From positions 248,001 to 312,000 of the forward strand of contig NZ_BCNY01000014.1 of the NCBI RefSeq assembly GCF_001602375.1: a DNA stretch of 64,000 nt, read 5' to 3'. Within the stretch, counting starts at the first letter, position 1, and each line of letters starts with the position of its first letter. A model generated the notes under the pieces. It did not search any database and was not told where the DNA came from. It worked only from the letters and a program-made list of their open reading frames with translations. Position numbers and translations under genes: made by a program. Below are positions 1 through 64,000 of this stretch, in pieces. The stretch is from Methanoculleus horonobensis (GTDB taxonomy: Archaea; Halobacteriota; Methanomicrobia; Methanomicrobiales; Methanoculleaceae).

Positions 1-516
1 GAGATACTCGAGCGTCCGCGCGAGCGCGGCCGTCAGCTCCTCGTCCATCTCTGCGTACTCGTAGAGCGCCCGGTAGAGCATGAAGACGAGTTCGTAGCCG
101 TAGATCTCGAACGCCTCCTCCGGCGCGAGCGGCGCGAGATAGGATTCCGTCCGGATCTCGGTGTTGGTGTACATCAGTTCGTGGAAGGCCCCGTCCTCGT
201 CGAGGACGCAGATCTGCGCATCGACGGGCTTCGTCGGGTCGTCGGGGCGGTAGGGGAGCGGGTCGCCTTTCCCGAGAACGATCATCTTCTTCTCGTAGAA
301 CTCCTGGTCGTAGAGATCCCCCGATGCCTCTCTCTTTGCGCGCCGGAGCATATCGAGCCCGATCTGTTTCACGACCGGCGCCGTATCGGCAGCCATCCGC
401 GCAAGAAGGGCACCCATGTTGCCCCGGAGTTCCGAGGCCGACTCTTCCTTCTTCGCCTGCAGTTCCTCAAGGGTTTCGAGGAGGCGGGCGTATCCCTCTT
501 CGATGATCGGATCCAT
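1..516 (-). CDS. hypothetical protein, 3' end outside window
   Basis: The reading frame starts with ATG at 516 and stays open to the left edge (172 codons seen). It begins MDPIIEEGYARLLETLEELQ and is rich in Glu, Leu and Arg, with a helical N-terminal third. A middle part contains KKMIVLGKGDPLPYRPDDPT and a Tyr-rich part ends at the edge. There are no membrane segments and no catalytic motif I recognise. It lies 50 bp after the permease gene on the same strand, so it could be the last gene of the metal-transport operon, but nothing in the protein suggests metal binding. Strand choice rests on codon-position G/C bias and the long open frame; the opposite-strand frames look like shadows. Confidence 0.6.
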   Translation of the reverse strand, partial: MDPIIEEGYARLLETLEELQAKKEESASELRGNMGALLARMAADTAPVVKQIGLDMLRRAKREASGDLYDQEFYEKKMIVLGKGDPLPYRPDDPTKPVDAQICVLDEDGAFHELMYTNTEIRTESYLAPLAPEEAFEIYGYELVFMLYRALYEYAEMDEELTAALARTLEYL

Positions 517-566
517 TGCTCACTCACCTCTCGCGTATGCCGGCATAAGCGCACCGGTTTGTCCTG

Positions 567-1382
567 CTAATCGCCCTGCCGGAGGCGCTCGGTCGCGAGG
601 GCGCCCGCATACGCGACCGTGCTCACGAGAATGATCGTCGCGCCCGAGGGGACGTCGAGGAGGTAGGAGAGCAGGATCCCCGCAATGGTGAAGGCGATGC
701 CGAGGATGACGGCGAGGAGCATCATGCTCCGGATCCGGGTGGTGTAAAGGCGGCTGATCGCCGCCGGGAGCGTCAGGAGAGCGATCACCAGGATGATCCC
801 CACCACCCGGATCAGCATCACCACCGTCAGCGCAATCAGCACGAGGAGGAGGAGCGAGAGCCGCTCGACCGGGAGGTTCATGACCGTCGCATAGTCCGGG
901 TCGAACGTGACCGCCTGGAGCTCCCGGTAGAGGAGAGCCACGACGGCGACGATGATGGCGACGAGCACCCCCATCAACAGGATGTCTCCCCTTGGGACGA
1001 GGAGGATGTTCCCGAAGAGGTAGGAGAAGAGATCTGGAGCGAATCCCGGGGTTAAGTAGACGAAGAGGATCCCGATGGCCATCCCCGCCGCCCAGACCGC
1101 GCCGATGATGGTGTCCATCTGCTGCCGGGCCCGGAGCTGGAGCGTGCCCATCCCGAGCGCCGTCGCCACGGTGAACCCGGTCGCGCCGAGGAGCGGGTCT
1201 ATCCCGAGGAAGTAACCGAGGCCGATCCCCCCGAAGGCCGCGTGGGATATGCCGCCGCTGACCGAGACCATCCGCCGCACCACGACGTAGGTGCCGATGA
1301 TGCCGCAGGCTACGCTCGCGAGCACCCCGGCGATGAGGGCGTTCCTGAAGAACTCGAATCCGAGAATCTCGAACATGCTCAC
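567..1382 (-). CDS. znuB: metal ABC transporter permease (ABC-3 family)
   Basis: A 271-residue membrane protein with about eight hydrophobic helices, matching the ABC-3 permease family that moves Zn2+ or Mn2+ with a ZnuA-type binding protein and a ZnuC-type ATPase. The family signature appears early (VVRRMVSVSGGISHAAFGGI, about residues 35-54), and a second conserved part, VVGIILVIALLTLPAA, is near residue 190. The start overlaps the end of the ATPase gene by 4 bp, which implies translational coupling. The metal cannot be read from the sequence; the znu name is by similarity only. A start at the third codon (Met3) is also possible. Confidence 0.9.
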   Translation of the reverse strand: MSMFEILGFEFFRNALIAGVLASVACGIIGTYVVVRRMVSVSGGISHAAFGGIGLGYFLGIDPLLGATGFTVATALGMGTLQLRARQQMDTIIGAVWAAGMAIGILFVYLTPGFAPDLFSYLFGNILLVPRGDILLMGVLVAIIVAVVALLYRELQAVTFDPDYATVMNLPVERLSLLLLVLIALTVVMLIRVVGIILVIALLTLPAAISRLYTTRIRSMMLLAVILGIAFTIAGILLSYLLDVPSGATIILVSTVAYAGALATERLRQGD

Positions 1383-2146
1383 TCCTCCTCCGCGTGCTCC
1401 GAAAAGACCCGGTGCGGAACTCCGTGGGCGATGAGATCGACCGGGCAGTGGTATGCGGCTTCGAGCATATCCGGCGTGATCTCGTTCGTGTCGTGCGTGT
1501 AGAGGCGCCGGTTTAAGCAGGCGACCCGGGTCACGTGCTCCGGGATCACCCCGATGTCGTGGGTCACGAGGACGATCGCCATCCGTTCGCGGAGTCGGTC
1601 GAGGATACTGTAGAACTGCGCCGCCGTCGGGGCGTCCACGTAGACCGTCGGTTCGTCGAGGAGCAGCACCTTCGGGTCGCCGACGAGCGCCCGGGCAATG
1701 ATCGCGCGCTGCTGCTCTCCGCCGGAGAGATCCCGGATCTGCCGGTCGGCGAGATCGGCGATGCCCATCATCCTGAGCGCTTCCTCTGTCCGGGCATGGT
1801 CTTCAGCCCCGTAACGCCGCGGGATTCGGGTGATGTGGCCGAGGCGGCCGGAGAGGATCATCTCCCGCACGGTGATGGGATACTCGAAGTCGAACGTCCG
1901 GAACTGGGGGACGTAACCGAGTTCCTTCCTCGCCGCCGCCCCCGTGCCGCCGAGGATCCTGACCGTGCCGCGGGAGGGCTGGAGGAGGCCGAGGATCACC
2001 CGGAGAAGCGTCGTCTTCCCGCCGCCGTTCGGCCCGATGATCGCGTAGAAGTCGTCCTGGTGGACGGTGAGGTTCACGTCTTCGAGGACGGTATGGCCGC
2101 GCAGCCTGACCCGGACGTCCTCGACCTCGATCACGGGAACGGTCAT
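1379..2146 (-). CDS. znuC: metal ABC transporter ATP-binding protein
   Basis: A 255-residue ABC ATPase. The Walker A motif GPNGGGKTT is near residue 40, the signature LSGGEQQR near 142, and Walker B LLLDEPT near 163, followed by the switch-region His in VTHD. Length and context fit the cytoplasmic ATPase of a zinc/manganese importer. It overlaps the binding-protein gene by 4 bp on one side and the permease by 4 bp on the other, so the three genes form one tightly coupled unit. Confidence 0.93.
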   Translation of the reverse strand: MTVPVIEVEDVRVRLRGHTVLEDVNLTVHQDDFYAIIGPNGGGKTTLLRVILGLLQPSRGTVRILGGTGAAARKELGYVPQFRTFDFEYPITVREMILSGRLGHITRIPRRYGAEDHARTEEALRMMGIADLADRQIRDLSGGEQQRAIIARALVGDPKVLLLDEPTVYVDAPTAAQFYSILDRLRERMAIVLVTHDIGVIPEHVTRVACLNRRLYTHDTNEITPDMLEAAYHCPVDLIAHGVPHRVFSEHAEEE

Positions 2147-3045
2147 GGCCTGCCGCTCTCCGCAAACGCCGAGGCCACGCGTTGCATGTTCGCGAGGTAG
2201 TCCTTCGCGAGCGGGCTCACCGTCACCACGGTGCCCCCGATCGCGTCCGCGATCACCTCGGCGCTCCGGGTGGAATGCTCGGGCGAGGCGAATATCACCT
2301 TTATCTTCTCCTCCTCCGCCTGCTTGATGAGGTGCTCCAGCCTCTGCGGCGAGGGTTCCTTTCCCTCGCTCTCGATCGGAACCTCAGTAAAGCCGTAGTC
2401 CCGGGCAAGGTAGGCCCACGACGAGTGGTAGACCATGATCGTTTTCACCCCCGATGCGGCGAGCGCATCGGCGATCTCCGCGTCGAGGGCGTCGAGTTCC
2501 CCGAGGTAGACATCGGCGTTCCGGCGGTAGTCTTCGGCGTTCTCCGGATCGACCGCTATGAGCCCCTCGCGGATCTCCTCGACCATGACCTTCGCGTTCT
2601 TCGGGGACGTCCAGATGTGGGGGTCGGTTCCCCCGTGTTCGGCGTCACCGGTCGTGATCAGGTCGACGCCGCGCGAACAGTCGACGACCAGCATCCCGGG
2701 GTTCAGGGCGGCGATCTTCTCCCGCCAGGCGAGTTCGAACTCGATCCCCGAACCGACCACGGCATACATATCCGCCCCTGCGACGTCCGCGAGGGTTCCC
2801 GGCGGGGGTTCGTAGGTGTGCGGGTCGGCCCCCGGCGGCACCAGCAGGATCACCCGGACGTGATCGCCGCCCACCCGTTCTACGAACTCCTCTTCGGGCG
2901 GTATCGTGACCGCGACGACGACTTCCCCGCCATCCAGACGATCGGTGCCGGTGCACCCCGCCGCGGCTGCCGCCAGCAGAAAGACTATGAATCCAGCTGC
3001 AACGAGAGATAGACGGACGGTATTGTTGTTATCCTGCGATCTCAT
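2143..3045 (-). CDS. znuA: zinc/manganese-binding lipoprotein of ABC transporter
   Basis: A cluster A-I (ZnuA/TroA-like) binding protein of 300 residues. It has a signal peptide ending in a lipobox (AAAGC), so it is probably lipid-anchored outside the membrane. Likely metal ligands are in GADPHTYEP, TDPHIWTSP and VYHSSWAY, followed by the PEHSTRSAEVIADAIGG helix typical of the family. There is no His-rich loop, which slightly favours a broad Zn/Mn role. The start chosen is ATG at 3045, because AGGAGA lies 8 bp upstream; the frame is open to 3090 but has no such site there. Confidence 0.92.
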   Translation of the reverse strand: MRSQDNNNTVRLSLVAAGFIVFLLAAAAAGCTGTDRLDGGEVVVAVTIPPEEEFVERVGGDHVRVILLVPPGADPHTYEPPPGTLADVAGADMYAVVGSGIEFELAWREKIAALNPGMLVVDCSRGVDLITTGDAEHGGTDPHIWTSPKNAKVMVEEIREGLIAVDPENAEDYRRNADVYLGELDALDAEIADALAASGVKTIMVYHSSWAYLARDYGFTEVPIESEGKEPSPQRLEHLIKQAEEEKIKVIFASPEHSTRSAEVIADAIGGTVVTVSPLAKDYLANMQRVASAFAESGRP

Positions 3046-3112
3046 CGATCTCGTCTCCTGGTTTGGTATGTATCTAAATTCATCCCGCACAAAAGTCAGA
3101 GACGTTCCGCCG

Positions 3113-3556
3113 TCACCCGCGGTACCCGTCGAAAGAACCGCAACAGCGGTGATCGTGCTCGATCTCCCCGCAGACGCTCATCATCGGGTGCCCGAGCGAC
3201 GTGCACATCCTGTTGGTGAGGTCTTTTGAGAAGCACTGCTCGATCTTCTTCGCTTCCCTGCAGGCCTCGTCGGGCTCGAGCCCGTGGCGGCTGAGCACCA
3301 GGGCGACGATCCGGTGGCGGCGAACCAGGAATCGGGCGTATTCGGTGCCGAACTGCGTGAGCCTCACCCCGTGGTAGGGCGTATGCTCGATGTATCCTGC
3401 TTTTGCAATCTCCGTGAGCGCTTTCGTCACCGTCGAGGGCGCGACGGAGAAGTGGACGGCAATCTCGGTCGTCTTCACGACGTCGCCCTGCATGTGGATG
3501 TATTTGAGGTATTCCGCCTTCTTCGAGGAGAGTTCTTGCCCGGTGATCCCCTGCAT
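3113..3556 (-). CDS. DtxR/MntR-family metal-dependent regulator
   Basis: A 147-residue protein. The N-terminal winged helix includes DVVKTTEIAVHFSVAPSTV (about residues 25-43), followed by a metal-binding dimerisation region with His and Glu/Cys in RRHRIVALVLSRHGLEPDEA and KIEQCFS. The C-terminus is Cys/His-rich (HDHRCCGS). There is no SH3-like third domain, so it is MntR-sized. It lies directly upstream of the znu-like operon in the same orientation, and local repression of that operon in response to metal is the obvious inference. The frame is open upstream, but homology to the family begins at Met 3556. Confidence 0.88.
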   Translation of the reverse strand: MQGITGQELSSKKAEYLKYIHMQGDVVKTTEIAVHFSVAPSTVTKALTEIAKAGYIEHTPYHGVRLTQFGTEYARFLVRRHRIVALVLSRHGLEPDEACREAKKIEQCFSKDLTNRMCTSLGHPMMSVCGEIEHDHRCCGSFDGYRG

Positions 3557-3599
3557 GGGAAGAGGATACGCCCTGTTGGGAGAAAAAGTTTCGGTGGGG

Positions 3600-4838
3600 C
3601 TAAACCTTCTCGGCGTCGGACGGGATCCGTTCGGCGGTGACATAGTGCCGGCGGTTCTTGGTTATCACCGCCCTCCCGTGGAACCCGAACGGGAGATCCT
3701 CTTCTACGACGACGTTGAGGTAGCAGGGATTGCGGCAGACGGTCGATCCCGGCGCGTTCTTCTCGGTCGCGACGATCGATGTCTCCCGCCCGATCCAGCG
3801 CTGGTTGTAGGCGTCGTAGATCCGGTTTGCTTCGGCAAGCAGCGTGCGGGAGCGGTCTTTGCGTATCCGCTCGGGGAGGTCTTTCAAGGCCGCCGCGGGC
3901 GTTCCGGGCCGCCGGGAGTAGCGGGTGATGTTCACTTTCACGAACGCCGCCCGTTTGAGGAGTTCGAGCGTCTGTGAAAACTCTTCGTCCGTCTCCCCGG
4001 GAAACCCGGTGATGAAGTCGGAGGAGATCATCATATCCGGGAAGCGTTCCCGGAACGTATCGACGATCCGGACGACGTCGGCGGCAGTGTAGCCGCGCTG
4101 CATCCGTTCAAGGACGGTATCGGAGCCCGACTGGACGGGGAGGTGGAGGAACCGGAAGATCCTGTCGCTCTCGTACGCCCCGACGAGCGGTTCAAGGATC
4201 CCGAGCACCGTAGCCGGGTTCATCATCCCCGGCCTGACGGCGAACCTCCCGGGGATCTTTGCTATCTCCTGCAAAAGATCCGGGAGCGACTCGCCCCGCT
4301 CGAGCCCCCATGCGGCCACGTCCTGCCCGGTCAGCTGGATCTCGTAGGCGCCCGACGCGACGAGAGCCCGGACGGCGTCGAGGATCTCCTCTGCAGGTGC
4401 ACTTTTCAACTGTCCACGGGCGAACCGGGTGATGCAGTAACTGCACCGGCCGACGCATCCGCTCGCCACCTGCACCACGCCGATTGCCCCTGCTCCATGG
4501 GTGCCGACACCGGCCGATCGCTCGTGGATCTCGTCCGGATGGATGACGTGCGGCGTGCAGACCGAACGGATCTTATCCATCTGGACGACCGGCATGCACC
4601 CGGTCACGTAGAGGTCGCGGTCGGCGAACAGAGCGAGGCGCCGGAGCATCTTTCGTTCGGTCGCGCCGATCACCGTGCAGGTGTTGATGATGACGGCGTC
4701 CGCCTCTTCCGGCCGTTCGGTCATCGTGCAGCCGAAACCTTCCAGTATCGCCGCGAGCCTCTGTGTGTCGGCATGATTGTAGGTGCATCCGTAGGTCTCG
4801 ATGTAGACCTGTCTTCCCTGAAGTTCCTCAAACGTGAT
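3600..4838 (-). CDS. tRNA methylthiotransferase, MtaB/CDKAL1-like (start uncertain)
   Basis: A radical-SAM enzyme predicted to add a methylthio group to t6A37 of tRNA. It has an N-terminal UPF0004 domain with VYIETYGCTYNHADTQR and VIINTCTVIGATERK, a radical-SAM cluster motif CVGRCSYC, and a C-terminal TRAM-like domain (GRETSIVATEKN to VTAERI). The first canonical start in frame is ATG at 4724, but this would remove the conserved YGCTYN cysteine region that lies in the same frame at 4737-4808. No ATG, GTG or TTG occurs between the upstream in-frame stop (4896-4898) and 4724. I extended to an ATC at 4836-4838 as the most likely origin (ITFEELQGRQVY). Function is secure; the 5' end is not. Confidence 0.82.
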   Translation of the reverse strand: MTFEELQGRQVYIETYGCTYNHADTQRLAAILEGFGCTMTERPEEADAVIINTCTVIGATERKMLRRLALFADRDLYVTGCMPVVQMDKIRSVCTPHVIHPDEIHERSAGVGTHGAGAIGVVQVASGCVGRCSYCITRFARGQLKSAPAEEILDAVRALVASGAYEIQLTGQDVAAWGLERGESLPDLLQEIAKIPGRFAVRPGMMNPATVLGILEPLVGAYESDRIFRFLHLPVQSGSDTVLERMQRGYTAADVVRIVDTFRERFPDMMISSDFITGFPGETDEEFSQTLELLKRAAFVKVNITRYSRRPGTPAAALKDLPERIRKDRSRTLLAEANRIYDAYNQRWIGRETSIVATEKNAPGSTVCRNPCYLNVVVEEDLPFGFHGRAVITKNRRHYVTAERIPSDAEKV

Positions 4839-4952
4839 GGCGATCGACTCTCCCTGCGCGCGGTCGGCGGTCGGCCCGGGTTCCCGGCTGCCCGGTTACC
4901 CCTATCGGTCGGAGGATAGTTTCCTCCTCTTTCGACCGGTTTCGGCCTGAGC

Positions 4953-4965
4953 ACAATACTTAACC
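4953..4965 (+). promoter_or_regulatory. TATA-like promoter of nadX-nadA-nadC
   Basis: The sequence ACAATACTTAACC is centred about 30 bp before the nadX ATG, as expected for an archaeal TATA box feeding a leaderless or very short leader. There is no ribosome site before nadX, which agrees with this. Confidence 0.55.
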
Positions 4966-4990
4966 GCTGACATTACAACTTCTTTATTCG

Positions 4991-5749
4991 ATGATTAAAA
5001 TAGGGTTGCTGGGATGCGGCAACGTCGGGCATATCATCGCCACACACGCCGAGAGCATCCAGGTTATCGCCGTCTTCGATATCATCCCCGGGCGGGCGGA
5101 GACGCTCGCGGCACTCTGCCATGCCCGGTCATACACGGACTTCGACGCCTTCATGCGGGAGGACTTCTCTATCGTCGTGGAGGCCGCCTCGGTCGATGCC
5201 GTCAAGATATACGGCGAGGCTGTCCTCAGGTCGGGGCGGGACATCATCGTCCTCTCCGGGGGAGCTCTTGCGGACGACGAGTTCCGCGAGCACCTCGTCG
5301 AGGTTGCACGGGAGGCGGGAAAGAAGATCCGCATCCCGAGCGGGGCTATCATCGGACTCGACAACCTCAAGATCGGGCAGGTCTCGCCGCCGAGCCGCCT
5401 CCTCCTGCGGACGACGAAACCTCCCGCCTCGCTCGGGATGACCGCCGAAGCCCGGACAGAGATATTTAAGGGGCTGGCGCACGACTGTATAAAGCAATAC
5501 CCCAAAAATATCAACGTCGCGGTAGCGCTGGGACTCGCCGCCGGCAGGGATGCCGAAGTGGAACTCCTGGTCGACCCTGCTGCGGAGAGGAACATCCACG
5601 AGATATTCGTCGAAGGCGACTTCGGGGACATCTACGTCCGGGTCAGGAACGTCCCGAGCCCCGATAACCCGGCGACGAGTTATATGGCAGCCCTCTCCAT
5701 CCTGACGCTCTTAAAAAATCTCGAGAACCCTCTGGTGGTGGGTACGTAA
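4991..5749 (+). CDS. nadX: L-aspartate dehydrogenase
   Basis: A 252-residue NadX protein, which oxidises L-aspartate to iminoaspartate with NAD(P). The Rossmann motif GLLGCGNVGH is at residues 5-14, a conserved stretch is SGGALADDEFREHL, and the family's catalytic region includes IRIPSGAIIGLDNL and NVAVALGLAAGRDA. It is the first gene of a nadX-nadA-nadC operon; nadA starts 2 bp after its stop. This route replaces the oxygen- or fumarate-dependent NadB, in keeping with an anaerobe. Note that the methylthiotransferase gene is divergent from it with a shared short spacer. Confidence 0.93.
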   Translation: MIKIGLLGCGNVGHIIATHAESIQVIAVFDIIPGRAETLAALCHARSYTDFDAFMREDFSIVVEAASVDAVKIYGEAVLRSGRDIIVLSGGALADDEFREHLVEVAREAGKKIRIPSGAIIGLDNLKIGQVSPPSRLLLRTTKPPASLGMTAEARTEIFKGLAHDCIKQYPKNINVAVALGLAAGRDAEVELLVDPAAERNIHEIFVEGDFGDIYVRVRNVPSPDNPATSYMAALSILTLLKNLENPLVVGT

Positions 5750-5751
5750 CA

Positions 5752-6648
5752 ATGGAAACGGAGATTCGTGCGCTCAAGGCCGAGAAGAACGCAGTCGTCA
5801 TGGCGCATAACTACCAGCCCATGGCGATCCAGGGGCTCGCCGACGTGGTGGGCGACAGCCTCGAACTCGCGGTGAAGGCGAAGGAGACCGCGGCTGACCT
5901 GATCGTCGTCTGCGGTGTCCGGTTCATGGCCGAGACGGCAAAGATCCTCAACCCCGACCGGAAGGTGGTCATCCCGGTAGAGGACGCGGGATGCCCGCTT
6001 GCTGATTTCCTGACCCCGGAGATGATCCGTGAGGCGAGGGCGCGATACCCCGACGCGGCCGTGGTGGTCTACATCAACAGTACGGCGGAGAGCAAGGCGC
6101 TCGCGGACATCACCTGCACCTCGGCAAACGCGGTTCGGGTCGTAGCGTCGCTTCCAAACGAGACCATCCTCTTCGGGCCGGATGCAAACCTCGCGGCATA
6201 CGTCCAGCGGGAACTCCCCGAGAAGACGATCGTTCCCCTGCCTCCCGGCGGTCACTGCTACGTCCATACAGGGTTCACTCTTGCCGACATCGAGGCTGCC
6301 CGGAGAAAGGGCGGCAAAATCGTCTGCCATCCCGAATGCCCGCCGGAGGTTCAGGAGCAGGCCGACCGGATAGCCTCCACGGGAGGCATGGTCCGGGAGG
6401 CCGCGGCCGGTGGAGACGAGCCCTGGTGGATCTTCACCGAGCGGGAGATGGCCTCCCGCCTGCGGGTGCTCTACCCCGGAAGAGTCTTTTACGAGAAGCC
6501 GGAGGCCGTCTGCGCGGATATGAAGAGGATCTCGCTTGAAGACCTCCGCCGGGCGCTCGAGTCCGAGGAGCACGAGGTCGTCCTCCCGAGAGAGGTCATG
6601 GACCGGGCGCGGCGAGCGATCGAGCGGATGATCGCCGTCGGAGCGTGA
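5752..6648 (+). CDS. nadA: quinolinate synthase A
   Basis: A 298-residue NadA that condenses iminoaspartate with dihydroxyacetone phosphate on a [4Fe-4S] cluster. Three cysteines expected to hold the cluster are visible in VVCGVRF, DITCTSANAV and CHPECPPEVQ. Substrate-binding motifs include MAHNYQ near the N-terminus, FGPDANLA and PGGHCYVH. Length matches the compact archaeal form. It is followed directly by nadC, whose GTG start abuts the TGA stop. Confidence 0.94.
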   Translation: METEIRALKAEKNAVVMAHNYQPMAIQGLADVVGDSLELAVKAKETAADLIVVCGVRFMAETAKILNPDRKVVIPVEDAGCPLADFLTPEMIREARARYPDAAVVVYINSTAESKALADITCTSANAVRVVASLPNETILFGPDANLAAYVQRELPEKTIVPLPPGGHCYVHTGFTLADIEAARRKGGKIVCHPECPPEVQEQADRIASTGGMVREAAAGGDEPWWIFTEREMASRLRVLYPGRVFYEKPEAVCADMKRISLEDLRRALESEEHEVVLPREVMDRARRAIERMIAVGA

Positions 6649-7509
6649 GTGCGGATGATCCCGATCGAGGACCTGCTCCGTTTTGTCCGGGAGGATGCGC
6701 CGTGGGGCGACGTCACCTCTGAGACGGTCGTTCCCGACGTCGCCTGCCGGGCGGTGATCCGGGCGAAAGATACCGGGATCGCCGCCGGCCTCGAGGAGGC
6801 ACGGGCGCTCTTCGAGCATTACGGGGTCGCCGTGCGTCAGCGCATCCCCGACGGGAGACCGGTTGCTCCCGGAGCGGTTCTCCTCGAACTCGAAGGCCGC
6901 GCGAGGGCGATCCTTCTCCTGGAGCGGACGGCGCTCAACATCATCGGGCGGATGAGCGGGATTGCGACCCGGACCCGGGAAGCGGTCGAGGCCGTCCGGG
7001 CGGTCTCTCCCGACGTGCGGATTGCCGCGACCCGGAAGACCGCCCCGGGACTCCGGATGCTCGATAAGAAGGCGGTGGTTCTCGGCGGGGGCGACCCGCA
7101 CCGCTACTGCCTCTCGGATATGGTTCTGATCAAGGACAACCACCTCGCGCTAGTGCCGCTCGCCGAGGCGATCCGGAAGGCAAAGGAGCAGAGCCGTTAC
7201 CGGGCGGTCGAGGCGGAGGTCGAGACGGCACGGGACGCCGTCGAGGCCGCGGTTGCCGGCGCCGATATCGTCCTTCTCGACAACATGGCCCCGGACGCCG
7301 TCCGGGAGGCGGTCGGGGCGCTGGCCGCCCGCGGTCTCCGGGAACAGGTCGCCCTCGAGGTCTCGGGAGGCGTCGCCGGCGGCGATCTTGCCGGGTATGC
7401 CGCGACCGGGATCGATATCATCAGTATGGGTGCGCTCACCCATACGGTCAGGAACTTCGACGTGAGCCTGGATATCCTGAAAGGCGCGGGCACCGTCAGG
7501 CTTCCGTAA
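6649..7509 (+). CDS. nadC: nicotinate-nucleotide pyrophosphorylase
   Basis: NadC converts quinolinate and PRPP to nicotinate mononucleotide, completing the de novo NAD operon. About 284-286 residues, with family motifs APWGDVTSE near the N-terminus, TRKTAPGLRMLDKKAV (residues ~125-140), LIKDNHLA, and the C-terminal barrel strands LEVSGGVAGGDLAGYA. The frame can start at GTG 6649, directly after the nadA stop, or at ATG 6655 (MIPIEDLL). The second matches the usual protein start better. Confidence 0.94.
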   Translation: MRMIPIEDLLRFVREDAPWGDVTSETVVPDVACRAVIRAKDTGIAAGLEEARALFEHYGVAVRQRIPDGRPVAPGAVLLELEGRARAILLLERTALNIIGRMSGIATRTREAVEAVRAVSPDVRIAATRKTAPGLRMLDKKAVVLGGGDPHRYCLSDMVLIKDNHLALVPLAEAIRKAKEQSRYRAVEAEVETARDAVEAAVAGADIVLLDNMAPDAVREAVGALAARGLREQVALEVSGGVAGGDLAGYAATGIDIISMGALTHTVRNFDVSLDILKGAGTVRLP

Positions 7510-7520
7510 AAAAGCAGGGT

Positions 7521-7946
7521 TCAGGATGCGGTCTGGACGTCCTCCATCGTGAGTTCGTCCAGAAACGGCATCAGCCCTTTGACGTAAGGCACGAGTTTGC
7601 CCTCTTCTGTCCTGAGTTCCCCGTAGGCCACGACCTCGATGACCAGCGGGAGCTCGTCCAGGCGCCGGGTGAAGAGGGGATCCTCTTCGGCGGCGTACCG
7701 GAGGAACGCATTCAGGTCGACGAACGGGCGTTCCAGGTCGGCGACGTCACGGTACTCCTGCAGGTCCTCCCGGAGCGTGGAGCCTCTGGCCAGGTCCTCC
7801 TCGAAGTAGAGGAAGACGTCGAAGTTGTGGCGGCGACCCATCGCATCGAGGTCTCTGATATCGATCTTCGCTCCGGCAACGATGCCGAGACGTTCCAGAT
7901 CCGGGGGAAACGCCGTACCCTCCGGTGTGACCGTCGAACTCTCCAT
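7521..7946 (-). CDS. hypothetical protein
   Basis: A 141-residue soluble, acidic protein of unknown family (start MESSTVTPEG at 7946). Features seen are IVAGAKIDIRDLDAMGRRH, FDVFLYFEEDLARGSTLRED and a C-terminal acidic tail. The alternation of short strands and helices resembles small regulatory or nucleotidyltransferase-like folds, but no catalytic pair is visible. It converges with nadC (12 bp apart) and is divergent from the HEAT-repeat gene. The frame is open further upstream to 8123, but that part lacks coding character and overlaps the neighbouring gene. Confidence 0.6.
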   Translation of the reverse strand: MESSTVTPEGTAFPPDLERLGIVAGAKIDIRDLDAMGRRHNFDVFLYFEEDLARGSTLREDLQEYRDVADLERPFVDLNAFLRYAAEEDPLFTRRLDELPLVIEVVAYGELRTEEGKLVPYVKGLMPFLDELTMEDVQTAS

Positions 7947-8048
7947 ACTATGGTGAAGGGAGGGAGAGTAGAAAAAGTGCACTCTTGTGGGCATCTTCCG
8001 GAGCAAAACCTTATAGCCGGCCGACCCCAGTTGGGCGTGAGGTGGCCT

Positions 8049-8591
8049 ATGGCAGGGGGGGATCCGCCGGTGCCGGAGAGAGAGACCGAAGGCCTCGAGC
8101 GGGAGAAGGTGCTCCATCGACACCTTTCGATGCTTGCGTCCGGGAATCTCAACGAACGGTGGCGGGCTGTGGACGCGCTCGGGGAAATCGGCGACAGTCG
8201 CGCGGTACGACCGCTCATCGAGGCGCTGGAGGACGAATTCGTCGACGTACGGTGGAAGGCGGCGAAGGCGCTCGGGCTCATCGATGGGCGCGAACCTGTC
8301 CTCCCGTTGATACGGAGCCTGGAAGACGACAGCCCCTGGGTTCGGATGGGGGCGGCCTGGGCGCTCGGGACGATCGGCGATCCCCGGGCGGTCGAGCCGT
8401 TGATCCGGCTGCTCGACGACACGAAACCCCGGGTCCGGAGGATGGCGGCCTGGGCGCTCGGCCGGATAGGCAACCCGCGGGCCCGGGAACCCCTTTTGCG
8501 CCTCCTCGGCGATGCCGACCGCGACGTCAGGGTTGCCGGTCGGCAGGCGCTCGAAGAGATCGGAACCGAGCGGGAGATCCCGACCGTCTGA
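8049..8591 (+). CDS. HEAT-repeat (PBS-lyase-like) protein
   Basis: A 180-residue alpha-solenoid built of about five HEAT repeats of ~31 residues, each with the pattern ALGEIGDSRAVRPLIEALED / RWKAAKALG. Such proteins bind other proteins or modified cofactors; no enzymatic residues are seen. The start is ATG at 8049, because GAGGTG lies 6 bp upstream and a TATA-like AAAACCTTATAG is found at about 8005-8017. GTG 8037 is less likely. It is monocistronic. The PBS-lyase similarity is structural only and does not imply a phycobilin role. Confidence 0.85.
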   Translation: MAGGDPPVPERETEGLEREKVLHRHLSMLASGNLNERWRAVDALGEIGDSRAVRPLIEALEDEFVDVRWKAAKALGLIDGREPVLPLIRSLEDDSPWVRMGAAWALGTIGDPRAVEPLIRLLDDTKPRVRRMAAWALGRIGNPRAREPLLRLLGDADRDVRVAGRQALEEIGTEREIPTV

Positions 8592-8711
8592 AGGGGCGAC
8601 GGCTCATCCTGTCCGGATACCCTGTCCATGACCCCCGGGCAGCCGCTCTCGTCCCGTATGCGTTTATTATCCAGGAACGTCTTCTTATATTTGATAGGGC
8701 GTTGCAATCAG

Positions 8712-8719
8712 TTTATATA
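8712..8719 (+). promoter_or_regulatory. TATA box of cytosine deaminase gene
   Basis: A clear TTTATATA box 38 bp upstream of the ATG. An AGGAGA ribosome site at 8739-8744 falls between the expected transcription start and the ATG, so this gene has a short leader. Confidence 0.65.
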
Positions 8720-8749
8720 CCCTGGCTGAGCGTCCGAAAGGAGACGGAT

Positions 8750-9184
8750 ATGGACATATTCATGAAGTGCGCCGTCGAGGAAGCGGAAACGAGCCTGCGG
8801 GAAGGCGGAATACCCATCGGCTCGGTGCTTGTGCGCGAAGGCCGGATCATCGGGCGCGGCCGGAACCGTCGCGTCCAGGCTGACGACCCCGTACTCCACG
8901 CCGAGATCGACTGCCTGAGGAACGCCGGGAGGATCGGTAACTACGCGGATTGCACGCTCTACTCCACGCTGATGCCCTGCTACCTCTGTGCGGGAGCAGC
9001 CGTCCAGTTCGGGATCGGCAAGGTTGTGGCCGGGGAATCAGTGAATTTCGCGGGAGCGCGGGAGTTCCTCGAGTCGCACGGGGTCGAGGTGCTCGATCTC
9101 GACCTCGATGTCTGCAAGGCGATGATGGGCGCGTTCATCGAGCAGCACCCCCACCTCTGGTACGAGGATATCGGGGAGTTGTGA
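8750..9184 (+). CDS. cytosine deaminase, yeast Fcy1-like
   Basis: A 144-residue zinc-dependent deaminase of the CDA fold. The zinc site is HAEID (His and proton-shuttle Glu) with PCYLC (two Cys). Beyond the core, the tail resembles yeast Fcy1 cytosine deaminase: a GESVNFAGAREFLESHGVEV stretch and a terminal WYEDIGEL. Guanine deaminase or tRNA adenosine deaminase are alternatives, but the WxEDIGE tail argues for cytosine deaminase and pyrimidine salvage. Start chosen by AGGAGA spaced 5 bp before the ATG. Confidence 0.85.
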   Translation: MDIFMKCAVEEAETSLREGGIPIGSVLVREGRIIGRGRNRRVQADDPVLHAEIDCLRNAGRIGNYADCTLYSTLMPCYLCAGAAVQFGIGKVVAGESVNFAGAREFLESHGVEVLDLDLDVCKAMMGAFIEQHPHLWYEDIGEL

Positions 9185-9194
9185 GGCGGTTATC

Positions 9195-10007
9195 ATGGCT
9201 GAGGACAGGTTGTTCCGTTACATCGTCGTTGCCGTTGGCTTCCTTCTTGCCGGGACCCTCATCGGCCTTGCAGCCGCTCCTCTCCCGGCCGTCCCCGCGT
9301 CCGAAGATCGGGATGCGCTCTTTCAGGTCTCGACCATCGATGCGCTCCTCCAGGGAACCTACGACGGCAGCATGACGTTCGACGAGCTCGCGAGGCACGG
9401 AGACTTCGGGATCGGATGCGGCGATCGGCTCGACGGGGAACTGATCGGCGTCGATGGGAAGTGGTACCTGGTTCGGGTCGATGGGCGGGCCTATCCGGTT
9501 GCCGGGAACGCGACGACACCGTTCGCGGCAGCGACCTTCTTCGATCCGGAGATCACGATCGCGGTCGACGAGCCGGTGAACCTGACCGCTCTCGAGAGCC
9601 GGGTGCAGGCGGAGTTCCCTTCGGAGAACCTCTTCTACGCTATCCGGGTGGACGGCACCTTCCCGCATGTGGTGACCCGGAGCGTGCCCGCCCAGGAGAA
9701 GCCGTACCCGCGGCTCGCCGATGTGACGGCCAACCAGACGGTCTTTACGTTTGAGAACGTCCCCGGAACCGCCGTCGGGTTCTGGACGCCGGAACTCGCA
9801 GAGGGGATCAACGTCCCCGGCTACCACCTTCACTTCATCACCTCCGACCGCACCGCCGGCGGCCACGTGCTCGATATGGTCATGGCGGAGGGCACCGTGC
9901 AGGTCGACACCACGATGAACTTCACCATGGCGCTCCCGTCCGGCGGCGACTTCTTAACGGTTGATCTTTCAGGAGACCTCTCCGACGACCTTGAAAAAGT
10001 CGAGTAA
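9195..10007 (+). CDS. alpha-acetolactate decarboxylase with N-terminal membrane/signal segment
   Basis: A 270-residue protein whose body matches alpha-acetolactate decarboxylase, which converts acetolactate to acetoin. Conserved parts are QGTYDGSMTFDELARHGDFG, DGELIGVDGKWY, FPHVVTRSVPAQEKPYPRL and GYHLHFITSDRTAGGHVLD; the His-x-His and later His in the last are the zinc ligands of the family. Residues 10-32 form a hydrophobic segment, so the enzyme is probably exported or membrane-anchored. It starts 10 bp after the deaminase gene and may share its transcript. The role in a methanogen is not obvious. Confidence 0.88.
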   Translation: MAEDRLFRYIVVAVGFLLAGTLIGLAAAPLPAVPASEDRDALFQVSTIDALLQGTYDGSMTFDELARHGDFGIGCGDRLDGELIGVDGKWYLVRVDGRAYPVAGNATTPFAAATFFDPEITIAVDEPVNLTALESRVQAEFPSENLFYAIRVDGTFPHVVTRSVPAQEKPYPRLADVTANQTVFTFENVPGTAVGFWTPELAEGINVPGYHLHFITSDRTAGGHVLDMVMAEGTVQVDTTMNFTMALPSGGDFLTVDLSGDLSDDLEKVE

Positions 10008-10067
10008 TGCCGGATCTCCGGCGGTCCTGCCCGGGACTTCCCCCTCCTTGGCTGCCAAAAAAAGTTT

Positions 10068-10526
10068 TTATCTGACGACGAGCAGCGGCGGTTTGACAGC
10101 GCCGCCGATCTGCTCGAGCAGGGCGCTGATCCGGGACTTTCCGCTCCTGCCGAAAGCGCCCATGACGATCAGCCCGTATTCGCCGGAGTTCGTCTCCTTA
10201 AGAACCTCCTCCCTGATCGACCCCTCGACGATCTTTGACGAGCACCGGATCTTCTCCCCCTGGTAACGGGTGAGGATGCCGTTCTGGTCATCCTCGATGC
10301 TCTTTCGCATGTCCTTCCAGATCCGCTCTTCGTAGCCCTTCAGCTGGTCGCAGATCCCGCTCTGGGCGCAGAAGTTGAACGCCATCGCCTTGGCCTCCGC
10401 GATATCCAGCACCGAGAAGAGGACTACCTCGGCATTCTTCCGCTTTGCCAGTCCAATCGCATGCAGAGCCGCTTTCTGGCTCCACTTCGAACCATCGATA
10501 AGCACGAGTATCTTCATGTCGCTCAC
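10068..10526 (-). CDS. universal stress protein (UspA domain)
   Basis: A 152-residue single UspA domain: ILVLIDGSKWSQKAALHAI at the N-terminus and LIVMGAFGRSGKSRISALLE plus KPPLLVVR at the C-terminus. The GxxG motif suggests ATP binding. An insert with several Cys and charged residues (about residues 50-75) is longer than in minimal UspA. The GTG at 10526 overlaps the permease stop by 4 bp; Met 10517 (MKILVLI) is the alternative. The coupling to the permease suggests it tunes that transporter. Confidence 0.85.
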   Translation of the reverse strand: MSDMKILVLIDGSKWSQKAALHAIGLAKRKNAEVVLFSVLDIAEAKAMAFNFCAQSGICDQLKGYEERIWKDMRKSIEDDQNGILTRYQGEKIRCSSKIVEGSIREEVLKETNSGEYGLIVMGAFGRSGKSRISALLEQIGGAVKPPLLVVR

Positions 10527-11845
10527 ATCGCAAATTTCAGCCAGAGCATCGCAAATCCTACCGCCACCGTCACGAAGAGCACGAGCATCCCCACCTTCAG
10601 GAAGTCGATGAAGGTGATGCCGATCCCCTCACGCTCGGCGATACCGATGACGACGACGTTCGCCGAGGCCCCGATGGCGGTTCCGTTCCCGCCGAGGCAC
10701 GCACCGAGGGCGAGCGCCCACCAGAGCGGGTAGACGTCCATCGTCGCCCCCATGTCATGAATGAGCGGGATCATCGCCGCGGTGAGGGGGATGTTGTCCA
10801 CGATTGCCGAGGCGATCGCGGCGAACCAGGCCACGATGAACATCGCCTCGCCGGTCGATCCGACGTTCTCGACCATCACCGCGGCGATGCTCGAGATGAT
10901 GCCGGTCTCGACGAGGGCGCCCACGATGACGAAGAGCCCGCCGAAGAAGAAGAGGGCCGGCCACTCGATCTTCTCGAATATCTCTTCGGGCGACTGGCGG
11001 CTCCAGAATAGGAGGATCGCCGCCCCGATGAGAGCCACCTCTGCGGGTTCGAGCCCCATCGCCGGGTCGACGAACGAGAGGGCGACGTGCAGGATCTCCC
11101 CGATCCGGTCATGGATGAAGAACAGGAAGACCACGAAGGCGATGACGGCCACCGATTTGTTGAAGAGCGACCTGTCGGTGATCGCCGCCCGCTCGTCCAG
11201 ACCCTCAAGCGTCCGGATCAGTTCCTGCCGCTCTTCGGCGCTTACCCTCATCGATCTGCCGTAGATGACGTACATCATCAGGAGAAGGATCACCATATCG
11301 ACGACCATGATGGGGCCAAGATGGATGATGAACTCGTTGAACGTCAGTCCTGCCGACGACGCGATCATGATGTTCGGCGGGTCGCCGATGAGCGTCGCAG
11401 CCCCGCCGACGTTTGAGGAGAAGATCTCCGTGACAAGGAAGGGAATGGGGTTGAGGTTCATCACCCTCGCGACATAGAGGAGCATCGGGGTGAGAAGGAG
11501 GACGGTGGTGACGTTGTCGAGAAACGCGCTCACGATCGCGGTCACGATCGCAAAGAGGACGAGAACCCGGATCGGGCTGCCTTTCGCGAGTTTTGCCGTC
11601 CGTATCGCGATATACTCGAAGAGACCGCTGCCCCGGGCGGTATTGACGATGATCATCATCCCGAGGAGCAGGAAGATCGTCCCGAAGTCGACGTGTTCGA
11701 GGAGCGCCTCCCAGGGGACGATCCCGACGAAGACCACGATCGCCGCACCGAGCATGGCGGCGACCGCCCGGTGGATCCGCTCGTCGATGATGAGTGCGTA
11801 GGTGAAGAGAAAGACCGCTACCGCGATCAGCGCCACTGCTTCCAT
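10523..11845 (-). CDS. ArsB/NhaD-type ion permease (IT superfamily)
   Basis: A 440-residue integral membrane protein with about ten to twelve helices. The signature FSSNVGGAATLIGDPPNIMI (residues ~140-160) is characteristic of the ArsB/P-protein/NhaD permeases, and a second repeat carries IVDNIPLTAAMIPL and LGGNGTAIGASANVV. It could export arsenite or exchange Na+/H+; there are no arsenic genes nearby, so antiport is as likely. It lies between two stress-protein-like genes on the same strand (12 bp and a 4 bp overlap), making a three-gene unit. Confidence 0.87.
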   Translation of the reverse strand: MEAVALIAVAVFLFTYALIIDERIHRAVAAMLGAAIVVFVGIVPWEALLEHVDFGTIFLLLGMMIIVNTARGSGLFEYIAIRTAKLAKGSPIRVLVLFAIVTAIVSAFLDNVTTVLLLTPMLLYVARVMNLNPIPFLVTEIFSSNVGGAATLIGDPPNIMIASSAGLTFNEFIIHLGPIMVVDMVILLLMMYVIYGRSMRVSAEERQELIRTLEGLDERAAITDRSLFNKSVAVIAFVVFLFFIHDRIGEILHVALSFVDPAMGLEPAEVALIGAAILLFWSRQSPEEIFEKIEWPALFFFGGLFVIVGALVETGIISSIAAVMVENVGSTGEAMFIVAWFAAIASAIVDNIPLTAAMIPLIHDMGATMDVYPLWWALALGACLGGNGTAIGASANVVVIGIAEREGIGITFIDFLKVGMLVLFVTVAVGFAMLWLKFAM

Positions 11846-11857
11846 CTATGGCACCCG

Positions 11858-12400
11858 TCAGTAGATGAGCGCGGGAGTCTCCACCCGCTGGCAGATGCGC
11901 AGAACGATCGGGCTCACCGAGACGTCGGTCGACTCCCCGTCGGCGTAGCGGCGGCAGAGCGCGACCATGTCGTGGTTCTTCGCCATCCTGACGACGTCGT
12001 CGCCTTTATGTCCGACGAACATCCGTGTCTGGGTCGAAAAGCCGTGTTCTTCGAGTTTTGCTGCAACCCGTTCAAGGAGCTTCCGGCCGTACTCTTCCTT
12101 CTTTGTCCGGAACTCCTCTGTTGATTCACGGTCGAGCGCCTTTTCGAGGAGCTCGATCACCTCGGTGTCGGTGATGTAGGCGAGCGAGATTGTGGCGTCG
12201 TAGGCGGAGAGCACGTCGATTGCTTCGTCGGTGATCTCGTGGACAAAGACGTCGAGCGGCACCAGGATCGATCGGACCTCAGGAACGAGCATCTCCTCGT
12301 CGGTCAGCAGGAACTCGCTGTAATCCTTCAAGACCGAGTCATACCGCCTCCCGACGATATCTTTGAACTTTCGCTGGATCAAGGAAGAAGAGTATCCCAT
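11858..12400 (-). CDS. divergent universal-stress-like protein
   Basis: A 180-residue protein with the layout of a UspA domain, weakly conserved: SILVPLDVFVHEITDEAIDV (residues ~45-65), AYDATISLAYITDTEVIELL, then a helix-rich KKEEYGRKLLERVAAKLEEH and a C-terminal SVSPIVLRICQRVETPALIY that fits the last strand. The nucleotide-binding GxxG is missing, so it may be a non-ATP-binding regulator. It is first in the unit with the permease and UspA gene. A TATA-like AAGTATTAAA lies about 30-40 bp upstream on the minus strand. Confidence 0.68.
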   Translation of the reverse strand: MGYSSSLIQRKFKDIVGRRYDSVLKDYSEFLLTDEEMLVPEVRSILVPLDVFVHEITDEAIDVLSAYDATISLAYITDTEVIELLEKALDRESTEEFRTKKEEYGRKLLERVAAKLEEHGFSTQTRMFVGHKGDDVVRMAKNHDMVALCRRYADGESTDVSVSPIVLRICQRVETPALIY

Positions 12401-12549
12401 CGTGATCTAGGTTTCCCGGCACGCTCGTTTAATACTTTTGTTTGCCGGCTTCTCCGCCCGCGCCCTGTCGAAAAGCCGGAAGCCGTTCTCTCGGCAGGAG
12501 TTATCGGCAGCAGGGATCGGACTTTATGGAAGGCGCACCGGGTTTGCCG

Positions 12550-13089
12550 TCATCGCGTTGCCAGCGATGCGAGCGCCTCCCTGCAGGCCGGGCAGAGCAC
12601 TTTTTTCTTCCGGTCCAGTTCGTCCAGGGTTCTCGGCCGGAACATGACGCATTCGGGGTCGGAGCAGTGGTCGAGCCCGAGGAGATGGCCGAGTTCGTGC
12701 GCGCCTTCTTTTGCCGTCCGGTCAATGAGGTCGGTGTCGTCCGGCGTCCTGCCGTAGTAGGCGTTTCCGAGGCGGGCTGTCGAGACGACCGCGACGCCGC
12801 ATGCGGGTCTCGCGAGGCCGAAGACGAAGTCGCATCCGTTGACGTAGAGGTCGCGGGAGGTGACGAGCAGCAGGGGGCCATCGATCTCGTATCTGCGCGT
12901 GAGGGTGTCCTGCAGGCGATCCAGGATCTTTTGAGCATCGTGCTGGTCGCGGTTCCGGTCGTAACCGTCGATGAGGAACGGGTATTCGACAAGTTCGGGT
13001 TCTTTCCCGAGGATCATCGTGACCATCCTGACGACCGGGAGTTCGATACCTTCCGGTGCCTGCGGGTCCCAAAGAATATTGATGCCCAT
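12550..13089 (-). CDS. amzA: archaemetzincin metalloprotease
   Basis: A 179-residue zinc peptidase of the archaemetzincin family. The zinc motif is HELGHLLGLDHCSDPECVMF (residues ~133-152), which matches HExxHxxGx3Cx4CxM, and a downstream CPAC completes the second structural zinc site. The N-terminus GINILWDPQAPEGIELPV and the DFVFGLARPACGVAVVSTARL stretch are also conserved. It is likely cytoplasmic; its substrate is unknown. It is divergent from the UPF0146 gene with only 17 bp between start codons, and a TATA-like GTTTATACC lies inside that neighbour's first codons. Confidence 0.93.
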   Translation of the reverse strand: MGINILWDPQAPEGIELPVVRMVTMILGKEPELVEYPFLIDGYDRNRDQHDAQKILDRLQDTLTRRYEIDGPLLLVTSRDLYVNGCDFVFGLARPACGVAVVSTARLGNAYYGRTPDDTDLIDRTAKEGAHELGHLLGLDHCSDPECVMFRPRTLDELDRKKKVLCPACREALASLATR

Positions 13090-13106
13090 TACCTAATCTC
13101 TGTGTA

Positions 13107-13514
13107 ATGTGTCGGTATAAACATATTGAACGGAGTATCGGGGAGTATATCGCTGCCCGGTATCGTCGGGCCGTCGAGGTGGGCATCGGCAACAATCCCG
13201 AGGCCGCAAGGCTGGTCCGGGCCGCCGGCGCCCTGATGCTCTGCACTGACGTTCGATCGGGCATCCGGCACGACGGGCTCGACGTCGTGACCGACGACGT
13301 CTTTGAACCGGATCTCCGGCTGTATGAGGGTGCGGATCTCATCTACGCCGTGAGGCCCGGCGTGGAGATGGTTCCGCCGCTGATCGCGCTTGCCGACCGG
13401 ATCGACAGCGATCTCCTGGTCTACCACCTGGGATGCGAGATCTACGGGAACGGCGGCGAGGTCGTGGACTGCGGCCCGGTTCTCCTTCATCGGTATCGCC
13501 GGCGGGTAATCTAA
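13107..13514 (+). CDS. UPF0146 family protein
   Basis: A 135-residue protein of the archaeal UPF0146 family: HIERSIGEYIAARYRRAVEV, EVGIGNNPEAARLVRAAGAL, CTDVR and DDVFEPDLRLYEGADLIYAV are a compact Rossmann-like layout resembling a small SAM-binding domain, without a clear catalytic site. The start ATG 13107 keeps the conserved N-terminus and no ribosome site precedes it, so a leaderless transcript is likely. It ends 311 bp before the convergent rfcL gene. Confidence 0.82.
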   Translation: MCRYKHIERSIGEYIAARYRRAVEVGIGNNPEAARLVRAAGALMLCTDVRSGIRHDGLDVVTDDVFEPDLRLYEGADLIYAVRPGVEMVPPLIALADRIDSDLLVYHLGCEIYGNGGEVVDCGPVLLHRYRRRVI

Positions 13515-13534
13515 GCCTCTTCCGATAGCCCCCA

Positions 13535-13657
13535 CCCCGCCCGGCCTTCGGCCTCCTCACCCGCACCTGTGGTGCCTCAACTCCGCTCCTAACGGAGCGT
13601 CGTTCCCCGCCCCTCGGGGCGGGGGCAGTGCGTGGCGATAGCCACGGGAAATCCGTG
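13535..13657 (+). repeat. serial-hairpin element, copy A
   Basis: Five small perfect hairpins lie in a row: 13543-13553 (GGCC stem), 13563-13575 (GCACC), 13584-13599 (CGCTCC), 13605-13624 (nine-pair GC stem) and 13631-13646 (CGTGGC with GATA loop). A related element with the same order and linkers, but different bases in several stems, occurs at 32122-32247. It sits between the 3' ends of two convergent genes. No protein is supported here. Nature unknown: structured RNA, or a MITE- or IS-derived relic. Confidence 0.6.
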
Positions 13658-13672
13658 CATGTGCTTTTTTCA

Positions 13673-13752
13673 GGGTTGCCCATGCAGTGGGCCTTGGGAA
13701 TACCGCTATTGGGAGGGGGGGCCGCCCCCTCTACCTCCTGCTTGGGCAACCC
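13673..13752. repeat. 80-bp element with 15-bp inverted ends
   Basis: GGGTTGCCCATGCAG at 13673-13687 is matched in inverse at 13738-13752 with one mismatch. Inside is a seven-pair GC hairpin (13713-13731). A further imperfect hairpin follows, GTTCTTCCCG with CGGGAGAAC. Part of the interior (about 13685-13712) resembles 31882-31912 near the second copy of the hairpin element. Together with copy A this accounts for the 311-bp gene-free interval. Confidence 0.5.
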
Positions 13753-13825
13753 GGGTTCTTCCCGGCAATACGGGAGAACATTGTGCCCACCCCGACAAGC
13801 GCCAAAAATTTGAAAATACGGTGTT

Positions 13826-15190
13826 CTAGAAGAGCGTCGCCTGGCCCGGGGGGGGATCCCGCCTGGATTCACCGGTATCGGCGGGCGGGTCGTCGTCCCG
13901 GGACTTCTTGCCTTTTCCGGTTGCCTTCTCTTTGGCGGAGGCCTTCTTTTCCTTTGCCTTCTCCTCTTTTGCCACGTCTTTGACGACCTTCGCGGCCCGT
14001 GATTTGTCGTGGATGAAGAGGTTCAGTTCGTCGGCATCGAGTTCGAATTCGCGGACGTATGTTGCAGGGTCATGTTCGACGAGGATGCTGATCGCGGTGA
14101 AGAAGTCTTCCCGGAGTGCATCCACTGGAATGTGCGTCATCTCGCTGAGTTTCCGGGAGAGGCCCGCCCGAACCGCCTTTTGCTTCTTCGACGCCCCCAT
14201 CTTCTGCCAGCGCTGCGGCGGCATGATGCGGCCGTGGATGCCGTGCCCGCCGGCGGCGTCGGCGACGCCGATGAGCATCACCGCGCTCGCGTAGCGCCAG
14301 AGGGTGTAATACTGCCGCCGGTAGGTCCGGCCGATGTACTCGTCCGCCCTCGCGAGGCAGGCGTAGCCTTTCGCCCGGGAGGCGAGGTCGGGCATGTGGT
14401 CGAGGTTCCCCTCGAGCCACTGCTCGACGGCGTCGGGGGTATCCTCGACCTCCACCGCCATGCGGAGCAGATCGGCATCCCTCTTCCCTTTGAAGGTCGC
14501 TCCGACGAGTTCGAAGATGGTCGAGCGGTCATCCTTTGCGGAGGTGTGGACGTCGCCCGCCGCGACGTGCTCCTTCCCGATGGCCACGGCGTAGAGCATG
14601 TTCACCGCGGCCCGCATATCGCCGTCGGCGCGGTTCGCGATCTCGTCGAGCGCGGCGGGATCGCATGTGACGCCTTCCGCAGCGCAGATCTGGCGGAGAC
14701 GGGGGACGATCGAGCGGGCCTGGAGCGCCCGGAACTGCACCGGCTCCGTGACCGCCTTGAGTTCTCTCGTGAGGGAGTAGTAGTCGTTTGCAATCAGGAT
14801 GATCGGCTGCTGCGCCGCCGCGATGATCTCCACGATCGCCTTCGCCCCGCCCCGGTCGGCCTGTCCGTGCAGGTTGTCGGCCTCATCCAGCAGGATGAGT
14901 TTGCGGCTCGCACCGGAGAGGCTGGCCGTCGTGGAGCCCGCGCCCGCTACCCGTTCGAGGGCCGCTTTCGTCCGCTGGTCGGAGGCGTTCAGTTCCACCA
15001 CCTCCCAGTTCATGTCGTTCGCGAGGGCGTGTGCGCTCGAGGTCTTGCCGGTGCCGGGTTTTCCGTACAGGATGAGCGGTTTCTTCTGCCGTGACCAGTC
15101 CCGCGCCCACTCGTATATCAGCCTGACGGCGCTGGAGTTCCCCACGACATCCTGAAGATGCTGCGGCCTGTACTTCTCCACCCAGTCCAT
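13826..15190 (-). CDS. rfcL: replication factor C large subunit
   Basis: A 454-residue AAA+ clamp-loader subunit that loads the PCNA sliding clamp. Walker A is [17 protein letters not shown] (residues ~43-59), Walker B is [12 protein letters not shown], and the sensor region LIANDYYSL follows. The C-terminal third is Lys/Glu-rich, and the protein ends in GQATLF, a PIP-box-like tail for PCNA binding. Start MDWVEKYRP is the canonical RFC N-terminus. The small subunit is not in the window. Confidence 0.95.
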
Positions 15191-15415
15191 ACCAGACTAT
15201 TCGACGCGGTGCATCAAAAATAATACCTCCCCGGTGCGGGTGCAAAACGATCCGGAGGACGGCGCCGCAAGGGGTGTACCCGCCCCGGCCGGATGTCTGC
15301 CGGCAGTGCCCTTCCCGATCGGTTTCCGGAACGGAGTGCATAATACCGGTGAATCAAATACATTATCTCTGATGAGGCAGAATACCATAAAGAAACCTGG
15401 AGTGTTGGTGTTCTT

Positions 15416-16426
15416 GTGGTGAAGGATTGCTCCACCGATACGGTAGCACAGGCCGTGAGGGAATACGAGGGCGTCACCCGGAAGAAGGAGATCGGGGATA
15501 TGATCCGGTCTCTCCGGATAGAGAGCCCCGATGTCGTCGCTTCGTTCGGTGAGGATGCCGCGGTCATTCGGCATAATGCAGAGGACGCGCTGCTTCTTGC
15601 GGCGGACGGTATCTGGAGCAAGTTGATGGAGGCGGACCCGTTCTGGGCGGGGTACTGCGCCGTGCTCGTGAACGTCCACGACATCGCCGCCATGGGCGGG
15701 AGGCCGGTTGCGATGGTCGATATCCTCTCCGTTACGAGCGACCGGCTCCGCGACGAAGTGACCCGGGGCATGGTCGCGGCATCCGCCCAGTTCGGCGTCC
15801 CGATCGTGGGCGGGCACCTGCACCCGAATACGCCCTACAGCGTCGTGGATGTGGCGATCCTCGGGACGGCCCGGATGGATCAGATCATCTTCTCGAACAC
15901 GGCAGAGGAGGGCGACGTGGTCGTCGCGGCGATTGACCTCGACGGCCGGGTGCACCCGTCGTGCTGCTTCAACTGGGACTCGGTCACGATGAAGTCGGCG
16001 GAAGCGGTGCGGGCCCAGATCCGGGTGATGGAGGATCTCGGAAAAGAGCACCTGGTGACGGCCGGAAAGGATATCAGCAACCCGGGAGTCATCGGAACGC
16101 TCGGGATGCTCCTCGAGGTGAGCGGGAAGGGCGCGGTGATCGACCTCGAGGCGATACCCCGGCCGGACCTCTCGGCGGTCGATCTCTCCTTCGAGCAGTG
16201 GGTGCGCATGTATCCCGGCATGGGGTTCATTCTGACCGTCAAACCGGAGAACGTGGAGGAGGTCTGCCGCCGGTTTGGCGACGTCGGGATCACCGCCGTC
16301 GCTATCGGGGAGGTTAACGGGACCGGGAGGCTCTCCATCAGGTACCTGGGCCGGGAGACACAGGTCTTCGATCTCGATCGAAACGGCATCATGCGGATCT
16401 TTTCGGACGGCGGGGCATGCCGGTAA
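15416..16426 (+). CDS. methanogenesis marker protein 2 (AIR-synthase-related)
   Basis: A 336-residue member of the PurM/AIR-synthase-like superfamily, of the type restricted to methanogens (marker protein 2). Conserved pieces are FGEDAAVIRHNAEDALLLAA, the metal/ATP-binding VNVHDIAAMGGRPVAMVDIL, GVPIVGGHLHPNT and the Gly-rich DISNPGVIGTLGMLLEVSG. The biochemical role is unproven. Start is GTG 15416 or 15419. Its end overlaps the start of marker protein 4 by 10 bp, so the two are co-transcribed. Confidence 0.88.
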   Translation: MVKDCSTDTVAQAVREYEGVTRKKEIGDMIRSLRIESPDVVASFGEDAAVIRHNAEDALLLAADGIWSKLMEADPFWAGYCAVLVNVHDIAAMGGRPVAMVDILSVTSDRLRDEVTRGMVAASAQFGVPIVGGHLHPNTPYSVVDVAILGTARMDQIIFSNTAEEGDVVVAAIDLDGRVHPSCCFNWDSVTMKSAEAVRAQIRVMEDLGKEHLVTAGKDISNPGVIGTLGMLLEVSGKGAVIDLEAIPRPDLSAVDLSFEQWVRMYPGMGFILTVKPENVEEVCRRFGDVGITAVAIGEVNGTGRLSIRYLGRETQVFDLDRNGIMRIFSDGGACR

Positions 16427-17178
16427 CGGTCGGGCTTGGTGCGGCATCCCCTGATCCGAAGATCCTCTCGACCGTCCGGGCGGTCGGCCGGGAGGTCGAT
16501 CTCATCCTCTTCTCCCCCCCGGGAACCGCCGGAACGTTCGGCGATGCGGCCACGGTCGTCGAGGCCGAGGAGCCGGAGATCGCCCTTATCGAGGCCCTCT
16601 ATGCCGGCAGGATCGATGCTGCCGTCAGGGGCACTCTCGCCGCATCCTCCACTTTGAAGGCCCTCAAGCAGGCCGCGGGTGTCGACCACCTGGAACGGAT
16701 TGCCCTCCTCGAGACCGCCGACGGGCGCCTCTTCCTCCTCGCCCCGGTCGGGGTCGACGAGGGCTGGACGGTCGAGGAGAAGGTGCGTTTTGTCAGGGCC
16801 GGCAGAGATATCGCCCGAAGCTTCGGTCTCGCCGAAGGAGTGGCGATCCTCTCGGGAGGGCGGCTCGGGGACATCGGGCGGCATCCGGCCGTAGACCGGA
16901 CGATGGCGGATGCCGAACTCGTCGCACGCCTGACCGGGGCTGAGCACACCGAGATCCTGATCGAGGAAGTGGCGGGAGCCTACGGGATGGTTGTGGCTCC
17001 CGATGGGATCTCCGGGAACCTGATCTTCCGTACGCTCACGTTCCTCGGAGCCGGCGCGGGGCATGGTGCTCCTGTGGTAAATATCGGTAGAATCTTCGTG
17101 GATACGTCGCGCGCCTCTCCAGATTATACTAATGCAATAATGCTTGCGAAATCTCTGGCGCAATCGAAAAGTCTGTGA
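16417..17178 (+). CDS. mtxX: methanogenesis marker protein 4 (MtxX family)
   Basis: A 253-residue protein of the MtxX/marker protein 4 family, which has distant likeness to phosphotransacetylase. Recognisable parts are VGLGAASPDPKILSTVRAV, GRIDAAVRGTLAASSTLKAL, LLAPVGVDEGWTVEEKVRF, ILSGGRLGDIGRHPAVDRT and ILIEEVAGAYGMVVAPDGIS. It overlaps the marker protein 2 gene by 10 bp. Both families are found almost only in methanogens, which is the main evidence for the organism type here. Confidence 0.87.
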   Translation: MPVTVGLGAASPDPKILSTVRAVGREVDLILFSPPGTAGTFGDAATVVEAEEPEIALIEALYAGRIDAAVRGTLAASSTLKALKQAAGVDHLERIALLETADGRLFLLAPVGVDEGWTVEEKVRFVRAGRDIARSFGLAEGVAILSGGRLGDIGRHPAVDRTMADAELVARLTGAEHTEILIEEVAGAYGMVVAPDGISGNLIFRTLTFLGAGAGHGAPVVNIGRIFVDTSRASPDYTNAIMLAKSLAQSKSL

Positions 17179-17318
17179 TTATGTTCCCTATTTGTGATCA
17201 GGGGCCATATGTGGGGCATTTCAATCGGCACCGTTCCCTGCCGATTATCGGGGTGCCCTGTCCAGACATACCCTCAATAGTAAAGAGAAACCCAAATTTC
17301 CGAGATTAACCCGAAACG

Positions 17319-17326
17319 TTTAAATA
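17319..17326 (+). promoter_or_regulatory. TATA box of the histone gene
   Basis: TTTAAATA preceded by a purine-rich BRE-like CCGAAACG, 39 bp ahead of the histone ATG. A strong GAGGTGG ribosome site (17349-17355) follows, with 9 bp to the ATG. This combination predicts high expression. Confidence 0.7.
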
Positions 17327-17364
17327 TTAACTAATACACCTCTTTTTAGAGGTGGAATGAGATT

Positions 17365-17571
17365 ATGGCAGATCTACCTATTGCTGCGGTTGTACGTATC
17401 GCAAAGAAGAATGGTGCTGAGAGAGTCGGCAGCGACGCCGCTGCCGCACTGGTTACCAAGGCTGAGGCGTACATCGCCGAGCTGACCAAGGAAGCCAACA
17501 GGCTTGCCCAGCACGCGGGACGCAAGACGATCAAGGCGGAAGACGTCGACCTCGCGGTTAAGTCCGCGTAA
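17365..17571 (+). CDS. archaeal histone
   Basis: A 68-residue histone-fold protein that wraps DNA as dimers and larger stacks. The fold starts LPIAAVVRIAKKNGAERVGS, continues through ALVTKAEAYIAELTKEANRL, and ends with the DNA-binding GRKTIKAEDVDLAVKSA. Length equals the family norm and there is no tail. It has its own promoter and ribosome site, and is followed by a pyrimidine-rich tract with CTTTTCTTTCC that probably ends transcription. Confidence 0.96.
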   Translation: MADLPIAAVVRIAKKNGAERVGSDAAAALVTKAEAYIAELTKEANRLAQHAGRKTIKAEDVDLAVKSA

Positions 17572-17942
17572 GTCGGCCTTTTCTTTCCTTCTCTTTACCG
17601 GGGTCCATATGGGCCCCACTTAACATTTCATCCCGGCAGCATACCTGCCGGAGGTCCGGACGGGTTATTGTTCTTCTCAGGACGGTATCGTGACCGACTG
17701 CCGGGATAACGAGAATCGAGGGCGGGAGGACGTGGAGAGCGTCGGGTACTGAATCCCTGCGAGTCCGACAGGCCGCCGATGCATGTCAGACGCTCATATC
17801 TGCGATCTCAGCCATGTTATGCCCCTATTCCGTGAACATTTACGCCCGTTGCATACGAGAGGCCCTACGGGCTGATGCGTCGCTCCCGGACGACGGTTGC
17901 CCGTGCTCCGGGATAAAAAAAGGATGCTTCTTCGGTGGGGGG
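17572..17942. other. gene-free interval with hairpins
   Basis: No coding frame is convincing in these 371 bp. Directly after the histone is a T-rich tract (17575-17600). A near-palindrome GGGGTCCATATGGGCCCC follows at about 17599-17616. A seven-pair hairpin CCGGCAG/CTGCCGG is at about 17634-17652. A stem TCCCGGA/TCCGGGA at about 17883-17912 precedes, on the minus strand side of hisB, a run of seven T residues that reads as the his-operon terminator. Confidence 0.5.
17917..17928 (-). terminator. T-tract terminator of the mat-his operon
   Basis: On the minus strand, directly after the hisB stop, the sequence reads CCTTTTTTTAT, then a GC hairpin. A T-run is the usual archaeal termination signal, and no gene follows on this strand for several kilobases. 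Confidence 0.5.
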
Positions 17943-18524
17943 TCAGAGCGTCCCCTTGGTGCTCGGCACGTCGCCGATCGCGGGATCGATCGCCACGGCC
18001 GCCCGGAGCGCCCGGGCGAACGCCTTGAACGCCGCCTCGCAGACGTGGTGATCGTTCCTGCCCGAGACCGTGATGTGAGCGGTGATCCCGGCGTGGCTGC
18101 AGAGGCTGTAGAAGAAGTGCTCGATGAGGTCGCCGGGGATGCCGCCCGGGCCCACCGGCGAGAAGCCGCCCTCGAAGACGAGGTACCCCCGGCCGCCCAG
18201 ATCGAGCGCCACCCGGGCGAGCGCCTCGTCCATCGGGACGGCGGCGTCGGCGAACCGGGTGATCCCCCTCCCGTCCCCGACCGCCTCGGCAAGAGCTGTG
18301 CCGAGGATGATCCCGATATCCTCGATGGTGTGGTGGGCGTCCACGACGAGGTCGCCGGTCGCGCGGACGGTGAGGTCTATTCGACCGTGCCGGGCAAACG
18401 ACGCGAGCATGTGGTCGAAGAACGCTATCCCTGTCTCGATGGTTCCCGCTCCGGTTCCGTCGAGGTCGAGGGAGAGCCTGATATCGGTCTCCCGTGTCGT
18501 GCGGTGGATCTCACTCGTTCGCAT
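17943..18524 (-). CDS. hisB: imidazoleglycerol-phosphate dehydratase
   Basis: A 193-residue single-domain HisB, which dehydrates imidazole glycerol phosphate. Metal ligands lie in the two repeated motifs: [13 protein letters not shown] with [11 protein letters not shown], and [12 protein letters not shown] with [14 protein letters not shown]. The bifunctional phosphatase domain of enterobacteria is absent, as expected in archaea. It overlaps hisA by 14 bp and is the last gene of the unit. Confidence 0.95.
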
Positions 18525-19230
18525 GCGCTGCCTCCATGGCCTCCGAGAGCCGTACCTTCCCGGCGTAGAGTGCCGACCCGAGGACCGCCCCTGCCGCTCC
18601 GGTTTTGCGGAGCGCCGCGACGTCCCCCGGACTCGATATCCCGCCCGAGACGACGATCGGAACCTTCACCCGCCGGAGGAGTTCCGTCACGGGTCCGATG
18701 GCGATCCCCTGCTGGAGGCCCTCCACGTCCACGTTCGTGTAGAGGAGGGATCCTGCGCCGAGGCTCTCGAAGCGCTCCGCCCAGCAGAGGTAACTCCCGG
18801 CAGGACGCTCCCATCCCTCGATCATCACCTCGCCGGCCCGGGCGTCGATCCCCGCCATCACCCGCCCGCCGCCGAACTCATCGGCAAGCGTCCGGATCAT
18901 CTCCGGCTCCCGGACGGCCTGGGTCGAGACGATCACCCGGTCGACCCCGGCGTCGAGCCATCCCGCGGCGTCCTCGACACTCCTGATACCGCCGCCGAGT
19001 TCCACAAACGTCTCCGTCTCGCGGGTGAATGCCCGGATCAGGTCGGCGTTCTTGCGCGCCCGGCCGAACGCCCCGTCGAGGTTGACGATGTGAAGGCCGT
19101 CCGCCCCCTCTTCAAGCCACCGGTGCGCCCAGGCAGCCGGATCGCCGTAGACCGTCGCCGCCTCCGGCCGCCCCTGCACAAGCTGCACGCACCGCCCGTC
19201 CAGGACATCAACTGCAGGATAGATCTCCAT
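18511..19230 (-). CDS. hisA: ProFAR isomerase
   Basis: A 239-residue TIM-barrel isomerase. Catalytic Asp residues are in [17 protein letters not shown] (strand 1) and in the second half near [14 protein letters not shown]; phosphate-binding loops are [13 protein letters not shown] and [13 protein letters not shown]. Four base pairs separate it from hisG. A dual HisA/TrpF activity cannot be excluded from sequence, but the his context favours HisA. Confidence 0.94.
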
Positions 19231-19234
19231 GCTC

Positions 19235-20137
19235 TCAGCGTATGATCCGTTCGATGGGCATGACTAATATGTCTTTTGCGCCGGCCCGTTTTAACTGGTT
19301 GATCAGCTGATAGACCCGTTCTTCTTTCACGACAGCGTGAACGGCAACCAGATTTTCGTCGGATGCCACGTCCATTACCGTCGGGCCGGAGAGGCCGGGC
19401 AGCACCTCGCGCACGTCGCTAAGCGCGCTTTTGTGGACGTTCATCATCAGGTAGCACTGACCCTTCGCCCGGATGACGCTCTCGAGGGCGAGGACAAGCT
19501 CGTCGATCTTCTCGCGCTTGGCCGTGAGCGAGACAGGGTTCGCCACCAGGATGGTCGTGGAGGCGAGCACCTCGTCGACGACGCGGAGGTGGTTCGTCCG
19601 GAGCGTCGTCCCCGAGGAAGAGAGGTCGACGATGGCGTCGGCGATCCCGAGGTGCGGCGTCGCCTCGCATGCCCCGCCGACGGTCACCACCGTCACGGCG
19701 ACCCCGTGCCCGGCGAAGAACGCGCGGGTGATCGCCGGGAACTCGGTCGCCACCTTTGCACCTGCAAGGTCGGCGACGGTCTCGACGTCCGACTCCTCCG
19801 GCACGGCGACGACGAGCGTGGCCTTCCCGGTCTGCAGGTCGAGAACCTGTTCGACCGCGGAACCCCGCTCCATGACCATATCCTTCCCGGTAATCCCGAG
19901 ATCGGCGACACCGCTCGCCACGTACTCCGGTATATCGATCGGGCGGGCGAAGAGGATCTCCACGTTCGGGTCGCGTGTCCGGGTGATGAGCCTCCGCTCG
20001 CTGCCGCCTTCGGCCAGGTGGAGGCCGCTCTTCTCGATCAACTCGTTGATGGGCCCGGCAATCCTTCCTTTGTTCGGGATGGCGAGACGAACGAGCCCGG
20101 GTCCGGGCACGGGATGCCGGGGTGACGGTTTACTCAT
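19235..20137 (-). CDS. hisG: ATP phosphoribosyltransferase, long form
   Basis: The first enzyme of histidine synthesis, joining ATP and PRPP. At 300 residues it is the long form with a C-terminal ACT/PII-like regulatory domain (from about residue 225, ending [20 protein letters not shown]), so it should be feedback-inhibited by histidine and need no HisZ. Catalytic parts include [29 protein letters not shown] and [17 protein letters not shown] prefer ATG 20137 over TTG 20149. It follows mat by 27 bp on the same strand. Confidence 0.93.
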
Positions 20138-20164
20138 GGGTTTGAACAACTCCGAAAGGGGAGG

Positions 20165-21367
20165 TTAGAAGGTAGAGAGGTCTCCCCTGATAACCTTCTC
20201 GGTGATGGTGGGGGTCTTCGCCAGCCATTCGTCGATGATGCCCTCGACGTCGGGCTTTATGGACTTGATGTCGTAGCCCGGCTTCGTGAGGATCTGGGCG
20301 CTTGCCACGTGCGGCTGGTCGATCGGGTAACCGATCTGGGAGAGCATGCGGACGTACATCTCCTCGATCCCGTCGACCTTCGCGACGCAGTCCTGCGCGA
20401 CCTGGGTCGCCAGGAGGTTGTAGATCTTGCCGATGTGGTTGATCGGGTTCTTGCCGCTCGTCGCCTCCATGCTCATCGGGCGGTTCGGGGTGATCAGCCC
20501 GTTCGCGCGGTTGCCGCGGCCGACCGAGCCGTCGTCGCCCATCTCGGCGGAGGTGCCCGAGACCGTCAGGAAGACGCTGGCGGCCTCGAGGTCGTCGGCG
20601 GTGTTGATGGCGACGTTGACCGATCTTGTGGTGAACTGTTTTGCGACCGCCGCGATCTGTTCGGTCAGGAAGTTCTTCTGCTCGATGTACTCGGCGATGC
20701 TCGAGCAGTAGCGGTCGACGAACGCCATCGCGATGGTCAGGGTGATGGCGTCGCCGTCACGCAGGCACATGATCTTGCAGTCCTGGCCGATGACGGGGTA
20801 CTTCGGGCGGAGCGTCCCGTCGATGTATGCGGCGACGCCCCGAACAATACTCTCCGCCTCGCTGAACGGCGCGTGCCCGACGCCGAACGAGGTGTCGTTC
20901 GCCCGCGGAACCTTCCCCTCGCAGGAGCGGAAGACGTCCTGCAGGTCGGTCGATCCCTTCCCCATCCGGCAGTCGACGATGATGTCGCGCTCCATGTTGA
21001 TGGTGGGGAGGATGCTCTTGATGTAGTCGCGTGCAGCCTCGACGGCGATCGCGTCCGCGGGGATGTTTATGCCGTTGAAAGTCTTGGTGGCCCGGCCCGA
21101 TATGAGGAAGTAGATCGGCCTCGTGATCCGGCCGCCGCCGAACTTCGGGATCGACTCTCCCGCAACGACCTCGCCCTGGTCGGTGTTGTGGTGGAGGACG
21201 CTGCCGCACTCTTCCAGGTACGACCTGCTGAGCGCCCTGCTGATCGACTCCGCGATGCCGTCCGCGAGACTGTCCGGGTGGCCGAGGCACTTCCTCTCCA
21301 CCAGTTCTATCCGCTGCTTCTCGATCGGGATCTGGTCAAGCCCTTCTACGCTGATGTTCCTGGTCAT
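20165..21367 (-). CDS. mat: archaeal S-adenosylmethionine synthetase
   Basis: A 400-residue archaeal-type methionine adenosyltransferase (AdoMet synthetase family 2). Typical parts are [20 protein letters not shown] near the N-terminus, [35 protein letters not shown], and [20 protein letters not shown]. Start is ATG 21367, which has GGTGG five bases upstream; the frame extends further to 21412 without support. A TATA-like TTATATG at 21415-21421 supplies a promoter, so this gene is separate from the dacZ operon upstream. Confidence 0.95.
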
Positions 21368-21427
21368 AAAATCCACCGTAGTTCTAAAGTATGATAAGAG
21401 AAATGATTGCAATTCATATAACCATTT

Positions 21428-22240
21428 CTAACCGTCACTACGGAGGCGGATGTCGGAGCGGATGCTGATCTTGCATTGCCCGTCCCTGAAGATGCGCACC
21501 ATGCCTCCGCTCTCGGAGACCGTGATGCCGATGACCGGGATCTCGTGGGTGATGGACGCGGTTGCGCGGTGCCTCCCCCCAAGACCTCCGGGAAGGGAGA
21601 TGCCCTTCCCGGTGACGTCCAGGTAGCGGCCTGCCGCCCGCACCTCGCCGGTCTTATCGATGACGAAGACGCCGTCGAGCTGGGCGAACTCTTTGACGCT
21701 CTCCCAGTTGTCCCGGTTCTTGATGTCCCGGAGTGTTCCGGGCTGCCCCTGGTAGGGGTTGAGGATCGCCTGGTGGGAGTGCCGGAAGATCTCCTCCGGG
21801 TCGCCGATGATGAACGCGGTGCCGATGGCTCTCCCCTCCCTCCCCTCGACCGCGATCTCGAGGGCGAGCGTGAGGGCCGAATGGAGCACCTCGCGGGGCA
21901 CGATGTCGGAGAAGTCCTTTAAGTTGATGAAGTTCTTCCCCTCCTCGATGTCGTAGAGGATGATGGCGTAGGGGAAGACGCCGACGACGAGGCCGGTCTC
22001 CAGGTTGCGCCGGAGGTAGAGGTGGACGGCGGCGTCGAGCATATGCCGCTCGCTCACTTCCAGGATGTCGTGCATGGTGAGGTCTTTCAAGACGTCGAGC
22101 TGGAGTTCCTGCACCCGGATGATCGGGATATCAGGCACTTTGGCGAGAACCGGGGCCGGTTCGACGAAGGAGACGACTGCCCGCGCCCCGATCTTCTCGG
22201 CCACGTCACAGGCGGTTGCGAGCATCAGGTCGCCGTTCAT
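21428..22240 (-). CDS. dacZ: diadenylate cyclase (DacZ-type, DisA_N domain)
   Basis: A 270-residue c-di-AMP synthase of the archaeal DacZ type. The N-terminal part (1-120) is a small alpha/beta domain, and the C-terminal DisA_N domain holds the DG motif in QLDGVFVIDKTGEVRAAGRY and the RHR motif in GGLGGRHRATASITHEIPVI. Its ATG overlaps the sucD stop by 4 bp (ATGA), so it is translated as the ninth gene of the TCA operon. c-di-AMP is known to act in osmotic and potassium control in other archaea; a link to 2-oxoglutarate metabolism is inference from position. Confidence 0.9.
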   Translation of the reverse strand: MNGDLMLATACDVAEKIGARAVVSFVEPAPVLAKVPDIPIIRVQELQLDVLKDLTMHDILEVSERHMLDAAVHLYLRRNLETGLVVGVFPYAIILYDIEEGKNFINLKDFSDIVPREVLHSALTLALEIAVEGREGRAIGTAFIIGDPEEIFRHSHQAILNPYQGQPGTLRDIKNRDNWESVKEFAQLDGVFVIDKTGEVRAAGRYLDVTGKGISLPGGLGGRHRATASITHEIPVIGITVSESGGMVRIFRDGQCKISIRSDIRLRSDG

Positions 22241-23103
22241 AGTACCTCGCGGATCAGTCCCGGTATCTCCGATGGACGGGACGCGACGGGGATGTTCCGG
22301 GCGCGGAGCCGCCGGACCTTGGACCGGGCGTCGCCCTCGCCCCCCTCGATGATCGCGCCCGCGTGGCCCATCCTCTTCTCGGGCGGGGCGCTCACGCCGG
22401 CGATGTAGGTGACGACGGGGAGATCGGTCGACCGGACGCCTTCCTCCTCGAGGTTGCCTCCCACCTCGCCGATGACGACGACCGCCTTCGTGTGGGGATC
22501 CTCGTCGAACCGGGCGAGGACGTCGACGAACGTCTGGCCGATCACCGGGTCGCCGCCGATCCCGACGATCGTGCTCTGGCCGATGCCGGCGCGGGTGAGT
22601 TCGTCGACCACCTCGTAGGTGAGGGTCCCGCTCCGGGAGACGACGCCGACGTTGCCGCGGCGGGCGAGGTGGGCCGGCATGATCCCGAGTTTGCACTCTC
22701 CCGGCGAGAGGAGTCCCGGGCAGTTCGGGCCGATGACCGTGCAGTCGTGGAGTTTCGCGTAAGCGGTGGCTTTCATCACGTCGTGAACCGGGATGTGCTC
22801 GGTGATGACGACCGCAAGTTCGATCCCCGCGTGCGCCGCCTCCATGATCGAGTCTCCGGCGGCGCCTGCCGGGACGAAGACGACGCTTGCGGTTGCGTCG
22901 TGCTCGCGGAGCGCCTCTTTGACCGTGTTGTAGACGGGTACACCGTGAACCTCCCGGCCGGCCTTCCCGGGCGCGACCCCCGCGACGACGCCGCACCCGC
23001 CGACCTCGCGGGCGTAGGCGTTCATCAGTTCCGTGTGAAACGTGCCCTGTTTGCCGGTGATATTCTGGACGATCACGCCGAGATTTTTATCTCCGTAGAT
23101 CAT
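22237..23103 (-). CDS. sucD: succinyl-CoA ligase alpha subunit
   Basis: A 288-residue alpha subunit. It has the CoA-binding Rossmann fold at the N-terminus ([19 protein letters not shown]) and the phosphohistidine loop [20 protein letters not shown], with the His that carries the phosphate. Other conserved parts are [20 protein letters not shown] and [13 protein letters not shown]. It overlaps both sucC and dacZ by 4 bp. In a methanogen it makes succinyl-CoA from succinate for the reductive branch. Confidence 0.95.
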
Positions 23104-24185
23104 GGTGAGACCTCCATCGCCGCCTTCACGGCCGTGTCCATGCTATCGAGCATTCGGTAGCCGCATTCGGCGAGCAGACGCCGGCCTTCCTCCTCGTTCG
23201 TCCCGGCCATCCGGACGATGACCGTCGGCGCGACGCCGGCGGCGATGATCCCCTTCGCCACCTCGTCGCACCGGGTGATCCCCCCGAGGAGGTTGACGAC
23301 GATCACGTTCACCCCGGGCATGCTCGCAACGAGTTTGACGGCGTGCATCACGCGCTCCTGGTCGGCGCCGCCCCCGACGTCGAGGAAGTTCGCCGCCCGG
23401 CCGTTGTAGAACTCGATGAGATCGAGCGTCGACATCGTGAGCCCGGCGCCGTTGCCGATGACCCCGATGCTCCCGTCCAGCTCCACGTAGGAGAAGCCGT
23501 GCTTCTCGGCCTCGCGCTCGCGTTCCGAGAGGTCGCGGTTGACGGTTATCCCCTGGCGGGCGAGGGCGTTGTCGTCGACAATCAGTTTCGCGTCCGCCGC
23601 GTAGACCCCCCGCGCCGTCGTCACCAGGGGATTGATCTCCGCGAGCATGGCATCCTTCCCCTGGAATACGTGGTAGAGGCTGTTGATGACCGGCGCGAGT
23701 TCCTCCGGCGCGCCGCCGAGGAGTTCCCGCATCAAAAACGGCGGGATGTCCGAGAGGAGCGGGGATACGATGACTCTCCGTACGGCCGACTCGTCCTCTT
23801 CTGCCATCTTCTCGATCTCCACCCCGCCGGCGTCGGCGAAGAGCACCACCGGCTGCCTGCTCGACCGGTCGACGGCGATGCTGACGTAGTACTCGTGCTC
23901 GATCGGGAGACGCTCCTCTGCGAGGATCTCCCCGACCGGGACGCCCTTGATCTCCCGGGAGAAGAGTTCCCGGGCGGTCTCTACCGCCGTCTTTGCGTCA
24001 GCAAAAAGGACGCCGCCGGCCTTGCCGCGCCCGCCGACGTCCACCTGCGCCTTCAGCACCACGCCGTCGCCGAGGTCCGGCAGGTGCGCCGCGACCTCCT
24101 CCGGCGCCCGTATGACGACCCCTTTCGGGACCGGTATCCCGTACTCTGCAAAGACCCGTTTTGCCTCGTATTCCAGTAGTTTCAT
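23100..24185 (-). CDS. sucC: succinyl-CoA ligase beta subunit
   Basis: A 361-residue ATP-grasp subunit. The N-terminus MKLLEYEAKRVFAEYGIPVP and VLKAQVDVGGRGKAGGVLFA are the nucleotide-binding part; LAEINPLVTTARGVYAADAK and GSIGVIGNGAGLTMSTLDLI, followed by NFLDVGGGADQERV, make up the catalytic and CoA-facing part. It starts 4 bp after korC and overlaps sucD by 4 bp. Confidence 0.95.
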   Translation of the reverse strand: MKLLEYEAKRVFAEYGIPVPKGVVIRAPEEVAAHLPDLGDGVVLKAQVDVGGRGKAGGVLFADAKTAVETARELFSREIKGVPVGEILAEERLPIEHEYYVSIAVDRSSRQPVVLFADAGGVEIEKMAEEDESAVRRVIVSPLLSDIPPFLMRELLGGAPEELAPVINSLYHVFQGKDAMLAEINPLVTTARGVYAADAKLIVDDNALARQGITVNRDLSEREREAEKHGFSYVELDGSIGVIGNGAGLTMSTLDLIEFYNGRAANFLDVGGGADQERVMHAVKLVASMPGVNVIVVNLLGGITRCDEVAKGIIAAGVAPTVIVRMAGTNEEEGRRLLAECGYRMLDSMDTAVKAAMEVSP

Positions 24186-24189
24186 AGGT

Positions 24190-24720
24190 TCACGCTCGTT
24201 CTCCGAGTTTGAATCCCCTCTTTAACGCCTTCAGATTCAGTTCTTCGGTGCCTTTCGGGACGCTGTCGAGCACCGCACGCTCGATCGCCTCCCTGCTCAC
24301 GACCCCGGTTGCGGTCACGAGAGCGCCGATCATCACGATGTTCGCGACGATCTCCCGGCCGAGCGCGCCTTTTGCCTCGGCGGTCGCCGGGATCTCGTAG
24401 TGGCGGCAGTCCGGCCGCGACCGGACGAGGTCGGCATCGAGGAGCATGACCGCATCCATCCCGGCACGAATCCCGTACTTCTCGAACCCCTGCTGGGACA
24501 TGATGACGTAGATGTCTGGTTCGGTCACCTCGGGGTAGAGGATCGGCTCATCGTCGATCACCACCTGCCCCATCGAGGCGCCGCCCCGCGCCTCCGGGCC
24601 GTAGACCTGCGTCTGGACGGCGTATTTGTCGTCGTAGAGCGCCGCCGCCCGTCCGAGGATGACCGCGGAGAGGATGATCCCCTGCCCGCCGTATCCCGAG
24701 AACCTGATCTCGTGCCTCAT
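24190..24720 (-). CDS. korC: 2-oxoglutarate:ferredoxin oxidoreductase gamma subunit
   Basis: A 176-residue gamma subunit of the 2-oxoacid:ferredoxin oxidoreductase complex. It has FSGYGGQGIILSAVILGRAA at the N-terminus and YGPEARGGASMGQVVIDDEP. It overlaps korB by 4 bp. The complex carboxylates succinyl-CoA with reduced ferredoxin to give 2-oxoglutarate in methanogens that lack an oxidative cycle. Confidence 0.93.
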   Translation of the reverse strand: MRHEIRFSGYGGQGIILSAVILGRAAALYDDKYAVQTQVYGPEARGGASMGQVVIDDEPILYPEVTEPDIYVIMSQQGFEKYGIRAGMDAVMLLDADLVRSRPDCRHYEIPATAEAKGALGREIVANIVMIGALVTATGVVSREAIERAVLDSVPKGTEELNLKALKRGFKLGERA

Positions 24721-25505
24721 CTCTGCACCCCCATCGCCGGCCGGCTCCTTCGGACGAGTTCCCCAACGGTGAACGTCCCTTCGGGGACCGGCTTTCCTTC
24801 CGCGACCAGCCGATCACGCTTCGCGACAAGCATCGCGTGGCTCCGGAGGTGCTCGATCATCGCCGGGACGCTCCGGAGCTTGTTGTGGCGGCCGTAGTTG
24901 GTTGGACACTGGGTTCTCGCCTCGATGAAGGCGAGCCCCGGGGTCTGCATACCGGCCACGACGGCCTTCGTGAGTTCCTTGACGTGGTAGGACGTCCAGC
25001 GGGCGACGTAGTTCGCGCCGGCGGCGACGGCAAGTTCCGCGAGGTCGAAGGCCGGTTCGCTCATCCCGTAGGGCGTCGTCGTCGAGATCGCCCCCGGCGG
25101 GGTTGTCGGGCTCCCCTGCCCGCCGGTCATCCCGTAGATGTGGTTGTTCATGCAGACCACGGTCATGTCCACGTTCCGGCGGCAGGCGTGGATGAAGTGG
25201 TTCCCGCCGATGGCGGCGAGGTCGCCGTCTCCCGTGAAGACGACGACGTGCAGGTCCGGCCGCGCCATCTTCACGCCGGTGGCGAACGCGAGCGCCCGCC
25301 CGTGGGTGGTGTGGAGCGAGTCGGTGAGGATGTAGCCGGGAGCCCGGGAGGAACACCCGATTCCGGAGACGAAGACCGTCTCGTTGCGTTTCCAGCCCAT
25401 CTCCTCCACGCCTGCGAGGGTGCAGTTGATGATCGTCCCGTTCCCGCAGCCGGTGCAGTAGATGTGCGGCAGGCGGTCGTCCCGGAACCAGTCGGGCGCG
25501 ATCAT
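24717..25505 (-). CDS. korB: 2-oxoglutarate:ferredoxin oxidoreductase beta subunit
   Basis: A 262-residue beta subunit that binds thiamine diphosphate. The expected motifs are IYCTGCGNGTIINCTLAG, GIGCSSRAPGYIL, THGRALAFATGVKMA and VVFTGDGDLAAIGGNHFIHA, the last with the Mg2+-binding GDG, followed by MTVVCMNNHIYGMTGGQ. Start is ATG 25505, overlapping korA by 4 bp; a longer open frame upstream is spurious. Confidence 0.95.
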   Translation of the reverse strand: MIAPDWFRDDRLPHIYCTGCGNGTIINCTLAGVEEMGWKRNETVFVSGIGCSSRAPGYILTDSLHTTHGRALAFATGVKMARPDLHVVVFTGDGDLAAIGGNHFIHACRRNVDMTVVCMNNHIYGMTGGQGSPTTPPGAISTTTPYGMSEPAFDLAELAVAAGANYVARWTSYHVKELTKAVVAGMQTPGLAFIEARTQCPTNYGRHNKLRSVPAMIEHLRSHAMLVAKRDRLVAEGKPVPEGTFTVGELVRRSRPAMGVQR

Positions 25506-26602
25506 CGGTACGCCTCCAGCACCCGGACGAGTTCGGCGGGGGTATGCAGTTCGCCGCCGATCTTCGGGATGGAGATGACCGGCTGGTCGACGTGACGCTG
25601 GACCTCCCGCACCATCTGGCCCATGTTCAGTTCCGGCATCAGGAAGGTCCTGGCGTTCGGGAAGACCTTGAGGGCGAACTCCGGGAACGGCCAGACGACC
25701 CGGAGACGCAGATGACCGATCGAGTCGTCGGGACGGTCGCGCATCACCTGCTCCACCGTCCGCGACGGCGGGCCGTAGGTGACGAAGACCGTCTCGGCGT
25801 CGGGGTTGACGACTTCGTAGTCGGCGATATCCCGGCGTGCCGACTCGATCTTCGCGACCAGACGGCGCACGAGTTTGTCGTGCGCCTCGGGATCGGTCGT
25901 GTCCGGGTAGCCCCGCTCGTCGTGGGTGAGGCCGGTCACGTGGACGGCCCGCCCCGAGCCGAAGGGTGCGAACCCGGGAGTCCCGTCGTCCCCTGCCTCG
26001 AACGGGAGAGCGCCCTCCGCGAGCGGGCGGGGGCGTTCGACCTCGACCGCGTCGGGTATGGTCACCCGCTCGCGCATGTGGCCGACGATCTCGTCGGACA
26101 TCAGGAAGGTGGGAACCCGGTAGCGGTCGGCGAGATCGAACGCTTTTGCGGTCAGGTCGAACATCTCCTGGACGGAGTTCGGGGTGAGCGCGATGGTGCT
26201 GTAGTCGCCGTGCGACCCGAACCGGCACTGGAGCATGTCGCCCTGCGCCGCCCGCGTCGGCTGCCCGGTGCTCGGGCCGCCGCGCTGGATGTTGACGACG
26301 ACGCACGGCGTCTCGGTCATGGCCGCGTAACCGATGTTCTCCATCATCAGCGAGAACCCGGGGCCGCTCGTCGCGGTCATGGCCCTTACCCCCGTCCAGG
26401 CGGCTCCGATGACCGCGGCGATGCTCGCGAGTTCGTCCTCCATGGAGATGAAGACCCCGCCGGCCTTCGGGAGTTTCCGGGCCATCGTCTCGGCGATCTC
26501 GGTCGACGGCGTGATCGGGTAGCCGCCGAAGAACCTGCACCCGGCGGCGAGCGCGCCTTCAGCGCAGGCGGCGTTCCCCTGCATGAACTCGGTCCTGCTC
26601 AA
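25502..26602 (-). CDS. korA: 2-oxoglutarate:ferredoxin oxidoreductase alpha subunit
   Basis: A 366-residue alpha subunit. Motifs are GCRFFGGYPITPSTEIAETM near the N-terminus, SMEDELASIAAVIGAAW, ATSGPGFSLMMENIGYA and QRGGPSTGQPTRAAQGDML. TTG at 26602 is chosen as start: it gives the usual M-x-R-T-E-F-x-Q-G-N start, overlaps the korD stop, and is preceded by a strong GGAGGTGG site at the right distance. ATG 26584 is the alternative. Confidence 0.93.
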   Translation of the reverse strand: MSRTEFMQGNAACAEGALAAGCRFFGGYPITPSTEIAETMARKLPKAGGVFISMEDELASIAAVIGAAWTGVRAMTATSGPGFSLMMENIGYAAMTETPCVVVNIQRGGPSTGQPTRAAQGDMLQCRFGSHGDYSTIALTPNSVQEMFDLTAKAFDLADRYRVPTFLMSDEIVGHMRERVTIPDAVEVERPRPLAEGALPFEAGDDGTPGFAPFGSGRAVHVTGLTHDERGYPDTTDPEAHDKLVRRLVAKIESARRDIADYEVVNPDAETVFVTYGPPSRTVEQVMRDRPDDSIGHLRLRVVWPFPEFALKVFPNARTFLMPELNMGQMVREVQRHVDQPVISIPKIGGELHTPAELVRVLEAYR

Positions 26603-26871
26603 AACTCCACCTCCACTTTGTGCGGTTCGAACGGCTTCTCCTCGACCCAGGAGATGGCCTGGTCGGGGCAGATCATGTGGCAGACCCCGCAGAGCATCCT
26701 GCCGTAGAGGGCCTGCAGCCTGCAGTTCGTACATCGTTCGGGGCGGTCGAGGACCGGGGCGACGATTCCCCGGCTGTTGAGCTCCGTTCCCTCCCGAAAT
26801 ATACCGTAGGGGCAGACCAGCACGCAGAGATTGCATCCTTTGCAGCGGCTTTCATCGATGACGAGTTTCAT
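26599..26871 (-). CDS. korD: 2-oxoglutarate:ferredoxin oxidoreductase delta (ferredoxin) subunit
   Basis: A 90-residue ferredoxin-like subunit. The first cluster motif is CKGCNLCVLVCP (residues 10-21); the second is spread over CTNC and CGVCHMICP, separated by ten or more residues. This agrees with a 2[4Fe-4S] protein that passes electrons to the KorAB active site. It overlaps fumB and korA by 4 bp each. The order D-A-B-C is typical of methanogens. Confidence 0.93.
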   Translation of the reverse strand: MKLVIDESRCKGCNLCVLVCPYGIFREGTELNSRGIVAPVLDRPERCTNCRLQALYGRMLCGVCHMICPDQAISWVEEKPFEPHKVEVEF

Positions 26872-27425
26872 GAGACGGTATCCTGGTTAGTATTGAATCG
26901 CTGGTGAAATTGTGTTTTCGCTTTCTCGCGTACGGCGCGGAAGAGATCGCCGCCGTGGGCGTCGATCCCGACCGTCAGCGGCAGGTGATCGATCTGGATT
27001 ATCCAGACCGCCTCGGCCATGCCGAGGTCTTCGAAATAGACGCCGGACAGGCGCATATGGGCTGCGGCGAGCGCGGCGCACCCCCCCGTGAGCGCGAGGT
27101 AGACGGCGCGACCCCGGAGGTGCTCGACCACCTCAGGCCCCATGCCGCCTTTCCCGACGAGGGCGCGGACGCCCGCGTCGATGAGGAATCCTGAGAGCGT
27201 GTTCATCCGGGCGGATGTCGTGGGGCCGGCGACGACGAGCCGGCCGTTCTGCACCACCGGGCCGCAGTGGTAGACCGCGGCGCCCTCCGGATCGAAGGGG
27301 ATGCCTTCTTCCATCATCCGCAGGTGAGCCTCGTCCCGGGCGGTGTAGATCGTCCCCGAGAGCGTGACCGTATCGCCCGCCCGGAGGTCGAGCACCTCGT
27401 CGCCGAGCGGTGTCGTGAGGTTCAC
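26868..27425 (-). CDS. fumB: fumarate hydratase beta subunit
   Basis: A 185-residue C-terminal (beta) half of a class I iron-sulfur fumarase. Motifs are LTTPLGDEVLDLRAGDTVTL, GTIYTARDEAHLRMMEEG, YHCGPVV and GPTTSARMN, followed by GKGGMGPEVVEHL. GTG 27425 is chosen as start because it overlaps the fumA stop by 4 bp. Some gene lists call this ttdB-like; the TCA context supports fumarase. Confidence 0.92.
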   Translation of the reverse strand: MNLTTPLGDEVLDLRAGDTVTLSGTIYTARDEAHLRMMEEGIPFDPEGAAVYHCGPVVQNGRLVVAGPTTSARMNTLSGFLIDAGVRALVGKGGMGPEVVEHLRGRAVYLALTGGCAALAAAHMRLSGVYFEDLGMAEAVWIIQIDHLPLTVGIDAHGGDLFRAVREKAKTQFHQRFNTNQDTVS

Positions 27426-28261
27426 CGCTTCACCTCCACGGTCGCCCGCCGGCATGCCCAGCACTGCACGTTCACCGCCACCGGGAGGGACGCGGTGTGG
27501 CAGCCGGCGCGTTTCACCTTCACGCTGAGCGCCGTCGTGTCGCCCCCAAGTCCCATCGGCCCGATCCCGAGGGCGTTGACCGCGTCGCAGAGTTCCTGTT
27601 CGTAGTCGTCCATGGTATCCACCGGGAGGAGGAGCGCTTCCTTTGCAAGCGCGGCCGCCATATCGAACGTCCCGCCGATCCCGACGCCGAGGATCACGGG
27701 CGGACAGGGTTTGCCGCCCGCGAGAAGCATCGTCTCGGCGACAAAGCGGGGGATCTCCTTCGCCTGCGAGGGGAGGAGCATCCCGATCCGTGAGACGTTC
27801 TCGGAACCCGCGCCTTTCGGGAGAACCGTCACCGTGAGCCTCTCCCCGGGTGTCACGTGAACTGCGGGCATCCCCGCGCCGGTGTTGTCGCCGGTGTTCT
27901 CCCGGGTAAGGGGGTCGACGACGTTCGGGCGGAGGGGGGTCGTGGCCGTTGCTCTCCGCACCCCTTCCCGCACTCCGTCAAAGAGGGCGGGTGAGAACGG
28001 GATGTCGGGCGGAAGGGTGAGGTAGACCACCGGCACGCCGGTGTCCTGGCAGATCGGCACCTGCCGCTCCTCTGCGAGCGCGATGTTCTCGAGAATGTTG
28101 CCGAGTTCCCGGCGTGCGATCTCGTCCCTCTCGGCTGCCGCCGCCCTCCGGAGCGCCGCGAGCACATCGGGAGGCAACCGGATCTCGGCCTCGGCGAGTG
28201 CTCTCTCTGTGGCGTCTGCCAGTGCGCTCGAAAGCGTCGGATCTGCCGGATTAACCATCAT
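27422..28261 (-). CDS. fumA: fumarate hydratase alpha subunit
   Basis: A 279-residue N-terminal (alpha) half of a class I fumarase. Cysteines for the [4Fe-4S] cluster are in VPICQDTG, in GGKPCPPVILGVGIGG, and in VNVQCWACRR. Further motifs are NTGDNTGAGMPAVHV and LPKGAGSENVSRIGML. It is the first gene of the operon to dacZ. A TATA-like GGTATTTATAG centred 25 bp before the ATG predicts a leaderless transcript. Confidence 0.93.
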   Translation of the reverse strand: MMVNPADPTLSSALADATERALAEAEIRLPPDVLAALRRAAAAERDEIARRELGNILENIALAEERQVPICQDTGVPVVYLTLPPDIPFSPALFDGVREGVRRATATTPLRPNVVDPLTRENTGDNTGAGMPAVHVTPGERLTVTVLPKGAGSENVSRIGMLLPSQAKEIPRFVAETMLLAGGKPCPPVILGVGIGGTFDMAAALAKEALLLPVDTMDDYEQELCDAVNALGIGPMGLGGDTTALSVKVKRAGCHTASLPVAVNVQCWACRRATVEVKR

Positions 28262-28280
28262 GTATACTGGTGGGAAGAGA

Positions 28281-28291
28281 CTATAAATACC
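28281..28291 (-). promoter_or_regulatory. TATA box of fum-kor-suc-dacZ operon
   Basis: On the minus strand GGTATTTATAG is centred about 25 bp before the fumA ATG. No ribosome site intervenes, in accord with leaderless translation of the first gene and coupling of all later ones. Confidence 0.6.
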
Positions 28292-28363
28292 TATATTTCC
28301 CCCGGTAAGCGGATATGCCGCTGCGGGGAGTTCCCCGGAAAAAAGATGGGAAATGATGCGGGT

Positions 28364-28876
28364 TTATGCTGTCGGCGCCCGCTCTTCGATGATCCTTGCG
28401 GGGGTCGGAAGTTTGTATATGCCGCGCTTGAGCGAGACCTTGGCCTTCTCGACGTACTGCGGGCTCGTCCAGACGGAAAAGACCTTCTGGCCCTTATCCA
28501 CCCGCGCCGCGGTGCCGACGGCCTTCCCGAAGGCGAGGCGCATGCCTTCCGAGACACGGTCTGCGCCTGCGCCGGTCGCCTGTTTGTTCTCACGGAGGAC
28601 GTGGTGCGGGAACGTCCGGATCTTCAAGTGGAAGTTTGCTCTCCCGACCTCCTTCTGGAGCTGCCGGTTGATGCCGATACGGGCGGCCTCAAGGGCCGTG
28701 TGGCGTATCTGGCAGGCCTCCTTGGCAACGATGGAGAGTTCGACCGGGTACTCCTCGGTGAGGTTGCCCATATCAAACTGCACGATCTTGCTGCCCGGCA
28801 CGCCGCCCATGTATTCCCTGCGTGTATATGCTTTCTTTGCGAGATTCCTGTACATCTTCGCTGGTTTTCGTACCAT
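28364..28876 (-). CDS. rpl10e: large ribosomal subunit protein L10e (uL16)
   Basis: A 170-residue archaeal L10e. The N-terminus [20 protein letters not shown] and the motifs [44 protein letters not shown] are diagnostic. It has its own promoter (TATA-like TTTATAAA at 28907-28915 on the plus strand reading) and a CAGGAG ribosome site. Its position between a TCA operon and a transporter is unlinked to other ribosomal genes. Confidence 0.96.
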
Positions 28877-28906
28877 CGTTAAAAACTCCTGCCGATCTTT
28901 GAGTGC

Positions 28907-28915
28907 TTTATAAAA
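28907..28915 (-). promoter_or_regulatory. TATA box of rpl10e
   Basis: The minus strand reads ATTTTATAAAG, 31-39 bp before the rpl10e start, and a CAGGAG site follows at 8-10 bp from the ATG. Confidence 0.6.
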
Positions 28916-28937
28916 TGGAGATTTCCTCTAATAAACC

Positions 28938-29699
28938 TTACTGGGTATTTTCAGTCTCGTCGATCATCCGGAGCACTCTTCGCCGGACTTCTGCGAACTC
29001 TGCACTGGTGCGATCCCGCGGGTGCGGCCAGGGGATCTCGATGACCTCCCGGACGGAACCGGGCCGCGGTGAGAGGACGACGATCCTGGTGGCGAGGTAG
29101 ACCGCTTCGTCGACGCTGTGGGTGACGAAGACGATCGTCTTCTTCGTCTGCTCCCAGAGGGAGAGGAGTTCTTTCTGCATTTTGTTCCGGGTCTGGGCGT
29201 CCAGCGCCCCGAACGGTTCGTCCATGAGGAGGACGTCGGGGTCGTTTGCGAGCGCTCTCGCGATCGCCACCCGCTGCCGCATCCCGCCGGAGAGTTCGTA
29301 GGGGTAGGCGTCCCGGAACTGGGAGAGGCCGACCATCTCGATGTAGCGATCCGCCGTCCGCCGCCGCTCCTCCTTTGCGACGCCTTTCATATCGAGGCCG
29401 AAGGCGACGTTGTCGATCACCCTCCGCCAGGGGAAGAGGGAGTACTCCTGAAAGACCATCCCGCGCTTCGGGTCCGGGCCGGTGACCGCGCGGCCTTCGA
29501 CGGTCACGCCCCCGGTGGTCGCGGTCTCGAGCCCGGCGATGATCCGTAAGAGTGTCGTCTTCCCGCATCCCGACGGTCCGACCAGACAGATGAACTCCGT
29601 ATCGCCGATCTCCAGGTTGACGCCCTCGAGCGCCTTTGTCGCGGTGCCGTCCTCCTTCGGGAAGGCCTTGCCGAGATCCCGTATCGATACGCCGCTCAT
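28938..29699 (-). CDS. ABC transporter ATP-binding protein (nitrate/sulfonate type)
   Basis: A 253-residue ATPase of the SsuB/TauB/NrtD group. Walker A is GPSGCGKTTLL (residues ~42-52), the signature LSGGMRQR, Walker B VLLMDEPFGALD, and the H-loop VFVTHSVDEA. The Q-loop sits in GMVFQEYSLFPWR. Start MSGVSIRDLG at 29699 is preferred over the longer frame. It starts one base before the permease stop region on the same strand and serves the same transporter. Confidence 0.92.
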   Translation of the reverse strand: MSGVSIRDLGKAFPKEDGTATKALEGVNLEIGDTEFICLVGPSGCGKTTLLRIIAGLETATTGGVTVEGRAVTGPDPKRGMVFQEYSLFPWRRVIDNVAFGLDMKGVAKEERRRTADRYIEMVGLSQFRDAYPYELSGGMRQRVAIARALANDPDVLLMDEPFGALDAQTRNKMQKELLSLWEQTKKTIVFVTHSVDEAVYLATRIVVLSPRPGSVREVIEIPWPHPRDRTSAEFAEVRRRVLRMIDETENTQ

Positions 29700-29700
29700 T

Positions 29701-30477
29701 CTAGGCCACCTCCCCTGCCCGCCACCGGAGGAGCTGCTTATCGACGTAGTTCCTGAAGATGCGGTCGATGATGAGGCCCGCAAGGCCGAGGATCAGCATG
29801 TAGACGACGACGTTGGGCATCTGGTGGAGGTAGTAGTTATGCCAGAGCTGGTACCCCAGGCCGTAACTTGAGACACCGAACATCTCGGCGGCCACGAGAC
29901 ACATCCAGCCGACACCCATGGCGATCCTGATGCCGGAAGCTATCCCCGGGATGGCGGCGGGAAGGGCGACATGGCGGATCAGTTCAAGGGAGGTGTCGCA
30001 GCCGAGCACCTTGCCCGCCTCGACAAAGACCTTCGGGACGTCCCGGAACGCGGAGTAGGTCGCGGTCAGGATGGGGAAGAAGGCTCCCGCAAAGATGACG
30101 AAGCCCGCCGCCTGGGTGGTGAGTCCGAACCAGATGATGGCGAATGGAATCCAGGCGAGCGGTGGAATGGGGCGGAGAATCTCGATGATCGGGTCGAGAA
30201 GGAAGTCCGCGACCCGGAACCACCCCATCAGGATCCCGATGGGGACCCCGAGGAGGAGCGCCGCGATGAGCCCGATCCCGAAATGTTCGAGACTGATCAT
30301 GGTGTCGGTGAAGAGTGTGCCCGAGCCGAGGAGGTTGACGAAAGCGCCGGCGACGTCGGTGACGCTCGGGAGGATGAATGACCGCCCTACTATGTATTCG
30401 GCGATGATCTGCCAGATCACCGCCGTGATGGCGAGCGCTACGGCGCCGAGTAGTCGTTTCTGTGTCTGTTGGTTCAT
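29701..30477 (-). CDS. ABC transporter permease (nitrate/sulfonate type)
   Basis: A 258-residue permease with six predicted helices, of the SsuC/TauC family. The EAA-type loop that contacts the ATPase reads FVEAGKVLGCDTSLELIRHV, followed by ALPAAIPGIASGIRIAMGV. An IPPLAWIPFAIIWFGLTTQA stretch is also a hallmark. It lies 129 bp after the binding-protein gene, a gap that holds a strong hairpin. Confidence 0.92.
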   Translation of the reverse strand: MNQQTQKRLLGAVALAITAVIWQIIAEYIVGRSFILPSVTDVAGAFVNLLGSGTLFTDTMISLEHFGIGLIAALLLGVPIGILMGWFRVADFLLDPIIEILRPIPPLAWIPFAIIWFGLTTQAAGFVIFAGAFFPILTATYSAFRDVPKVFVEAGKVLGCDTSLELIRHVALPAAIPGIASGIRIAMGVGWMCLVAAEMFGVSSYGLGYQLWHNYYLHQMPNVVVYMLILGLAGLIIDRIFRNYVDKQLLRWRAGEVA

Positions 30478-30501
30478 GTCTCTGTTCCGCTGCTCATGAT
30501 T

Positions 30502-30541
30502 GATCCCGGAGCGGATCGCTTGATCCGTCTGCTCCGGGATC
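30502..30541. repeat. strong hairpin between binding protein and permease genes
   Basis: GATCCCGGAGC at 30502-30512 pairs perfectly with GCTCCGGGATC at 30531-30541 (11 bp), with an inner GGATC/GATCC stem. It lies in the 129-bp gap inside a transporter operon. It has no T-run, so RNA processing or stabilisation of the upstream message is more likely than simple termination. Confidence 0.6.
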
Positions 30542-30606
30542 TTCTCTACTACTTCATCGGCATTGCCGTAAAAGATACTTTTGGAGAAGAAATGGGGTGT
30601 CCCGGG

Positions 30607-31587
30607 TTATGCCCGGGCCCTGTCGTAGAACGAGAGGTCAAAGAGGTCGTCTTCCGTGAGCGGTCTGCTGATGTAGCCGAGTTCGTACTGAAGGTTCGTG
30701 TAATCCACGACCGAGGTCGTGATGACGTGCGGGTCGGCGGTCCAGGTGCCGTCCCAGTCCTTGAAGGACGCCTTCACCGTCTCGAGGTTCTGGCCGGTCT
30801 TTGTGGAGTAGATGGATGCGGCCTCGTCGGGGTGTTCGAGGTTGTACTCCGTCGCCTTGATGTGTGTCTTCACGATCTGTTCGACAATGTCGGGGTGCTC
30901 ACTGATCAGTGATCCGCTCGCAACGAGAACACAGCAGGCGTGGTCTTTCATCATCTCGCCCGACTGCACGACGGTTCTCCCGGTACCCTCCGCCGCGATG
31001 ATGGCCGGGGATGGGTGAGGCAGGAAGACGCCGTCGACCTGGCCGGCGGAGATGGCGGTGGTGGCCGCACCGGGGTCCATGGCGATGATGGTGACGCTCG
31101 CGGGGTCGACGCCGTTCTCTTCAAGCCAGGTCCGGAGGATGGTGTCCTGGATGGTTCCCGGCGGGAAGGTGGCGATCCTCTTCCCCACCAGGTCGGCGGG
31201 GGTCGAGTATGCGACCTCGTTCCTGAGCACCAGGTCGGACCCTTGAGTCTGGACTGCTGCAATGATCTTCGCGTCGAGCCCGCTGCTGACGGCTGCGATG
31301 AACGGGGCGGCACCGACGTAGGCGATGTCAAGGTCCCCGGAGAGCATCGCCTGCATCTCGGGCGCGCCGGTGCCGAACTGGTAGTCGGTCACCTGTGTGA
31401 TGCCGAACGGCGCAAGATCCTCCTGCCACCATCCTTTCTCCATCGCGGTGAAATGGGCGGTCTGGTGGGTGCTTGGCTGGTAGCCGATCCGGAGATTCGA
31501 CACGTCGCCGGTGCCGGTGCATCCGCTTACAAACGTGAACGCCGCGACCAGGGCCACGGCCAGAAGAATTGCGGTTAGTGATCTCAT
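30607..31587 (-). CDS. ABC transporter substrate-binding lipoprotein (NMT1/SsuA-like)
   Basis: A 326-residue periplasm-side binding protein with a signal peptide and lipobox (FVSGC). The body matches the SsuA/NrtA/NMT1 family: RIGYQPSTHQTAHFTAMEKG, QFGTGAPEMQAMLSGDLDIA, YVGAAPFIAAVSSGLDAKII, LVGKRIATFPPGTIQDTIL. The ligand is not readable; sulfonates, nitrate or a thiamine precursor are possible. ATG 31587 has GGAGAG 4 bp upstream. First gene of a three-gene importer. Confidence 0.9.
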   Translation of the reverse strand: MRSLTAILLAVALVAAFTFVSGCTGTGDVSNLRIGYQPSTHQTAHFTAMEKGWWQEDLAPFGITQVTDYQFGTGAPEMQAMLSGDLDIAYVGAAPFIAAVSSGLDAKIIAAVQTQGSDLVLRNEVAYSTPADLVGKRIATFPPGTIQDTILRTWLEENGVDPASVTIIAMDPGAATTAISAGQVDGVFLPHPSPAIIAAEGTGRTVVQSGEMMKDHACCVLVASGSLISEHPDIVEQIVKTHIKATEYNLEHPDEAASIYSTKTGQNLETVKASFKDWDGTWTADPHVITTSVVDYTNLQYELGYISRPLTEDDLFDLSFYDRARA

Positions 31588-32121
31588 TGGTCTCTCCATC
31601 CGTATGTGGATGTGTAGTCTTCACGCTATCGGTATATAGTATTGTCGAAAATCGGGGGGATTGTTATACTTTGGTAGTAATTTCTACGTCCTTTTTGTTC
31701 TTATGGGGGTGATCGGCTGCGGGATGGCCGGGTGGTTGGGGATGGATTTCTTCTAGAGTGATTCGATGTGGGTGTCAGGGCGGCGGGGGGATATGTGAGC
31801 ATCACGGCCTGACTATCGGAGTCCACTGTGGCGCTCGTTCTGATTGCAACTGCTGGAACATAGGAGTTGCCAACAATTCCGATGCACTGGACCGTGGGAG
31901 TATCGCGTTGGGGGGAACGACTGCCGGAATGGCGGGAGTTCGAGATACCCGAAGGGTTTCGCTGTGGGGACAGGGGAGTGTGATGTTCCGCAGGAGCGGA
32001 GCTCGAGAAGAATGAAGTGCTTCAAGGGAGCGTGCCTCCCGTCTCTACCTCACGAAAGGACATCTGTAACCCCCACTCGAAGACCCGTGGTCTTCTCGAG
32101 CTCCGGACGTCCCGTCCGTCG
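31588..32121. other. gene-free interval before hairpin copy B
   Basis: Upstream of the binding-protein gene. The first ~90 bp contain AT-rich promoter-like sequence (ACTATATACC on the minus strand, about 31630-31640). From 31758 to 32015 a plus frame of 85 codons is open but has no recognisable family and odd composition (Gly/Arg/Cys-rich). The stretch 31882-31912 resembles part of the inverted-end element at 13.7 kb. Hairpins AAGACC/GGTCTT (32080-32094) and GGACG/CGTCC (32105-32117) begin the array. Confidence 0.4.
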
Positions 32122-32247
32122 CACCTCGCCCGCGCTTCGCGCTCCTCCTCCGCACCTTCGGTGCTCAAACTCCTGCTGTTCCAGCAGTTGTTCCCCGCCC
32201 AAGGGGGCGGGGGCAGTCATGGCGATAGCCGGTGGGAAGCCGTGTCC
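32122..32247 (+). repeat. serial-hairpin element, copy B
   Basis: Same layout as 13535-13657: hairpins at 32131-32141 (CGCG), 32152-32164 (GCACC), 32173-32187 (CTGCTG), 32193-32212 (CCCCGCCC), then a conserved GGCGATAGCC at 32221-32230. Linkers such as GGGGGCAGT and the GGGAAnnCGTG end are shared with copy A, whereas stem 1 and stem 3 have different bases that still pair. It lies upstream of argH. Confidence 0.6.
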
Positions 32248-32456
32248 CGGGAGCGAGTCCGTATACGGGTTTATGATGTTTCGAAATGTGGCCGCTAAAC
32301 ACCAGGTTCTTGAAGATATCGCAGAACCTCGAGTATAAACATGAGTATTGCGAGTGTGGCGATTCAAAGAGCCAGTGCATCGTCATCTCCTCCTCCTCCC
32401 GGGCGTGGTTTTAATCTCTCCAGGGGTCAAACGGTACAGACAGGACTGTTGATATA
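32248..32456. other. argH upstream region
   Basis: No gene is seen. A TATA-like TTTTAAT at about 32408-32415 lies 42-49 bp before the argH ATG, and a weak CAGGA precedes the start. The rest shows nothing I can support. Confidence 0.4.
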
Positions 32457-33935
32457 ATGCGTTCGGATCAGATTCGGCAGGGCCGTCTTGCCGGCGAGCG
32501 GTCGGGCGATCTCGAGCACTTTCTTGCATCGATGGACGCCGACCGCTGGATTGCAAGGGCGGACCTCCTCGTGGATATGGCGCACCTCCTCGGGCTCTCG
32601 CGGCAGGAGATCATCGACAAGGCCCCGGCACATGCGCTGATGGCGGCACTCCTCGATCTCTATGACCACGGCCTCCCTGAGGAGGCGTTCGACGAGAAGT
32701 TCGAGGACATCCACGCGGGCAAGGAGGCCTACCTCATCGACCGTGTGGGCGAGGACTTCGGCGGCCGCCTTCACATGGGCCGGTCGCGGAACGACGAGGT
32801 TGCGACCTGCATCCGGATTCGGTTGAAAGAGGAGATCCTCGCCCTCGTCCGGTCGCTCGTCGATCTCAGGGCGACCCTGCTCGACGTCGCCGCCGGCCAT
32901 ATGGAGACGGTGATGCCGGGCTTCACCCATCTCCAGCATGCCCAGCCCACGACGCTGGCTCACTACCTCCTCGCTTACGAGCAGGCCTTCTCCCGCGATG
33001 CGGCCCGGCTGCGTGAGGCGTATGTCCGGGTGGACGCCTCGCCGCTCGGTTCGGCGGCGTTCGCCTCGACCGGCTTCCCCCTCGACCGCGACTACACTGC
33101 CCGGCTCCTCGGCTTCTCCCGCCCGGCGGGAAATAGCATGGACGCGGTCGCAGCACGGGACTTCGCCATCGAGGTGCTTGCCGATGCCTCCATCTGCATG
33201 ACGACGACGAGCCGCCTCTGCGAGGAGCTCGTCCTCTGGAGCACCTCGTTCGTCGGGTTCGTCCGGCTCGACGATGCCTACTGCTCCTCCTCCTCGATCA
33301 TGCCCCAGAAGAAGAACCCGGACGTGGCGGAGATCATGCGGGCAAAGGCGGGGTCGGCCGCAGGCTCGCTTACAGCGGTGATCACGATCACAAAGGGACT
33401 CCCCATGAGTTACAACCGCGACCTCCAGGAACTGACCCCGCACCTCTGGCGCGGCGTGGAGGCCGCCCGGCAGAGCATCCCGCTTCTCGCCGGGATGCTC
33501 GGGTCTGCTACGTTCGATACGGAACGGATGGCCGCCGAGGCGGGGAGAGGGTTCTCCACCGCGACGGAACTCGCCGACGTCCTCGTCCGTGAATACGGGC
33601 TCCCCTTCCGCACCGCCCACCGGATCGTCGGGCGGGCGGTCCGGCACGGGTCGCTCGACCTCGCGACACTCGAGGCCGCCGCTCGCGAAGCGGCCGACCT
33701 CTCGGTCGTGGAACTGGGGCTGACCCAGGAGAAGATCGATGCCGTCCTCGATCCCCGCCACGCCGTAGCGGTCAGGAAGATCGTCGGCGGCCCGGCCCCC
33801 GAGGCGGTTGGCGTTCAGATCGACGAGCAGAGGGACCTCCTCGCCCGCGATGCGGCCTGGGCCGAGGAGACGAATTCAGCACTATCGAGCGCATTCGAAG
33901 ACCTTATCCTTGAAGCACGGAGGTTTGCAGCATAA
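32457..33935 (+). CDS. argH: argininosuccinate lyase
   Basis: A 492-residue member of the fumarase/aspartase superfamily that releases arginine and fumarate. Motifs are GGRLHMGRSRNDEVATCIRI (residues ~100-119), PGFTHLQHAQPTTLAHYLL and the superfamily signature SSSIMPQKKNPDVAE with the flexible catalytic loop. It overlaps gatD by one base, so argH, gatD and gatE form one transcript. Confidence 0.96.
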   Translation: MRSDQIRQGRLAGERSGDLEHFLASMDADRWIARADLLVDMAHLLGLSRQEIIDKAPAHALMAALLDLYDHGLPEEAFDEKFEDIHAGKEAYLIDRVGEDFGGRLHMGRSRNDEVATCIRIRLKEEILALVRSLVDLRATLLDVAAGHMETVMPGFTHLQHAQPTTLAHYLLAYEQAFSRDAARLREAYVRVDASPLGSAAFASTGFPLDRDYTARLLGFSRPAGNSMDAVAARDFAIEVLADASICMTTTSRLCEELVLWSTSFVGFVRLDDAYCSSSSIMPQKKNPDVAEIMRAKAGSAAGSLTAVITITKGLPMSYNRDLQELTPHLWRGVEAARQSIPLLAGMLGSATFDTERMAAEAGRGFSTATELADVLVREYGLPFRTAHRIVGRAVRHGSLDLATLEAAAREAADLSVVELGLTQEKIDAVLDPRHAVAVRKIVGGPAPEAVGVQIDEQRDLLARDAAWAEETNSALSSAFEDLILEARRFAA

Positions 33936-35164
33936 TGGAGAGACTCGAGACTGGTGACCTGGTGCGGTACGCAAACGGCGGAACCGCGCTCACCGGCACC
34001 TACATCGCCGAACGGGACGGTATGGCCGTCGTCAAACTGGAGAGCGGCTACAACATCGGAACGTCGCTTGAGAAGATCGAGTTCATCGAGCGCCCGGCCC
34101 GGCAGGCGCCGGCAGGCGCGGGTGTCGTCGTCCAGAGCCCCGACCTCCCCGACCTCGCCATCATCTCCACCGGCGGGACGATCGCGAGCAGGGTGGACTA
34201 CCGGACCGGTGCGGTGATGAGCCAGTTCTCGGCGAGCGATATCCTGCGGGCGATCCCGGAACTCGGGGATATCGCCTGCTACCGCGACCGCCAGGTCGCA
34301 AGCATCCTCTCTGAGAACATGCAGCCGGCGCTCTGGCGGGAACTCGCCCGGGCGATCTACGACGAGATCCGGGCCGGCGTTGCCGGGGTGATCGTCACTC
34401 ACGGCACCGATACGATGGCCTACTCGGCCGCGGCCATCAGATTCATGCTCAAGACGCCGGTGCCGGTCGTCTTCGTCGGGTCGCAGCGGTCCGCCGACCG
34501 CCCGAGCTCCGACAACGCCATGAACGCCCTCTGCAGCGCCGCCGTCGCCACCGGCGATCTTGGCGAGGTGGCGGTGGTGATGCACGCGACGACGAACGAC
34601 GACCGGTGCGCCGTCCACAGGGCGACGAGAGTAAGGAAGATGCACACCTCCCGGCGCGACGCCTTCCAGAGCATGGGGATGGAACCGCTCGGCTACGTCG
34701 ACTACCCCTCCCTCTCCGTCACCCTCTCGGACGAGGCGGTCAGACGGGGTGCGGAAGAGCCGGAACTCCGTGATAACCTCGAGGAGCGGTGCGCCCTCAT
34801 CCACTTCTACCCCGGGATGCCGCCCGCGGTTCTCGACGCCTTCGAGGGCTACGCCGGCCTGGTCATATCGGGGACGGGGCTCGGGCACGTGGCGACCGGG
34901 TGGATCCCGCGGCTTCAGGAGATGATCGAGGGCGGGACGATGGTCGTCATGACGTCGCAGTGCCTGCACGGCCGGGTCTGCGACCGGGTCTACAACACGG
35001 GTAGAGACCTTCTCTCCGCCGGCGTCGTCGAGGGCGAGGATATGCTGCCTGAAGCGGCGCTCGTCAAACTGATGTGGGTGCTCGGGAACGAACCCGACCC
35101 CGAACGGGCGAGGACGCTGATAGAGACCGATCTTGCCGGCGAGATCCGGCGGAGGTCGATATGA
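33935..35164 (+). CDS. gatD: Glu-tRNA(Gln) amidotransferase subunit D
   Basis: A 409-residue asparaginase-like subunit that supplies ammonia for converting Glu-tRNA(Gln) to Gln-tRNA(Gln). An N-terminal barrel domain (1-70) precedes the amidase domain. Catalytic threonines are in IISTGGTIASRVDYRTGA and VTHGTDTMAYSAAAI, and the Lys is in RVRKMHTSRRDAF. The archaeal GatDE route implies there is no direct glutaminyl-tRNA synthetase. It overlaps gatE by 4 bp. Confidence 0.96.
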   Translation: MERLETGDLVRYANGGTALTGTYIAERDGMAVVKLESGYNIGTSLEKIEFIERPARQAPAGAGVVVQSPDLPDLAIISTGGTIASRVDYRTGAVMSQFSASDILRAIPELGDIACYRDRQVASILSENMQPALWRELARAIYDEIRAGVAGVIVTHGTDTMAYSAAAIRFMLKTPVPVVFVGSQRSADRPSSDNAMNALCSAAVATGDLGEVAVVMHATTNDDRCAVHRATRVRKMHTSRRDAFQSMGMEPLGYVDYPSLSVTLSDEAVRRGAEEPELRDNLEERCALIHFYPGMPPAVLDAFEGYAGLVISGTGLGHVATGWIPRLQEMIEGGTMVVMTSQCLHGRVCDRVYNTGRDLLSAGVVEGEDMLPEAALVKLMWVLGNEPDPERARTLIETDLAGEIRRRSI

Positions 35165-37020
35165 TGGACTACGAGCAGCTCGGCCTCAAGGCCGGTATCG
35201 AGATCCACCAGCAGCTCGACACCGCTGAGAAACTCTTCTGCCGGTGCCCGACCTGTCTCCGGGAGACCGCGGAGCGGACCGGGGAGTTCCACCGCTACCT
35301 CCGGGCGACGGAGAGCGAGCTTGGCGAGATCGACCGTGCGGCACGTGAGGAGATGAAACTCGTCCGGAAGTTCCGCTACTACACCTACGATACGGTCTGC
35401 CTGGTGGAGCACGACGAGGAGCCCCCGGCCCCGTTGAACCCCGAGGCGCTCGAGGTCTGCCTCACGATAGCAAAGATGCTCGGGATGACCCCGGTCGAGC
35501 AGGTGCAGACGATGAGGAAACTCGTCATCGACGGCTCGAACACCAGCGGGTTCCAGCGGACGGCACTCGTCGCGCTCTCCGGCGCCCTTCCCGGCGGCTG
35601 CCGGGTCGAGACGATCTGCCTCGAAGAAGAGGCGGCGCAGCGGGTGGAGGGCGAGACCTTCTCCCTCGACCGCCTGGGGATCCCGCTCGTCGAGATCACC
35701 ACCGCACCCTGCATGCATACCCCCGAGGCCGTCCAGGAGGTCGCGGGGCATATCGGGATGGTGCTCCGCTCGACCGGCCGGGTGAAGCGCGGCCTCGGGA
35801 CGATCCGGCAGGACGTCAACATCTCTATTTCCGGCGGCGCCAGGGTGGAGATCAAGGGCGTCCAGGACCTCGACCTGATCGCCGAGGTGGTGCGCCGCGA
35901 GGTCGAGCGGCAGGTTTCCCTCCTTGCCATCCGCGACGCCCTTCGGGAACGCAGCGCCCGGGTCGACCATACCGTCATCGACGTCACCGCCCTCTTTGCC
36001 GGGACGAAATCCTCGATCCTGAAGAAGGCGAAGTCCATCCTCGCGGTCCGGCTCTGCGGGTTTGCAAGCCTCGTGGGACGCGAGATCCAGCCCGGCAGGC
36101 GTCTCGGGAGCGAGATGTCGGACTACGCGAAGAAGTGCGGCGTCGGCGGGATCTTCCACACCGACGAGCTCCCCGCCTACGGCGTCACGGCAGAAGAGGT
36201 GGCGCACCTGCGCGAGTTCGTCGGCGCCGCAGAAGAGGACTGCGTCGTCATCGTCGCGGCCGGGAGAGAGCGTGCCGGGTGTGCGGCCGAGCAGGTGATG
36301 ATCCGCGCGGAGATGGCTATATCCGGCGTCCCCGAGGAGACCCGGAAGATGCTCGAGGAAGGGAGCACGGCCTACATGCGCCCGCTCCCGGGAGCCGCCC
36401 GGATGTATCCCGAGACCGACGTCTTTGCGGTCACGATAGACGAGGCTCGCTGGGAGAGCATCACGGTGCCTGAACTCCTCACCGACCGGGCGGAACGGTT
36501 CGTCCGGGAGTTCGGGCTTGATCCGGCGCTGGCACGCCAGGTGGCGTTCTCCGAGCGGTTGCCGCTCTTCGAGAAGGCGGTCGCCTCCGGTGTCCGCCCC
36601 ACCCTTGCTGCACGGACGCTGCTTGCCACCTGCCGGGAACTCGCCCGCGACGGTGTCGAGGTCGCCCGGGTGAGCGAGGAGGAGATCCTTGCCCTTCTCT
36701 CGGCGGTCGAGGCCGGCCGGGCGGCAAAGGAGGCGATCCCCGGCCTTCTGACCGAACTCGCGCGGACCGCCGGAGGCGCCGGGGCACCCGGAGAACGGGT
36801 GGAAGCGGCGATCGAGAAGATGGGGCCCGCCGTCTCGCAGGCGGACGTGGAAGAGGTCGTGCGCCGTATCGTTGCCGAGCGCGAGGCGTTCGCCCGCGAG
36901 AAGGGTATGGGCGCGCTGGGCCCCCTGATGGGCGTCGTCATGCAGGAACTCCGCGGGAGCGTCGACGGGAAGGTCATCAGCGAGACTCTCCGGCGCGAGC
37001 TCCAGCGTTTACTCTCCTGA
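35161..37020 (+). CDS. gatE: Glu-tRNA(Gln) amidotransferase subunit E
   Basis: A 619-residue subunit that binds tRNA and activates the glutamyl group. The start is KAGIEIHQQLDTAEKLFCRC, with further GatB/GatE motifs GSNTSGFQRTALVA, IPLVEITTAPCMHTPEAVQE and GTIRQDVNISISGGARVEIK. The archaeal AspRS-like insertion (about residues 250-420) and the C-terminal YqeY-like helical tail are present. GGAGG precedes ATG 35161/35164. Confidence 0.96.
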   Translation: MMDYEQLGLKAGIEIHQQLDTAEKLFCRCPTCLRETAERTGEFHRYLRATESELGEIDRAAREEMKLVRKFRYYTYDTVCLVEHDEEPPAPLNPEALEVCLTIAKMLGMTPVEQVQTMRKLVIDGSNTSGFQRTALVALSGALPGGCRVETICLEEEAAQRVEGETFSLDRLGIPLVEITTAPCMHTPEAVQEVAGHIGMVLRSTGRVKRGLGTIRQDVNISISGGARVEIKGVQDLDLIAEVVRREVERQVSLLAIRDALRERSARVDHTVIDVTALFAGTKSSILKKAKSILAVRLCGFASLVGREIQPGRRLGSEMSDYAKKCGVGGIFHTDELPAYGVTAEEVAHLREFVGAAEEDCVVIVAAGRERAGCAAEQVMIRAEMAISGVPEETRKMLEEGSTAYMRPLPGAARMYPETDVFAVTIDEARWESITVPELLTDRAERFVREFGLDPALARQVAFSERLPLFEKAVASGVRPTLAARTLLATCRELARDGVEVARVSEEEILALLSAVEAGRAAKEAIPGLLTELARTAGGAGAPGERVEAAIEKMGPAVSQADVEEVVRRIVAEREAFAREKGMGALGPLMGVVMQELRGSVDGKVISETLRRELQRLLS

Positions 37021-37094
37021 TCCCCGACCCGGGACAGTCCCGGTCGGGTTACTTTTATCTCCGGATCGGTGCATAAATATAAAGGAGTTTTATC

Positions 37095-37403
37095 ATGGGA
37101 AAGACAGGCAGTGTTCAGTGGGCCCAGGTCAAGGGCGTTAAGGGGCAGATTCGGCTCGTCCCTGCAAGTGAAGGCGAAGTGAAGAAACCCGGCCCGAACC
37201 AGCGGTTCAAGGCGGCAGCGGCCATCCAGAAGCGGGCGAGCAGGGAAGGGCAGGACCAGCGGCGTGGCGGACGCGGTGGACGCGGCGGACGTGGCGGACG
37301 CGGCGGCAGAGGAGGAGGCGCCCCGACCATGGATGTGCGGGTACGCCGGGGCATACGCCGCGCGAAGGTTTCGGCTCTCGGGACTAAGCAGAAATCGAGA
37401 TAA
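37095..37403 (+). CDS. small basic RGG-repeat protein (DUF5350-like)
   Basis: A 102-residue, very basic protein. The N-terminal 50 residues (MGKTGSVQWAQVKGVKGQIR) resemble a short archaeal family I associate with DUF5350. The centre (residues ~57-75) is five GGR units in tandem, coded by a GGCGGACG-type nucleotide repeat. The tail RVRRGIRRAKVSALGTKQKS is again basic. RGG tracts usually bind RNA, and this is the inferred role. It lies downstream of gatE with its own AT-rich upstream region. Confidence 0.75.
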   Translation: MGKTGSVQWAQVKGVKGQIRLVPASEGEVKKPGPNQRFKAAAAIQKRASREGQDQRRGGRGGRGGRGGRGGRGGGAPTMDVRVRRGIRRAKVSALGTKQKSR

Positions 37404-37426
37404 GCCATTCCCCTCTTCTCCTTCAA

Positions 37427-37440
37427 TACTTTTTATACTT
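37427..37440 (+). promoter_or_regulatory. TATA box of the 118-residue hypothetical gene
   Basis: TACTTTTTATACTT is centred about 26 bp before the ATG at 37460. There is no ribosome site, so the message should be leaderless. Confidence 0.65.
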
Positions 37441-37459
37441 GAGAGTTCCAGTATGTGGT

Positions 37460-37816
37460 ATGGATCTCAAATCCGCCATCAGGACCTATCAGTTTGCCGA
37501 ACGGGCAAAATCCGAACTGATTGTGGGGTCGCAGCTGACGACAGCCCTGATCCAGTTTCCGCTCCAGGAGAAGCCCGGCGGAAAACGGATGCTTGTGATG
37601 GTGCTCGAGTCGATCCGCTCGGAACTCGAGTTTGCGTACGGGGATACGGAACTTTCCGAGTTTAAGAAGGCCATCGATCATCTCAACGAGGCGATCAGCC
37701 TGACAGAGAGCATGGAACTGGGTGCCGCGTCGGAGCGGATGAGCAGGGCCGTCAGCGCCGCCACGACCGCAGCCCAGGCTGCATGGGAGACGCTCAAAGA
37801 GCATGAACTCCTCTGA
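37460..37816 (+). CDS. conserved helical hypothetical protein
   Basis: A 118-residue all-helical soluble protein: AIRTYQFAERAKSELIVGSQ, RMLVMVLESIRSELEFAYGD, KKAIDHLNEAISLTESME and a final amphipathic helix. I do not recognise the family. Met 37460 is chosen from the TATA spacing. It overlaps the nitroreductase gene by 14 bp, which suggests joint expression. Confidence 0.7.
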   Translation: MDLKSAIRTYQFAERAKSELIVGSQLTTALIQFPLQEKPGGKRMLVMVLESIRSELEFAYGDTELSEFKKAIDHLNEAISLTESMELGAASERMSRAVSAATTAAQAAWETLKEHELL

Positions 37817-38330
37817 TTACCTTCGTTTCGTGAGAGCACGTTCTTCTGTTCGCGAATACTTCGGGGAGCCGCTCGATTCCGAGGATATCGACTACATCCT
37901 CGCCTGCGCAAGCACGGCGCCGAGCGCCGGCAACCGCGAGGCCTGGGACGTCGTCGTCGTCACCGACGACGATGTCAGGCTGGAACTCGCGTCGGCGGCC
38001 CTCGATCAGGTGCATATCCGGGAGGCCCCGGCGGTCTTCGTGGTCTGTGCGAACTACGTCCGGTCGATGTCGCACTACGGGGAGCGGGGGATTCTCTACG
38101 CGCTCGAGGACGCCACGATCGCCTGCACCTACATGATGCTCGCCGCCCACGCCCGTAGCCTCCACTCGTGCTGGACGGGGGCGTTTGAGGAGAGCGAGGT
38201 TCGCGATCTTCTCGGCCTCCCGCAGCATATCCGCCCCGTCGCGCTTCTCGCGGTCGGGAAGGGGAGGCCGTCGCTCGAGCCCATGGAACGGATGCCCCTC
38301 GAGGAGCACGTGCACCGCGAGACCTGGTAG
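37803..38330 (+). CDS. nitroreductase family protein
   Basis: A 175-residue flavoprotein of the nitroreductase fold. The FMN-binding start [14 protein letters not shown], the SAGNREAW loop (equivalent to the usual PS-x-NxQPW) and the C-terminal [15 protein letters not shown] are visible. Physiological substrates cannot be told from sequence. It may reduce quinones, nitro compounds or a cofactor. Confidence 0.9.
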
Positions 38331-38353
38331 GATCTAACATTTTCGGAGAGAAT

Positions 38354-38692
38354 ATGCCGGATTATTTGGTTACGCTTGAATCAGCGTGGATAATTAAAGA
38401 CGTCAAGTCTATGGACGATGCCGTGAGCATCGCGATCAGCGAGGCCGGGAAGCGACTCAACCCCTCTGCGAAGTTCGTGGAGATCGAGGCGGGGATGATC
38501 ACCTGCCCCTTCTGCGAGGGGGAGTTGAACACCGCTCTCGTCGTCGCCGGCACCGCCCTCGTCGGGCTCGTGCTGCAGATGAAGGTCTTCCGTGCGGAGT
38601 CCGAAGAGCACGCGACCCGGATAGCGAAGTCGGTCGTCGGGAAAGCACTTCACGACGTGCCGCTGAAGGTCCAGGAAGTGCAGGAGTTATGA
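38354..38692 (+). CDS. UPF0212 (DUF555) family protein
   Basis: A 112-residue archaeal conserved protein: [38 protein letters not shown], a Cys pair in [18 protein letters not shown], and [20 protein letters not shown]. The CPFC pair suggests half a zinc site, perhaps completed in a dimer. The function is unknown. It overlaps the PfkB kinase gene by 4 bp, so the products may work together. Confidence 0.88.
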
Positions 38693-39579
38693 TCTCCGTC
38701 GTCGGGCATACCGCCATCGACCATCTCTTCCGGGTGCCGAAACTCCCGGGGCGGCACAACTCGACCTACATCGCCGGTCATGAGGTCTACTTCGGCGGCG
38801 GAGCGGCGAATATCGCGGCCGGGATTGCAATGCTCGGGGAGCGTTGCCGGCTGGTCTCCACGGTGGGTGGAGACTTCCCGGGCAGCGACTACGATCGGTG
38901 GCTGCACAGCCTCGAGATCGTGCAGGACTTCACCCTGGTGAAGGATGCCCGGACAGCGACCGCGTACGTCTTCACGGACGATGACGGCGACCAGGAGACC
39001 TTCTTCGAGTGGGGCGCGTCCGTCGCGTTCTCCCGTGCGGAGGCTCCCGCTCTCGACTTCGTCCACATGGCGACGGCCGACCCCGATTTCAACGTCCGGG
39101 TGGCCCAGAAGAGCACGTTCGCCTCCTTCGACCCGGGGCAGGATCTCCTCCGCTACACGCCGGATCAGCTCGAGATCATCCTCGCGAACGTCGATATCCT
39201 CTTCTCGAACAACCATGAGATGGACAGGATGTGCGATATGCTGGGGCTGGAGCGCACCGCGCTCGTCGCGTCGATCCCGATGACGGTCACGACCCGGGGG
39301 GCGGAGGGGAGCATCCTCTGCATGGACGGCGAGGATCACCACGTTCCGGCCGTCACGGTCGAGGCCCTTGACCCCACCGGTGCCGGCGACGGCTACCGTG
39401 CCGGATTCCTCACGGCGCTCCGGAGGGGCTACGCCCCGCTCGACTGCTGCCGCGTCGGTGCGGTGGTCTCGTCCTTTGTCGTCGAGCGCCCGGGCACCCA
39501 GACGAACCTCCCCGACTGGGAGCGGATGCTTGGGCGGTACCGGAAGGTCTTTGGCGAGCCCGGCGAAATTATCATCTGA
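38689..39579 (+). CDS. PfkB-family sugar/nucleoside kinase
   Basis: A 296-residue ribokinase-like enzyme. The GG motif is in [17 protein letters not shown] (residues ~38-54), and the catalytic anion-hole sequence [16 protein letters not shown] is near residue 230. Archaeal members of this type often act on nucleosides (adenosine, inosine or cytidine), so a nucleoside kinase is the best guess, but the exact substrate is open. Confidence 0.88.
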
Positions 39580-39582
39580 ATT

Positions 39583-39660
39583 ATGGGAAATACTGCGCTG
39601 ATGGCCGGCATCTTCGTGCCGGCCGCCGTTTCCGGCCTGAAGATACCCGGAGGCGCCTGA
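39583..39660 (+). CDS. possible 25-residue leader peptide
   Basis: A short frame MGNTALMAGIFVPAAVSGLK... whose TGA overlaps the ATG of the DUF2070 gene by one base (TGATG). No ribosome site precedes it, but GGAGG for the next gene lies within it. It may be an upstream coupling peptide or chance. Confidence 0.2.
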   Translation: MGNTALMAGIFVPAAVSGLKIPGGA

Positions 39661-41399
39661 TGGAGTCCGGCCCCGACGTGCGTGTTGAGCGGCTCACCCG
39701 GTATATCTTCTCCGCTCCGTCCTGGCCGCGGTCGCTCGCGATCATCGTGGTGCTCGGGCTCATCATCGACGTAGCTACCTACCGGCCCGGAACCGAGTAC
39801 TTCCTGGTCGGCACTCTTGGGTTCTCGGTTCCGGCACTGGTTGCCTTCCTGCTGACGGTGCCGCTCGTGGGGGTCTTCGGGCGGCATATCACCTGGAACC
39901 GGTCGGCTCTCCTCGCACTGGCCTGCACGGTTCTTACGGTGATCCTGAGCCTTTCGCCGGTGCTCGTCCTTGACCGCTCTCTCTTCCCCACGCTGTACGC
40001 GATCGCGCTCGGCCTGACCCTCGGTCTCCGCCTGCTGGTCCTCGCGGCCGTGGCCGATTACCGGATCAGCCGTATGGCTCTTCCCGCGTTCACCCAGAGC
40101 GCAGCCGCCATAGCGGTCGGGGCCTGGTTCTTCACCCCCGGTTTCATCCCCTATGCCCTCCTCCTGCAGGTACTCTTCGGGCTGGTCTCCGTCTTCCTGA
40201 TCTGGCTGATCGAGCGTCCGCTGAAGCGTGCGTTCCAGATCAGCGGGCTCAACTTCCTCAACACCTTCATCGCCCACCTGACCGACGGGTCGAAGAACAT
40301 GGAGGACTTCTTCCGCGAGATCGGCGAGGAGGTCTATGTGCCGGAGGTTTCGCTCTTCTTCTCCCGCGACTCCGGAAGAGACGTCCTCTTCACCGTCCCG
40401 AACGTCCACCCCGGCCCGATGGGGGACGTCGGCGGCGGGAATCTCCCCCGGATACTCCACGACACGTTTCCCGAGGAGACGCTGGTCGCCCATGGCTGCG
40501 CCACCCACGATTTCAACCTGGTCTCGGAGAGCGAGATCGAGAAGATCGCCCGCGCCGTCGAGGCCTCCCGGGAGGGACTCGTCTTCTCCGCCGTCGCGAG
40601 CCGCCCTGTCCGGGTCGAATCAGGCTCGGTCTCGATCCTCTGCCAGCGGTTCGGGGACGCCCTCCTGATGGTGAGCACGAGATCGCCGGAGCGGACGGAG
40701 GATCTCGACTACTCGGTCGGGATGGCGATCATGGCCGAAGGGCGGTGCGCCTTCTCGGAGGTCGCGTTCGTCGACGCTCACAACTGCATGACCAGCGTGG
40801 GCTCCCCGGTTCTCCCGGCGACGCGGATCGCGACGGAGTACATCGCCGCCGCACGCGAGGGAGTCCGGGTCGCCCGAGACCTGCCTCTTGAGCCTCTCGC
40901 GATAGGAGTCTCCCATGTCCGGGTTCCGTTCACCCGCGAGCAGGGCTTCGGGTCGCTCGGGGTGCAGGCGCTGGTAACGGAGGTCGAGGGGAAGCGGGCG
41001 GCCTACGTCCTGATCGACGGGAACAACGTGGCCCAGGGCATCCGCGAGCAACTGCGCGCGGTGGTGCTCGGCCACGTCGACGAGGCGGAGATCATGACGA
41101 CCGACACACATACGGTGAACACGATCAGCGGGAAGAACCCGGTCGGCTACGCGGTGCCGGTGGAGGAGATCGTCCCCTACATCGAGCAGGCGGTCAGGGA
41201 AGCGATCGCCGATCTCGCGCCGGCCCGTGTAGGGGCGGCGACGGCATCGTGCGAGGGGATCACGGTCTTCGGGTCGCAGCGGGTCTCGCAGCTCGCGAGC
41301 ACCGTGAACGCGATGCTCGCGTTCATCGCCCCGTTGAGCCTGATGATCCTGATCCTCGCGTTCCTGCTCTCGGTCTTTGCCTACCTCCTGCTGCAGTAA
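39660..41399 (+). CDS. DUF2070 family membrane protein
   Basis: A 579-residue protein: six or seven membrane helices in residues 20-190, a large soluble domain (200-540), and a final pair of hydrophobic segments (LIAPLSLMILILAFLLSVFA). The soluble part contains NVHPGPMGDVGGGNLPRIL, CATHDFNLVSESEIEKIARA and a late TDTHTVNTISGKNPVGYAVP, which has a His/Asp-rich, metallo-amidohydrolase-like look. The family is archaeal and of unknown function. GGAGG lies 6 bp before the ATG. Confidence 0.88.
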   Translation: MESGPDVRVERLTRYIFSAPSWPRSLAIIVVLGLIIDVATYRPGTEYFLVGTLGFSVPALVAFLLTVPLVGVFGRHITWNRSALLALACTVLTVILSLSPVLVLDRSLFPTLYAIALGLTLGLRLLVLAAVADYRISRMALPAFTQSAAAIAVGAWFFTPGFIPYALLLQVLFGLVSVFLIWLIERPLKRAFQISGLNFLNTFIAHLTDGSKNMEDFFREIGEEVYVPEVSLFFSRDSGRDVLFTVPNVHPGPMGDVGGGNLPRILHDTFPEETLVAHGCATHDFNLVSESEIEKIARAVEASREGLVFSAVASRPVRVESGSVSILCQRFGDALLMVSTRSPERTEDLDYSVGMAIMAEGRCAFSEVAFVDAHNCMTSVGSPVLPATRIATEYIAAAREGVRVARDLPLEPLAIGVSHVRVPFTREQGFGSLGVQALVTEVEGKRAAYVLIDGNNVAQGIREQLRAVVLGHVDEAEIMTTDTHTVNTISGKNPVGYAVPVEEIVPYIEQAVREAIADLAPARVGAATASCEGITVFGSQRVSQLASTVNAMLAFIAPLSLMILILAFLLSVFAYLLLQ

Positions 41400-41441
41400 G
41401 ATACCCGCATCTTTTCTTTTGAGGCGCTCAATACTGGTTAT

Positions 41442-42617
41442 ATGGAGTACCGGTTTTCTTCCCGGATGGGTCGTGTTCCGGAGTCGTTCCTCAAAGAACT
41501 CTTCCGGGTCTCGAGCGTCCCCGGAGTGATATCGTTTGCAGGAGGGCTGCCGGGCTCGGCATACATCGATGTTGCGGGAATCCGGGAGGCGGCCCGCGAG
41601 GTCTTCGCCGAAGAGGGGCGGACGGCGCTGCAGTACACGACGACGGACGGCTATCTGCCGCTCCGGGAGTTCATCGCCGACCGTTACCGCCGCCGCCTCG
41701 GTCTCCCGGCGATCCCTGAGGAGATCCAGATCGTGAACGGTTCCCAGCAGTGCCTGGATCTCGTCGCGAAGATCTTCCTCGATCCCGGCGACGCCGTCGG
41801 GATGGAGCGGCCCGGCTACCTCGGCGCGATCGAGGCCTTCTCCCTCTACGAGCCGGACTTTTATTCGGTTCCCCTGGAGGAGGACGGGCCGGATCTCGCG
41901 GCGTTCGAGTCGCTCATCCGCGGTCGTGCGCCGAAGTTCTTCTACGGCATCCCGAACTCGCAGAATCCCTCGGGGAGAACCTACTCGGAAGGGAAGCGGC
42001 GGGCCGTCGCGGAGATCCTCGAGGGGACGGACACGGTCTTTTATGAGGACGACGCTTTCGGGGAACTCTTCTTCGACGGGAAGCCGCGGGTGCCGGTGAA
42101 GCGCTACCTCCCGGAGCAGACGGTGATCTCGGGGTCGTTCTCGAAGATCGTCGCACCCGGGATGCGGATCGGCTGGATATACGCGCCGGCGCCGGTTCTC
42201 CGGCAGTTCAACGTCGCGAAGCAGGCGGCCGACCTCCACTCGAACTTCCTCTGCCAGGTGATCCTCCACCGCTATCTATCGACCCACGATCTCGACGCCC
42301 ACGTCGCCCGGGTCTCTGCGGTCTACGGAGAGCACTGCCGGCTGATGTGCGAACTCCTCGACGACCTGATGCCGCAGGTGACCCACACCAACCCCGAGGG
42401 CGGGATGTTCATGACGGCGACGCTGCCGGATGGAATCTCGTCGATGGAGGTCTTTTCAGAGGGTGTCAGGGAAGGCGTCGCGGTCCTCCCCGGGGTTCCG
42501 TTCTACGTCGGCGGGGGCGGGGAGGATACGATCCGGCTGAACTTCTCGGCGGCGGGCGAGGAGGAGATCGTCGAGGGGATCCACCGGCTGGCGAGGGTGG
42601 TGCGGCGGCTGGCCTGA
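41442..42617 (+). CDS. PLP-dependent aminotransferase (class I/II)
   Basis: A 391-residue fold-type I aminotransferase. Features are SFAGGLPGSAYIDVAGIREA, YTTTDGYLPLREFIADRY, NGSQQCLDLVAKIFLDPGD, the substrate/PLP loop GIPNSQNPSGRTYSEGKR, and the Schiff-base lysine in SGSFSKIVAPGMRIGW. This resembles the LysN/2-aminoadipate or aromatic aminotransferase group. The amino donor cannot be fixed from sequence. Monocistronic, with a TATA-like TACTGGTTATATG near the start. Confidence 0.9.
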   Translation: MEYRFSSRMGRVPESFLKELFRVSSVPGVISFAGGLPGSAYIDVAGIREAAREVFAEEGRTALQYTTTDGYLPLREFIADRYRRRLGLPAIPEEIQIVNGSQQCLDLVAKIFLDPGDAVGMERPGYLGAIEAFSLYEPDFYSVPLEEDGPDLAAFESLIRGRAPKFFYGIPNSQNPSGRTYSEGKRRAVAEILEGTDTVFYEDDAFGELFFDGKPRVPVKRYLPEQTVISGSFSKIVAPGMRIGWIYAPAPVLRQFNVAKQAADLHSNFLCQVILHRYLSTHDLDAHVARVSAVYGEHCRLMCELLDDLMPQVTHTNPEGGMFMTATLPDGISSMEVFSEGVREGVAVLPGVPFYVGGGGEDTIRLNFSAAGEEEIVEGIHRLARVVRRLA

Positions 42618-42669
42618 TCTCCCCGCTGTTTCGTAATGTTTAACGGCGGGGAGAGTCCTGTACTCTTCA

Positions 42670-43428
42670 ATGACCTCATGCTCTCTTCTTCCGGGCCATT
42701 TCCGGTTCTGCATCGCTCTCCTCATCTTCCTGCTCGTCGTCCCCTGTTGCCTCGCCGCCGATACCGCGAACATTTCCGACTCCGTTGACCGGGCCACGTC
42801 CGCCGTCGCGGAGAGGGATTGGGACGGCGTCCTCGTCGCGACCGGCGAGGGGCTGGCCGTCGAGCCCGGCAACGTCTCTCTCCTCTGCATGGAAGGCTAC
42901 GCCCTGCGCAAACTCGGGCGCTACCCGGAGGCGGCGGCCGTGGTGAGCGAGGCGATCGCCCTCGACCCGAAACCCGTCCGCTACGCGAACCGCGGCTATG
43001 CCTATGTCGCGATGGGGAACTCCTCTGCTGCGCTTGCCGACGCGGAGGCCGCGCTCCTCCTCGACCCTGCCGACGCCACGTCCTGGGGCGTGAAGGCGAT
43101 GGCGCTCGCCGGGATGGACGACCTTGCCGGCGCAGAGTCGGCCGTCGACCGGGCACTCGCCCTCGCTCCGGAGAGCGTCCACCTCTGGCACGTCCGGGGG
43201 GAGGTCCTCCTTGCCGCCGGCAACGCCACGGGTGCGGCCGCGGCGCTGAACCGCTCGCTCACGCTCGACCCTGACTACAGCCTTCCCTGGCCGGATATGC
43301 CGGACGCCCGCGAGGACCTGGCGGCGGCGATGCAGGCAGCCACTTTTCCGGCGGCGGCGCCGTTCGGGGGTTTGGTCGCAGTCGCCGGCCTGCTTGCGAT
43401 CGGTGCGTGGTCTCTCCGGCGGCGTTGA
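42670..43428 (+). CDS. exported TPR-repeat protein with C-terminal membrane anchor
   Basis: A 252-residue protein: N-terminal signal (FRFCIALLIFLLVVPCCLA), a run of about four to five tetratricopeptide repeats (residues 35-220, e.g. NRGYAYVAMGNSSAALADAE), and a C-terminal hydrophobic helix followed by RRR. The helix-plus-basic tail is the arrangement of archaeosortase-type or simply tail-anchored surface proteins. Role: likely protein-binding at the cell surface. Confidence 0.82.
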   Translation: MTSCSLLPGHFRFCIALLIFLLVVPCCLAADTANISDSVDRATSAVAERDWDGVLVATGEGLAVEPGNVSLLCMEGYALRKLGRYPEAAAVVSEAIALDPKPVRYANRGYAYVAMGNSSAALADAEAALLLDPADATSWGVKAMALAGMDDLAGAESAVDRALALAPESVHLWHVRGEVLLAAGNATGAAAALNRSLTLDPDYSLPWPDMPDAREDLAAAMQAATFPAAAPFGGLVAVAGLLAIGAWSLRRR

Positions 43429-43450
43429 CCCCGGAGGCCTGCACCATCCC

Positions 43451-43903
43451 CTACTCGGGCCAGCCGGGGGCCGGAGCCCGCTCCACCTGGACGAGCATCA
43501 GCACCGCGGGCTCATTGCCCACGGTCCCCGAGCGGTGGCCCCTCTGCCCCCGCTCGTCGGGCCGGGTGTTCTGGTCGTTGCCAAACGAGAGCTCGCCCGG
43601 CCCCATCTCCACGCGGGTGCCGTCCATGGTCTCCACGAACCAGCGGCCCGAGAGTGGCACGATCCACTGCGGCTCAGGGTTCTCGTGCCACTCGCCGACC
43701 CAGCCTGCGGGGAGGACCAGGGCGACCACATGGGCAGCCGGGTCGGCGAGCCTGCCGATCCACGACGGCGCCGCACCGGTCGATATGCTCGCGAATGCGA
43801 AGTTGCTCATCCGGCACCGGTCCTGCCGGCTCACGCCGTTCTCGTCGGTCCAGACGTGCCAGTAGGGGACTTCGGGCGTGTCCGGGTTATGGTCTCGCTT
43901 CAT
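43451..43903 (-). CDS. cupin-domain protein
   Basis: A 150-residue single-cupin protein. The first cupin motif is GEWHENPEPQWIVPLSGRWF with metal-binding His and Glu; MGPGELSFGNDQN forms the next turn. The second motif, HRSGTVGNEPAVLML, holds the last His. It may be a small enzyme or metal-dependent binding protein of unknown substrate. ATG 43903 has GGTGG five bases upstream. It converges with the TPR gene. Confidence 0.75.
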   Translation of the reverse strand: MKRDHNPDTPEVPYWHVWTDENGVSRQDRCRMSNFAFASISTGAAPSWIGRLADPAAHVVALVLPAGWVGEWHENPEPQWIVPLSGRWFVETMDGTRVEMGPGELSFGNDQNTRPDERGQRGHRSGTVGNEPAVLMLVQVERAPAPGWPE

Positions 43904-44005
43904 GCTTCCCACCTTCGGGCCCGGCATCAAATACCTTTGGCCCCGGGGGTTGCGGCGGAGAACGGTTCCCGGAGCGGGTTTTTCCCCGGCGGCATGCGGG
44001 CGCTG

Positions 44006-44018
44006 GACTTAATACATG
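44006..44018 (+). promoter_or_regulatory. TATA-like promoter of tRNA-Leu
   Basis: GACTTAATACATG is centred about 37 bp before the mature tRNA 5' end, allowing for a short 5' leader. Confidence 0.45.
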
Positions 44019-44048
44019 CGGTGGAGAATAGGTAATGGCACTTTTCGA

Positions 44049-44133
44049 GCGAGGGTAGCCAAGCCCGGCCAAAGGCGGTGGACTTAAGATCCACTCCCGA
44101 AGGGGTCCATGGGTTCGAATCCCATCCCTCGCA
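44049..44133 (+). tRNA. tRNA-Leu (anticodon UAA)
   Basis: An 85-nt class II tRNA. The acceptor stem GCGAGGG pairs with CCCTCGC, with discriminator A. The anticodon stem is GTGGA/TCCAC with loop CTTAAGA, so the anticodon is TAA (Leu). A long variable arm (CTCCCGAAGGGGT-like) and T-arm ATGGGTTCGAATCCCAT are present. CCA is not encoded. A 4.4-kb accessory segment starts immediately after it. Confidence 0.95.
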
Positions 44134-44236
44134 TTCTGGAACGCATGGATTACCGAAAATCACTTATATCATACCGCGTAATGTGTACCTGTTATACGCG
44201 CTACCGTTCCGTTGTGGGACGGTAGTTTCTTCTTCT
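44134..44236 (+). repeat. direct repeat, left copy (adjoining tRNA-Leu)
   Basis: From TTCTGGA right after the tRNA to the T-rich end at 44236 the sequence aligns with 48496-48597. The part 44181-44235 is nearly identical (25 of 25 in the hairpin and 18 of 20 just before), while the outer part is about half matched but keeps ACCGA and CACTTAT in the same order. It may be an attachment or target repeat, or a shared terminator. Confidence 0.65.
44201..44235 (+). terminator. hairpin plus T-rich tract, left copy
   Basis: CTACCGTTCC pairs with GGGACGGTAG (10 pairs, one G-U) over a GTTGT loop, followed by TTTCTTCTT. In this position it can end tRNA-Leu transcription. On the minus strand the same bases can encode TTVPQRNGS, a motif I associate with small AbrB-like proteins; a 33-codon frame MSEEGIKGLEEETTVPQRNG covers it. 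Confidence 0.45.
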
Positions 44237-44500
44237 AAGCCCTTTATCCCTTCTTCTGACATGATCTTGGATCCGACAATTGTCCGTTCCCTGCCCCTAT
44301 CATGACTTACTCGCAGACCCCTCTCTACTCCATATCTGGCTCTCAAGTCGGCCCGGGCGAGCCGGCCTATCTTCCGAAGAGCGGGGCGACGCCTGCCGTC
44401 TGCTTCCCGTGAGCTGACCCTATTTCTCTGGACGGAGAAGAGTTGTTGGCAGTCCCGTGTGAATCGATGTTGGTGCACGCTTCATCATGTGGGCTGCCGT
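44237..44500. other. gene-free part of the accessory region
   Basis: Apart from the upstream end of the minus-strand frame just mentioned, I see no supported gene, repeat or RNA. Base composition is nearer the AT-rich neighbours than the chromosome. Confidence 0.35.
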
Positions 44501-44644
44501 CTATCCTGTCTGTGCGTTGCATTTTGTTCCCTCGTTGTGTGGCGTTATCAATCTGGCTTTACCGTCGGCGATCCACTTCTCCCAGACGAGTTTTGCTATC
44601 GGGTCCGGGATGTGATCGAGTACTTCTTGGGTGATCTCTCTCAT
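44501..44644 (-). CDS. small hypothetical protein, 47 residues
   Basis: MREITQEVLDHIPDPIAKLV starts the frame, which ends with TAG at 44501. AGGAG lies 6 bp before the ATG, which is the best argument that it is translated. The sequence is helical at the start and polar afterwards. No family recognised; it may be a shortened relic. Confidence 0.4.
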   Translation of the reverse strand: MREITQEVLDHIPDPIAKLVWEKWIADGKARLITPHNEGTKCNAQTG

Positions 44645-44841
44645 GGACTACTCCTGTGCGGGTGGATCGGGATGATCGGTGCTGAAAAGGACGGAGTCTG
44701 GTCAGTTGACCCCGGGCGCGTTCCCGCACGCAAAAAGAGGTGAGCGAGAAGTGGTCTTAAGCGAGAACCGTGCTCGGTGAACGTGAGAACATGCCTGATA
44801 GGAGAAAGCCTATGTGTAATTGAATAGTATTTCAAATTAGC
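44645..44841. other. AT-richening interval before the 852-codon gene
   Basis: Nothing coding is supported. The last 30 bp (TGTAATTGAATAGTATTTCA) are a plausible TATA/leader for the next gene. Confidence 0.35.
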
Positions 44842-47400
44842 ATGGTAAATTCCGATAAAAACGATCCAATCGCACAGACTGAAGGGAATATCCAGCGATT
44901 GATTGAAGAATCAAAAAAGGATATTGACGAAGGAGGTGACTTAAAACAACAGGAGGATATAATCAAGAGGAATATTGTGGCTGGGGTTGATGCCACTCTC
45001 TCAAAAATTACCCAGTACGAAGAGCAAATCCACAATGAAGAAGAAAGAGTAAAAACAGATCTCAGTAAGCAACTCCTTCAGTGGAAACGCTTGTGCAAAG
45101 AGCATTTAGGAAGAATTGAAAAAATCTATCAACTATTTCAAAAATCATTTTTAACGCTAGGATGCGCGCTATTTTTATTTGTTGTCGACATTGGTTTGTC
45201 TCTATCAGGTTTCATTCCAGGTCCGTTTGTTCTCGCGATTTATGCTCTTCGAGTAATCTATATCCCCCTCCTCTTCATGTCTGTTGCATACTTCTATGAA
45301 ATCTTTAAATGTAAGTCCGAAATAGACGAGGCAACCACTGCTAGTTGTGAGACCTCAATAGGAGAAATACGCTTTTGCCAAGTTGCCCCCCCAAAATTTA
45401 AAGTTGAGGAGATCCTTGAACCGAGATTATTAGATACTCTAACAAATGGGGTTGGAGCGTTAGTTGTACGTTGCAGTGAAGTAATTCCTTTAGTAAATCA
45501 GTTTTATGAGTTGTTTCGGGATAAGGCCAAATGGGACATCACTACAGGTGAGATTGAAAAGTCCCTGAAATACTTCAACGTAGATGTTGGAAGTGCGTTT
45601 GAAAAAATTCCGTTACTACCTGATGTCACAGCGAATTTAGCAGATAATGAAGTCCTTCGGGAAAGGAAGGTACTTCAAATCGTTGCTGGCCAAATCAAGT
45701 TTGGAAATGTCATTGTCGGCTTCGAAGTGCTGAACCTGCTGTTTCAATATTACAAGGGAAGACAGACAAAATTAGAATGGGATGATATCCAAAATAAGGA
45801 TCGTCAACTCGAGTTAGTTGCAAAAATCCTATACAATTCAAAACATGTGGATCTTGACCGCACAAGAGTGACTCTGTCCGCACTTTTTGAAATTTTAAAA
45901 AGGACACCTGAGTTTGACTTAAATAAAATCTTCACCGGTTGTTTGCTGTATCAACGAATCTGTGAATATTTGGACGATTATCACAAAGAACTATTGAAAA
46001 ATCAGATTAACCTCAGAAATGTGTATAGTGCAAAGGACATTGTTCATAGGATCAATTTCCTTGAAGATTTCAAGTTCAACTTTATCAACATTTTTTCAAG
46101 TGAACTGGAAGAAAACTTGAGCATTGAGCCACCAGAAGCATACGTCAAGGCAATATTAGCAATCCTCCTAAATTCTGATTTGAGTTTCAAGGAAACGGTA
46201 TGCCATAATGCATCTGATGATGAATCCGTTCTAATTCTAATGGTATATCTTGAATTACTGAAGCGTAAGAGGGAAAATCGTGAGGAGTTCAAAATTTCGG
46301 ATTTGTTAATAGAGCATGAGACGTTAGATGAGCTCCGTTCGCAATTGGATAACGAAACCGAAGTAGTAGAGCGATTTCAGACATACAGGGCAGCTTTGTC
46401 AAATGGCAGATGGTTTACTGATGAAATATTCCTCATCAGAGAAACTTTGCAGAATGGAATCGATAAATTGGACAAACATCTTGAAGAAGGAAGGAAATAT
46501 AAAATTGTTCAGAAATTGATAAAGAACCACTTCGAAGATGTCAGTATTAATACCGTTGATAAAGCAATAGATGCGAATCTTTTCTCCGCATATGTGATTT
46601 TAACGCATTCGGCTGGCGGAAGAATTGTAAATATGGTCGAAAAACTGTCTACCGCGAATAAGGACAAGTCTGAAATTGAAGAAACAGAAAGAAAATACGG
46701 AATCCAATTGCGGAAGAATGGAAAGCCAAAATATCACTTTGAACAGTATTCGAAAGGTACTAAGATCGGTATCATCGATAGAAGCACGCCCTTTTCACAG
46801 TTCCAAGAAGATTTTTTCAACGATCTAATAAAAATTCTCGAGTATGAAGGTCGAAAACTAACGAAATCGGATATAATGAAGTTGGGTGTTGCCATTTTGC
46901 GCATTAATCCCTCAAAGTACAGCTTTGGCATGTTACCGGATATGGAAAAGGTTCAGACAAAAGATCTTCAAGTTGCTCGCAAAATATTACGATTGGCAAA
47001 CGAATATGATTATTTGAATTTGCCCGAAAAGGCAACTTTGGCAATCTTTGATGGAAAATTTGACCTGCTGGAGATTGTTAATGCGCAAAGTGTATACGAC
47101 TTGCTCGAACACGACGGGATGGACTTAAGTAACTATGCTAGTTTTTTGAAAAGTGAGCAGCTAAAGAACTCGCTCGTAGAGGAAATTAATGGTCTAGGTC
47201 TCCAGAGTTTCAAGGAGGCAGCCATTAGGATAAAGAAGGGTATCGTTAATAGAGATGAAATGATAGCCCTCTTCAACGATGTAATTGAGGAAGAGTATTT
47301 TAGCCAGACTGGTAAACAGATGAGACCCGCTAACCTCAAAACAATCTCATTTGGGTTGTACGAATCTCTAGCTGCAATCTCGACCCTCTGGGATAGGTAA
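44842..47400 (+). CDS. large AT-rich membrane/coiled-coil protein of unknown family
   Basis: An 852-residue protein with codon and base use very unlike its neighbours (A/T-rich against G/C-rich), so it is probably foreign. Residues 1-95 are charged and likely coiled-coil (IQRLIEESKKDIDEGGDLKQ). Two hydrophobic segments follow at about 103-125 and 128-152. The rest, about 700 residues, is helical and cytoplasmic, with leucine-rich stretches such as YNSKHVDLDRTRVTLSALFE. I find no Walker, nuclease, TIR, helicase or protease motif. It stands alone between two repeat copies beside a tRNA and a broken recombinase. A defence or element-borne role is possible but unproven. Confidence 0.8.
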   Translation: MVNSDKNDPIAQTEGNIQRLIEESKKDIDEGGDLKQQEDIIKRNIVAGVDATLSKITQYEEQIHNEEERVKTDLSKQLLQWKRLCKEHLGRIEKIYQLFQKSFLTLGCALFLFVVDIGLSLSGFIPGPFVLAIYALRVIYIPLLFMSVAYFYEIFKCKSEIDEATTASCETSIGEIRFCQVAPPKFKVEEILEPRLLDTLTNGVGALVVRCSEVIPLVNQFYELFRDKAKWDITTGEIEKSLKYFNVDVGSAFEKIPLLPDVTANLADNEVLRERKVLQIVAGQIKFGNVIVGFEVLNLLFQYYKGRQTKLEWDDIQNKDRQLELVAKILYNSKHVDLDRTRVTLSALFEILKRTPEFDLNKIFTGCLLYQRICEYLDDYHKELLKNQINLRNVYSAKDIVHRINFLEDFKFNFINIFSSELEENLSIEPPEAYVKAILAILLNSDLSFKETVCHNASDDESVLILMVYLELLKRKRENREEFKISDLLIEHETLDELRSQLDNETEVVERFQTYRAALSNGRWFTDEIFLIRETLQNGIDKLDKHLEEGRKYKIVQKLIKNHFEDVSINTVDKAIDANLFSAYVILTHSAGGRIVNMVEKLSTANKDKSEIEETERKYGIQLRKNGKPKYHFEQYSKGTKIGIIDRSTPFSQFQEDFFNDLIKILEYEGRKLTKSDIMKLGVAILRINPSKYSFGMLPDMEKVQTKDLQVARKILRLANEYDYLNLPEKATLAIFDGKFDLLEIVNAQSVYDLLEHDGMDLSNYASFLKSEQLKNSLVEEINGLGLQSFKEAAIRIKKGIVNRDEMIALFNDVIEEEYFSQTGKQMRPANLKTISFGLYESLAAISTLWDR

Positions 47401-47475
47401 GGGTGTCAAGTCTTGAAGGCGGCGTTGGCAGCATTATTGTATACAACCCAAAATTGAACTTCGGAGAGAGGGTTG

Positions 47476-47916
47476 TTATGACAACCCCAAGTCCTTCTTA
47501 ATCTGCAGGAGCAACTGCAGGTAATCTTCACTCCGCTTCGCCTCCTCCGTCGACTCGTCCACTTTCCTTGCCGCCTCCTCGACGAGCGCCATCGAGCACG
47601 TCGCACAGTAGAGAGCGTCATGAGCGTTCAGGGCCTTGCACCGCGGGCACTGCCGGGGTTCGAGCGCGGCATCTGCCTGATCGGGTATATCATTAATGAA
47701 CCCGGCGTTCTCCAGCAGTTTCCGCTCGACATCCGCACCCGACAGATGAATATACACCTCCGGCATTGTGCTATTCTTCTCCCACCCGGCGACGAGCCGG
47801 AGCTCCATCTCAGATAGCCCCTGCTTCCTGCCGTTGCTCTTGGTAAGATCAGTGAGCCTGGCGTGGCGGATGGCGTGCGGGTGAATCGGTCTTGTCATGC
47901 CAACCACCCCTCGCAT
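47476..47916 (-). pseudogene. tyrosine recombinase, C-terminal remnant with zinc ribbon
   Basis: Only the last part of an integrase remains. HPHAIRHARLTDL supplies the conserved HxxR, GWEKNSTMPEVYIHLS supplies the Gly-Trp region and catalytic Tyr, and a zinc-ribbon tail CPRCKALNAHDALYCATC follows. The core-binding domain and the first catalytic Arg are absent; the frame stays open upstream but does not look like the family. It is probably inactive and marks an old integration beside tRNA-Leu. Confidence 0.72.
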
Positions 47917-48068
47917 CTGGAATTTATGATTGTAAATCTCACGAATGCCCTATATCCGCATGCGAATCCGGTCGGCGGCAAAGTGATCCCGCACCCGATG
48001 CCGACGAACCCGACACCACAACGAACTGCACACGCAATTTATTATACTACTTTTATACATGGAGTGCC

Positions 48069-48452
48069 ATGTCTCCAACATTCCGTGATGCAACCATCAA
48101 CACCGTCGAAGCGACTGCCACGGTCAGCGGCAGCACGGGCGGCGGCCGCGACGAGAAGGGCAACGTGTACTTCTTCCCGAACGTCTCGGTGAGCATCGGC
48201 TACTGGTTCGACAACGAAGGAGTTCCGTCTTCGGACTGGGACACGCACTTCAAGGCGCAGCTGTGGATCAACGGCGAACAGATCGGCAAGAAACAGGACC
48301 TCTCCGCCGGCGGCCCGCAGACCTACACGTTCTTCGCGCACAAGTTCCCGGCAGCGGGCACCTACAAGGTGGAGGTTCGCGGGAAGAACTCGAAGTCGGT
48401 CGATGTTACGATCAAGAATCCCCCGGTGCAGGAGAAGAAGGCGGCGCAGTGA
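48069..48452 (+). CDS. small beta-sandwich-like hypothetical protein
   Basis: A 127-residue protein. Alternating strands (NTVEATATVSGSTGGG, NVSVSIGYWFDNEGVP, FKAQLWINGEQIGKKQDLSA, YTFFAHKFPAAGTYKVEV) resemble a CARDB/Ig-like domain. There is no signal peptide or anchor, and a Lys-rich tail ends it. Two TATA-like sequences (TTTATTATAC, CTTTTATAC) lie 10-35 bp upstream, so translation is probably leaderless. No family assigned; orphan gene of the accessory segment. Confidence 0.65.
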   Translation: MSPTFRDATINTVEATATVSGSTGGGRDEKGNVYFFPNVSVSIGYWFDNEGVPSSDWDTHFKAQLWINGEQIGKKQDLSAGGPQTYTFFAHKFPAAGTYKVEVRGKNSKSVDVTIKNPPVQEKKAAQ

Positions 48453-48495
48453 CGGGGGGGAGCGTCTAATTTTTCGCTAATCTATAACCGCCCTG

Positions 48496-48597
48496 TTCTG
48501 GATCTGTTGAGCACCGAGAACCACTTATGGGATTGTACAGCATGTGTACCTATTATACTCGCTACCGTTCCGTTGTGGGACGGTAGTTTGTTCTTTT
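48496..48597 (+). repeat. direct repeat, right copy
   Basis: Matches 44134-44236 in the same orientation. Together the two copies bound 4.36 kb holding the AT-rich gene and the recombinase relic. Confidence 0.65.
48562..48597 (+). terminator. hairpin plus T-rich tract, right copy
   Basis: The 25-base hairpin is identical to 44201-44225 and is followed by TTTGTTCTTTTGTT. It lies 110 bp after the orphan gene at 48069-48452 and can end its transcript. The minus-strand TTVPQRNGS reading also occurs here, but a TGA lies close upstream, so it is not a gene. Confidence 0.45.
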
Positions 48598-48721
48598 GTT
48601 CACTCTAATATCACGAGCTGGTTCAGGTAACCCGGAAAACATCTCCTCATGGAACCGGTCTTTCCCCTCGCTCATGTCGTCGGCTCACCTGTCCCGGGGA
48701 TGGAGCATGCTTCAGTGAAGG

Positions 48722-49198
48722 TCATTCCAGTACCTCCCAGTGACCGCTCCGGGCAGGGCCGATGCGACGGAGCCGGCCTTGCTGTTTCAATTTTTCGATC
48801 TGTTTCTTGATCGCTCGGTCGGTTACACCTACGCTCCGGGCGAGTTCAGCAATGGTCACGGTTGGGTCATGTTGCATGAGTTCAATGATCTTCTGGGAAC
48901 TTTTCTGGGAACCTTTTGGGGAACTTTTCTGGGAACCTTTCTCCGAACTTCTCTCCTCTTTTCGGTGAACCGTGACGGTGAAAAGATCTCCCTCTTGATC
49001 GTCGGTAAAGTCGATCTCAGGCCAGTCTTCGAGTGCCCTCTTGATACCAGAGCCGAGACCGCGGTACGGCAACAGCCCCTTTGCGACGTACGATGCAAGA
49101 ATCGGGTTTCTGATATTGGAGTTGCCGGCCCGAATCTTTTCCACCGTCAGGTTGTTCGGGAGGTGACCGGGGCTGCTGCTCCTACGAAGAACAATAGA
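48722..49198 (-). pseudogene. HATPase/AlbA_2-type regulator, C-terminal remnant
   Basis: The frame holds SSPGHLPNNLTVEKIRAGNS and LPYRGLGSGIKRALEDWPEI, the last part of the HATPase_c_4 region found in proteins once labelled RecG-like regulators, a KSSQK-type linker in tandem (GSQKSSPKGSQKSSQK), and a C-terminal winged helix (VTIAELARSVGVTDRAIKKQ). The N-terminal AlbA_2 domain is missing; an in-frame stop lies at 49199-49201. Probably inactive, though a GTG start at 49144 would give 140 residues. Confidence 0.7.
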
Positions 49199-49248
49199 TT
49201 AAAGCAACCCGCGAGCGTAAGAGGAGATACAGCAGGAGCGTTGCGCAG

Positions 49249-49542
49249 ATGAAAACCCGCACCGAAGTCCTCGAGGTTCTTCGCTCCCTGAAGGGCGAAC
49301 TCAGAGAGCGTTATCACGTCGAGAGCATCGCCCTCTTCGGGTCGTATGCCCGTGAAGAACAGGGGGAGGGCAGCGATATCGACATACTCGTCGAGTTCGG
49401 TTCCGGTGCGGATCTCTTCGATTTTGTCGGGCTGTCACAGTACCTCGAAGAAAAACTCGGGTCCGGCGTGGACGTCGTGCCGAAGGCGGCACTTCGCCCG
49501 GAGATCCAGAGATCGGTTACCCGGGACCTCCTTGTCGCATGA
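49249..49542 (+). CDS. MntA-like minimal nucleotidyltransferase
   Basis: A 97-residue nucleotidyltransferase with ALFGSYAREEQGEGSDIDIL, the GSx10DxD site of MNT-type antitoxins, which AMPylate their HEPN partners. The expected hepT is absent: after the stop only a ~20-codon frame (MRSSRSAGGN) is found. So it is an orphan, or the remains of a toxin-antitoxin pair. Confidence 0.82.
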   Translation: MKTRTEVLEVLRSLKGELRERYHVESIALFGSYAREEQGEGSDIDILVEFGSGADLFDFVGLSQYLEEKLGSGVDVVPKAALRPEIQRSVTRDLLVA

Positions 49543-49644
49543 GATCGAGCAGGAGCGCGGGCGGTAACTTCGGGATGGCGCTGTCTGACACGCGAATGAC
49601 GTGATACCCGTCCCCCGCCGCATTCCAAACCCACGGCACTCCTA

Positions 49645-49662
49645 TTGATAAACATCTATCAA
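49645..49662. promoter_or_regulatory. inverted repeat before the nuclease gene
   Basis: TTGATA and TATCAA with a 6-bp spacer lie 34 bp before the ATG at 49696, overlapping the likely TATA position. It may be an operator, or be chance. Confidence 0.3.
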
Positions 49663-49695
49663 CCTCCCCCTCCATACTCGCTATGGAGAGATTCG

Positions 49696-50733
49696 ATGCC
49701 CGCGATACGGATAAGCGAAGGGAGCGAGCTGGCCCAGCAGCCGGAACCCTTCAAGAATGAATATGAACTGCAGGAGATCCTCGCCGGGCACCCGGTGCTC
49801 CTCGTCGACCGGGACGATTCCGCGCTCGTCACGATCTGCCGGGAGTTGCCGTTTGAGGGCGGGTTTGCCGATATTATTCTCATCGACAACAACGGACTGC
49901 CGGTCATCGTCGAGGTGAAACTGGCCCGGAACGAGGAGTCGCGGCGCGAGGTTGTCGGCCGGTTATGCGACTCTCTTTCAGCAATGCGCAACCTTACGCC
50001 CGATGAGGTGAACGAGCGATCCGCGGGCCTTCTCGAAGAAACACTCCAGTCCATGGCCGATGCCGAGGGAGAAGAGAGCCCCGGAGAACGGCTCGCCCTG
50101 CTGAAGAGCAACTTCGCCTCGTATCTGAGAGCCGGGCAGGTTCGGGGCATCATCGTCCTCGACGCTGCCCCCGACGACCTTATCCGGGAGTTCAGTTACC
50201 TCAACGAACACAGCGATCTCGATCTCCGGCTGCTGGTGGTCGAGCGCTACCGGCTCGGCAGGAACGAGTACTTCTACCATTCGCGATTCCTGGTATCGGG
50301 AGAGGCAGATCCGGAGATAAAGAGGCAGAGATTACGGCTTCGCCTGATCGTCGAGAAGTTCTCGAAGATGAAACCGCCGATATTCTCGACGCACGCGACA
50401 GGGAAGGAGAACGTCCGGGTATACCGCGAAGGGTGGCCGGCAGCGGTGCACTACGAGTTCGGCGACCGGGGGGATTCCATCAGTATCGAGCTGCAAGTCC
50501 GGCACAGGGAGTACCCGAAGGTCGCGGACTTCCTCTCCAGACTCCGCGAGCACCTCGCCACGGCCATCTCGAAGACCCAGCGGGTCGAACTGGTTACCGA
50601 CCCGTCCGGGTGGACGAGGCTTCAGTTCTTCTTCGGGGAAGAGATCGACCCGTACTGGATTGCACAATCGATGGTGCGCCTCTGTAAGACCGAGAAAGAC
50701 ATCTCCACCCTGCTGCAGGAAGGGAACGGATAG
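49696..50733 (+). CDS. predicted PD-(D/E)xK nuclease-like protein (NucS/DUF91-like)
   Basis: A 345-residue protein. The N-terminal half holds GGFADIILIDNNGLPVIVEV followed by K, a spacing that fits the D...ExK core of NucS/DUF91 endonuclease domains. A second part of about 130 residues (from EKFSKMKPPIFSTHATG) has no match I know, and reads SISIELQVRHREYPKVADFL. Met 49696 has GGAGAG five bases upstream. Candidate roles are DNA repair or element defence; neither is proven. Confidence 0.68.
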   Translation: MPAIRISEGSELAQQPEPFKNEYELQEILAGHPVLLVDRDDSALVTICRELPFEGGFADIILIDNNGLPVIVEVKLARNEESRREVVGRLCDSLSAMRNLTPDEVNERSAGLLEETLQSMADAEGEESPGERLALLKSNFASYLRAGQVRGIIVLDAAPDDLIREFSYLNEHSDLDLRLLVVERYRLGRNEYFYHSRFLVSGEADPEIKRQRLRLRLIVEKFSKMKPPIFSTHATGKENVRVYREGWPAAVHYEFGDRGDSISIELQVRHREYPKVADFLSRLREHLATAISKTQRVELVTDPSGWTRLQFFFGEEIDPYWIAQSMVRLCKTEKDISTLLQEGNG

Positions 50734-50897
50734 AGACCGGACGCCATCCGTCGACGCATAAATGTCCTTGAGTGCCTGCTTGACGCCGGGGGAAGCCCCG
50801 GTACGGCACCTGCCCCCCACTCTCCTCCAAAGGTATACGACCCGGCGCATCGAACACCTCATATGGACGCTCCGGTTTCGACGGGCAGGGAGAGGTC

Positions 50898-51365
50898 ATG
50901 AACGGCGGTACGACGATCCTGGCTCTCGTTTTTGCATGCGGACTCCTTACAGGGTTCGGCATATATGCGGTTCTATCCTCCGACCCGGGCAAGACCGCTC
51001 TCTACACCGAGAACGCGCCGGAGCCCATCGGGCCGTACAGCCAGGCCGTGCTGTCGGGGGACTACCTCTACCTCTCGGGGCAGATCGGTCTCGACCCGGC
51101 GACCGGCAACCTCTCCGATACCGTTGCCGGTGAAGCGAGGCAGGCGATGGAGAACCTGCGGGCTGTGCTCCGCGAGGCCGACCTCGACTTCCCGGACGTC
51201 GTGCAGACCCGGATCTACGTAACAGACCTCGCGGACTTCGATACGGTCAACGCCGTCTACGCCGAGTATCTCAACGAGCCCTACCCCGCACGGGCAACGG
51301 TGCAGGTCGCCGGCCTCCCGAAAGGGGCGAGGGTCGAGATCGAGATGGTTGCAAAGGTGCGGTGA
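50898..51365 (+). CDS. RidA (YjgF) family protein with N-terminal hydrophobic segment
   Basis: A 155-residue protein. Residues 5-28 (TTILALVFACGLLTGFGIYA) are a signal or anchor, while the rest is a complete RidA domain: NAPEPIGPYSQAVLSGDYLY, GLDPATGNL, QTRIYVTDLADFDTVNAVYA, and PARATVQVAGLPKGARVEIE. The substrate Arg is in PARATV. RidA normally deaminates reactive imines inside the cell; an exported form is unusual. Confidence 0.85.
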   Translation: MNGGTTILALVFACGLLTGFGIYAVLSSDPGKTALYTENAPEPIGPYSQAVLSGDYLYLSGQIGLDPATGNLSDTVAGEARQAMENLRAVLREADLDFPDVVQTRIYVTDLADFDTVNAVYAEYLNEPYPARATVQVAGLPKGARVEIEMVAKVR

Positions 51366-51588
51366 ACCGGCTCCGGTGCAACCCCGCACCGTCGGCGTTA
51401 CCCGAAAGAGATGATCATGGGGCCGTGGCCGTGCTTACGCGGTGAGAGGTTCTGTTTGCCAATCTCCGATCGTATCGACTGCCATGAGATCAAGGCACTC
51501 TTTTCATTCCAGGTAATGCCCCGATCCGATTCAATACGGCCTTTACAATTAGAAACGATTTTTATATCTCCTCTCTCATGTAGGTATA
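51366..51588. other. spacer with promoter of the sensor kinase gene
   Basis: No gene seen. TTTTTATATCTC at about 51559-51569 is a TATA box whose start site would fall on the GTG at 51589, so the kinase message is probably leaderless. Confidence 0.55.
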
Positions 51589-53019
51589 GTGCAGTCCCTT
51601 GCCGGCCCCGATCACATCCTCTACGTGGACGACGAAGAGGCGTTGCTCGAGATAGGCCGTGCCTTCCTCGAACGGACGGGAGAGATCACCGTCGATATAA
51701 CCCCAAGCCCGCTGAAGGCATTTGATATGGTTCGAACCGGCCGGTACGACGTGGTCGTCTCGGACTACATAATGCCGGAGATGGACGGGATTGCTCTCTT
51801 ACAGCAGGTCCGGGAGACGGGGTCGCAGGTTCCTTTCATCATCTTCACCGGCAGAGGGCGCGAGGAAGTGGCGATCGAGGCGCTGAAGAGCGGTGCCGAC
51901 TTCTACCTCCCGAAAGGCGGCGACCCGAGGGCGCAGTTTGCCGAACTTGCCAATGCGGTCCGGCAACTGGCCGGGAAGCAGAGGGCGGAGAAGATCTTCC
52001 GCACCGCCCCCGCCGGTATCGGAACGGCTCTGGATGGCGTCGTCACGGAGGTCAACGAACGGCTCTGCGAGATCGTCGGATACACCCGCGGCGAACTCCT
52101 CGGCCAGCCCCTGCGGCTGCTCTCTCCGGGTGACGCGGAGTATGAGTCCGCCCTGCAGAGGATGTACGCCCAGATCGAGAAGTCCGGGACATGCACGCTC
52201 GAGACCCGTTGTATGCGCAAGGACGGAGCGACTCTCGACGTGCTCTTCTCCGGCACCCCTCTCGATCCGGCGGACGCCTCCCGCGCCCTGACGTTTACGG
52301 TTCTCGACATCAGCGAGTACATGGCGCTGGAGAAGGAGATCGCGTATCACGCCGAGGAACTCGTCCGGCAGACGAACAGCCTCGCGGTTGCGAACAGGAA
52401 ACTCAACCTGATGAGCAGCATCACCCGGCACGACATCCTGAACCAGTTGACGATCCTTCTCGGCAACCTCTTCTTTGCCCAGGAGGCCGAGCCTGATCAG
52501 GACATCACGGAGTACCTCGCCCGGGTGCAGGGCGCAGCCGACCGGATACGCCGCCAGATCGAGTTCACCCGGGACTACACGGATCTCGGTGTCCGGTCGC
52601 CGGAGTGGCAGCGGGTCTCCGACGTGGTCAGGCCCGAGGTGCTTCACGGGCTGCCGGTCGAGAACGAGGCCGGAGATCTTGTCGTCTACGCGGATCCGAT
52701 GCTTGCAACGGTCTTCTCCAACCTGATGGACAACACGATCCGGCATGGGGAGACGGCGACCCGGGTCCGCGTCCGGCGTCGCCCGGGAGAGAACGGAGAT
52801 CTCATCCTCCTCTGGGAGGACGACGGCGCCGGTGTTCCTGCCGGAGAGAAAGAGCGGATCTTCAACCGGGGCGTCGGGAAGAACACGGGGCTCGGGCTCT
52901 TCCTGATCCGGGAGATTCTCGGGATCACCGGGATCGGCATCACCGAGACGGGCGAGCCCGGGAAAGGGGCACGGTTCGAGATGCTTGTGCCCGGCGGGAT
53001 GTATCGGGTTGAAGGATGA
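51589..53019 (+). CDS. receiver-PAS-histidine kinase (hybrid sensor)
   Basis: A 476-residue soluble protein. The receiver domain (9-125) has the acidic pair Asp14-Asp15, phosphoacceptor Asp59 (VVVSDY) and Lys in YLPKGG. A PAS domain follows (about 135-245: APAGIGTALDGVVTEVNERL). A DHp-like helix holds His281 (SITRHDILNQLT), and the ATPase domain ends the protein (NLMDNTIRHGE, DDGAGVPAGEKERIF, GLGLFLIREIL). No membrane segment. Signals probably come via another kinase or a soluble ligand. The GTG start fits the TATA spacing. Confidence 0.9.
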   Translation: MQSLAGPDHILYVDDEEALLEIGRAFLERTGEITVDITPSPLKAFDMVRTGRYDVVVSDYIMPEMDGIALLQQVRETGSQVPFIIFTGRGREEVAIEALKSGADFYLPKGGDPRAQFAELANAVRQLAGKQRAEKIFRTAPAGIGTALDGVVTEVNERLCEIVGYTRGELLGQPLRLLSPGDAEYESALQRMYAQIEKSGTCTLETRCMRKDGATLDVLFSGTPLDPADASRALTFTVLDISEYMALEKEIAYHAEELVRQTNSLAVANRKLNLMSSITRHDILNQLTILLGNLFFAQEAEPDQDITEYLARVQGAADRIRRQIEFTRDYTDLGVRSPEWQRVSDVVRPEVLHGLPVENEAGDLVVYADPMLATVFSNLMDNTIRHGETATRVRVRRRPGENGDLILLWEDDGAGVPAGEKERIFNRGVGKNTGLGLFLIREILGITGIGITETGEPGKGARFEMLVPGGMYRVEG

Positions 53020-53118
53020 GGGGTCTCGTGACCGTAAGACGGTCTCCTGCGTCGCCGTGCTGTCGGCCTCCCTCGTTTTGATCCCTATCTTAATCTCCTC
53101 TTAATTCGACCTTATCCT

Positions 53119-53565
53119 ATGAAATTCTCCCTGGTTCCACTCCTCGCCGCCCTGCTCCTCCTCGCCGCGGTCTCTGCATGCGGCTGCATGGGCCAGGAGA
53201 CGGTGGTCTCCGGCGAGGCGGCGGCAGAGGTGCTTGCATACGCGGACCCGATCGTCGACAATGTCATGCAGGGCTTCAACGAAGGCAACTACACGATGTA
53301 TTCCCGCGACTTCAGCCCGGAGATGAAGCAGGCTCTCGACGAGGCCGCGTTTGAGCGGAACCGTGAAGACGTCACGTCCCGGATCGGGCTTTATGAGTCC
53401 AGAAGCGATCCCGTCGTCACACAGACCGGCGAGTACATCGCCGTGACCTACAGGGCAACGTTCGAGCGGGAGGACGGGGTGGCGCTCCGGTTCGTCTTCA
53501 AAAAGGATGATCCGTCGCACCGGCTCCACGGCCTCTGGTTCAACTCGCCGAAGCTGCGCAGTTGA
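53119..53565 (+). CDS. DUF3887 lipoprotein
   Basis: A 148-residue secreted protein with signal and lipobox (AAVSAC), then a DUF3887-like domain: VLAYADPIVDNVMQGFNEGN, YSRDFSPEMKQALDEAAFE and YIAVTYRATFEREDGVALRF. The family has a cystatin/NTF2-like cone fold of unknown function. Monocistronic. A TATA-like TCTTAATTCG lies about 20-25 bp before the ATG. Confidence 0.85.
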   Translation: MKFSLVPLLAALLLLAAVSACGCMGQETVVSGEAAAEVLAYADPIVDNVMQGFNEGNYTMYSRDFSPEMKQALDEAAFERNREDVTSRIGLYESRSDPVVTQTGEYIAVTYRATFEREDGVALRFVFKKDDPSHRLHGLWFNSPKLRS

Positions 53566-53600
53566 AAAACCCCGGCAGGGTCTGTCGTGGGCCGGATAGA

Positions 53601-53661
53601 TGAATACATATTGTACTCATATGAATACATTATTTATCCTTTTGAATACATTAGGTATTCA
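53601..53661 (+). promoter_or_regulatory. operator array of the HTH-nucleotidyltransferase gene
   Basis: TGAATACAT occurs at 53601, 53622 and 53643, exactly 21 bp apart (two helical turns). The third is a perfect inverted repeat TGAATAC-N5-GTATTCA that runs into the start codon, and the first is near-perfect. A TATA box TTATTTATCC (53630-53639) lies inside the second unit. Binding here by the gene's own HTH would block its promoter. Confidence 0.75.
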
Positions 53662-54236
53662 TGCTTGAGGCACTCATCTCCTCAAAGGTCCGGGTGAAAC
53701 TCCTCACCCTGTTTCTCCTCAACCCGGAAAGCGAGTTCTATATCCGCGAAATCGTCCGCATGACCGGCGAGAACATCAACGGGGTGCGCCGCGAGCTTGC
53801 AAACCTGGAATCGTTCGGGCTTCTTACCGGGAGACGGCGGGGAAACCAGCAATACTTCACGGTCGACCTTGATTTTTTCCTCTACAACGACCTCCAGCAA
53901 CTCGTGCTCAAGACGGAGGGGGTTGCACGGGTTATCCGGGAGAACCTCTCACCCCTGCAGGATATCGAGTGCATCTTCATCTACGGATCGTTTGCAAGAG
54001 GCACTGCAGGGGGAAGGAGCGATATCGACCTTTTCATCGTGGGCGATCTGAACGAAGAGGTGCTGATCCCGCTCGTGCATGCGAGCGAGCGTGCGATCAA
54101 TCGTGAGATCAACTACACGCTCATGCACGGCAGCGAGTTTGCGCGACGAAGGGAGGCCGGAGATCCTTTCGTAAAGAATGTATTGAGTGAGAGAAAGATC
54201 ATGATCGTCGGAACCTGCGATGATCGAAGACCTTGA
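53661..54236 (+). CDS. HTH-nucleotidyltransferase (MNT-type antitoxin-like)
   Basis: A 191-residue fusion. The N-terminal 75 residues are a winged helix (FYIREIVRMTGENINGVRRE, LLTGRRRGNQQYFTVD). The C-terminal nucleotidyltransferase has FIYGSFARGTAGGRSDIDLF, with the GS and DxD residues. It overlaps the HEPN gene by 17 bp. This is the gene layout of MNT-HEPN toxin-antitoxin modules, in which the MNT protein neutralises the HEPN RNase by AMPylation or binding. The HTH suggests autoregulation through the repeats upstream. Confidence 0.88.
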   Translation: MLEALISSKVRVKLLTLFLLNPESEFYIREIVRMTGENINGVRRELANLESFGLLTGRRRGNQQYFTVDLDFFLYNDLQQLVLKTEGVARVIRENLSPLQDIECIFIYGSFARGTAGGRSDIDLFIVGDLNEEVLIPLVHASERAINREINYTLMHGSEFARRREAGDPFVKNVLSERKIMIVGTCDDRRP

Positions 54237-54630
54237 GAGACTGGGGCTGATAAAGAGGCTCCCCCGCGATCCGAAGAAAGTGGCCGATGCGATGGCGCTC
54301 GCCCATCGGGACATTGGAACCGCTCGCACGCTTCTTTCGACCGATTGCGACTGGGCGTACAACATCGCCTACAACGCGACCCTCCAGGCCGGCCGGGCTC
54401 TGATGTTTGCCAGAGGATACCGCCCGGACGGTGCAAACCAGCACATCTCGGTGGTAAAGTTTGCCGGGCTCTTCCTTGGCGAAGATGATCTTCTTATCTT
54501 CGACCGTATGCGCCGCAAGCGGCACAGTTCGGTCTACGATGCCGTGGGTATAATATCTGTCGCCGAAGCGGAATTTGCGGTGAGCGCAGCTGAGGCTCTG
54601 GTGCAGAAGATTGCGATACTCCTTGGATGA
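54220..54630 (+). CDS. HEPN-domain protein (putative RNase toxin)
   Basis: A 136-residue all-helical protein. LAHRDIGTARTLLSTDCDWA and YNATLQAGRALMFARGYRPD are HEPN helices, and RRKRHSSVYD carries the RX4-6H catalytic motif followed by Tyr, the usual target of partner AMPylation. It is encoded directly after, and overlapping, the HTH-nucleotidyltransferase gene. Non-toxic HEPN roles exist, so toxicity is inference. Confidence 0.85.
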   Translation: MIEDLERLGLIKRLPRDPKKVADAMALAHRDIGTARTLLSTDCDWAYNIAYNATLQAGRALMFARGYRPDGANQHISVVKFAGLFLGEDDLLIFDRMRRKRHSSVYDAVGIISVAEAEFAVSAAEALVQKIAILLG

Positions 54631-54931
54631 CTTCATCGCGGCCCGGGAAGCTTCCCGTCTTTTTCCGCAACCGCCCGGTCGAAGGCGTGGCTCCCCGACA
54701 ATCTTCAGCAGTCTCCACCCGAGGGCCCGACTGTACTTCGCGATCCCGGACAATTGCGACGATCTCGGAGCGCACCCGGAGTGGCTTTCACCGGATGCGA
54801 TGGTTCCCCGGTCGGGCTACTGCACAGGGGTTCGTGTATCGGGCAATCGCCGACTCCCGGTGCTGCTCCCCGCGCTGACAAGGCAACGTGCAAAAGAAGT
54901 GGTTCGGGAGGGTGCCCTATAGCGTTCCGCG
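54631..54931. other. gene-free interval before katE end
   Basis: About 300 bp between the HEPN gene and the 3' end of the catalase gene. Frames on both strands are open but composition and lack of any known motif suggest none is real. No strong hairpin or T-run was seen. Confidence 0.35.
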
Positions 54932-57055
54932 TCAGGCGGGCACCTGCTCCTTCTTCTCCCGGTCCCAGTGGCGGTGCCGTCCGATGGCCGTCTTGAACTG
55001 CTCGACAAACGAGTTCACGTCCCCCTGGCTCCCACAGGTGACGACCCCCATCTCGGAGACGGCCTCTCCTCCGGTTCCTGCATCGACGAAGGTCACGCCC
55101 TTGATATCCGATGCCTTCAGGAGTTCGATCCCTTCTCCCATCGCTCCGATCGGTTTGCAGTGCTTGAAGGCCTCGTTGACGAAGTGGATCGCGAAGCCCT
55201 GGTTCTTCAGGGTATCCGCATGCCTCCCGCCCGGGACATACACGGCGTCGTACACGACGGAGGTGGTGGTGACGTAACTCTTATCGACTTCCATCTCTTT
55301 ACCGTCGGCGGACTTGATCTTGCCGTGGAACTGCGAGACGATCTGCGGGTGAGCGCCCGCATCCTTGAGCGCCTTCTTCACCTGCATCACCTCGTCGTGG
55401 TCGTAGCCCTCCATAGCGAGGATCGCGACCTTCCTGCTCTTGACGGTGTCTTTGACGGTCTTCTCCTGGCTGAGGTTCGGGGACTTCTTCGTGCCGGAGG
55501 ACGCGCCCTTCTCCGCCGGGGGCGGCACCCCGATCCCTTCCGCGATCCGTATCGCGAGATCGCCGTCGACGTTGTTGATGAGGTCCACCACCCTTTTGCG
55601 GACCCCGGAGTCCGAGACCTTCCCGAGCTCGAAGTGGAAGGCCTTGACGATATGCTCCTTCTCCGCGTCCGACATGCTGTTCCAGAAGAGCTTCGCCTGG
55701 CTGAAGTGGTCGTTGAACTTCTCGCTCCGTGCACGGATCTTCCTCCCCTCGATCTTCTCCTGGTAGTGGGCGTAGCCGCCCTCCTCCACCCGGGCCGGCC
55801 GGGGTTTGTTCTCGCCGAGCGCATTCGGGAAGTAACTCACGACACCCTTATCGATCGTCATCCGGTTGTAGCCTTCCCGCTGGTTGTTCGCGGCGGGCGC
55901 GAGCGTCCGGTTGATCGGGATCTCCTGGAAGTTCGGGCCGCCGAGGCGTATCAGCTGGGTATCCAGGTACGAGAAGAGCCGGCCCTGGAGGAGCGGGTCG
56001 TTCGAGAAGTCGATCCCCGGCACGACGTTCGCCGGACAGAAGGCGACCTGCTCGGTCTCGGCGAAGAAGTTGTCCGGGTTCCGGTTCAGAATCATCTTCC
56101 CGATCCACCGGATCGGCACCTCCTCCTCGGGCCAGAGTTTCGTCGCGTCCAGAATATCGAACTCGAAGTTGTGCTCGTCCGCCTCCTCGATCATCTGCAC
56201 CCCGAGCTCGAACTCCGGGTAGTCTCCCATCTCGATCGCCTCCCAGAGGTCGCGGCGGTTGAAGTCCGGGTCTTTCCCGGCGATCTTCTGCGTCTCGTCC
56301 CAGACGAGCGAGTGAACCCCGAGCTGCGGTCGCCAGTGGAACTTGATGAACCGCGCCTTCCCCTCGGCGTTGATGAACCGGAAGGTGTTGACCCCGAACC
56401 CCTCCATCATCCGGTAACTCCTCGGGAGCGCACGGTCAGAGAGAACCCACATGATCATGTGCGTGATCTCGGGCAGGTTCCCGACAAAGTCCCAGAAGGT
56501 GTCGTGGGCGGCGGAGGCCTGCGGCATCTGGTGGTGCTGCTCCGGTTTGATGGAGTGTACGAGGTCGGGGAACTTGACGGCGTCCACGATGAAGAAGACC
56601 GGCATGTTGTTGCCGACAAGGTCGTAGTTCCCCTCCTCCGTGTAGAACTTCGTCGCGAACCCCCGGACATCCCTGACCGTATCAGCGGAGCCGCGGAACC
56701 CGACGACGGTCGAGAACCGGACGAAGACCGGCGTCTTCTTCCCCGGATCCTGGAGGAACGCCGCCCTCGTATACGCGGTCATCGGCTCGTAGACCTGAAA
56801 GTAGCCGTGGGCGCCCGATCCCCGGGCGTGGACGACCCGCTCGGGGATCCGCTCGTGATCGAAATGCGTCAGTTTTTCGCGAAAGTGGAAGTCTTCGAGG
56901 AGCGTCGGCCCCCGCTCCCCCGCTTTTAACGAGTCGTCGGTATGGCTTACCCGAACCCCCTGGTTCGTCGTCAGGTACTCGCGTTCCGGGTTCTGACGGA
57001 ACTCGTCGAGTTGCTCCTGCTTGCTCTTCTCATCTATCTTTCTCCTCTCATCCAT
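54932..57055 (-). CDS. katE: large-subunit heme catalase (HPII type)
   Basis: A 707-residue clade 2 catalase. The heme-side residues are His in [20 protein letters not shown], Asn in [15 protein letters not shown], and Tyr in [19 protein letters not shown]. After residue ~520 a linker leads into a DJ-1/PfpI-like domain ([20 protein letters not shown]), typical of HPII. A strict anaerobe would use it to destroy peroxide after oxygen exposure. It follows ahbC on the same strand (183 bp apart), next to the cell's heme synthesis genes. AGGTGA lies just before the ATG. Confidence 0.96.
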
Positions 57056-57238
57056 ACTCTCTCACCTGCACCCCTCTCGCCCCGCCCGGTCGAACACCGC
57101 TGCTCCCCCGGCGGGCGTGCCCCCACATCCCGGTCGGGTCTCATAAATGTAACTGCGCGGCCCGGGCGGGCGCGTAAAACGGCCATATCCGTCAAATACG
57201 CCTTTAAAACAGATGTCCTGAGGATCGGCCCTCCCCGG

Positions 57239-58435
57239 TTACGCCCCTTCCCGTGGCTCCTCGCGGCGGATGGGGCAGAGCGGGTCTTCGGCCCAGAGGT
57301 CGCCGGTATCGGCAAACGCCCGGATCCTGCACCCGCCGCCGCAACGGTCGCGGTAGGAGCATCGCCCGCAGGAGCCCCCGACCAGATCCTTCTTTCTCCG
57401 GAAGTCGGCGAGGATCCGGTTCTCCGGGTCGTTCCAGATAGTGCTGAACGGTTTCTCCCGGATGCTCCCGACCTTGAGTCTGTCCATCTGGGCGAACTGG
57501 CAGGGGTAGACGGCACCGGAGGGATCGATGTTTGCGATGCGGTCTCCCGCGCTGCACCCGACGCCGGCGTGTGCAAGAAGGGTGCACATACTCTCGTATG
57601 CGGAAGGATCGTCCTTATCCAGCCTCTCGAGGAGGTATACGGTGTCCTGGGGTGCGTCGACCGTGAGGAACTCCATGGCCGCCGGGTCTACCTCGCGTGC
57701 CTTCTCGATGAGCAGGTCAAGGAGGCCGGCAATCTCCCGGGATCGAAGTTGCCGGGCGTCATACCCCTCCCCTCCCCGGCCGCTCGGGACCAGCCAGTAG
57801 ACGCAGAACCGTTCCGCCCCGGTGTCCAGGGAGAGGTCGATGAGGGCGCAGATCTCGGCGTAGTTCTCCCGCGTCGCCGTCACCCGGACGCCGCACTTCA
57901 GCCCGGCGGATCTGCAGTTATCGAGCGCTGAGACAGCCTTATCAAAGCTCCCCGGGACGTTTCGCATACCGTCATGCGTCTCGGCGGTCGCCCCGTCGAG
58001 CGAGACGCCTGCGTACTCCACCCCCGCGTCGCGGAGCCGCCGTGCAACGACCGGCGTGATCAGCGTGCCGTTGGTGCTCAGGGCGGTGGTGAGGCCACTC
58101 TCCTTCGCGTGCCCGGCGAGTTCCCAGAAGTCCTCCCGGACGAGCGGCTCGCCGCCGGAGAAGAGCAGAAGGGGAACCCGCATCTCTGCAAGGTCGTCGA
58201 TAAGAGCGAGCCCCTCCTCCGTCGTCAGTTCGTCCTCCCGCCCCCGCCCCGGCCCTGCCCGGATGTAGCAGTGGGAGCAGAGGAGGTTGCACCGGTTCGT
58301 GATGTTCCAGAAGACGACCGGCCGGCGGAGTTCGGAGAACGCGAGCATGCCGCTCGGTCTCTTTTCGGCCGCACGGTGCCGGATTACCTCGCTGACCGTG
58401 CCGGTCGCGTGGATGTATCTCGTGATCCGGTTCAT
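57239..58435 (-). CDS. ahbC: 12,18-didecarboxysiroheme deacetylase AhbC (radical SAM)
   Basis: A 398-residue radical-SAM enzyme. The N-terminus TRYIHATGTVSEVIRHR leads into NITNRCNLLCSHCYIRAGPG with the CxxxCxxC motif. The C-terminal auxiliary-cluster part includes VYPCQFAQMD and CGRCSYRDRCGGGCRIRA. The longer N-terminus points to AhbC (removal of two acetate side chains to give iron-coproporphyrin III) rather than AhbD. The start overlaps ahbB by 4 bp. Confidence 0.87.
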   Translation of the reverse strand: MNRITRYIHATGTVSEVIRHRAAEKRPSGMLAFSELRRPVVFWNITNRCNLLCSHCYIRAGPGRGREDELTTEEGLALIDDLAEMRVPLLLFSGGEPLVREDFWELAGHAKESGLTTALSTNGTLITPVVARRLRDAGVEYAGVSLDGATAETHDGMRNVPGSFDKAVSALDNCRSAGLKCGVRVTATRENYAEICALIDLSLDTGAERFCVYWLVPSGRGGEGYDARQLRSREIAGLLDLLIEKAREVDPAAMEFLTVDAPQDTVYLLERLDKDDPSAYESMCTLLAHAGVGCSAGDRIANIDPSGAVYPCQFAQMDRLKVGSIREKPFSTIWNDPENRILADFRRKKDLVGGSCGRCSYRDRCGGGCRIRAFADTGDLWAEDPLCPIRREEPREGA

Positions 58436-58929
58436 TGCAGACGCCTTTCCTCTTCTACTGGCCCGATCCGGCCGCTCGGCTGCTGCTTGAACTCCTCGGT
58501 GCTGACGAGAACCCGGTGGTCGGCGGCACCGGCCGCCCGGGAGAGGGCCGTGACCCTGCGGTGCAGGTCATCGCGGTCGCGGCAGTGGAGCACGGTGTAG
58601 AGGTTGTACTCCCAGCGACCGGGGATGGTGCGGCGCTCGTAGCAGTGGGTCACGTCGGGGCTCTCCGCCATCGCGGCTCCGATCCCGGCGATGCGATCCG
58701 GAGGAACGCGCCAGACCACCATGGCGTTCGCCATGAGTTCGGCTTTCCGGGGGTTGATCCTCGTCCCGAACCGGCGGACGACGCCGGCTTCAACGAGCCT
58801 TCCCAGCCGGGCGACGACCTCCTCCTCGCTGATCCGAAGCCTTCTCGCCGCACGGAGAAACGGCCTCTCCTCAAACCCGATACCGTCCTGTGTCAATATG
58901 AGTAGTTCTTTATCGACCCTGTCCATCAT
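58432..58929 (-). CDS. ahbB: siroheme decarboxylase subunit AhbB
   Basis: A 165-residue AsnC/Lrp-like protein. After a winged helix (LRISEEEVVARLGRLVEAGV) the ligand domain reads AMVVWRVPPDRIAGIGAAMA, CYERRTIPGRWEYNLYTVLH, the pattern of AhbB. With AhbA it decarboxylates siroheme. It is not primarily a DNA-binding regulator, though that was the older annotation. It overlaps ahbA by 20 bp and ahbC by 4 bp. Confidence 0.88.
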   Translation of the reverse strand: MMDRVDKELLILTQDGIGFEERPFLRAARRLRISEEEVVARLGRLVEAGVVRRFGTRINPRKAELMANAMVVWRVPPDRIAGIGAAMAESPDVTHCYERRTIPGRWEYNLYTVLHCRDRDDLHRRVTALSRAAGAADHRVLVSTEEFKQQPSGRIGPVEEERRLQ

Positions 58930-59404
58930 CGTCTTCCTCCGCTAAAAACCGGAACCGGACGTCGAGTTTGAACCTCCGCACCATGGGAAGGTTCAGGACG
59001 TCCCCGGGAGGGATCGTCGACCGCCGCACGATCTCCTCGAGTATCCTCTGGAGTTCCTCTTCGCCCGCAGCGGCGACGGTAAACCAGAGGTTGTAATCGT
59101 CGTCGCGGCGGTAGTTGTGGGAGACGCCGTCGTACCCGTTCACGATTGCCGCGACCTCGTGCATCCGCTTTTCCGGCACCCGCATCGCGACGAGCGTGGA
59201 AGAGCGAATCCCGAGACTTCCGGGTTCCAGGATCGGCGCGATATGCCTGATCACCCCCCGGCGGGAGAGACCGGCCAGCCGCGCCATCACCTCCAGTTCC
59301 GGCATCCCGAGCGCTTCGCCGATGACCCGGTACGGCCGGGGATCGAGAGGAAAGTCGTCCTGCACCTGCTGGAGGAGCGCCCGGTCGAGCGGGTCGAGGC
59401 GCAC
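58910..59404 (-). CDS. ahbA: siroheme decarboxylase subunit AhbA
   Basis: A 164-residue partner of AhbB. The winged helix YRVIGEALGMPELEVMARLA is followed by STLVAMRVPEKRMHEVAAIV and GVSHNYRRDDDYNLWFTVAA, a pattern typical of AhbA. GTG 59404 directly abuts the ahbD stop. Together the two proteins give 12,18-didecarboxysiroheme. Confidence 0.88.
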   Translation of the reverse strand: MRLDPLDRALLQQVQDDFPLDPRPYRVIGEALGMPELEVMARLAGLSRRGVIRHIAPILEPGSLGIRSSTLVAMRVPEKRMHEVAAIVNGYDGVSHNYRRDDDYNLWFTVAAAGEEELQRILEEIVRRSTIPPGDVLNLPMVRRFKLDVRFRFLAEEDDDGQGR

Positions 59405-60457
59405 TCACCGCACCCCCGGTTCGTAGAGGCACCAGGGGTCTTCTGCGAGGCAGTCGCCGGTACCCGAACCCCCTTTCGCGATCCCGTATGCCCGGGCGCG
59501 GCACCCCCCGCAGGCAGAACGGTACTCGCACGCACCGCATTTGCCCTTCAGCCCCTCGCCGGAGCGGAGGGCCGCAAAGACCTCCGACCCGTTCCAGATC
59601 TCGGCGAACGGAGTTCTCCGGATATTCCCGAGACCCAGCGGGAGGTAGGGGCAGGGGGTGACCTCGCCCGTCGGGTCTATCCTGCAGTAGCGGATGCCGG
59701 CAATGCATCCCCGTTCTCCTTCGGCTACGGGAAGCCCCATCCCGGCCGCGATCCGCACGTACTGCGGGGCGCACGTCGGGCGGATAGAGAGACCCCTATC
59801 TGCTCTCAGCCGGAGGATTCGGCGTATCAGGGACTCATACATCTCCGGGGAGATGTCGACGACCTCCTTCCCCCTCCCCGTGGGGACGAGGAAGAAGAAC
59901 TGAAAGTCGCGCACCCCGAGGCTCTCCCCGAATTCCGCGATCCCCTCCAGGTCGCGGTGGTTCTGCAGGGTCACCGTCGTGTGCACCTGAACGGGAATAC
60001 CGGCATCCCTGCAGGCCTCGATGCCCGCGACGGCACGCTCCCAGGCACCCGTCACCCCTCTGAACCGGTCGTGAACCCCTGGATCCGCCGAGTCGAGACT
60101 TATCGCCGCTTTCCGGATACCCGCCCCGGCGAGCCGCACCGCGGCGCGGTCGTCGATCAGGGTTCCATTCGTCCCGATAGCCATGCGAAGCCCCCGCTGC
60201 GTCCCGTATTCGGCGATCTCGAAGAGATCGTCCCGCAGCAGGGGTTCTCCCCCGCTGAGGATCAGCACCGGGGAACCTGCCTGTTTGACCTGGTCGATGA
60301 GCATCTTTGCTTCACCAGTGGAGAGTTCAAGAGCCCCTCCCCCGTCCCCGGCATCCATGTAGCAGTGGGCGCACCGCAGGTTGCACCGGTAGGTGACGTT
60401 CCATGATATGAGGGTGGGTCCGCTCTTCGCGCCGTCTCCGTTCCTGTTCCGCATCAA
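59405..60457 (-). CDS. ahbD: heme synthase AhbD (radical SAM)
   Basis: A 350-residue radical-SAM/SPASM-type enzyme. LISWNVTYRCNLRCAHCYMD holds CxxxCxxC at residues ~25-32, and the C-terminus has CGACEYRSACGGCRARAYG and VTPCPYLPLGLGN. The short N-terminus and order fit AhbD, which turns the two propionates of iron-coproporphyrin III to vinyl groups. First of four genes, ahbD-ahbA-ahbB-ahbC. AhbC and AhbD are similar and the assignment between the two is by N-terminal form. Confidence 0.85.
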   Translation of the reverse strand: MMRNRNGDGAKSGPTLISWNVTYRCNLRCAHCYMDAGDGGGALELSTGEAKMLIDQVKQAGSPVLILSGGEPLLRDDLFEIAEYGTQRGLRMAIGTNGTLIDDRAAVRLAGAGIRKAAISLDSADPGVHDRFRGVTGAWERAVAGIEACRDAGIPVQVHTTVTLQNHRDLEGIAEFGESLGVRDFQFFFLVPTGRGKEVVDISPEMYESLIRRILRLRADRGLSIRPTCAPQYVRIAAGMGLPVAEGERGCIAGIRYCRIDPTGEVTPCPYLPLGLGNIRRTPFAEIWNGSEVFAALRSGEGLKGKCGACEYRSACGGCRARAYGIAKGGSGTGDCLAEDPWCLYEPGVR

Positions 60458-60658
60458 CCGATCACCAGTCTCGTATGCTCCCCCGAAGAGAGGAGTGGGT
60501 ATACCCGGACAACCCTATATCAAAGTATCGCAGATCCCGGCAAAATGAAGGACGTTCTGGGTATCCCGCCCGTGGCGGCACCTTTCCCTTTCCTCCCTGC
60601 GTTCGTTCTCGCCGGAACGGTTAACTATCCCGCCGGTCGTCGTGAGCGTGGAGGGCGT

Positions 60659-61924
60659 ATGGCAGCGACCCCTCGCGGTGGAATCCGGCCGAGCAGGCTC
60701 TCGCGAAGGTTGACTACGGGGGACGCCGTCTTCATCGGGCTCGGCTCCATGATCGGGGCGGGCATCTTCACGGCTCTTGCACCGGCGGCGGCCGCGGCCG
60801 GGGCCGGGCTGCTTCTCGGCCTTGCGATTGCGGCCGCTGTTGCCTACTGCAACGCCTCCTCGTCCGCAGAGCTCGCCCGCCTCTACCCGGCATCGGGCGG
60901 CACCTACGTCTACGCGCGAGAACGGTTGGGCGAGTTCTGGGCCTGGGTTGCGGGCTGGGGTTTTGTGGTCGGGAAACTCGCCAGTTGCGCTGCCGTCGCA
61001 CTCACCTTCGGCTACTACCTGGCCCCGGAGTATGCACGGCTCCTTGCCGCGGGGGCGGTGATCGCGTTCATGGTACTGAACTACCACGGGATCGAGAAGA
61101 CCGCCCGTGCGACGAAGGTCATCGTCGTGGTGGTTCTGCTCTCTCTTGCCGCGGTTGTTGCCCTTCTCTTCGTCGGCGAGCCGGATATCGACAACATAAG
61201 CCCGATCGTTGGGCCGAACGGCCTCTACGGGATTCTCCAGTCGGCGGGGATCTGGTTCTTCGCGTTTGCGGGGTATTCGAGGATCGCCACCCTGGCAGAA
61301 GAGGTCAGAGATCCGGAGACGGCCATCCCCCGGGCTATCGTGCTCGGCCTCGGTATCACGCTCCTCGTCTACGTTGCCGTCGTCGTCTCGGCGCTCCTCC
61401 TCGTCGGGCCTGCCCTGCTCGCGGAGTCCAGCGCCCCCCTGGTGACGGCGCTCGCCGGGGCGGGCCTTAGCCGGTGGCAGTGGATCGTCAGGGTCGGTTC
61501 GACCTTCGCGACGCTCGGGGTGCTCCTCTCCCTGATGACGGGCATCAGCCGGATGCTCTTTGCCATGGCGGCGGACCGAAGGATGCCCTCGGTTCTCGCC
61601 CGGGTTCACCCGGTGCACAGGGTTCCGCACCTCGCCGAACTGGCGGTCGGCATCATCCTGGTCGCGGTGGTGCTGCTCGGGGACCTTCGCACGGCGATAG
61701 GGTTCAGTTCCTTCACCGTGCTGCTGTACTACGCGGTCACGAACCTCTCCGCATACACCCTGACGGAGCGGGAGAGGCTGTACGGGAGACACCTCGCGGT
61801 TCTCGGTCTTTTTGGCTGTCTCGTGCTCGCGTTCACCCTGCCGGCCGCGGCCGTCGGTGTCGGGAGCGCGGTCATGCTGGCGGGCATACCGATCTATCTC
61901 GCACAGAAACGGCGCGGTTCATGA
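60659..61924 (+). CDS. APC-family amino acid permease
   Basis: A 421-residue transporter with about twelve helices. The APC signature FIGLGSMIGAGIFTALAPAA is in helix 1, with WFFAFAGYSRIATLAEEVRD in helix 6 and ASSSAELARLYPASGGTYVY in helix 2. ATG 60659 is the start, as GGAGG is 5 bp upstream; the longer frame to 60545 lacks support. The substrate is unknown (cationic or branched amino acid). Confidence 0.9.
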   Translation: MAATPRGGIRPSRLSRRLTTGDAVFIGLGSMIGAGIFTALAPAAAAAGAGLLLGLAIAAAVAYCNASSSAELARLYPASGGTYVYARERLGEFWAWVAGWGFVVGKLASCAAVALTFGYYLAPEYARLLAAGAVIAFMVLNYHGIEKTARATKVIVVVVLLSLAAVVALLFVGEPDIDNISPIVGPNGLYGILQSAGIWFFAFAGYSRIATLAEEVRDPETAIPRAIVLGLGITLLVYVAVVVSALLLVGPALLAESSAPLVTALAGAGLSRWQWIVRVGSTFATLGVLLSLMTGISRMLFAMAADRRMPSVLARVHPVHRVPHLAELAVGIILVAVVLLGDLRTAIGFSSFTVLLYYAVTNLSAYTLTERERLYGRHLAVLGLFGCLVLAFTLPAAAVGVGSAVMLAGIPIYLAQKRRGS

Positions 61925-61937
61925 CGGGGGCGGGGCG

Positions 61938-62249
61938 TCAGCCCCAGATCGGGTCGTCGCCGAACCGGTTCATCCAGTAGTCGGCGGGGTTCTGCTCCAG
62001 GTCTCGTTCAAGGTCTTCTATCCTGAACGAGACGGGACGGTTCATGCAGTAATCGACCAGGAGGTCGTAGGCCGCCTTCAGGCGTATCGTCATCTCGTGC
62101 GACTCCGCCGGGTCTCTCTGCGACACGTCCGGGTGCCACTCCTTGATCCGCTCCGAGTAGCGGGCGCGGATCTCACTCAGGCTGGCCCGGTCACGGATGC
62201 CGAGCAGTTCTGCCGCCTCCCTCAGCCGCCCGGCGGTTATTGTGGCCAT
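61938..62249 (-). CDS. J-domain protein
   Basis: A 103-residue protein: AAELLGIRDRASLSEIRARY and SERIKEWHPDVSQRDP give the J-domain with its HPD motif. There is no G/F or zinc domain, so it is a minimal DnaJ-like partner of Hsp70. A C-terminal IEDLERDLEQNPADYWMNRF extends it. Divergent from the cysteine-desulfurase-like gene; this may hint at help with iron-sulfur assembly, as with HscB, by inference only. Confidence 0.85.
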   Translation of the reverse strand: MATITAGRLREAAELLGIRDRASLSEIRARYSERIKEWHPDVSQRDPAESHEMTIRLKAAYDLLVDYCMNRPVSFRIEDLERDLEQNPADYWMNRFGDDPIWG

Positions 62250-62347
62250 CGAAGATGTGTATGCGGTGCCTGCAGGATAAGTGTTGTGAACTGCCCGGAG
62301 CGATCTCTTTTTGGCCGCAGAGGACAGAACCATTCAAACCGAGTCTT

Positions 62348-63514
62348 ATGGCTGAGAATCCGCCGATCATCTACATGAACAACGCCGCCACGACCTGGCC
62401 GAAACCCCCGGAGGTGCTCGAGGCCGTCGGGCAGTCCCTCGCCCTCCCGGTCTTCGGGTCGGGAAGAACCACCGGGAGCCAGGGCGAGGACTACATAACG
62501 CTGGCCCGGGAGGCGCTCGCGGGCTTTCTTGCCGCAGACCCGCCGGAGCACGTGGTCTTCACCCAGAACGCGACCGACTCCCTGAACATCCTCATCCAGG
62601 GTTTTCTCGCCAAAGAGAGAGGGTGCCACGTCATCACGACAGAACTCGACCACAACTCGGTTCTGCGACCGCTTCACGAACTCGAGCGGCAGGGCCGTAT
62701 CCGCCTGACCGTCCTTCCCTTCGAGAACGGTTCCGTTCGCCCAGATGCCGTCGAAGCGGCCATCACGCCCGATACCCGGCTGATGGTCACGGCCCACGGG
62801 AGCAACGTGCTCGGCTCCGTGCAGGACGTCGCCGGCATCGGCGAGATCCTCCATGATCGCGGGGTCTACTTCATCGTCGACGGGGCACAGACCGCCGGCC
62901 ACATCCCCGTCGATCTTGGAAACCTCCCGGTCGACGCCTACGTCTTCACCGGACATAAGGGCCTTCTCGGGATTCCCGGCACCGGGGGGTTCTACCTGCG
63001 CGACCCGGACTCGATCGCTCCCACACGCTACGGGGGAACCGGGACGGACTCCTTCTCGCTCTTCCAGCCCCGGGAGATGCCGGAGCGGTTCGAGGCCGGA
63101 ACACATAACTACCCCGGTCTTGCGGGGCTCGCTGCCGGGGTGAACTACATCGCCTCGATCGGAGTCGAGGCCATCGCAGAGAAGGCGGAGCGCCAGACGG
63201 CGTTTATTATCAGGGAGTTGAAAGAAGAGCCGAACGTCACGGTCTACAACGAGTCGCCCGCTCTCCCCATCGTCTCCTTCAACATCCGGGGGCTGGAGAA
63301 CGACGACGTTGGGTTCATCCTCGCCCGTGCCTACGGGATCGTCGCCCGCACGGGGCTGCACTGTGCGCCCCTCGTGCATCGGGCGATCGACGGCGGGAGA
63401 GGCTCCGTGCGGCTCAGCCTCTCCTGGTTCACCACGGACGAAGAGTGCCGGACAGCCGCAGAGGCGATAAAGGAGATTGCGAGAAATGCGGATTCGTCGC
63501 TCGATTCGCCATAA
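62348..63514 (+). CDS. class V aminotransferase / cysteine desulfurase-like
   Basis: A 388-residue PLP enzyme. YMNNAATTWPKPPEVLEAVG is the group-II (CsdA/SufS-like) N-terminus. TTELDHNSVLRPLHEL and GAQTAGHIPVDL bind the cofactor, FTGHKGLLGIPG has the PLP lysine, and ARTGLHCAPLVHR has the active-site cysteine. It could supply sulfur or act as another class V enzyme. Met 62348 chosen. Confidence 0.88.
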   Translation: MAENPPIIYMNNAATTWPKPPEVLEAVGQSLALPVFGSGRTTGSQGEDYITLAREALAGFLAADPPEHVVFTQNATDSLNILIQGFLAKERGCHVITTELDHNSVLRPLHELERQGRIRLTVLPFENGSVRPDAVEAAITPDTRLMVTAHGSNVLGSVQDVAGIGEILHDRGVYFIVDGAQTAGHIPVDLGNLPVDAYVFTGHKGLLGIPGTGGFYLRDPDSIAPTRYGGTGTDSFSLFQPREMPERFEAGTHNYPGLAGLAAGVNYIASIGVEAIAEKAERQTAFIIRELKEEPNVTVYNESPALPIVSFNIRGLENDDVGFILARAYGIVARTGLHCAPLVHRAIDGGRGSVRLSLSWFTTDEECRTAAEAIKEIARNADSSLDSP

Positions 63515-63518
63515 ATCC
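63510..63518 (+). promoter_or_regulatory. TATA-like box inside the 3' end of the desulfurase gene
   Basis: CCATAAATC overlaps the desulfurase stop codon and lies ~24 bp before ATG 63537, the chosen start of the next gene. Confidence 0.4.
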
Positions 63519-63536
63519 TGTGCCGACGGCTCGTTC

Positions 63537-63857
63537 ATGAAGGAGTTCCTCCTGAGCGAACCGGTACCGGCGGGGTTCTTCTCCTACCTGGAGGACTTCG
63601 GGGAGGTTGAGGCGCTCCCGAAGATCGGCGAGGGGTTCTACAAGTTCGAGAAGACCGACTGGTTCTCCATCAAAGGGCTTGCCGGGGACACCACCGTCGA
63701 GGTCAGGTTCAAGAAAGAGGTCATGGACCTGACGATAGACTTCCTCTACCTCCTCTTCTCCTCCTACCGGGAAGGGCCGTTGGATCTTAGGATGCTGAAA
63801 CAGAGGGAGCAGGCGGTCGGAAGACGGGTGAGAGAACACCTGTACGGGCCTGATTGA
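63537..63857 (+). CDS. small conserved hypothetical protein
   Basis: A 106-residue protein: MKEFLLSEPVPAGFFSYLED, IGEGFYKFEKTDWFSIKGLA and TVEVRFKKEVMDLTIDFLYL. I do not recognise a named family. ATG 63486 would extend it by 17 residues but overlap the upstream gene; the TATA spacing supports 63537 with leaderless translation. Confidence 0.65.
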   Translation: MKEFLLSEPVPAGFFSYLEDFGEVEALPKIGEGFYKFEKTDWFSIKGLAGDTTVEVRFKKEVMDLTIDFLYLLFSSYREGPLDLRMLKQREQAVGRRVREHLYGPD

Positions 63858-63868
63858 AGGAAGGCGCA

Positions 63869-64000
63869 ATGCCCTGGGATGTGTTCGAGGAGTTCGCAGA
63901 GGATTACGATCGCTGGTTCGAGGAGCACCGCACCGTGTACCACGCGGAACTCGCCAGGATCCGGCGTCTCCTCCCCCGTCCCGACGGTCGTGCCGTCGAG
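63869..64000 (+). CDS. SAM-dependent methyltransferase, N-terminal part only
   Basis: 44 codons are in the window: MPWDVFEEFAEDYDRWFEEH and HAELARIRRLLPRPDGRAVE. The start, with FAEDYDRWF, is typical of class I methyltransferases (Methyltransf_11 type); the SAM-binding motif would lie just past the edge. It begins 12 bp after the preceding gene, with AAGGAAGG upstream. Confidence 0.7.
   Translation, partial: MPWDVFEEFAEDYDRWFEEHRTVYHAELARIRRLLPRPDGRAVE

Follow-up and report, generated by a model that had tools for sequence, protein, structure and literature searches.

Two strings of small hairpins lie far apart in the 64,000-nucleotide stretch of the Methanoculleus horonobensis genome analysed here (the window), and they raise the question of why stems that differ between two copies of one structure remain paired. 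A first-pass annotation had taken such compensated change to imply selection on structure, and had named a non-coding RNA family, an IS200/IS605-type guide-RNA relic and a hairpin MITE as candidates. Both strings were recovered at 13535-13657 and 32122-32247, with the hairpin order and linkers that it described. On the forward strand, stem 1 reads GGCC-TTC-GGCC in copy 1 (13543-13553) and GCGC-TTC-GCGC in copy 2 (32132-32142), and stem 3 reads GCTCC-TAAC-GGAGC (13585-13598) against TGCTG-TTC-CAGCA (32174-32186); all are paired, as had been claimed. Stem 2 is GCACC/GGTGC in both copies (13563-13575 and 32152-32164) and differs only in its loop, TGT versus TTC. A GC-rich hairpin 4, located by inverted-repeat search, follows on the same strand, with arms CCCCGCCCC/GGGGCGGGG at 13605-13624 and CCCCGCCC/GGGCGGGG at 32193-32212.

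The copies themselves are real, but the limits drawn around them proved too narrow. Alignment to congeners (query 805 to 1128) delimited an insertion of about 322 bp at 13505-13826 of the forward strand, between the convergent genes for a UPF0146 protein (plus strand, to 13514) and an AAA+/clamp-loader-like protein (minus strand, from 13826). TCTA reads at both junctions of this one site, and the left arm of the copy is shortened. The inner repeat GGCGATA and then a terminal repeat termed beta, GGGAAATCCGTGCATG, occupy 13634-13662 (plus strand), while a degraded second end of the alpha type, CATGCAGTGGGCCTTGGGAATACCGC, lies with a G-rich hairpin inside the same insertion (13679-13735, plus strand). 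At locus 2, which is intergenic and upstream of argH, the element runs from alpha to beta over about 31881-32248 (plus strand; 31885-32245 in the end-pattern search, core on the plus strand), beginning with the alpha terminal repeat GATGCACTGGACCGTGGGA and an inner TATCGCG (31881-31908) and closing with GGCGATA and the beta terminal repeat GGTGGGAAGCCGTGTCC (32221-32248), both on the plus strand. The argH sequence has 92% identity to its counterpart in a Methanomicrobiales MAG, which together with the published G-rich motif discussed below pointed to Methanoculleus as the genus.

The hairpin inventory of copy 2 was likewise correct as far as it went, and the covariance-model search that had been proposed added three further modules made of stems 2 and 3, two of them reversed. 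These lie at 31916-31953 (minus strand, E 1.5e-7), at 31979-32012 (minus strand, E 5.6e-7, with an imperfect stem GCTCC/GGAAC) and at 32076-32123 (plus strand, GAAGACC..GGTCTTC / GGACG..CGTCC, E 1.2e-10). Together with the modules of copy 1 (13560-13604, plus strand, 38 bits, E 2e-13) and copy 2 (32149-32192, plus strand, 60 bits, E 2e-22), the window thus holds five modules at E<1e-6.

The anatomy of the whole element was taken from an alignment of about 29, later about 100, copies, in which the originally described 123 bp form the right-hand core of something longer. The full order is CATGCAGTGGACCGTGGGGATATCGCCATTGGGGG-AGGGGCTGACGGGGAGGGGGG-loop-CCCCCCTCCCCTGTCTCTACC-variable-TGTAACCCCCACC-core hairpins-GGGGGCAGTGCGTGGCGATA-GCCGGTGGAAAGCCGTGCATG. 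Imperfect terminal inverted repeats, alpha CATGCAGTGGACCGTGG and beta CACGGATTTCCA, bound the element, and TATCGCC/GGCGATA makes a second, inner inverted-repeat pair. Element length ranges from about 90 to 460 bp or more, the alpha and beta ends being 91 to about 460 bp apart in most elements. The simplest carrier is an imperfect palindrome of about 107-125 bp with an alpha end and no core (L240, L246); a G-rich palindrome or hairpin sits within the carrier, and the core hairpins often extend it. Most full copies contain the G-run motif GGGGAGGGGCTGACGGGGAGGGGGG..CCCCCCTCCCC with a CTGAC/ACA central loop and a 3' C3TC3 tract. Alpha ends number 44 in the genome under study (G000), 22 on each strand, and 41 in the congener G003, as compared with 1 and 2, respectively, for the reversed-pattern controls. 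A single alpha end, a single beta end and a core were present together in 52 elements, of which 48 had the order alpha-core-beta and 4 the opposite order. The elements are intergenic and have no coding capacity.

BLAST searches with copy 1 and copy 2 found at least 56 and at least 57 places, respectively, in the 2.45-Mb genome (E<=1e-3), so the two strings are members of a large interspersed family and not a lone pair. A DNA search found the repeat in all 18 other Methanoculleus genomes; the 12 genomes searched from elsewhere in the order, representing 10 genera, gave no match. In most Methanoculleus genomes the covariance model gave at least about 50-67 modules, and in two it gave few (4 and 7). 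Outside the genus it gave 50 in a single genome from another genus in the family, and 1-7 here and there in other families, where some of the genomes are incomplete MAGs. The phage and plasmid records searched gave no match to the repeat. A single pattern match in viral contigs lay within a GC-rich coding repeat and was taken as chance.

The repeat was then followed at orthologous sites in Methanoculleus congeners (G numbers other than G000). Locus 1 is empty in at least eight of them, the flanking gene ends lying 5-13 bp apart at the stop-codon junction of the convergent genes, while G000, G015 and G011 share the same insertion. The junction carries a different hairpin element in G003 and G006 and two elements in G012. 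Similarly, site c (L100) has an element in G000, G003 and G015 and none in G006, G012, G005, G008, G017 or G001. Differences inside the element are just as discrete. Of the three orthologous copies at locus 1, only that of G000 has the double-hairpin module, which G015 and G011 lack, and G015 has GCGC as stem 1 where G000 and G011 have GGCC. At site a, G006 and G015 differ by a clean 45-bp module and G003 and G011 by two modules, with few other changes in either pair, and the interior is inverted in G000 relative to G006 and G015 between shared outer flanks. Over about 190 bp at site b, G000 and G006 have identical sequence; the main difference between them is the adjoining module, and such identity next to a differing module is the expectation for conversion or replacement. 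The locus 2 interior is partly reversed among G000, G006 and PGYH. Gain or loss steps of modules at orthologous sites measure 45-48 bp, and a gain within a core could reflect gene conversion from another core, or the difference a precise loss. Presence and absence of elements and modules, the stem swap and the interior inversions are thus observed directly, as are copy number, ends and nesting. Elsewhere in the window, BLAST aligns through 17674-17938 in G006 and not in most other congeners; this segment is downstream of a short gene (17366-17572) resembling an archaeal histone.

These observations bear on the possibility that no transposition is involved, the hairpin repeats having spread solely through template switching at replication and through ectopic gene conversion. 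These processes account for homogenised hairpin arms, for inverted spacers and interiors and for conversion-like patches (PMC8794818, PMC8604942). Alone, however, they leave unexplained the defined alpha and beta ends and the clean presence or absence of whole elements at new intergenic sites, and we consider this reading unlikely. Of the candidates in the first-pass annotation, it is the third, a hairpin MITE, that fits: the family is multi-copy and non-coding, its terminal inverted repeats are imperfect, and its members are present or absent at orthologous sites.

One unit of about 45 bp, (Y)TCG-stemA-TCNNNCTCC-stemB-[G/A]TCG-(CA or TT), comprises stems 2 and 3 and the linkers around them; the linkers are fixed and the stems, mostly 5 bp, are variable but paired. 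Both module orientations occur inside one element. Some modules stand in tandem (L112, L113), and others are nested within the loop of another module's hairpin (L099, L115, L116). Pyrimidine-rich flanks were found on the same strand at 142 of 147 modules, a pattern that suggests polar insertion of the modules; target duplication at the junctions is ambiguous (0-3 bp). Longer arrays were also seen, namely a tandem double-hairpin array of 87-bp period at about 1434-1960 of L112 and nine consecutive 45-bp module matches at G050:C1:1923558-1923961. A different hairpin-repeat family, CTTCGCGGCTTCGCG / TCACGCGAAG, carries double-hairpin modules as well (L119 and L122, which are locus 1 of G003 and G006, and L144 and L146).

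Is the pairing then maintained as that of an RNA? In favour of a structured non-coding RNA family with pairing under selection, covariation across 25 distinct modules of equal length scored 0.398, the shuffles averaging 0.115 (0 of 500 as high). Of the cells, 95.2% were paired against 78.1% in shuffles, again with 0 of 500 shuffles as high. All five pairs of stem B (stem 3) vary, with changes on both sides, and 20 different perfect B stems were found. Folding z-scores against shuffles were -3.05 for copy 1 and -2.48 for copy 2 on the strand first described, and -3.52 and -1.92 on the opposite strand. Other properties argue against an RNA. Rfam 15 at gathering score gave no match to the repeat, its sole match in the window being a tRNA (44049-44133). 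Modules lie on both strands of one element, and at orthologous sites the stems change together with the whole module. Wobble intermediates were few and there was no G-T excess on the strand first described that would be an RNA signature, mismatches on that strand being 6 G-T versus 7 A-C in A stems and 4 versus 15 in B stems, counts that are small and come with imperfect loop assignment.

The loops point in the same direction. Counted over distinct combinations of stem, loop and linker, three-base loops read TNC in 82 of 108 cases, as compared with 10 of 118 control hairpins from the window, and four-base loops read TNNC in 29 of 41 against 7 of 125, the cases not being phylogenetically independent in either comparison. 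On the opposite strand TNC and TNNC are GNA and GNNA, loops that are unusually stable in single-stranded DNA. Just 4 of 29 satisfy GNRA, most four-base loops being neither GNRA nor UNCG, and the rule is the same whether stem B closes with C (36) or G (21) and is therefore not the RNA UNCG rule. Judged by their sequences, the module loops fit the GNA/GNNA rule of single-stranded DNA hairpins and not the GNRA rule of RNA.

Placement relative to genes was compared with that of a published G-quadruplex motif. By our own gene calls, convergent genes flank 20 of 41 cores, co-directional genes 16 (9 oriented with the pair and 7 against it) and divergent genes 5; the earlier report gives 50/39/11% for the same three classes and no orientation preference (PMC8044849). 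Random orientation to genes in both data sets speaks further against an RNA family, which we regard as very unlikely. The excess at convergent genes could instead mean that the repeats are bidirectional transcription terminators or 3'-end mRNA stabilisers kept for the benefit of the host, and strong GC hairpins do act in both directions. However, the sites are not conserved between species, neutral insertion that avoids promoters and coding regions would give the same distribution, and nested modules and flipped interiors are unnecessary for termination. This explanation seems improbable, and an effect on host transcription at the 3' ends of convergent genes, if any, would be secondary.

The above findings change how the compensated differences are to be read. 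Template switching homogenises hairpin arms and inverts spacers, for which selection is not needed (PMC8794818, PMC8604942), and modules are gained, lost and swapped whole at orthologous sites. The compensated changes are real, but exchange of modules and template switching can account for them, and they are no proof of selection on an RNA; that they imply selection on structure, as stated earlier, does not follow. For the most part, the matching base changes probably reflect exchange of DNA modules and not a conserved RNA gene. Either process, module exchange or template switching, could operate alongside selection for a DNA substrate able to fold.

Profile searches of G000 gave 0 matches to OrfB_IS605 (PF01385), Cas12f1-like_TNB (PF07282) and Y1_Tnp (PF01797), with controls positive for the last. 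No transposase linked to the alpha/beta ends was found among the IS200/605-type families searched, and the alpha-end loci without a core, searched for an autonomous relative, held short elements or neighbouring genes only. These results also bear on the proposal that the repeat is an IS200/IS605 (TnpB) relic, that is, a right end or omega-RNA scaffold. TnpB is common in relatives, and hairpin 4 resembles GCCCCGCCCTTCAGGGCGGGG at tnpB 3' ends; at L199 a tnpB end is fused into the core at this hairpin. The likeness to tnpB 3' ends, which the first-pass annotation had suggested looking for, is nevertheless confined to one CCCCGCCC hairpin, beyond which core queries match L199 alone among ten tnpB loci. 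Moreover, a genome with at least 56 places of the repeat has none of the three domains, and G002 has 10 TNB matches but 7 core matches. A relic of this kind is thus extremely unlikely. In the fusion itself (L199, G015 contig C48, about 1314-1420), a tnpB gene end meets the repeat at the CCCCGCCC hairpin that both possess, an arrangement that insertion of an IS200/605 element into the repeat, or recombination between the two, would produce. In four congeners, the orthologues of window positions 31700-32400 or so (L137, L140, L142, L147) contain about 3 kb that includes a reading frame for a P-type ATPase of the heavy-metal type, and in three of these four the 3' remnant of a tnpB gene lies close to the argH side, as does an alpha end.

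Taken together, the data make it probable that the repeat is a composite mobile DNA element that is specific to the genus, non-autonomous and MITE/REP-like in character. It would be built on two levels. The first is a palindromic carrier with alpha/beta ends, inner TATCGCC repeats and a G-rich hairpin, which may be moved by an enzyme acting in trans. The second is the double-hairpin module of about 45 bp (CG-stemA-TCNNNCTCC-stemB-[G/A]TCG), which would insert with polarity into carrier C-runs and the loops of other modules and may spread by way of hairpins that the GNA-loop strand forms as single-stranded DNA. Pairing in the stems would persist because modules are exchanged whole, by insertion or gene conversion, and because template switching copies arm onto arm; selection for a foldable hairpin substrate perhaps helps. 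A bolder idea, which we hold only tentatively and think rather less likely to be right than wrong by some distance, is that the double hairpin of about 45 bp is a class of archaeal mobile unit in its own right. It would need no transposase of its own and would spread as folded single-stranded DNA of the strand with GNA/GNNA loops, being captured with polarity into C-runs and hairpin loops as DNA is replicated. Stems would then be free to change, since only the fold, the loop ends and the linkers would be recognised.

Among known systems, the composite repeat is like a MITE in being short, non-coding, multi-copy and intergenic, with imperfect terminal inverted repeats and presence or absence between species, and differs in its nested double-hairpin modules and its interior inversions; no parental transposon was found among the IS200/605-type families and core-less alpha-end loci searched. 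Its short GC-rich palindromes and mosaic arrays recall REP/BIME, RAYT and GTAG- or CGTC-tagged palindromes, and some REP-like families insert in larger palindromes or have no dedicated transposase (PMC3733652). Unlike these, the genome has no Y1/RAYT and no GTAG tag was seen; a RAYT-REP system was rejected, given that PF01797 has no match in G000. CGTC-tagged palindromes have a CGTC tag and a stem of 8-9 bp, whereas the modules end in [G/A]TCG and have stems mostly of 5 bp (PMC3733652). No Methanoculleus REP or MITE was found in the open-licence literature. The module comes closest in form to the double-hairpin or repetitive hairpin-forming elements of fungal and sponge mitochondria, in which two adjacent small hairpins make one interspersed intergenic unit with a scattered distribution, tandem copies and no known enzyme (PMC2800124). 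The likeness is a structural analogy that does not imply homology, and the present modules differ in their archaeal chromosome, fixed linkers, variable stems and larger carrier.

The nearest published relative is from the same genus. The repetitive potential G-quadruplex sequences (rPQS) of Methanomicrobiaceae, reported in 2021, have central loops CTGAC, GCA, ACC or ACA and a 3' C-tract, and their G-runs, CTGAC/ACA loops and C3TC3 tract are those of the G-rich palindrome of the carrier (PMC8044849). Their placement, intergenic, mainly convergent and free of orientation, also agrees with that found here (PMC8044849). In the parts of that report consulted, they are treated as isolated G4s or hairpins of about 30 nt, and there is no description of a larger element, terminal repeats, modules, presence/absence or mobility (PMC8044849).

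If the composite reading is correct, the published Methanoculleus G-quadruplex repeats (PMC8044849) would be one part of a mobile composite element, and their placement need not mean regulation. The family would also be a clear example of strong covariation arising at the DNA level, which counsels caution in discovering RNA families from covariation alone. The module would be a prokaryotic counterpart to the organellar double-hairpin elements, and with many sequenced congeners, its insertion, stem swap and inversion can be traced site by site.
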